Source of the DNA: a virus
Reading direction: 5' to 3' (one strand)
DNA length: 24,641 bases
Virus record (IMG/VR): IMGVR_UViG_3300027668_000095
Span: 1 to 24,641 of that record
Part shown: one piece after another, positions 1 through 24,641 of the stretch
Layout: each line of letters opens with the position of its first letter
Position numbering within the stretch: the stretch's first letter is position 1
The notes under the pieces: model-generated
What the model saw: only the letters and a program-made list of their open reading frames with translations
Database searches by the model: none
Told to the model about the DNA's origin: nothing
Program-made: the position numbers and the translations under genes

Positions 1-105
1 GATCTCGAAAGGAGACCGGTTTGCGCAGTTGCCGCAGGCTCTATCTGCTCGGGCGCGCTCACGCTCATGCCGGATCGTGATTTCCTCTGGCGTGTCGTGA
101 TACAT
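1..105 (-). CDS. Small CxxC phage-type protein, 3' end outside window
   Basis: An open minus-strand frame runs off the left edge. From the ATG at 105 it reads MYHDTPEEITIRHERER and continues with a Cys-Gly-Asn-Cys pair near residue 25, so the visible part is about 35 residues. The charged, Arg/Glu-rich start followed by CxxC resembles small zinc-ribbon-like proteins common in phage early regions, but no family is recognised with certainty. A GTG at 121-123 (minus strand), preceded by a GGGG stretch, is an alternative start. It lies back to back with the truncated portal gene, which is an unusual neighbour for a structural operon and suggests a rearrangement joint between them. It could also be spurious. 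Confidence 0.45.
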   Translation of the reverse strand, partial: MYHDTPEEITIRHERERARADRACGNCANRSPFEI

Positions 106-109
106 GTAG

Positions 110-838
110 CTCGGATGGATCACCGGCGAATCCCCATGCAAAGGTCTCGACAACGACGACGAGGAGCTTAGCTACTACCAAGAGATGCGGGCGGACTGGG
201 CGCGCGAGCGGCCTGCGATGTTGAACAACGTCCGTGTGCCGACGTTGGCGCCTGGCGAAGAAATCAAGCAAGTTGCGGCGGCTCATCCGCACACAGGGTT
301 CAGCGAATTCGCACAGGAGATGCTCCGCTCAGTTGCTTCTGCACTGGGCGTCTCCGCCGAGCAGGTTACTCAGGACTGGTCGAAGACGAACTATTCCAGC
401 GCGCGGGCCGCATTGCTTGAGTCTTGGAAGACGCTGTCTCGCCGGAACACAGAATTCAAGGTTGGCACCGCTACACCCCTGTTTGCCACCTGGCTGCAGG
501 AGGTGATGGAGCGGGGTGACCTCGATGATGTGCTGCCCCGGAATGCGCCTGACTATATCGATGCGACGACGGAATATGCCAGATGCGACTGGCTCGGGGT
601 TGCGCGTGGCTGGGTCGATCCAGTCAAAGAGAAGCAGGGCGCAATCCTGGGTCTGGATGCTGGTCTTTCAACGCTCAAGCGCGAATGCGCGGAACAGGGC
701 CTCGACTGGGAAGAAGTTTTGCACCAACGCTCGATTGAAGTAGCCGAGTTCAAGCGCCTTGGGTTGCCGGCGCCGAAATGGTTCGGCGACGGGGCGACCG
801 AGGCATCAGGCCCGGAAGAGGAACCTCACCCGCAATGA
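110..838 (+). pseudogene. Phage portal protein, lambda family, C-terminal remnant
   Basis: The frame is closed upstream by a TAG at 107-109. The first ATG is at 185 and gives 217 residues, less than half of a typical lambda-family portal of about 500. The retained part contains the family's C-terminal core: an APGEEI turn, then ALGVS, QDWSKTNYSSARAALLESW and a WLQEV helix. Portal proteins form the dodecameric DNA channel at the head vertex. The portal reading starts to look genuine only from about nt 137-160, and no plus-strand frame in nt 1-109 resembles portal. No good ribosome binding site precedes ATG 185. Its stop overlaps the next start (ATGA), the normal arrangement in the late operon. 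I read it as 5'-truncated; a shortened product from ATG 185 remains possible but could not form a portal ring. Confidence 0.8.
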
Positions 839-1701
839 AGAATCTGCCCTTTCTGGCACAGCGCCTGTTCAACACGCCGCTTGCAATCACTCCTGCCAAG
901 GCTGAATTGGTGATGGCAGCGCTTGCCGACCGCTTTGGTATCACCAAGCTTTTTCGCGCCAACGGCGACGCAGTGGCCCTTAGTGAATTCGGGTTCAGTG
1001 AGTCCGATGATGAGGTGCCGGATCGTTACTACGACGTTGTGGCTGGTGTCGCTGTTATCCCGATTAATGGGACGCTGGTTCAGAAATCTGGCTATATGCG
1101 CCCAACCTGCGGCATGACGGGCTATGACGGAATTCGCGCGAACTTGAGCATGGCGCTTGAGGATGATGGTGTGCGCGCCATCATGCTCGACATCGATAGC
1201 GGAGGTGGTGAGGTCGCCGGCTGCTTCGATCTTGTCGACGCTATCTACGGCGCGCGAGGCCGCAAGCCAATCTGGGCGGTCCTTTCCGAGAGCGCCTATT
1301 CGGCTGCGTATGCCATCGCCAGTGCTGCCGACAAGATCATCGTGCCTCGTACAGGAGGGACAGGCTCGGTCGGCGTGATCTGCGCGCACGTCGATTTCTC
1401 CAAGGCGCTTGCCAAAGAAGGCATCACTGTCACGATGATCCACTACGGCGCACGGAAAGCCGACGGCAGCGAATATGCACCGTTGTCGGATGATGCCCTC
1501 GCTAGATTCCAAGCGGATGTCGACGAAATGGGCGAATTGTTCGTCAAGACCGTCGCACGTAACCGAAATATGTCTGCCGCAAAGGTGCGCGGCACACAGG
1601 CAACAACGTTTCTTGGCGCCGCTGGCGTCGAGATCGGCTTTGCTGACGCCGTGATGGCGCCGGATGAAGCGTTTCGCTCCCTGCTCGCTGAGCTGGGCTG
1701 A
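835..1701 (+). CDS. S49-family capsid maturation protease (gpC/SppA-like)
   Basis: This 288-residue protein has the SppA/ClpP-like fold of phage prohead proteases, which cleave the scaffold, portal and themselves during head maturation. Visible motifs are VAVIPINGTL (72-81), LDIDSGGGEV (118-127), AYSAAYAIASAAD (154-166) with probable nucleophile Ser156, GGTGSVGVI (174-182), and GARKADG (205-211) with probable catalytic Lys208, which matches the Ser-Lys dyad of the family. The ATG at 835 overlaps the portal stop as ATGA and has GAAGAGG upstream. An in-frame ATG at 778 would add 19 Arg/Gly-rich residues inside the portal gene and is less likely. It ends right after the protease domain, so the scaffold portion often fused to phage S49 proteases is supplied by the next gene. 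Confidence 0.92.
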   Translation: MKNLPFLAQRLFNTPLAITPAKAELVMAALADRFGITKLFRANGDAVALSEFGFSESDDEVPDRYYDVVAGVAVIPINGTLVQKSGYMRPTCGMTGYDGIRANLSMALEDDGVRAIMLDIDSGGGEVAGCFDLVDAIYGARGRKPIWAVLSESAYSAAYAIASAADKIIVPRTGGTGSVGVICAHVDFSKALAKEGITVTMIHYGARKADGSEYAPLSDDALARFQADVDEMGELFVKTVARNRNMSAAKVRGTQATTFLGAAGVEIGFADAVMAPDEAFRSLLAELG

Positions 1702-1726
1702 CACCCCCACCCAAGAGGTTCCAAAT

Positions 1727-2338
1727 ATGAGTATTCGCACCCTTGCGGCGCGCGGGCTCTCGTTCGCCCATCTCGCCGGCTTGACATCCCGCGCAGCTCG
1801 CGCCGAGAACGAAGATGACGAGCGCAAGCAACGAGAAGGTGAATCCGACGACGACTATGCAAAGCGCATGGAGGAGTTGGACGAGGAAGAAGAAAAGGCC
1901 CGCAAAGCCGAAAAAGAGCGCAAGGAAGAAGAGGCGCGCAAGGCTGAGGAAGAAAAGAAGGAAGAAGAGGCTCGTGCCAAGGGTGAGGAGGATGACGACT
2001 CCGACCCGGATGCGGAAGACGACGACGATGAGATGCGCGGCAGCAGCCAGGCTGCACGTGCGCGCCGTCGTGAGCAGGCACGGTGCGCAGCAATCTTTGC
2101 TTCGAAGGGCGCTGCCCGTAATCCGGTGCTGGCCGCTAACCTGGCCTTCAAAACGCGCATGACACGCGCCGAAGCGATCGCCACGTTGGAGGGAACCCCT
2201 GCACCCGCAGGACACTCGGACCGCGCTGCTCGCAATCCCAGCATCGGCACCACTGCCGCGAAGCAGTCGCCTCAACAGGCCCTTGCTGCGCGCTGGGACA
2301 AGAACCTCCAGGCCGTGAACCCCGCTGGCCGCCGCTAA
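1727..2338 (+). CDS. Putative stand-alone capsid scaffold protein
   Basis: The product has 203 residues. Residues about 28-105 are almost entirely Asp, Glu, Lys, Arg and Ala and should form a long charged helix or coiled coil, ending in an acidic Asp/Glu run. The C-terminal third (RAR..EQARCAAIFAS...LAANLAFKTRMTRAEAIATL) resembles the tail found at the end of phage S49 protease-scaffold fusions. With its place between protease and decoration genes, this argues for a scaffold equivalent to lambda Nu3, here as its own gene. ATG 1727 follows AGAGG at the usual distance; an upstream in-frame ATG at 1664 lies inside the protease gene and is rejected. Low-complexity charge could mislead, so the function is inferred. 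Confidence 0.7.
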   Translation: MSIRTLAARGLSFAHLAGLTSRAARAENEDDERKQREGESDDDYAKRMEELDEEEEKARKAEKERKEEEARKAEEEKKEEEARAKGEEDDDSDPDAEDDDDEMRGSSQAARARRREQARCAAIFASKGAARNPVLAANLAFKTRMTRAEAIATLEGTPAPAGHSDRAARNPSIGTTAAKQSPQQALAARWDKNLQAVNPAGRR

Positions 2339-2365
2339 CCGCTTCCGCCTTAAAGGATCAGAACC

Positions 2366-3298
2366 ATGGGCAATCCCACTTATACGCCGTTCCAGGAGAC
2401 GTTCCACAACGGTGGCTTTATCGTCTCCCTGGCCAACGGCCATCAATCCATCGACCAAGGCACGCTGACCGGCGGCGTCAAGGTGCTCGCTGGCACGGTG
2501 CTTGGCACGGTCACATCGGCCTTGACTGCGGCAGCTGCGGCGCTTGGTGCCAATACCGGCAACGGCACGTTCGGAACGATCACGCCGCAGGCCGCGCCTG
2601 CGACGATGATCGGCGTCTACAACATCCTGTTCACCGCAGCGACTGCCTTCACGGTTACCGCGCCGGATGGGCAGACGGCTACCGGCACCACTGGCGTCGC
2701 ATTCAGTGCGCTCGGAATCGGCTTCACCATCACGGCTGGCGGTACGGCATTCGTGGCCGGAGACACCTTCACGGTGACTGCCGCTGCTACTCCGGGCAAT
2801 CCGACCGTTACGTCGGCCGCCGGCGGCACGAACACGGGCAACGGTACTTTGGGGTCGCTAACCGCGGCCGGCTATGCCGCCAAGGTCGGCGTTTACGCCG
2901 TCGAATTCGACGATGCGACGCACTTCATTGTGTCTGACCCCACGGGTGCGGAGGTCGGTCACGGCACGACTGGTGTGGCCTTCAAGGCGGGCGGTCTTTC
3001 CTTCACCATCACTGCCGGCGGCACTGCCTTTGTCCCGGGCGACAGCTTTTCGATCACGGTGGCGGCCGGATCGGGCAAATACAAGCCCTTCGACCCGGCC
3101 AACGTGGACGGATCGCAGATCCCGAGCGGCATCCTCTTCGCAACGAAAGATGTCACCACCGTCGACAAGCCGTGCGCGGTGGTCGTCCGTCAGTGCGAGG
3201 TGAACGCCTCCGAACTGGTTTGGCCGACGGGCATGAGCGCAGCCGCAATCACTGCCGCTCTTGCGCAACTGAAGTCGCTTGGCATCCAGCCGCGGTAA
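2366..3298 (+). CDS. Head decoration protein D-like, with duplicated inserted domain
   Basis: The 310-residue protein has split similarity to lambda gpD-type head decoration proteins. The N-terminus (residues 1-50: TYTPFQETFHNGGFIVSLAN) and the C-terminus (235-310: YKPFDPANVDGSQIPSGILF, ending with helix AAAITAALAQLKSLGI) are typical, while residues 63-233 hold two copies of a Gly/Thr-rich beta module. Lambda gpD is about 110 residues, so the insert more than doubles the size. Decoration trimers stabilise the expanded capsid and the insert is expected to point outward. AAAGGA precedes the ATG. Two intrinsic-terminator-like hairpins follow the gene. Confidence 0.85.
   Translation: MGNPTYTPFQETFHNGGFIVSLANGHQSIDQGTLTGGVKVLAGTVLGTVTSALTAAAAALGANTGNGTFGTITPQAAPATMIGVYNILFTAATAFTVTAPDGQTATGTTGVAFSALGIGFTITAGGTAFVAGDTFTVTAAATPGNPTVTSAAGGTNTGNGTLGSLTAAGYAAKVGVYAVEFDDATHFIVSDPTGAEVGHGTTGVAFKAGGLSFTITAGGTAFVPGDSFSITVAAGSGKYKPFDPANVDGSQIPSGILFATKDVTTVDKPCAVVVRQCEVNASELVWPTGMSAAAITAALAQLKSLGIQPR
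2552..2782 (+). repeat. Internal repeat copy 1 in decoration protein
   Basis: This encodes residues 63-139 of the decoration protein. It shares, in order, NTGNGTFG, VGVYN, ATAFTV, GTTGVAFSA, FTITAGGTAFVAGDTFTVT with the second copy. The spacing of conserved blocks is nearly identical, indicating a tandem domain duplication. Confidence 0.85.
2831..3064 (+). repeat. Internal repeat copy 2 in decoration protein
   Basis: This encodes residues 156-233: NTGNGTLG, VGVYAVEF, ATHFIV, GTTGVAFKA, FTITAGGTAFVPGDSFSIT. The copies have diverged at many synonymous positions, so the duplication is not recent. Confidence 0.85.
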
Positions 3299-3319
3299 CG
3301 CGGAAACCGCCTGATCCAC

Positions 3320-3345
3320 AAGCCGCCCTAGGGCGGCTTTTTCTT
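3320..3345 (+). terminator. Intrinsic-terminator-like hairpin 1 before capsid gene
   Basis: The arms AAGCCGCCC (3320-3328) and GGGCGGCTT (3331-3339) pair perfectly around a TA centre and are followed by TTTTTCTTTT. It lies 21 nt after the decoration stop. Placed inside the late operon it may act as a partial terminator or as an mRNA-stabilising or processing structure. Confidence 0.75.
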
Positions 3346-3361
3346 TTCCGCAATCCCAGAG

Positions 3362-3386
3362 GCCGCCAGCAAGGCGGCTTTTCTTT
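3362..3386 (+). terminator. Intrinsic-terminator-like hairpin 2 before capsid gene
   Basis: The arms GCCGCC (3362-3367) and GGCGGC (3373-3378) enclose AGCAA and are followed by TTTTCTTTTT. It sits 19 nt upstream of the major capsid start, immediately before the AAAAGGA ribosome binding site. Its 5' arm can also pair with the 3' arm of hairpin 1. Confidence 0.7.
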
Positions 3387-3404
3387 TTCCAAAAGGAACA
3401 AGCC

Positions 3405-4469
3405 ATGGCTGGCGAAATCATCGACATCTTTAACAGCGACGCATTCAGCGCGCTGACCCTGACGCAGGGCGTGCAGCGCAATCCGTACCAACCGGGAGCG
3501 CTGGGCCGTCTGAACATCTTCGACCCGAATCCGATTCGCACCACTGCTGTTTCGGTCGAAGAGCGTACCGGCACGCTGAAGCTCATTGGCTTCAGCGAGC
3601 GTGGCACGGAGGGCGCGCAACGCACGACTGAGAAGCGCAAGATGCGTTACTTCGACGTGCCGCGCCTGATGCACAGCGACACAATCCACACCTACGAAAT
3701 CCAGAACATTCGCGAATTCCCGGAAGGTCCGACCGGTCAGATTGTGACCGTTCCGATGCAACTGGAACGCGAAGTGGCCCGCCGCCTCGCTGGCCCGACT
3801 GGCCTTCTGGCAAGCGTCGAGTACACGAAGGAGTATCTCCGCCTGGCTGCCGTGCAAGGCTTGGTGCTCAATCCGGCCGACGGATCGGTCCTCTACAACT
3901 GGTTCGATGAGTTCCAGATCAATCAGGCGACGGAGGTCGGCTTCAACCTCGCTGCCGGCACCGCTAACAGCTTGCGGCCGATCATCAATGGGATCAAGCG
4001 TTCCATGGCGCGCAAAGCGCAGGGCGCCTTCACGCAGGCCACCCGCATCATGGCGCTGTGCGGAGACGTCTTCTACGACCAGTTCTCCAACCATCCGGAC
4101 GTGATCCGTACCTTCCTGAACTGGGAAGGCGCCCGCGACATCCGTGATGATGCATTCGGCGACGCGTTCGCATCGTTCGATTTCGATGGCATCACGTGGG
4201 TGAACTACCGCGGATCGGATGACAACTCGACCGTCAAGATCCCCGATGACAAGGTGAAGTTCTTCCCGGTCAACGCGCCAGGCATCTTCCAGGAAGTCAT
4301 GGCGCCGGGCGAATCGGCAGAGTTCATCAACCAACCGGGCGCGCCCGTCTACGTTCTCCCGATCGTGGATCGTGACCGACGCATGTGGTGGAAGATGGAA
4401 GCGTACGCATACCCGCTGTACCTGTGCACGCGTCCGGAAGTTTTGCTCTCGGGCCGCTCGGAGGCCTGA
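3405..4469 (+). CDS. Major capsid protein E (lambda gpE-like)
   Basis: This 354-residue protein matches the phage capsid protein E family in length and layout. The N-terminal arm contains LTQGVQRNPYQPGALGRLNI, then the extended segment with IRTTAVSVEERTGTLKLI, RGTEG and KRKMRYFDVPRL, the helix EVARRLAGP, and the C-terminal PVNAPGIFQEVMAPGE and MEAYAYPLYLCTRPEVL strands. It forms the icosahedral shell. The start is supported by AAAAGGA 8 nt upstream. The ATG lies in the 10-bp palindrome AGCCATGGCT and is preceded by two stable hairpins, unlike the overlapping starts around it, so this gene may be expressed from a separately processed message. Its stop overlaps the next start. Confidence 0.93.
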   Translation: MAGEIIDIFNSDAFSALTLTQGVQRNPYQPGALGRLNIFDPNPIRTTAVSVEERTGTLKLIGFSERGTEGAQRTTEKRKMRYFDVPRLMHSDTIHTYEIQNIREFPEGPTGQIVTVPMQLEREVARRLAGPTGLLASVEYTKEYLRLAAVQGLVLNPADGSVLYNWFDEFQINQATEVGFNLAAGTANSLRPIINGIKRSMARKAQGAFTQATRIMALCGDVFYDQFSNHPDVIRTFLNWEGARDIRDDAFGDAFASFDFDGITWVNYRGSDDNSTVKIPDDKVKFFPVNAPGIFQEVMAPGESAEFINQPGAPVYVLPIVDRDRRMWWKMEAYAYPLYLCTRPEVLLSGRSEA

Positions 4470-4801
4470 TGCCGGTCAGCTGGGACAAGGTGGTGCTAGG
4501 TCCGTTAATGGGAGTCTTCGGCGAGGCAGTGACGTATATGCCGGCCGCCGGGGGCACCTATGCGATCTCCGCAGTGTTTGACGATGCATACCTCAAGGAA
4601 GTGATGTTCGAGGATGCGTCGCAGGGCGTGACGGAAATCAGTGCGGTGCTTGGCGTCCAGCTGTCCCAGTTCTCGGCGCCTCCGGTTCAGAACGACAAGC
4701 TTTCCGTGGCAAGCGTGAATACGACTTACGTCGTGCGTGAGGTTCGCCCGGACAGCCACGGCGGCGCAAAACTCATGCTGTCGAAGGTGAGCAGCCCATG
4801 A
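4469..4801 (+). CDS. Head-tail joining protein (lambda FII-like)
   Basis: The 110-residue product starts at the ATG that overlaps the capsid stop (ATGA); an earlier in-frame start at 4385 lies inside the capsid gene and is rejected. The size and position directly after gpE, and a beta-rich body with YAISAVFDDAY, QLSQFSAPPVQNDKLSV and VREVRPDSHGGAKLML, fit the FII-type head-tail attachment proteins that sit under the portal and accept the tail. The residues 75-110 pattern of turn, strand and polar turn is typical of that family. The assignment relies partly on gene order. Confidence 0.7.
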   Translation: MPVSWDKVVLGPLMGVFGEAVTYMPAAGGTYAISAVFDDAYLKEVMFEDASQGVTEISAVLGVQLSQFSAPPVQNDKLSVASVNTTYVVREVRPDSHGGAKLMLSKVSSP

Positions 4802-5442
4802 CGACATCTGCCGACATTCGTGCACTCTTCGTGACAGCGCTCAAGGGCGCCACCGATGCCGGTCAGTCGGTCTTTTCGCCGTACGACTGGCCAACGTCAT
4901 CGGGGGCGTATCCGCTGATTCTCGTCCACGCGAGAAAGGAGAGGAAGGTGTCGCTCGGGCCGAACACTCCCGAGTTCGATGTCTATACCACCGTCGAAAT
5001 CGTCGCTCGGACTAAATCTGCTGCTCAAGTTGGGGACGCCGGATCTGCGGTCGCTTTGCAGGCCGCCGAGGCACTGAAGCTGCAAATTGAAACAGCGCTC
5101 ATCAACAACCCGCTGATTTGGGCTGATCCGGCGGGAGGACAGAGGATCGAGCAGTTCACTTCTTTGGATTCGGAGATCAACACCAACTCCGAAGGTGAAA
5201 TGCCAATGGCAGAGCTTTCCATGTCCATCGAAGTGAAGTTCTACCAAGGGCCGGAGCTGTTCTTCCCGATCCCCACCAATCCGCTGCAAACATTGGCCAT
5301 TAACGCCGACATGGCCCAGCCCTTCGACGCGAATGGCACGTATTCGAATCCGCCGTTCCCGTCTGCAGTCAATCCCGCACCTCGCACATCGGGGCCTGAT
5401 GGCCGCAATGAGGGCGCTTTGAATATCACTCTGCCCCAGTAG
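4798..5442 (+). CDS. Probable neck/tail-completion protein
   Basis: This 214-residue protein overlaps the previous stop by 4 nt (ATGA). The N-terminal helix (ADIRALFVTALKGAT) followed by strands (YPLILVHARKERKVSL, FDVYTTVEIVARTK) and a helix (AVALQAAEALKLQIETAL) resembles the alpha/beta sandwich of tail-terminator and neck proteins. The last 50 residues are Pro/Asn-rich and probably flexible. Its slot between the head-tail joiner and the DUF2635/sheath genes is where the tail-completion protein is normally found. No signature motif is decisive, so the precise role is inferred from context. Confidence 0.55.
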   Translation: MTTSADIRALFVTALKGATDAGQSVFSPYDWPTSSGAYPLILVHARKERKVSLGPNTPEFDVYTTVEIVARTKSAAQVGDAGSAVALQAAEALKLQIETALINNPLIWADPAGGQRIEQFTSLDSEINTNSEGEMPMAELSMSIEVKFYQGPELFFPIPTNPLQTLAINADMAQPFDANGTYSNPPFPSAVNPAPRTSGPDGRNEGALNITLPQ

Positions 5443-5453
5443 GAGCACCACTC

Positions 5454-5636
5454 ATGAAGGTCTTCCCGAGTCCCGGGCTCTCCGTGCGAGACCCGGCAAC
5501 GATGAATTTGCTCGATGAAAACGGGCTCGAAGTCGCTGACGGCGATCTCTATTGGGATCGCCTTCTGCGTGACAAGGACGTAACGCTGACGCCTCCGGCG
5601 AAGGCCAAGCCCACTACCGGGGGTGACAAGCAATGA
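5454..5636 (+). CDS. DUF2635 protein (Mu gp38-like)
   Basis: This 60-residue protein carries the family pattern: MKVFPSPGLSVRDPATMNLL at the N-terminus, then GLEVADGDLYWDRLLRDKDV. DUF2635 proteins lie immediately before the sheath gene in Mu-like contractile-tail phages, exactly as here. Their molecular role is not established. A Lys/Pro/Thr-rich end (PPAKAKPTTGGDKQ) follows the domain. GGAG lies 9 nt before the ATG, and the stop overlaps the sheath start by 4 nt. Confidence 0.85.
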   Translation: MKVFPSPGLSVRDPATMNLLDENGLEVADGDLYWDRLLRDKDVTLTPPAKAKPTTGGDKQ

Positions 5637-7114
5637 CGATTCCGTTCAAGCAGATCCCGTCGAATCTCCGTGTGCCTCTGTTCTACGCGGAAGTCGACAA
5701 CAGCCAGGCAAATACCTCGACGGCCAATCAGCGTGCGCTGATCATCGGCCAGATCACATCTGCGGGCGCCGCAACACCGAACGTACCGGTCATCTCTCAG
5801 GGCATTGCCGATGCGAAAACGCAAGGGGGCCAAGGCTCGTTGCTCGCGCAGATGACCTACACCTATCGCCAAAACGACAGCTTTGGTGAGGTATGGTATC
5901 TGCCGCTGGCCGATGACCCGGCAGCCGTTGCCGCTTCTGGATCGATCGCGTTCACGTCTGCACCGACGGCAAACGGTGCGCTCTCACTGTATATCGGCGG
6001 GATGCTGGTGACGACGGCGATCACGTCGAGTATGACGACGGCTCAGGTTGCCACGGCTGTCGCTGCGGCGATCAACGCGATCAACGATCTGGCTGTGACC
6101 GCGACGGTCACCACGTCGACCGTCACGATCACGGCGAAGAACAAGGGTCTGGCGGCCAACGACATCGACATCCGGGCGAACTATCGTGGTGTGCCTGGTG
6201 GTGAGGTCACGCCTGCCGGCCTCGCTTTCACCATCACTGCCATGTCGGGGGGTGCTACCAATCCGAGTCTGACGACCGGGCTGGCGAACCTGCAGAGCAT
6301 GCCCTTCGACTTCATCGTGTGCCCATACACCGACACGACATCGCTGGCCGCGCTGCAATCGTTCCTGAACGACGTCACTGGACGTTGGTCGTGGAGTGTT
6401 CAGGTGTACGGACACTGCTTCTTCGCCTACCGCGGCACGTCGTCAGCGCTGACCACATTCGGTCTCACGCGCAACAACCAGCACGAGTCGTGCATGGGTT
6501 TCTACGATTCGCCGACGCCGGTGTGGAAGTGGGCAGCTGCTTTCGCAGCTGCCTCGGCTGTGAGCCTGCGCGCAGATCCGGGTGTGCCACTCCAGACGGT
6601 TGCGCTCGCAGACGTGTTGGCACCCCCGCTGGCTTCGCAATTCTCGCTGTCGCAGCGCAACACCAACCTGTACGACGGCATTTCGACATTCACGGTCGGT
6701 ACCGATGGCACCGTACGGATCGAAAACGCGATCACGACCTACCAGCAAAACGCCTTCGGTCAGCCAGACAACTCGTATCTTGAAGTCGAGACGATGTTCT
6801 TGCTGACCTACGTTCTGCGCTACATGGCGACGATTGTCACCTCGAAGTATGCGCGGGTGAAGCTGGCGGCGGACGGCACTCGTTTCGCTCCGGGATCGAA
6901 CATCGTCACGCCGAGCATGATCCGCGCCGACCTGATCGCCGCCTATCAGACGCTCGAATACAACGGGTTCGTCCAGAACAGCCAGGCATTCGCGCAAGCC
7001 ATCATCGTTCAACAGAACGCAAGCAACCCAAATCGGGTGGATGTGCTGTGGCCAGGGACGCTGATCAACCAGCTGCGCATCTTCGCCCTGCTGGCGCAGT
7101 TCCGCCTCAGCTAA
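5633..7114 (+). CDS. Contractile tail sheath protein (Mu gpL-like)
   Basis: At 493 residues this matches Mu-type sheath proteins. Residues 1-90 contain the N-terminal handshake segment IPSNLRVPLFYAEVDNSQAN and TNQRALIIGQI. A protruding beta domain (about 115-215) includes INDLAVTATVTTSTVTITAKNKG, and the C-terminal fold includes FDFIVCPYTDTTSLAALQSF, TNLYDGISTFTVGTDGTVRI and NAFGQPDNSYLEVETMFLLTY. The sheath contracts around the tube to drive DNA injection. It is coupled to DUF2635 by ATGA. The gene is followed by a strong hairpin, so the sheath and tube messages may be separated. I saw no frameshift. Confidence 0.94.
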   Translation: MTIPFKQIPSNLRVPLFYAEVDNSQANTSTANQRALIIGQITSAGAATPNVPVISQGIADAKTQGGQGSLLAQMTYTYRQNDSFGEVWYLPLADDPAAVAASGSIAFTSAPTANGALSLYIGGMLVTTAITSSMTTAQVATAVAAAINAINDLAVTATVTTSTVTITAKNKGLAANDIDIRANYRGVPGGEVTPAGLAFTITAMSGGATNPSLTTGLANLQSMPFDFIVCPYTDTTSLAALQSFLNDVTGRWSWSVQVYGHCFFAYRGTSSALTTFGLTRNNQHESCMGFYDSPTPVWKWAAAFAAASAVSLRADPGVPLQTVALADVLAPPLASQFSLSQRNTNLYDGISTFTVGTDGTVRIENAITTYQQNAFGQPDNSYLEVETMFLLTYVLRYMATIVTSKYARVKLAADGTRFAPGSNIVTPSMIRADLIAAYQTLEYNGFVQNSQAFAQAIIVQQNASNPNRVDVLWPGTLINQLRIFALLAQFRLS

Positions 7115-7131
7115 TCCCAATCAAATCGCAT

Positions 7132-7157
7132 AAGCCGCCTTCGGGCGGCTTTTTTAT
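7132..7157 (+). terminator. Terminator-like hairpin before the tail tube gene
   Basis: The arms AAGCCGCC (7132-7139) and GGCGGCTT (7144-7151) enclose a TTCG tetraloop and are followed by TTTTTATTT. It lies 17 nt after the sheath stop. The 3' arm can alternatively pair with GCCGCC at 7164-7169, next to the tube start codon, which would place the ribosome binding site in a loop. Confidence 0.75.
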
Positions 7158-7169
7158 TTGGAGGCCGCC

Positions 7170-7538
7170 ATGGCGGACACAACCAATCGGCTGGCCGGGA
7201 TTGCGTTCATCTCGGTCGATGGCCAGAGCTACATGCTTCAGGCCGATCTAACCTACCGCGTTTCCAAGATCGAGCGCGAATCGCTGATCGGGCAGGACAC
7301 TGTTCATGGCTACAGCGAAAAGCCCTCGACCGGCATGATTTCCGCGACGCTGCGCGACGCGAAGAACCTGAGCGTCGCTTCGATAAATTCGATGACGAAC
7401 TCGACTGTCGTGCTGCAGCTGGCGAATGGAAAAACGATCATCGGTCGCAACATGTGGACCGTCGACGTGCAGGAAGTCAAGACTGCAGAGGCCACGCTGG
7501 AAGTGAAGTGGGAAGGCCCGAGCGTCACGGAGGCATGA
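7170..7538 (+). CDS. Tail tube protein (Mu gpM-like)
   Basis: The product is 122 residues (MADTTNRLAGIAFISVDGQS...). It shows the small beta-barrel tube pattern: GIAFISVDGQSYML, then DLTYRVSKIERESLIGQDTV, HGYSEKPSTGMISATLRDA, and near the end MWTVDVQEVKTAEATLEVKW. It follows the sheath gene as in Mu. The tube is the inner conduit of the contractile tail. I chose ATG 7170 because TGGAG is correctly spaced; a TTG at 7158 would put the ribosome binding site inside the gene. The ATG sits at the centre of the palindrome CCGCCATGGCGG. Confidence 0.9.
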   Translation: MADTTNRLAGIAFISVDGQSYMLQADLTYRVSKIERESLIGQDTVHGYSEKPSTGMISATLRDAKNLSVASINSMTNSTVVLQLANGKTIIGRNMWTVDVQEVKTAEATLEVKWEGPSVTEA

Positions 7539-7539
7539 C

Positions 7540-7827
7540 ATGTCGCAGCCCGACGAAAAGATTCTAAAGCTTCGCAAGCCGGTCACGATCGGCAGCGGCG
7601 AGGGTGCCGTCACGTACGACTCGCTAACCCTTCGCGAGCCGACCGCCGGCGAACTCGACAAGGCCATGGCGGCCTCAACCAACATCGGCATCGGGATCAT
7701 GTTGATCCACCTGGTGGCCGCCGTTCCGAAGGTCGCCGTGGAGAAGCTCTGTCAGCGTGACTTTACGGAGGCCAACGAGTACCTCGGGGGTTTTACCGAC
7801 GATGGCCCGACGGCTGCGGAAGCGTAG
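7540..7827 (+). CDS. Tail assembly chaperone, short form
   Basis: This 95-residue protein starts 2 nt after the tube stop. Residues 18-50 contain YDSLTLREPTAGELDKAM, the hallmark of the gpE/gp41-type tail-assembly proteins of Mu- and P2-like phages. These proteins coat the tape measure protein while the tube is built. The zero frame ends at TAG 7825-7827. A canonical slippery heptamer GGGTTTT at 7788-7794 lies in the correct phase to make an extended product. Residues 52-62 (IGIGIMLIHLV) are hydrophobic and usual for the family. Confidence 0.88.
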   Translation: MSQPDEKILKLRKPVTIGSGEGAVTYDSLTLREPTAGELDKAMAASTNIGIGIMLIHLVAAVPKVAVEKLCQRDFTEANEYLGGFTDDGPTAAEA

Positions 7828-7946
7828 TTGCTGACGTCACGCATTTTTTCCGCTGGGGGCCAGAGGATGCGTGGCGACTGAGCCTGTCCCGCCTGGAATG
7901 GTGGATGGAGCAGGCGATGCGAATCAAAAAACTGATGGAGCAGTGA
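7540..7946 (+). CDS. Tail assembly chaperone, -1 frameshift extended form
   Basis: The product is join(7540..7794,7794..7946), 135 residues. The zero-frame codons are G-GGT-TTT at 7788-7794; slipping back one base gives GGG-TTT and continues TAC CGA CGA TGG. The new frame stays open through THFFRWGPEDAWRLSLSRLEW to a Met/Gln/Lys-rich helix ending EQAMRIKKLMEQ, and stops at TGA 7944-7946, directly abutting the tape measure ATG at 7947. The FFRW...L..LSL..LEWW pattern is typical of the T-extension of tail-chaperone pairs. The extension normally binds the tape measure protein. Frameshifting is inferred from sequence and family precedent. Confidence 0.85.
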
Positions 7947-9749
7947 ATGGCGGCTGGTTCGACGTTTCAGGTCACGATCTCTGCGGTCGACAAGGCCACG
8001 GCCTCGATCCGGAAGATCAAGGCCTCGATCGCGAACGTCACGAAGCCGGCCACTGATCTCAAGGCATCGTTCTCCGCCTTGGGTAAGGAGGTCGGCCTCG
8101 ACCGCGTAGCAAAGGGCATCAAGTCCATCGGCGGAGCCGCTCAAGATGCGGCCCGACAGGTCGCATCGGTGCTGACCCCGCTCGCTGCAATTGCAGGGAT
8201 TGGCTCCGTCGCAGGGATTGCTCTACTCGCCAACGAGTGGGGAAAGATGGGGATGGAGGTCTCGAAGACTTCGGCCGTCCTCGGTGTTTCGACGGACGAA
8301 CTGCAAGCCTATCGCGGTGCGGCAAAGCTCGCCGGGCTCTCCGCTGATGACATGACCAGCAGCCTCAAGAGCTTGGGGCGAACCATCGAAGACGCGACCT
8401 TCGGGCGTAACCAAGACGCGTTGGTCATGATGCAGAAGTTCGGGATCCGTCTGCACAAGACGAAAGACGGTGCGGTCGATGCGACCCGGGCGTTGCATGA
8501 CGTAGCCAATGCGATCGTCGCGCAGAAAGGAAACGTGCAGGCCCAAGCGCTCATAGCGGGAACGTTCGGCGTTGAATCTCTCCTGCCACTCCTGCAGGAG
8601 GGTGGGAAGGGCATAGATGAATTCGTGCGTAAGGCCCGTTCGATGGGTCTTGTGTTCGACGACAAAGAGATCGCGAAGGGAAAGCGCTTCAACGAGAACA
8701 TGCTCCGGTTGGAGGCCTCTGCTACGCGGCTGAAGTACTCATTTGGCGAAGCGCTTGCACCGGCCGTCGAGACGGTTTTGAACGTCATCGGGCGGCTTGT
8801 CGACAGATATGGCGATATGGTGGCAACCAAGGTTGCGGAGTACGCCGAGAAGTTCGCAAAGTGGATCGAGAAGGTTGATTGGGAGAAAACCACCAATCAG
8901 ATCGGCAAGTTCATCGATGCCATCGGCGGCGTGAAGGGTATCGCTATTGCGATCGCTGCAATCTCGTTCGCTGGCCCCATCGCCAGCGTGCTGAGCTTGA
9001 TCGCCAATTTGACGCTTCTGACCTCTACGACGGTGCCTGCAGCCGTGACAGCGCTGGCCCGCCTTGCCGGTGGTCCCGTGATGGCGGCTGTGCTGGCATT
9101 GCTGCATTCGAAGGACCTGAATACCGGCGAGGCCGAATACTTGGCTGACCACCAGGCAACTGCAGGCGAGCCGTGGAAGGGTGATCCGATCGGTGAACAG
9201 CGACGAGCGGGCGCGGCGAATGATCCTCAAACGGCTGGTGTCGTCGCCAAGCTCCAGGCTATGGGGTGGTCCAAGGAGCAGGCTTCCGGCCTTGCGGCGA
9301 ACTTCTGGAAAGAGAGTCTGTTCAATCCGAAAGCGGTGGGTGACAACGGGCACGCATACGGCATCGGGCAATGGCACGAGGACCGGCAATACGAGTTCAA
9401 GAAGCTCACGGGTGCTGATATTCGAGGGTCAACCCTGGAACAGCAATTGCAGTTTGCGGACTACGAGCTTCGGCAGGGGAAAGAGCAGGCCGCCGGCCGC
9501 GCGCTGCAGGGAGCGAAGACGGCGCAAGAGGCTGGTGCGATCGTCTCTCGCCTATACGAGCGGCCCGCCGACGCCAATGGAGAAGCTGCGCAGCGCGGGC
9601 AAATGGCGGCGGCGATCGACCAAAAGCTGCAAATCGATGTGCAAGTGCATAACGCCCCTCCTGGGACGCGAGCAACCGCCAGCGTGCGTGGCAACGGCGC
9701 GTCTTCCGCGCGAGTCAGTACTTCCAATGTAACAGGGCCACAGGCATGA
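7947..9749 (+). CDS. Tape measure protein with C-terminal tail lysozyme domain
   Basis: The protein has 600 residues. The N-terminal 50 are a short repeat-like segment (VDKATASIRKIKASIANVTKP). Hydrophobic stretches lie at 75-96, 329-366 and 370-386, the expected membrane-pore segments of a tape measure. Residues 119-143 (LQAYRGAAKLAGLSADDMTS) match the conserved core of phage tape measure proteins. Residues 428-550 form a tail-lysozyme (phage lysozyme 2-type) domain with LAANFWKESLFNPKAVGDNG then AYGIGQWHEDR; Glu456 is the likely catalytic residue. The enzyme would open the peptidoglycan during injection. The gene starts directly after the chaperone stop and overlaps the next by ATGA. It is short for a tape measure, implying a modest tail. 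Confidence 0.9.
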   Translation: MAAGSTFQVTISAVDKATASIRKIKASIANVTKPATDLKASFSALGKEVGLDRVAKGIKSIGGAAQDAARQVASVLTPLAAIAGIGSVAGIALLANEWGKMGMEVSKTSAVLGVSTDELQAYRGAAKLAGLSADDMTSSLKSLGRTIEDATFGRNQDALVMMQKFGIRLHKTKDGAVDATRALHDVANAIVAQKGNVQAQALIAGTFGVESLLPLLQEGGKGIDEFVRKARSMGLVFDDKEIAKGKRFNENMLRLEASATRLKYSFGEALAPAVETVLNVIGRLVDRYGDMVATKVAEYAEKFAKWIEKVDWEKTTNQIGKFIDAIGGVKGIAIAIAAISFAGPIASVLSLIANLTLLTSTTVPAAVTALARLAGGPVMAAVLALLHSKDLNTGEAEYLADHQATAGEPWKGDPIGEQRRAGAANDPQTAGVVAKLQAMGWSKEQASGLAANFWKESLFNPKAVGDNGHAYGIGQWHEDRQYEFKKLTGADIRGSTLEQQLQFADYELRQGKEQAAGRALQGAKTAQEAGAIVSRLYERPADANGEAAQRGQMAAAIDQKLQIDVQVHNAPPGTRATASVRGNGASSARVSTSNVTGPQA

Positions 9750-11203
9750 GTTTTTCCGCGCAAGTTGGGAATGCCGTTGGCAGCATTGGTGGTGTTGCAA
9801 AGGCGGCCAGCGACCTGGCCAATCTATTCAGCGGCAGCGGGTATTGGAGCCAGCTGCGCCCGGCCAGTTACAACGGCATCCCCTTTGCCGTGCTGTCGGA
9901 AACGGGGCGGTTTGGTCGGCGTTCGATTGTCCACGAGTACCCGAACAAGGAGACGATGCCTTGGATTGAGGATCTCGGGCTGCAGACCAATGTGTTTCGC
10001 ATCTCCGGTTTCCTTGTTGAGAACAGCCTCGTCTATGGTGGCGGCCCCGTCCTGGACCAGCGCGACAGGCTGCTGAAGGCGATTCAGGGCGGGGCCACGG
10101 GAAGCACCAAGGCACCTGGCCTGGGCACGCTTGTTCATCCCACTTATGGGACGCTCAAGACGAACTGCATGGAGGTGGAATTTGGCACCTCCTGGGATCG
10201 CGGCCGCGTGGTCGAAGTCCGGTTTGTCTTTATCCGGGGTGGTGACCGCCTGTACCCGCAGGCAAAGAAGCCAACCGCTAGTGCTGTAACCACTGCCGCG
10301 GCGACTGTCAATTCGTCATCGCTGCTGAGCTTCGCCAAGCGCATTGCGAGCGCGGTTTCTGCCGGCGCCCAGGTCATTCAGGCTGCAGTTTCGACGGTTG
10401 TGGGGTGGTATCAGGCGGTCACCACGCTGATCCACGACGTTAAGCGGTTCTGGAACTCAATTTCGACCCTTGCCGGTAACTTCGGGCGCCTCTTCGGGGG
10501 CGGCAATAGTGGCTATGCCGGGGAAAACCAAAAGGCAGCCGGTACGGCGACGCCTGCGAGCCTAATTTCGGCTGATACGGCAAATCGTGCGGCCGTCGCA
10601 AATGCAGGAAGTGCGCTGTCAGCAGCAGCGGCGAATGTTGGAACGGATCAGGCGACGTTTGCGAGTGCTGCCCAAAGAGTCGTGACGGCGCTCGCTGGCT
10701 CAGCGTCCTCGCCGTCCGACGCTATCCGTCTCCTGACGAGTCTTCTTTTGTACGCGCCGGCTCCCATTGTTGGTGCTTCGCAGGTTGCGTTGGCGCAGGC
10801 CACGATGCAGGCCTGCTGCGCCGATTTGTTTCGCCGAGCAACGGTGGCGCAGATCGCGGTATCTGCCACGGCATATCAGCCGACCTCGGCCGATGATGCC
10901 TCTGGTATGCGGGACAGCATCACGGCGCTCCTCGATAGTGAGATCACGATAGCGGCGAATCAGGGTGAAGATGGCGTCTATTCCGCCCTCCGTTCCCTTC
11001 GGCAGGCCGTCGTGGAGGATTTGGACGCCCGCGGATCCGGTCTGGCAGCCATTGCGACGTTCAGCTTTGGCAACACGCTGCCGGCACTCACCTTGGCGAA
11101 TCGCCTATACCGCGACGCCTCGCGAAGCGATGAACTGGTTTCGCAGGCCAACCCGATACATCCAGCATTCATGCCGGTGAGTTTCTCTGCGCTTTCGAAC
11201 TGA
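9746..11203 (+). CDS. DNA circularisation/baseplate protein N-like (Mu gp43)
   Basis: Of 485 residues, the first 170 match the DNA-circularisation N-terminal domain of Mu gpN: LRPASYNGIPFAVLSETGRFGRR then HEYPNKETMPWIEDLG, FRISGFLVEN, LVHPTYGTLKTNC and EVRFVFIRGG. In Mu this protein is a baseplate hub component; the family name reflects an older proposal. Residues 185-470 are Ala-rich helical with few motifs (AAANVGTDQATFASAAQRVV, LTLANRLYRDASR). The ATG overlaps the tape measure stop. The next gene begins 2 nt after this stop. Confidence 0.88.
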   Translation: MSFSAQVGNAVGSIGGVAKAASDLANLFSGSGYWSQLRPASYNGIPFAVLSETGRFGRRSIVHEYPNKETMPWIEDLGLQTNVFRISGFLVENSLVYGGGPVLDQRDRLLKAIQGGATGSTKAPGLGTLVHPTYGTLKTNCMEVEFGTSWDRGRVVEVRFVFIRGGDRLYPQAKKPTASAVTTAAATVNSSSLLSFAKRIASAVSAGAQVIQAAVSTVVGWYQAVTTLIHDVKRFWNSISTLAGNFGRLFGGGNSGYAGENQKAAGTATPASLISADTANRAAVANAGSALSAAAANVGTDQATFASAAQRVVTALAGSASSPSDAIRLLTSLLLYAPAPIVGASQVALAQATMQACCADLFRRATVAQIAVSATAYQPTSADDASGMRDSITALLDSEITIAANQGEDGVYSALRSLRQAVVEDLDARGSGLAAIATFSFGNTLPALTLANRLYRDASRSDELVSQANPIHPAFMPVSFSALSN

Positions 11204-11205
11204 CC

Positions 11206-12297
11206 ATGGTTGACGACGGAATTCTTCTCTCGATTGGCAATTGCATGCTGTCGGGTTGGACGAGCTTGCGCTGCACAAGGGGAATCGAACGGTTCCCGAG
11301 TGATTTCGAGATTGGCATGACCGAGCTATTTCCGGGACAGGCCAACGACGTAGTTGCCCAGCCTGGCGACCAGTGCATCTTGTGGATTGGCCAGGATCCG
11401 GTCGTGACGGGGTATGTGGACCGCGTTGTCCCATCCATTAGCGCGAACATGCATGAGCTCCGCGTGACAGGCCGTGGAAAGTGCCAGGATCTGCTGGATT
11501 GCGCTGCTGAGTGGCCGAATGGGCAGATCAGCAATTGCACGGCGCTGGACATTGCCACGAAACTGGCTGTGCCCTATGGCATCACGGTCGATTGCGATGC
11601 AACGGGGTTACCGATCATCCCGCAGCAAAACATCATGCTTGGGGAAACCGCTTACGAGATCATTGAGCGGTCGGCTCGTTTCAGCGCATTGCTGGTCTAC
11701 GAGAACGCTGACGGATCCCTGCAGCTCACACGTGGCGGCACGGTTCCGATGGCCAGCGGAGTGCAGGAAGGCGTGAATTTGGAAAGCGCGGCAGCCGAAC
11801 GGTCGATGGACCAGCGCTATTCCGAGATCGTTGCCGTGATGATTGGCACGAACAACCTGCAGGATCTCAACGCGGTCAATGCCCCGGTCTTTACCGCAAC
11901 CGATCCCAACGTCACAAGGCATCGTCGCCGGATCATCATCGCCGAGGCTGGCGAGCTTGGCTGGGACATCGGGAAGCAGCGTGCGGTTTGGGAGGTGGCC
12001 AGACGCAGCGGTCGATCGGAAGTTGTTCACTTGATGGTCGACAACTGGCGCGATGTTGACGGGAATCTGTGGGAGCCCAACAAGCTCATCGACGTGCTGA
12101 TTCCTTCGTTGAAGGTATCCGGAGATCAGGCAGGGACCGTCCCTGTTAGGTACTTAATCGCCGAGGTGACCTATCACCTCGGGCTCGACGGCACGCATGC
12201 TGAACTCACGCTGATGGCTCAGGAGGCATTTCTCCCGCAGCCCGTTCTTATCCAGCCGCAATTTGCCGACGTTATCGGGACCGTGCCGCAGCAATGA
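11206..12297 (+). CDS. Baseplate hub protein P-like (Mu gp44)
   Basis: This 363-residue protein matches the Mu gpP/gp44 family, equivalent to P2 gpD and T4 gp27. Typical elements are MLSGWTSLRCTRGIERFPSDF near the N-terminus, FPGQANDVVAQPGDQCILWI, VTGYVDRV, LRVTGRGKCQDLLDCAA, and later VNLESAAAERSMDQRYSEIV and WEVARRSGRSEVVHLMVDNW. It forms the trimeric hub that connects the tube to the spike. It sits between gpN- and gp45-like genes exactly as in Mu, and overlaps the latter by 4 nt. The length is normal for the family. Confidence 0.9.
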   Translation: MVDDGILLSIGNCMLSGWTSLRCTRGIERFPSDFEIGMTELFPGQANDVVAQPGDQCILWIGQDPVVTGYVDRVVPSISANMHELRVTGRGKCQDLLDCAAEWPNGQISNCTALDIATKLAVPYGITVDCDATGLPIIPQQNIMLGETAYEIIERSARFSALLVYENADGSLQLTRGGTVPMASGVQEGVNLESAAAERSMDQRYSEIVAVMIGTNNLQDLNAVNAPVFTATDPNVTRHRRRIIIAEAGELGWDIGKQRAVWEVARRSGRSEVVHLMVDNWRDVDGNLWEPNKLIDVLIPSLKVSGDQAGTVPVRYLIAEVTYHLGLDGTHAELTLMAQEAFLPQPVLIQPQFADVIGTVPQQ

Positions 12298-12902
12298 AAG
12301 ACCAGGATGGAATCTTAGAGCGCGTCGCAAGGCGCGTTCTGCTTTCGCTCGCCCGCGCGCTGGTGACAACCGTCAACGACGCCGGCGGTGTGCAGATGAT
12401 GCAGGTCAAGCTCAACCCGCTTGAGACGCGAGACAACACGCCTCGCGTCGCCGAATTCGGCATGACGTCGAATCCGCCGGTTGGGTCTGATGCCTTCATC
12501 GTGTTTCTTGGTGGAGACCGCTCAAATGGCGTGGTGCTTGGGACGGTTCATCAACCCTCAAGGCCTACGGGTTTGGCACCGGGCGAAACGATGCTTTACA
12601 GCCAAGACGGCAAGTACGTCTACATGACGGCAGCTGGTGGCATCGTTGTTGAAGCAAAAAACCAAGCCGTAACCGTCAGCGATGCAACGACAGTGACTAT
12701 CAACGCAGCGTCGAAAGTGGTCATGAATACGCCGCTTCTCCAAGTGTCTGGAGACATCATCGACAACGCTGGGGCGGGTGGCACGAACACGCACACGATG
12801 GCTCAGATGCGGACGATCTTCAACACGCACACCCACAAGGTCCAAAACGTTCAAGCCGGCTCGAGCACGGTCACCACCAACGCGCCAGATCAGACGGAAT
12901 GA
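12294..12902 (+). CDS. Baseplate assembly/central spike protein (Mu gp45, gpV-like)
   Basis: The product has 202 residues. Residues 30-90 form the OB-like domain (QMMQVKLNPLETRDNTPRVA, EFGMTSNPPVGSDAFIVFLG, NGVVLGTVHQPSRP). Residues 95-160 are the short-repeat beta-helix (YVYMTAAGGIVVEAKN, AVTVSDATTVTINAAS, KVVMNTPLLQVSG). At the tip is NTHTHKV, with the His179-x-His181 motif known to bind iron in the apex of P2 gpV and related spikes. It would form the membrane-piercing needle. It is ATGA-coupled on both sides. Confidence 0.92.
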   Translation: MKDQDGILERVARRVLLSLARALVTTVNDAGGVQMMQVKLNPLETRDNTPRVAEFGMTSNPPVGSDAFIVFLGGDRSNGVVLGTVHQPSRPTGLAPGETMLYSQDGKYVYMTAAGGIVVEAKNQAVTVSDATTVTINAASKVVMNTPLLQVSGDIIDNAGAGGTNTHTMAQMRTIFNTHTHKVQNVQAGSSTVTTNAPDQTE

Positions 12903-13345
12903 CCGATACAACGACCACCTGGGATACCGCCAACAGCCGCGGTGACTGGAGCATGAGTGGCGCACTGCTTACCACTGGAAATGACATCGAAACGGCGCTG
13001 CTGATTTCGCTGTTCACAGATCGCCAGGCAGAGCCGGAGGATGTGATTCCAGACGGGACCAATGATCCGCGCGGATGGTGGGCTGACGAATTCAGCACGG
13101 TCAAGATCGGATCGAGGCTCTGGCTGTTGAACCGATCAAAGCAGACGCAGGAAACGCTCCAACGTGCCTATGACTACATCGTCGAGGCGCTGCAGTGGAT
13201 GATCGACGACGGGGTAGTGGCCAAGTTTGATGTCTACGTTGAGTGGACCGCTGCGGGGCAGCTCGGCGCACAGGTTGTCGCATACAAACAGGACGGTTCC
13301 ACGGTCGCAAAAGCGTATTCGTGGGCATGGAACGGGATTAACTGA
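12899..13345 (+). CDS. Baseplate wedge protein (Mu gp46-like)
   Basis: This 148-residue protein fits the GP46 family, which is related to T4 gp25 and P2 gpW. Visible features are [14 protein letters not shown]-like text (residues 27-40, with [18 protein letters not shown]), [15 protein letters not shown] (49-63) and [20 protein letters not shown] (66-85). The GWW segment is a family hallmark. It joins the gp47-like protein to the hub in the baseplate wedge. It overlaps the previous stop (ATGA) and the next start (TGATG). Confidence 0.9.
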
Positions 13346-14466
13346 TGCCTTTCGCTCGGCCCCTATTGACCGATTTGCAAACGCAAGTCGCGTCCGACAT
13401 CGCCTCCAGCGTGCCGGGTTCCGACCCCTTGCTGCGCAATTCGAATCTGAAGATCACAGGGAACGTACAGGCCGGTCTCGCACACCTTCATTACGGCTAC
13501 CTGGACTGGATTGCAAAGCAGGCCGTGCCGTGGACAGCCACGGATGAGTACCTAGAAGCGTGGGGTGCACTGAAAAGCGTCTTCCGCAAGCAGGCGACAG
13601 CCGCTACGGGGAGCATCACCTTCGCCGGGACTTCTGGGACGATCCCTGCTGGAACCACCGTGGTTCGCGGCGACGGTGTCACCTATACGACGAATGCCAA
13701 TGCAACGGTGTCCGGTAGTTCGGTGACCGTCGCAGTCACGGCGGTAGCAGCGGGTTCTGCCGGAAATTGCGCCAGTGGCACCGCCATGACGCTGGGTACA
13801 GCCATCACGGGGATTCAGTCTGGCGGAACTGCAACTGGCGCCTTCACCGGAGGCGCCGATGTGGAGAACAACACCGCATTCAGCGCGCGGGTTCTCACGG
13901 CATTTCAAACGGCCCCGCAGGGTGGGGCAAAAGGTGACTATCAGACATGGGCGCTCGCTGTCGCTGGCGTCACGCGTGCATGGGTTGCGCCGAACGGGTT
14001 TGGCACGGGAACCGTTGTCGTCTATTTCATGATGGACAACTCAGAAGCGGCATTCAATGGTTTCCCGCAAGGCACAAACGGTGTCTCTCAATACGACCAG
14101 GGGCCGGGAGGCGTGCCGCGCGGTGTGGTGGCGACGGGTGACCAGCTCATGCTTGCCAACGCGCTCATATCGCTGCAGCCCGTTACTGCGCTTGTCTACG
14201 CCTGCGCGCCGATCGCGAACACGGTCAACTTCACGATTTCCGGGCTGTCATCGTCGATCCCTGCTACCCGGAATGCCATTGCGGCGGCGATCTCAGGGGT
14301 CTTTCTGTCGAGCGGGGCACCAGGCGGGACGATCTACCTATCTGCCATTGAGTCGGCCATTGCGGCTATCCCGAACACCGCAGGGTTTGTCATCACATCA
14401 CCGGCGGGGAACATCACCAACGCGACGGGCAATATCCCCGTCCTCGGCACTGTGACATACGTTTGA
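13345..14466 (+). CDS. Baseplate J-like protein (Mu gp47)
   Basis: The 373-residue protein has the baseplate J architecture. An N-terminal helical part contains [20 protein letters not shown] and [21 protein letters not shown] beta sandwich at about 75-165 includes [20 protein letters not shown] and [20 protein letters not shown]. The C-terminal core contains [20 protein letters not shown], a segment strongly conserved in the family, and [20 protein letters not shown]. It is the wedge protein that surrounds the hub. It overlaps the gp46-like stop by one base. ATG and GTG alternatives inside the gene are less likely because of the coupling. Confidence 0.92.
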
Positions 14467-14474
14467 GGTGAGCG

Positions 14475-15071
14475 ATGCTTGCACCAAATCTCACCTCTGC
14501 CGACTATCTCCGTGCCTTCCAGGCACTGATGCCGCGTGGTCGAGTCTGGCCACGTGATCAAGATGCAATCCAGACTCAGGTGTTTTCTGGGCTGACTCAG
14601 GTCTACGGGCGACAGACTGCCCGTTCGAATTACCTGTTGGTTGATTCGTTTCCTGGCAAGACATACGAACTGCTTCCGGAATGGGAGTCCACGCTCGGTC
14701 TGCCGGATCCATGTGCCGGTGAATCGCCGACTGTGCAGCAACGGCGCGCGCAGGTTGTAGCGCGCCTCGCAAATTCGGGTGGCCAGTCGGCGGCCTATTA
14801 CATCGGGTTTGCTGCCAAGCTGGGTTATGGAATCACGATCACCAACTTTGCGCCATTTCGATGCGGCCAAAGCACCTGCGGGCAACAGCTTGGCAACACC
14901 GACTGGTTTTTCACCTGGGCGGTCAATGCGCCGCTGAACACGGTCGTCCGCTTCTCCGCTGGCCAATCTGCGGCAGGCGAGCCACTCGCCAGTTGGAACA
15001 ACACCGTCCTTCAGTGTGAGCTGAACGCGATCGCGCCTGCTCACACCGTTCTCCAGTTCCGATACTCGTAA
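14475..15071 (+). CDS. Mu gp48-like baseplate/tail-fibre connector (DUF2313, YmfQ)
   Basis: This 198-residue protein has the DUF2313 pattern: SADYLRAFQALMPRGRVWPR at residues 8-27, SNYLLVDSFPGKTYELLPEW then ESTLGLPD, and RRAQVVARLANSGGQSAAYY. The C-terminal half has strands with Cys-rich text (FRCGQSTCGQQL) and ends LQCELNAIAPAHTVLQFRYS, a common terminus in the family. In Mu gp48 attaches tail fibres to the baseplate, consistent with the fibre gene that follows. GAGGTGAG provides the ribosome binding site. It starts 8 nt after the previous stop. Confidence 0.9.
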   Translation: MLAPNLTSADYLRAFQALMPRGRVWPRDQDAIQTQVFSGLTQVYGRQTARSNYLLVDSFPGKTYELLPEWESTLGLPDPCAGESPTVQQRRAQVVARLANSGGQSAAYYIGFAAKLGYGITITNFAPFRCGQSTCGQQLGNTDWFFTWAVNAPLNTVVRFSAGQSAAGEPLASWNNTVLQCELNAIAPAHTVLQFRYS

Positions 15072-15079
15072 GGAAATCC

Positions 15080-16462
15080 ATGTATCAGATTGATAATTCG
15101 ACTGCGGCGACGACGCAGCCGGCGTCGACGGCCGCTGGTACGGCGGGCTTCTTCACAGACGGCAATCCGGCGACGTCCACGCCAGCGACGATCGTTCCAG
15201 CTGAATGGCTGAATGCCGTGATGATGGAATTGGCGAATGTCGTTACTGGCGCCGGACTTACGCTAGCAAAGAACCAGTTTAATCAAGTCCTATCGGCGAT
15301 CAAGCGTCTCGGCCAGACGACGATCGTCTTGACTGACACTGGCTCGGCGAACGCCTACACGGCGACCAATGCGACGCCTCTTGTGGCCGGCACGTGGGTT
15401 GATGGCGTCATCCAACAGATTAAGATCGCCCACGCGAACACTGGCGCGTCCACCTACGCACCGGACGGCTTGCCGGCTATTCCAATCTACGGTCTGGGTC
15501 TGCAACCGCTCCAGGGTGGAGAGCTTGCGCTCAATGGCACAGCGGTTCTGATGCATGCGACGATCGCGGGCATCAACAGCGGCAACCCGATCTGTGTGCT
15601 GATGGAGTGCGCAGGCGGGGCGCAGCCAGTCGCCCCCGCCACGGCCAGCCAGCATGCGGTGCAGTTTGGGCAGGTGCGCAAGCTTCTGACCGCGAACCTG
15701 ACGATTTATGTTGCGACCACGGGCAACGACTCGACAGGCAACGGGACGTCGGGCAATCCGTTCGCGACGATCCAAAAAGCATACAACTACATCCAGCAGA
15801 CCTACGACCTCAACGGGTTCATTGCCACGATTCAGGTGGCGAATGGCACATACACGGCGGGTCTCACCGCCGGTGGTCCGCTTGTCGGCGCGCTGGGCGT
15901 TACGAATTGCGTCGTGCAGGGAAATACAGCGTCGCCTTCTAGAGTAGTCATCAACGTCGGTAACTCGACGAACTGTTTCGCAGCAACGCGCGGCGGCCAG
16001 ATTACCGTTCAAGGCTTCACGGTTCAAGGCGGCACTGCATCTCAGGGGTTCGCTACAAACGACAACCTCAGCCAGATCAACCTTGGCGCCGGGATCGTGT
16101 TTGGCTCAATGCCCAGTGGAGCCCATATCAACGCGAACAGCGGGACCATCAATGCCAATTCGAGTTACTCGATCACGGGCGGGGCGTCAGTTCATGCCAT
16201 TGCATCAAATCCAGGTTCCATCGTCACCATCTCCGGCGGCATCACAGTCACGCTGACCGGCACCCCAGCGTTTTCAACGTCGTTCGTGAATGCTGGCTAT
16301 CTGGGGATGGTTACGGCGTCCAGTGTGACCTTTTCGGGTGCCGCGACAGGGGCTCTATACGGCGTGAGCGTAAACGGCGTTGTCAACAGCGGCGGCGCCG
16401 GTGCGAACTATTTCCCGGGATCTACCGCCGGGACGACGGCAACTGGCGGTCAGTACATCTAA
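15080..16462 (+). CDS. Tail fibre protein with beta-helix domain
   Basis: The protein has 460 residues. Residues 27-80 (DGNPATSTPATIVPAEWLNA, VVTGAGLTL, NQFNQVLSAIKRL) are the N-terminal baseplate-binding segment common in tail fibres of Mu- and P2-like phages. Residues 208-460 begin TIYVATTGNDSTGNGTSGNP and continue with short Val/Gly/Asn-rich repeats (GGQITVQGFTVQGGTA, NANSGTINANSSYSITGG), the signature of a right-handed beta-helix as in pectate-lyase-like spikes. It probably recognises or degrades a surface polysaccharide. AAGGA precedes the ATG. No intramolecular chaperone domain is evident. Confidence 0.85.
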   Translation: MYQIDNSTAATTQPASTAAGTAGFFTDGNPATSTPATIVPAEWLNAVMMELANVVTGAGLTLAKNQFNQVLSAIKRLGQTTIVLTDTGSANAYTATNATPLVAGTWVDGVIQQIKIAHANTGASTYAPDGLPAIPIYGLGLQPLQGGELALNGTAVLMHATIAGINSGNPICVLMECAGGAQPVAPATASQHAVQFGQVRKLLTANLTIYVATTGNDSTGNGTSGNPFATIQKAYNYIQQTYDLNGFIATIQVANGTYTAGLTAGGPLVGALGVTNCVVQGNTASPSRVVINVGNSTNCFAATRGGQITVQGFTVQGGTASQGFATNDNLSQINLGAGIVFGSMPSGAHINANSGTINANSSYSITGGASVHAIASNPGSIVTISGGITVTLTGTPAFSTSFVNAGYLGMVTASSVTFSGAATGALYGVSVNGVVNSGGAGANYFPGSTAGTTATGGQYI

Positions 16463-16466
16463 CATC

Positions 16467-17945
16467 ATGAAAAAGCTTCTGATTTTGCTGTTGGTCGCGC
16501 CGATGCTGGCATTTGCGCAGGTGCCAGCCTCCACGACTCTGGCAACCATTTCGGCGCTGCGTACCAACGTGACTGCGTATCCATCGGTTTATGTGAACGG
16601 GTATTACGCCGTCAGCGATGGCGGCCAAGGGGGGTTCACCTATCAGCCGAACGACACATCAAGCGCAGATAACGGCGGCACGGTGATTGTTGATGCGGCT
16701 GGGCATCGGTTTTATCGTGATGCCAAGCCAACAACGCCGTTCCAGTTCGGTGCCATATGCAACGGGGCGATCAACAACGGCGCAGATGACACTCTCGCAC
16801 TCCAAAACTGGCTCAACTGGATTCAGGGAAGTGGCCAGGCATCGGAGGGAAGCGCGGGCAGTGGGTATATGCCAGCTGGGTATGCCTGCCTAACCAGTTC
16901 GCCATTGAAGGTGTCGACGCCGGTCACCATAAAATTCGATTCCTGGATTTACTATTCTGGCACGAGCGGCAGCGCATTTGTGATCGGATCGGATGCTCCG
17001 ACCAACGGACGAAATTCAGGCTACGACATATCGCTGGCCGGGCTACGTGCGACGAACGGCAATCTTTCCTCGCCAATCAGCATCCAAAATGGGGGCTCGG
17101 TTGGTGTCGAAGTGCGCAACATGCAATTTTCAAAGTTGCATGTCGGTCAATCTATAGCGTTTACCTATGCTGGCATATTTTTTAATAGCACAAACAACGT
17201 ATATACCGGGCAGCATATTCAAGACAACAGCATTCACTTGGGGCAAATAGCCTATAACGGATACGGCATTTTGGCTTTGTCGGCGAGTGCTGCCGATGGG
17301 GCGGTGCAAGCGAACGATATTAGTGTGCAAAATACGTTCGCAAACTTTGCCAATCTTCAATTGGATAGCGCGCTGTATAACTCAAATACGAACAACAACA
17401 TAATTGCAATCGATGCAATGGATTTGCCCGCTCCAGGGGGGCAATCTGGTAACGTGTTCGGGTCATACAACAAGATAACGTTTGGGTATATAAGTGGGAA
17501 ATTGCAGATTTCCGGGGTCGCCTACAACAATCGCATTGAGATTCTTAACCCGCCAAGCACGGGCTCCGGTATCGTGTATAGCACGTCATCCGGAAACAGC
17601 AATTGGGCACAAATGGCAACGCCATCACCCAATGCGCTTCCAACAACAAAAAATATTTCGGCTGGCGTCACATACCAAAACACTTACGGCGTCCCGATTT
17701 TCGTTGCCATCTCCGTTCAACTGCAGGCCACCAGCAACAGCAACCAAGTTGCCGCTGCTTATATTGGTCAACAGGCGAGCACAATGCAAACGGTCAACTA
17801 TGCTCAAGCCTATGCAGCTGCTTCGCCGACGCCGTTTGTGGCCCCCCTGTACATCGTCGTGCCGCCTGGTTGGTATTACTCATTCAACAGTAGCGGCTCG
17901 GGGACGGCTTCGTTCTCGGCTGCTTCGATAACTCAGGCCGGTTGA
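16467..17945 (+). CDS. Secreted beta-helix/tailspike-like protein with Sec signal peptide
   Basis: The start at ATG 16467 gives 492 residues beginning MKKLLILLLVAPMLAFAQ, a textbook Sec signal peptide with predicted cleavage after AFA (17). Residues 48-85 (AVSDGGQGGFTYQPNDTSS, NGGTVIVDAAGHRFYRD) are typical of tailspike head-binding domains, and 94-116 (FGAICNG...GADDTLALQNWL) match the pectate-lyase 3 entry motif. The rest is Asn/Ser-rich and fits a beta-helix. A GTG at 16380 is in frame but lies in the fibre gene. The gene is much more AT-rich than its neighbours; nt 17161-17220 count to 35% GC. Its 3' end overlaps the convergent methyltransferase gene by 13 bp. Virion proteins do not normally carry export signals. 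Confidence 0.82.
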   Translation: MKKLLILLLVAPMLAFAQVPASTTLATISALRTNVTAYPSVYVNGYYAVSDGGQGGFTYQPNDTSSADNGGTVIVDAAGHRFYRDAKPTTPFQFGAICNGAINNGADDTLALQNWLNWIQGSGQASEGSAGSGYMPAGYACLTSSPLKVSTPVTIKFDSWIYYSGTSGSAFVIGSDAPTNGRNSGYDISLAGLRATNGNLSSPISIQNGGSVGVEVRNMQFSKLHVGQSIAFTYAGIFFNSTNNVYTGQHIQDNSIHLGQIAYNGYGILALSASAADGAVQANDISVQNTFANFANLQLDSALYNSNTNNNIIAIDAMDLPAPGGQSGNVFGSYNKITFGYISGKLQISGVAYNNRIEILNPPSTGSGIVYSTSSGNSNWAQMATPSPNALPTTKNISAGVTYQNTYGVPIFVAISVQLQATSNSNQVAAAYIGQQASTMQTVNYAQAYAAASPTPFVAPLYIVVPPGWYYSFNSSGSGTASFSAASITQAG

Positions 17946-18895
17946 TGCTTCCGCAGGCGGCGCAGAAGCGATGCTGCGAAAGAGCCGTGTTTTGATACCT
18001 CAACCTCAACAGGGCTCTCGGTATCAAGTGGTGAACTTTCAAACAGCTCTGCCCTTGTGGACAGCATCAACTGCAACCGCCTCTCATGAAGCTCTTGGTC
18101 GGTGAGATCGTGTTTCCCGCGTTTCAGTCGGACCAGAAACTCTGATGCGGGGCCTGGCACCATCTCTTCTATTACGAAGCTAATATAGCCAAGGTGGTTC
18201 AATTCCAGAATCATTAACGCAAAGCTACTTGGCGTCCAATACCAGCAATGAGAGTCCACATAAGTCTGCGTGCCGGACTCCAGACCCGAAAGATAGGAAA
18301 GGTATTGCTGATGAGCGGAATCCAGTGTCTCTGGCAATGAAAAGTCAGCAGACCTATTGAGTCCCCAGGCTCCTGATCCTCCGCGCCATGTCATGTAGGC
18401 ACGCGCAACGAATATTGTTTCTGGTGAGTGAAGTTTCCGCGCCGAGCGGTGCGCGAGGAGGGCATCGGCCGTAGTAGACAGGGGCTTGAAGAAATCGAAT
18501 ATCTGACGGCAGTCTGGTACAGCGAGCGACAACACAAAATCTTCAGTCGCAAGGTTCGAAACCTGACCAAGAAAGCCAACAATATCGGGAACGTGTTCGA
18601 TTACGTGACTCGCGATCAGGTATTGAAAGCCCTGCGCATTCATTGATAGACATGCTTCGTCGAGAGGTTGTCCGTCCCAGACCACATCAACATGTTCGAT
18701 ATTGGCGATACGGTCACGGACACCTTGATCGGTATGGGTTCGAGCGATATTAAGAAGCCCGTTTTGATCCGTAAAATCCACAACGATCGTGTTCCAGCCG
18801 TGCGATTTTGGGGCGACCGGGTTATAAAAAGGCCCGATTTCTATTCCGAAACGATCTTTACATAATCCTAGCGTAAGAAAGGCAGACCGATCCAT
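17933..18895 (-). CDS. SAM-dependent methyltransferase (class I), moron
   Basis: This 320-residue protein has a Rossmann methyltransferase core: motif I FGIEIGPFYNPV (16-27), an acidic residue at the end of strand 2 (Asp40), and IASHVIEHVPD (94-104), the post-I motif of type-11/23 methyltransferases. The C-terminal half lacks a recognised domain. The closest style is that of methyltransferases from O-antigen and other glycan clusters, so a sugar or lipid-linked glycan substrate is likely but not shown. ATG 18895 has AAGGGG upstream. The gene opposes the late operon and is less GC-rich than the structural genes, both signs of an acquired cargo gene. Confidence 0.8.
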   Translation of the reverse strand: MDRSAFLTLGLCKDRFGIEIGPFYNPVAPKSHGWNTIVVDFTDQNGLLNIARTHTDQGVRDRIANIEHVDVVWDGQPLDEACLSMNAQGFQYLIASHVIEHVPDIVGFLGQVSNLATEDFVLSLAVPDCRQIFDFFKPLSTTADALLAHRSARKLHSPETIFVARAYMTWRGGSGAWGLNRSADFSLPETLDSAHQQYLSYLSGLESGTQTYVDSHCWYWTPSSFALMILELNHLGYISFVIEEMVPGPASEFLVRLKRGKHDLTDQELHERRLQLMLSTRAELFESSPLDTESPVEVEVSKHGSFAASLLRRLRKHQPA

Positions 18896-18988
18896 TTTTT
18901 CCCCTTGGAAGAGTTGGTATTATGCGAGCCTCAAACACATCATAGCACTGATCTGCTGATGATTATCCCAGTGATGCCCCAAAGAGTC

Positions 18989-20080
18989 CTATTGCTTATC
19001 TATCATCATCTTCGCAATAGGGGTAAGCGCTTCTCCTTGGATATGCCCCTTGATTTGCAACAGCCATTCGTCAGGGTGGAGGCACGCGTTCATATGACTC
19101 TGCCAGTTTGGCAGCGCCAGGATCGCGTCGTACTGCCTAATGATCAGCACATTAAACTGCGCGGCCGCTTCGTTCATGGCCGACACATAGGCCGCAAGCT
19201 GCGGACGGTCGCCATCACACGTCGGGCCGGGCTCCTCCAGAACAGGTGTCTTGCCTGCTGCCCTGACGGCTGCAACCCACTGCGCGAGGTACTGGCGATA
19301 GTCGGCAAGCGATTCTCCGCCGAGCATGTCATTCACGCCGTGGTTGTCGATGACGATGGATGCGGCTGACGTCTTGATCCGATCGGCAAACGGCGCCCCG
19401 TTGCCGTCCATGCCGTCCAGCTCGTTCTTGAGGCTGCTCGACGTTCCGCCGGTGGCGTGATTGGTAATGATGATCGCGTCATCGTTCAGCGTGGCCCGCA
19501 ACAGCGTTTGAGATTGGTCAGTCTCGCTCTGCTGAGCACGGCCCATCAGTGAAGTCGCACCCATCATCGCATCGTCGCCGAAAACATCGATGGTGACGAC
19601 CCTCTGCGGCTTGGGTGCTGGCTGTGGTTCCGGCGCGGGCGCAGGGGCCGGGGTCGGTGCAGGCGATGGCGCCACAACCGGGATGGGCGCCGGGCTTGGT
19701 GCAATCGGCGCAGGGGTCGGTGCTGCAACCGGGGTTGTCGGCGCGCTTTGAGCCTGCTGCGCATCCTCGCCACCACCGCAAGCCGACAGCGCAAACGCTA
19801 CGGCTGCGAGGGCGAATCCAAGTCGATAGTTGCGCCAGCCTCGCGCATGCGATTCAGCACGCGCTCGATGGTCTCGGCATCCAGTTCCAGTCGGGCCATG
19901 GCGAAGAACAGCAGTTGAGCGCTCAGCTTGCGCTCGTCGCCAGTGTACTTGCGCCATTGCCGCGCGTCGGAGACTCCGAACAACCCGGCCATCTGCGAAT
20001 TCGATAGATTCAGTTCCGACTTCAGCTTTGCCAGCGCTTCGGCTGACGGTGGTGAATAGAGCATCGTGACGAAATGTCAT
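18989..20080 (-). CDS. SGNH/GDSL-hydrolase-like lipoprotein, start uncertain
   Basis: The ORF from ATG 20080 has 363 codons and an AAAGGA 7 nt upstream, but residues 1-80 are Arg-rich and overlap the HTH gene in another frame. A lipoprotein signal runs from about Arg83 to lipobox LSAC with Cys101 (RLGFALAAVAFALSAC). A Pro/Ala linker spans 114-159. The SGNH core follows: VVTIDVFGDDAMMG (161-174), NHATGGTSSSLKNEL (207-221), VIDNHGVND (243-251) and CLHPDEW (333-339). Block I has GDD where GDS holds the nucleophile, and no Asp lies three residues before the His of block V, so catalysis is doubtful. No ATG, GTG or TTG occurs between the ATG at 19957 and the signal peptide. SGNH enzymes deacylate glycans and lipids. 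Confidence 0.72.
   Translation of the reverse strand: MTFRHDALFTTVSRSAGKAEVGTESIEFADGRVVRSLRRAAMAQVHWRRAQAERSTAVLRHGPTGTGCRDHRARAESHARGWRNYRLGFALAAVAFALSACGGGEDAQQAQSAPTTPVAAPTPAPIAPSPAPIPVVAPSPAPTPAPAPAPEPQPAPKPQRVVTIDVFGDDAMMGATSLMGRAQQSETDQSQTLLRATLNDDAIIITNHATGGTSSSLKNELDGMDGNGAPFADRIKTSAASIVIDNHGVNDMLGGESLADYRQYLAQWVAAVRAAGKTPVLEEPGPTCDGDRPQLAAYVSAMNEAAAQFNVLIIRQYDAILALPNWQSHMNACLHPDEWLLQIKGHIQGEALTPIAKMMIDKQ
19798..20064 (-). CDS. Small HTH DNA-binding protein
   Basis: The 88-residue ORF contains LKSELNLSNSQMAGLFGVSDARQWRKYTG (residues 14-42), a helix-turn-helix of the XRE/Cro type with the usual LS.SQMA.LFGVS spacing, followed by LSAQLLFFAMARLELDAETI. Similar small proteins occur beside lysis genes in beta-proteobacterial phages. 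It is encoded within the 5' part of the SGNH ORF in a different frame. ATG 20064 lacks a good Shine-Dalgarno sequence of its own; AAAGGA sits 23 nt upstream, before ATG 20080. The promoter at 20135-20163 with a perfect inverted repeat is directed at this gene, suggesting autoregulation. Confidence 0.72.
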   Translation of the reverse strand: MLYSPPSAEALAKLKSELNLSNSQMAGLFGVSDARQWRKYTGDERKLSAQLLFFAMARLELDAETIERVLNRMREAGATIDLDSPSQP

Positions 20081-20134
20081 GGTTCATTCCTTTCGGAGGC
20101 AGGGCCGCGCGGGATGCGCTTCCACATGCAAACC

Positions 20135-20163
20135 ACTCTATGGGACCATTGGTCCCATGTCAA
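20135..20163 (-). promoter_or_regulatory. Sigma70 promoter for HTH/SGNH unit
   Basis: On the minus strand TTGACA (20163-20158) is separated by 17 nt from TAGAGT (20140-20135). The -35 box is a full consensus match, the -10 box matches four of six, and the spacing is optimal. It lies 70 nt upstream of the HTH start and 54 nt upstream of ATG 20080. Confidence 0.72.
20140..20158. promoter_or_regulatory. Operator-like 19-bp perfect inverted repeat
   Basis: ATGGGACCA-T-TGGTCCCAT has 9-bp arms around one base and fills the spacer between the -35 and -10 boxes of the leftward promoter, overlapping their edges. A repressor bound here would exclude RNA polymerase. The adjacent HTH protein is the obvious candidate ligand (inference). 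Confidence 0.7.
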
Positions 20164-20175
20164 GCAACAACAACC

Positions 20176-20206
20176 GGCCGCCAATGCGCGGCCATTTTCA
20201 TTTCTG
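20176..20206 (+). terminator. Weak terminator-like hairpin before coiled-coil gene
   Basis: GGCCGC (20176-20181) pairs with GCGGCC (20188-20193) across a six-base loop and is followed by ATTTTCATTTC, then the GGGGG ribosome binding site of the gene at 20216. It is weaker than the other hairpins because of the short, interrupted T tract. Confidence 0.45.
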
Positions 20207-20215
20207 GGGGTCTGA

Positions 20216-20566
20216 ATGGATTACACGTCGCTCGGCATCGGAGGTGGTGCAGTCGGTGCGGCTTTTACGATTCTGGGATGGCTGTTGAAGCGCTCCATCT
20301 CGCAGAACGACCAGCAGATCAAGGATCTGAAAGAGGCGATCGAAGACCAGAACAAGACGATCAAGGAGCAGGACAGAGCGCTCGATGCTCACAAGCTCCA
20401 TGTCGCCGAGCACTACGTCACGCAGAACGAGCTGACAAAAGCCGTCGAGAGCCTTGACAAGACCATGCAGCGGTTGATCGAAGCAGTGAATCAGAACGCG
20501 CGGGAGGCTCGCGAGGGGTTCTCGGAGATCCACCGCCGTATCGATGGGAAGGCTGACAAGGATTGA
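20216..20566 (+). CDS. Membrane-anchored coiled-coil protein
   Basis: This 116-residue protein has one N-terminal transmembrane segment at about 5-24 (SLGIGGGAVGAAFTILGWLL) followed by KRS, then a long charged helix (28-110) with heptad-like spacing: DQQIKDLKEAIEDQNKTIKE and ESLDKTMQRLIEAVNQNARE. The topology (short N-out, large cytoplasmic part by positive-inside reasoning) resembles uncharacterised proteins at the start of phage lysis cassettes. A spanin or holin-accessory role is possible but unproven; it lacks the usual periplasmic domain evidence. The ribosome binding site is GGGGGT 6 nt before ATG. The endolysin start follows 2 nt after its stop. Confidence 0.7.
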   Translation: MDYTSLGIGGGAVGAAFTILGWLLKRSISQNDQQIKDLKEAIEDQNKTIKEQDRALDAHKLHVAEHYVTQNELTKAVESLDKTMQRLIEAVNQNAREAREGFSEIHRRIDGKADKD

Positions 20567-20568
20567 AC

Positions 20569-21144
20569 ATGAGCGCCCAAGTTACTAAAGCTGCTGGCGC
20601 TCCCGTTACGGGACTGACTGCCGAGCAACTGCACGCGATCATGCCGCTGGCTGGTGCGCGCGCAGACATATTCGCGCCGATTCTGGCGGACGTGATGTTG
20701 TTCCGGCAGATCAACACGCCGGCGCGCGCGGCGGCTTTCTTGGCGCAAGTCGGTCATGAGTCGGGTCAACTCCGATACTTGCGCGAGATTTGGGGTCCGA
20801 CGCCGGCCCAGTTGAAGTACGAGGGGCGGGAAGACCTCGGCAACACGCAGCCGGGCGACGGCAAGCGCTTCTTAGGCCGCGGGCTCATCCAGATCACAGG
20901 CCGCAGCAACTACGCCGTGTGCGGCGCTGCGCTGGGCGTCGACCTGTTGGCTCAGCCCGAGCTGCTCGAGAAGCCGCAATACGCCGCAGGCTCTGCTGCG
21001 TGGTTCTGGCTGCAGCACAACCTGAACCGGTTTGCTGACCGCGGAGATTTCGTGGGCCTCACCAAGGCCATCAACGGCGGCACGAACGGCATCACTGACC
21101 GCAGGGCGCTCTGGGAGCGCGCGAAGACCGCGCTGCAGGCCTGA
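20569..21144 (+). CDS. Endolysin, GH19 chitinase-like
   Basis: This 191-residue protein has the glycoside hydrolase 19 fold used by many phage endolysins. Key elements are AAFLAQVGHESGQLRYLREI (residues 56-74) with likely catalytic Glu64, NTQPGDGKRFLGRGLIQITG (92-111) followed by RSNY, and TKAINGGTNGITDRRALW near the end. It would cleave the glycan strands of peptidoglycan at host lysis. No signal peptide is present, so release depends on a holin-type protein. ATG 20569 has AAGGA upstream; a TTG at 20563 is a weaker alternative. A GAAATTGC/GCAATTTC hairpin follows at 21154-21177. Confidence 0.92.
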   Translation: MSAQVTKAAGAPVTGLTAEQLHAIMPLAGARADIFAPILADVMLFRQINTPARAAAFLAQVGHESGQLRYLREIWGPTPAQLKYEGREDLGNTQPGDGKRFLGRGLIQITGRSNYAVCGAALGVDLLAQPELLEKPQYAAGSAAWFWLQHNLNRFADRGDFVGLTKAINGGTNGITDRRALWERAKTALQA

Positions 21145-21192
21145 CCCATCCCTGAAATTGCCGAATTGCGCAATTTCGCAAACTGGCAGTTC

Positions 21193-21218
21193 AGCCCCGC
21201 CCAGCGCGGGGCTTTTGC
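21193..21218 (+). terminator. Terminator-like hairpin before HNH-like gene
   Basis: AGCCCCGC (21193-21200) pairs perfectly with GCGGGGCT (21206-21213) around CCAGC, and is followed by TTTGCATTTC and then GGAGGG, the ribosome binding site of the gene at 21235. Another hairpin, 21154-21177, lies between it and the endolysin stop. Confidence 0.65.
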
Positions 21219-21234
21219 ATTTCTGGAGGGCCGG

Positions 21235-21798
21235 ATGGCCATCAATACAGCTCCACACGGCGAGCATCTCGTCACAGAGACCATCGTCGAAGCAGAGTAC
21301 TACCCCGACCACGCCCAGCGCACCGAGTCGGCCACGTTCCGCCATACCAAGACAGAAGGGCATAAGGCTGGCCTAGTTTGCGCAATCAGTGGCCAGCCTG
21401 ACCCCGAGTACCACCATCTTTTCTGTGAATGGGCCGACTCGGACGCCGTCGACTGGGAGAGGGTTCGCGGCGTCGCGCTCGGTGAAGTTACCGACCTGCC
21501 GGTGCTCGATCCGCACACGGATCAGCCGACTGGCAAGACTTTCCCCGCGGAGCAGTCGCTTGTGTGGCTGATCTGCAAGCTGGCCGAGCTGCGCGGTTTT
21601 GACTGGAAAGCGTTTGATCCCGCGCGCCCCGAGCTGTTTGTCGATTCCATGCAAAACATGCTGCCGGTCGCGATGAAGTTCCACCGTTCGCCGACTCACG
21701 GCATTCACCACCGCAGTTTCCCGACCTACATCTTCCAGGCGTACCCGCGCAAGCTGGGCTTCGTTTTTACGCCGGATGAGGTCATCAACCAGGAGTAA
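21235..21798 (+). CDS. Phage protein with HNH-like motif
   Basis: The 187-residue product starts at ATG 21235 behind GGAGGG. An earlier in-frame TTG at 21166 would run through the hairpin and is rejected. I do not recognise the family firmly. Residues 49-61 (CAISGQPDPEYHH) and 140-160 (QNMLPVAMKFHRSPTHGIHH) together resemble the His-His, Asn and His positions of an HNH nuclease finger, separated by an insert of about 80 residues with AVDWERVRGV. The usual second zinc-binding cysteine pair is not clear. HNH proteins commonly assist packaging, but those sit beside terminase, not lysis genes. It could equally be a structural or regulatory protein. Confidence 0.6.
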   Translation: MAINTAPHGEHLVTETIVEAEYYPDHAQRTESATFRHTKTEGHKAGLVCAISGQPDPEYHHLFCEWADSDAVDWERVRGVALGEVTDLPVLDPHTDQPTGKTFPAEQSLVWLICKLAELRGFDWKAFDPARPELFVDSMQNMLPVAMKFHRSPTHGIHHRSFPTYIFQAYPRKLGFVFTPDEVINQE

Positions 21799-21800
21799 TC

Positions 21801-22019
21801 ATGAACGGCAACACGAACTACCTCATTTCGGGCGGCGTTTCCCTCAGCGCTGGCACGGTCGTCGAAACGGTCAACTGGTTGGCCGGCATCGCATTCAAGA
21901 CGCAGCTGCCACCGGGTGTCGCATCGCTGTTTGCGACTCTGGCCATCGCGGGCGCTCATGCCGTGTTGAACCGCATCAGCGCCAAGAGCGCCGCCAAGTC
22001 GGCTGCCCCAGCGCAGTAA
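21801..22019 (+). CDS. Small membrane protein, candidate holin
   Basis: This 72-residue protein starts 2 nt after the previous stop. It has two hydrophobic stretches, about 7-32 (LISGGVSLSAGTVVETVNWL) and 38-58 (PGVASLFATLAIAGAHAVLN), and a basic, Ala/Lys/Ser-rich tail (RISAKSAAKSAAPAQ). Small size, two membrane segments, a charged C-terminus and a place in the lysis block fit a class II holin. No family signature is decisive. AGGAG serves as the ribosome binding site. Confidence 0.65.
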   Translation: MNGNTNYLISGGVSLSAGTVVETVNWLAGIAFKTQLPPGVASLFATLAIAGAHAVLNRISAKSAAKSAAPAQ

Positions 22020-22075
22020 CAGTCCCTCTGGCCAACCCACGGCCGCCATCGTCACCACTCCCTGAAGGATCACCC

Positions 22076-22537
22076 ATGAAGAAGATCATGCTGCTTGCGG
22101 CAGGCATTGCCGCGTCCATCGTCCTCGCTGCCTGTGCCTCGGCGCCGCAGCTCACCTTCCAGCAACAGGTCTCGATCGCCTGTGGCGCGGCGCAAGGCGA
22201 GATCACCATCCTGAAGGCGGACAACGTCTTTACTGGCGGGGCGGCCAGTACGCTGGCCAATGACGTGGAGCCGGCCATCGCGAAGGTGTGCAGCGCCGGC
22301 TCGACGGTGACGGACGCCAACCTGCAGTCGATCGTCAACGCGACCCTGCCGCTGATCAAGTCGTTGGTGGCGGCGTCCTCGCTGCCGCAGGACAAGAAGA
22401 ACGCGGCGTCGGCCGCGATCGATACAGGGGTGCTTGCGTTCAATATCGCGATCAATCTGGCGCCGTCCGGAGGTACTGCATCCACTCCACCTGCTGCGGA
22501 CACCGCAGCACCTGACTCTGGTGTGGCAGCCAAATGA
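22076..22537 (+). CDS. Phage lipoprotein
   Basis: The 153-residue product begins MKKIMLLAAGIAASIVLAAC, a clear lipoprotein signal with lipobox LAAC and acylated Cys20. Mature residues include FQQQVSIACGAAQGEITIL, a helix-rich centre with two more Cys, NATLPLIKSLVAASSLPQDK, and a Pro/Ala/Thr-rich tail (TASTPPAADTAAPDSG). Position +2 after Cys is Ser, so outer-membrane sorting is expected. It may serve as an outer-membrane lysis factor (o-spanin-like) but has no partner-overlap typical of Rz1. GAAGGA precedes ATG 22076; the longer in-frame ORF from 21776 is rejected. It is ATGA-coupled to the phospholipase. Confidence 0.78.
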   Translation: MKKIMLLAAGIAASIVLAACASAPQLTFQQQVSIACGAAQGEITILKADNVFTGGAASTLANDVEPAIAKVCSAGSTVTDANLQSIVNATLPLIKSLVAASSLPQDKKNAASAAIDTGVLAFNIAINLAPSGGTASTPPAADTAAPDSGVAAK

Positions 22538-23340
22538 CCAAGCCGATCCGCGTAGCGCTCAGCGGGTCGGGCTTCCGGTTGCCGGCGCATCTCGGTGCGC
22601 TTCGTGCCATCCATGACGCCGGTTTCGATGTGGTCGAGCTGGCCGGCACGTCCGGCGGCTCGATCGTGGCTGCCCTGTATGCCGCCGGCATGACCCTCGA
22701 CGAGATGTACGACCTGTGCATGTCGTTGGACTGGTCGCCGATGATGCGTTTCTCGCCGTGGTCGCTGCTGACCAAGCAAGCGCTGTGCAATGGCGATGCG
22801 CTGCTCGAGCTGCTGACGAAGCACACCGAAGGCAAGACGTTTGCAGCGCTTGATGTCGACCTGAAGGTGATTGCGTCTGACCTGGCCAGCGAAGCGGAAT
22901 TCCAGTTCAGCCGAGACAAGACGCCTGATGTGCCGATCGCGCTTGCCGCACGTGCGTCGGCTTCAATCCCGATCGTGTTCGCGCCGGTGGAGCACAACGG
23001 AGCGGTATTGGTGGACGGCGGCTGCACGGACAACATGCCGGCCAGTGACCTGACCGTCGACGAGGTGCCGCGGCTTGGCATTTATCTGGTATCGACAGAT
23101 TCGCCGTTACTGCCTGGGCGCCGGGGGCTGGCGACGCTCGCGCCACGGATCATCGATCTGTTGCTGGCGTCGAACGAGGAATCGCATGTGGCGCTCGATA
23201 CCCACAACGGCGCTCAGATCGTCCCGATCCAGACCGGCTACGCATCCAGTTTTGACCGAAAGATGCCAGCGGAAACTCGGCTGCGCCTGTTCAAGGATGG
23301 GTATTCAGCGACCGCGGCGGCGCTGGAAAATCTGCACTGA
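22534..23340 (+). CDS. Patatin-like phospholipase
   Basis: This 268-residue protein has the patatin fold motifs in order: a Gly-rich oxyanion loop ALSGSGFRLPAHLGAL (residues 8-23), the nucleophile elbow GTSGGS with Ser40 (38-43), and the Asp of the dyad in LVDGGCTDNMP (159-169), Asp161. Between them is DLKVIASDL and ARASASIPIVFAP, also typical. Patatins hydrolyse acyl chains from phospholipids. There is no signal peptide, so it is predicted cytosolic. It is translationally coupled (ATGA) to the lipoprotein upstream and is the last prophage gene before the tRNA. Possible roles are membrane disruption at lysis, a moron effector, or defence; family membership is clear, function in the phage is inference. 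Confidence 0.9.
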   Translation: MTKPIRVALSGSGFRLPAHLGALRAIHDAGFDVVELAGTSGGSIVAALYAAGMTLDEMYDLCMSLDWSPMMRFSPWSLLTKQALCNGDALLELLTKHTEGKTFAALDVDLKVIASDLASEAEFQFSRDKTPDVPIALAARASASIPIVFAPVEHNGAVLVDGGCTDNMPASDLTVDEVPRLGIYLVSTDSPLLPGRRGLATLAPRIIDLLLASNEESHVALDTHNGAQIVPIQTGYASSFDRKMPAETRLRLFKDGYSATAAALENLH

Positions 23341-23405
23341 GAGGAGTGGATTAGGGGTGCCAAAATAGACAACTGTCTAATACGGCGTCTAATCACCAAA
23401 GTAAA
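23341..23405. other. Probable prophage right junction region
   Basis: This 65-bp spacer lies between the last prophage gene and the tRNA-Asn terminator and has no gene. It contains two GTCTAAT words 13 bp apart (23375 and 23388 area) and AGAC-AACT-GTCT, the kind of short repeats seen near attachment sites. The exact att core cannot be set without the left end. Confidence 0.4.
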
Positions 23406-23433
23406 AAGGCCCTGTGATTTCTCACAGGGCCTT
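23402..23433 (-). terminator. Intrinsic terminator of tRNA-Asn
   Basis: AAGGCCCTGTGA (23406-23417) and TCACAGGGCCTT (23422-23433) form a perfect 12-bp stem with a four-base loop. On the minus strand it is followed by a T tract (complement of AAAAA at 23403-23407). It begins 8 nt beyond the tRNA 3' end. Confidence 0.85.
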
Positions 23434-23441
23434 GTATTACT

Positions 23442-23517
23442 TGGCTCCCCGACCTGGGCTCGAACCAGGGACCTACGGATTAACAGTCCGGCGCTCTACC
23501 GACTGAGCTATCGGGGA
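23442..23517 (-). tRNA. tRNA-Asn (anticodon GTT)
   Basis: The 76-nt gene has a perfect acceptor stem (TCCCCGA with TCGGGGA), a D arm with AGCTCAGTCGGTAGAGC, anticodon loop CTGTTAAT with GTT, the T arm with GGTTCGAGCCC, and an encoded GCCA 3' end. Its 3' end faces the prophage, the common orientation for tRNA attachment sites, but the whole tRNA and its terminator are intact on this side. Confidence 0.97.
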
Positions 23518-23541
23518 ATCGCTGCAACAGCGAAGAAATGA

Positions 23542-23571
23542 ATTCTAGCTAGTTTTCGATCTGCCCGTCAA
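23542..23571 (-). promoter_or_regulatory. Promoter of tRNA-Asn
   Basis: On the minus strand TTGACG (23571-23566) and TAGAAT (23547-23542) are separated by 18 nt. Each matches the sigma70 consensus at five of six positions. The -10 box lies about 25 nt upstream of the mature tRNA 5' end. Confidence 0.7.
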
Positions 23572-23628
23572 TACCTTTTTTTGCGATGCACTACAAAAAG
23601 TGTGCCGGGCAAGTTCGTTCAACCGCGT

Positions 23629-23958
23629 TCAGCCGCGGTCGAGGTACTGCTCCTTGTCCTTCACGTCCTTCCAGTCGTCGGCGTCGGGCAAGGGTTGCTT
23701 GGTCTTGGTGATGGACGGCCAGCCGGCTTGTGCAAGCTCGACATTGATGGCGATCCACTTCTGCTGATCGGCGGGCACGTCTTCTTCGGCGTAGATGGCG
23801 TTGACCGGGCACTCGGCCACGCAGACGGCACAGTCGATGCACTCGTCCGGATCAATCGTCAGGAAGTTCGGGCCTTCGCGGAAGCAGTCGACGGGGCAGA
23901 CGTCCACGCAGTCGGTGTACTTGCAGCGGACACAGCTTTCGGTAACGACGTGAGTCAT
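23629..23958 (-). CDS. fdxA: 7Fe ferredoxin FdxA
   Basis: This 109-residue ferredoxin has two Fe-S binding regions: [18 protein letters not shown] near the N-terminus, with the spacing that binds a [3Fe-4S] cluster plus one Cys for the second, and [12 protein letters not shown] (about 40-51), which binds a [4Fe-4S] cluster. The longer C-terminal part ([18 protein letters not shown]) is characteristic of FdxA of proteobacteria and Azotobacter ferredoxin I. It is a soluble electron carrier. This is core chromosome, next to recJ as a separate unit on the same strand. No convincing intrinsic terminator follows it. Confidence 0.96.
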
Positions 23959-24136
23959 TTCGCTTGGAAGTTGATGCTAGGAATTCGTGGGGCGCGCGGT
24001 CCTGGATGCTTGGGCGTTTCCATACCGGCAATCTCGCATTGTAACGCACCGGCCGTGCCCGATTGCTGCGTCATCTTCGCGCCGTCAGACAGTTTTGGCA
24101 TGTATTTATGCGTTGGCGCAAGGTTTGTCCAATCCG

Positions 24137-24641
24137 CTATTGCGCGTGCTCGATCACCATCTGCACGCGCGTGATGCCATTGAACGTGTTGTTGTCGAGC
24201 CGGTAGGCCACGTACGCCGAGGCGCCGAGCGGCTCTGCGTGGTTGAACCAGATCGCGTCGAAATGCTGCTTGCCGCGGCCGAGCTTGAGCTTCAGGTGCT
24301 TGTCTTTCAGCACCGCCTGCGATAGCACGTCGAACTCGCCGCAGAAGCTTGGCGCCGGAAAGCCCTGGCCCCAGACCTGGGTTTCGAGCAGCTCGACGAA
24401 CTGCGGCGTGAAACATTCGGGGTCGGCTTCGCCATCGGTTTCGAGCACGCGCGAGAGCAGCGCCTCGGTCAACCATTCGCGGCCGACGGCCTCGAAGGTG
24501 GCGACGAATGTCTCGAAGCCGTCTTCACGCAGCGTGAGCCCCGCTGCCATGGCGTGGCCCCCGAACTTGACGATCAGCCCGGGGCTGCGCTTGTGGACGG
24601 CGTCCAGCGCATCGCGCAGGTGGAAGCCTGGAATCGAACGG
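24137..24641 (-). CDS. recJ: RecJ single-stranded-DNA 5'-3' exonuclease, C-terminal part
   Basis: The gene enters from the right edge; 167 C-terminal residues are visible. They begin RSIPGFHLRDALDAVHKRSP followed by LIVKFGGHAMAAGLTL, the DHHA1-type substrate-binding motif with conserved GGH, and then the RecJ OB-domain (GFPAPSFCGEFDV, LKLKLGRGKQHFDAIWF, VAYRLDNNTFNGITRVQMVI). RecJ degrades 5' ssDNA ends in RecF recombination and mismatch repair. It ends at TAG 24137-24139. The N-terminal DHH nuclease motifs lie outside the window. The 178 nt between recJ and fdxA hold no gene I can support. Confidence 0.96.
   Translation of the reverse strand, partial: RSIPGFHLRDALDAVHKRSPGLIVKFGGHAMAAGLTLREDGFETFVATFEAVGREWLTEALLSRVLETDGEADPECFTPQFVELLETQVWGQGFPAPSFCGEFDVLSQAVLKDKHLKLKLGRGKQHFDAIWFNHAEPLGASAYVAYRLDNNTFNGITRVQMVIEHAQ

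Follow-up and report, generated by a model that had tools for sequence, protein, structure and literature searches.

Why should a tailspike-like protein begin with a Sec signal peptide, when tail fibers and spikes are taken to be made and assembled in the cytoplasm? The question is raised by a 24,641-nucleotide stretch of DNA (here called the window) which is the whole of the IMG/VR viral contig IMGVR_UViG_3300027668_000095 and encodes a Mu-like baseplate cluster of the contractile-tail type (Baseplate_J, Mu Gp48). Its plus-strand ORF at positions 16467 to 17945 encodes a product of 492 residues, designated P0001, with the N-terminus MKKLLILLLVAPMLAFAQ. The start of this gene and the gene ahead of it are as follows.

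15080 to 16462, + strand: ordinary primary tail fiber gene, no signal peptide (phrog_1858 tail fiber, E = 2.1e-17; 44 related contigs)
16467 to 16517, + strand: predicted Sec signal peptide of 17 residues, MKKLLILLLVAPMLAFA, with predicted cleavage at AFA-Q, before Q (inspection and home-made rule)

Start and signal peptide of P0001

As the original prediction had stated, the gene is located directly behind the fiber gene: its ATG lies 4 nt downstream of the TAA (16460 to 16462) that ends the latter. No clear Shine-Dalgarno sequence is present between the fiber gene and this ATG, and a consensus scan found no promoter-like site between the two genes. Because of the coupling geometry with the upstream stop, the start codon is placed at the signal rather than downstream of it. 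The N-terminus displays the n-, h-, and c-regions of an exported protein right at the translation start, namely, a basic n-region (KK), a hydrophobic core free of charged residues, and the cleavage site. Signal peptides were called by inspection and a home-made rule, and P0001 passed both. Since the rule was passed by 71 of the 730 ORFs of at least 200 residues in the fetched loci (approximately 10%), a single match is weak evidence on its own; the case beyond chance is made by the recurring architecture and by the cysteine counts described below.

Domain organization of the tailspike body

Behind the signal, P0001 consists of three predicted parts.

16527 to 16853, + strand: tailspike linker domain, residues 21 to 129 (phrog_4250 EPS depolymerase, E = 3.9e-11, and three other PHROG families)
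16740 to 17561, + strand: β-helix, about residues 92 to 365, putative receptor- or polysaccharide-binding body (42 to 45% best-segment identity to six viral contigs; AlphaFold2 strands)
17652 to 17942, + strand: C-terminal domain, about residues 396 to 492 (aligned with the CAU_YEP3 protein; inside the Pseudomonas typographi match)

The PHROG matches of the linker domain are to EPS depolymerases and tail fibers, and depolymerases of Erwinia phages share 37 to 44% identity with parts of it. In two homologous spikes, the linker is followed by the β-helix and then by the C-terminal domain, as in P0001. The protein XPQ57408.1 of Yersinia phage CAU_YEP3 (631 residues, from the tailspike region) matches residues 15 to 471 (26%), and the spike of a P. 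typographi prophage matches residues 25 to 492 (34%). Unlike P0001, both possess an ordinary N-terminal region without a signal peptide, which is long in the CAU_YEP3 protein and of phage type in the prophage spike. Likewise, the N-termini are long and signal-less in the ORFs of the six viral contigs with a P0001-like helix. The single relative that a scan of genome_contigs gave has no signal peptide. Since the homologous spikes share the body behind such N-termini, the signal peptide appears to have taken the place of the virion-binding region. Judged by these alignments, P0001 is a real tailspike body: the linker, right-handed β-helix, and C-terminal domain are all recognizable from the PHROG matches and the homologous spikes, whereas the N-terminal domain for binding to the virion head or tail is replaced by the 17-residue signal. 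To polysaccharide depolymerases, the sequence of P0001 shows a family resemblance only.

Searches of Pfam and NCBIfam gave no family for P0001. The AlphaFold2 model is β-rich but of low confidence (mean pLDDT of 53.5), and the PDB shapes nearest to it in Foldseek are mostly phage tailspikes, none of them at an E value of ≤0.001; the modeling result agrees with a tailspike and lends it weak support. The β-helix assigned originally is upheld by the PHROG matches, by the homology to the CAU_YEP3 protein, and, weakly, by the model. The GC content is 52.2% in the P0001 gene and 59.5% in the window. The low GC content noticed earlier at positions 17161 to 17220 was confirmed, its value being 36.7% rather than 35%. 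The drop in GC content and the modular relatives are consistent with a separate acquisition of the body, as had been proposed.

Recurrence of signal-bearing fibers

Fibers and spikes with signal peptides are a recurring architecture, not an isolated case. In related prophages that share the primary fiber of the window, a similar signal precedes an unrelated body behind this fiber (L017:9450 and L034:9243); the L017 protein has 10 of its first 20 residues in common with P0001, and a signal of the same kind stands on yet another body in gp19 of phage BcepC6B. Signal-bearing fibers are also present in loci L026 and L046 and in the cultured Burkholderia phages Bcep781 (gp49), Bcep43 (gp48), BcepC6B (gp19), Bm1 (CDS_0099), Bcep1, BcepNY3, and BgManors32. 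A single scan with three N-termini as queries yielded 39 viral contigs, most of them with a signal ending in A-x-A followed by the motif QF.PGQ.LTAAQLN; further signal-bearing cases carry other, swapped bodies. The same mature N-terminus occurs in L095, for which no start compatible with a signal peptide could be located. Among the automatically collected proteins, L237 passed the signal rule as a false positive, and the starts of L109 and L117 are doubtful. A profile of signal and motif gave no match in 369 genomes of the class of P. typographi, the query being too short for this result to carry meaning. Phage JC1, for which virion proteomics exists, was considered as a test of signal-bearing fibers and dropped, as its fibers have no signal peptide.

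Two variants of the architecture were observed. One phage (L072) encodes two different signal-bearing fibers (L072:5986 and L072:11260). Five proteins (L105, L111, L114, L115, and L148) combine a signal with a tip-type C-terminus within just 103 to 126 residues, as mini-tips without a shaft; those of L105, L111, and L114 (103 to 111 residues) are barely more than signal and tip.

The closest annotated counterparts are the Naesvirus tail fibers Bcep781 gp49, Bcep43 gp48, Bcep1 gp51, and BcepNY3 gp50, in which, as in P0001, a signal is followed by a tail fiber body; Bcep781 gp49 also shares the tailspike-type β-helix start (FGATGNG). The Naesvirus fibers keep F.PGQ.LTAAQLN after the signal, whereas in P0001 the signal is followed directly by the linker domain. 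BcepC6B gp19 resembles P0001 in its signal peptide, its annotation as a tail fiber, and its slot right behind an ordinary fiber (5 nt behind the tail fiber/spike gene gp18), but differs in body, tip, and cysteines. The signal itself is not new, since the GenBank records of Bcep781 and Bcep43 note a "possible signal peptide domain"; no paper describing or explaining the class was found in a literature mostly outside subscription journals, which is limited evidence of novelty. Other phage-encoded proteins are exported, as predicted for P0001, such as lambda Lom, which goes to the outer membrane (PMC12309495), and T4 Spackle, described in PMC7677548 as periplasmic and as causing superinfection exclusion; neither is a fiber or spike body.

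Cysteine parity as evidence for signal function

Exported proteins prefer an even number of cysteines in E. coli and, less strongly, in Burkholderia, for which an even-cysteine filter has already been used to find DsbA substrates (PMC7678975). In the mature parts of 62 nonredundant signal-bearing fibers, the number of cysteines was even and nonzero in 54 and odd in 8, with none lacking cysteine (p = 8.5e-10); 14 of the 62 had been found via a tip that itself contains a cysteine pair, and without these the ratio was 40 to 8. The signal-less ORFs used for comparison comprised 179 even, 204 odd, and 81 cysteine-free cases (Fisher test against the signal-bearing set, 9e-10). The preference was lost when cysteines inside the signal were counted as well (37 even, 25 odd at full length). 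Specifically, 19 proteins have an odd number of cysteines within the signal, and the mature count was even in 18 of these (p = 4e-5). Such a pattern would be predicted only with cleavage of the signal, and we therefore infer cleavage and oxidation from cysteine parity; at the class level, these counts strongly support export and signal removal.

Tip domains that also occur in ordinary fibers gave a concordant picture. For the LPT[C/A]...VPVYCNG tip, the presence of the first cysteine tracked the signal (14 to 3 with signal versus 1 to 6 without; p = 0.004 in an automatic table that scored L113 as lacking this residue, which it has on reading). For the GDWDV...GFIGARR tip, parity was 15:3 with a signal and 10:17 without (p = 0.003). 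Cysteine content as such did not differ between signal-bearing and other fiber-like ORFs; only parity and pairing did.

P0001 itself has two cysteines and contributes a single pair to statistics that hold for the class.

16758 to 16760, + strand: Cys98 (FGAIC), one of only two cysteines in P0001; Gly in aligned signal-less relatives
16887 to 16889, + strand: Cys141 (PAGYAC), proposed disulfide partner of Cys98 (sequence comparison)

At the position of Cys98, a glycine is present in the CAU_YEP3 protein and in the viral-contig relatives, and the P. typographi spike has no cysteine at either position. The signal-bearing L046 spike P0004, by comparison, has cysteines at both (FGAVC and PAGNC). 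A disulfide between Cys98 and Cys141 is proposed. The signal features, the homologous spikes, the recurrence, and the cysteine statistics together bear out the Sec signal originally assigned to this tailspike-like protein, and the exported, oxidized signature in the cysteines of its relatives supports the accompanying argument that an exported spike is unlikely to enter cytoplasmic virion assembly in unprocessed form.

Proposed role of P0001

In our favored reading, to which we assign a probability of roughly 0.48, P0001 is an exported, oxidized accessory tailspike that acts outside the cytoplasm, most likely in trans on the host envelope or receptor. A tailspike body would have been placed behind a Sec signal with replacement of its virion-binding domain. 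Judged from the gene layout, it would be made together with the tail genes by coupled reinitiation behind the fiber gene, and probably expressed late. P0001 would then pass through Sec, lose its signal, be oxidized by the disulfide machinery of the host, and fold outside the cytoplasm, presumably as an accessory to the ordinary fiber. Either in the periplasm or after release via the host's own secretion or lysis, it might mask or trim the surface structure that serves the phage family as receptor, which could protect the infected cell from sibling phages or stop progeny from binding to debris. An accessory role is supported by the ordinary fibers that accompany the signal-bearing genes; copies outside tail operons and tip-only members also speak for the favored reading. 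An ordinary fiber is encoded, adjacent to the signal-bearing gene or elsewhere, in the window and in BcepC6B (gp18), Bcep781 (gp31), BgManors32 (gp50), L080, L065, and L088, and Bm1 CDS_0099 lies approximately 30 kb away from the tail fiber assembly and lysis genes. The idea that the signal-bearing gene is the sole fiber of some phages was rejected, because an ordinary fiber was found wherever annotation or profile searches were made.

The next reading, which we regard as possible but rather unlikely, is that the spike is exported, oxidized, and trimerized in the periplasm and joins virions at or after lysis as a real receptor-binding protein. Of the signal-bearing genes examined, about half overlap the upstream stop by 4 nt, several of the overlapped genes being baseplate or tail genes; together with the fiber slot and the fiber-type motif retained after the signal in many relatives, these overlaps are no less compatible with a virion part than with a role in trans. 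The swapping of tips is typical of receptor-binding proteins, and the two signal-bearing genes of L072 and the signal-less occurrence of QF.PGQ.LTAAQLN in L095 point in the same direction. Against virion attachment, an ordinary fiber is nearly always encoded next to the signal-bearing gene, copies away from tail genes and tip-only proteins exist, and P0001 has lost the motif together with any recognizable anchor. Extended to a general statement, namely, that in many tailed phages a second receptor-binding fiber travels through Sec and the disulfide machinery of the host and joins the particles as oxidized trimers only at or after lysis, part of the tail thus being assembled outside the cytoplasm, the idea seems to us slightly more doubtful still.

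Lysogenic conversion, put forward originally for this gene, would have P0001 expressed from the prophage to alter the surface of the lysogen. It fits the low GC content shared by the P0001 gene and its methyltransferase-like neighbor, an SGNH-type esterase gene close by on the opposite strand, and a slot that can hold an acyltransferase-like membrane protein (recognized by eye behind or beside the fiber genes of L018, L020, and L088). However, the P0001 gene directly follows tail genes, beginning 4 nt behind the fiber gene, and a consensus scan gave no promoter-like site in front of it; a moron gene would be expected to have its own promoter and terminator and to be transcribed in the lysogen. 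Furthermore, the signal and fiber architecture is present in Bcep1, Bcep43, Bcep781, and BcepNY3, the first three of which appear in PMC3765740 as phages with an obligately or putatively lytic life style. Because the gene follows tail genes and this group keeps such a gene, we consider lysogenic conversion improbable as a general answer. Least of all do we expect the hydrophobic stretch to be unused and P0001 to be an ordinary cytoplasmic virion spike: chance hydrophobic N-termini do occur at the rate given above, but the cysteine parity depends on signal removal and cysteine pairing tracks the signal within shared tip domains. Our order of preference is a role in trans on the envelope or receptor, then virion attachment at or after lysis, and then lysogenic conversion.

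A widespread class defined by signal and cysteine pairs would mean either that the tail is partly built outside the cytoplasm or that secreted receptor-binding modules are used on the host surface. With either option, host range predictions and depolymerase screens in which all fiber-like genes are taken for virion protein genes would err on this class.

Neighboring genes

Downstream of P0001, a methyltransferase-like gene (17933 to 18895, − strand; weak Pfam matches; GC content of 51%) is convergent with the P0001 gene and overlaps its end. It is followed by a GDSL/SGNH esterase gene (18989 to 20080, − strand; Pfam Lipase_GDSL_2, phrog_8011), whose product has a cysteine-containing hydrophobic segment and then a proline-rich stretch; similar lipoprotein-like minus-strand ORFs are located behind the fiber region of the related prophages L017, L033, L034, L041, L044, and L046. 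The esterase gene is probably a surface modification moron. A patatin-like phospholipase gene (22534 to 23340, + strand) lies downstream of the lysis genes. Finally, the 79 bases at positions 23441 to 23519 share 88.8% identity with a tRNA-Asn gene of Sinorhizobium phage Phosso and could represent a host tRNA at the attachment site.
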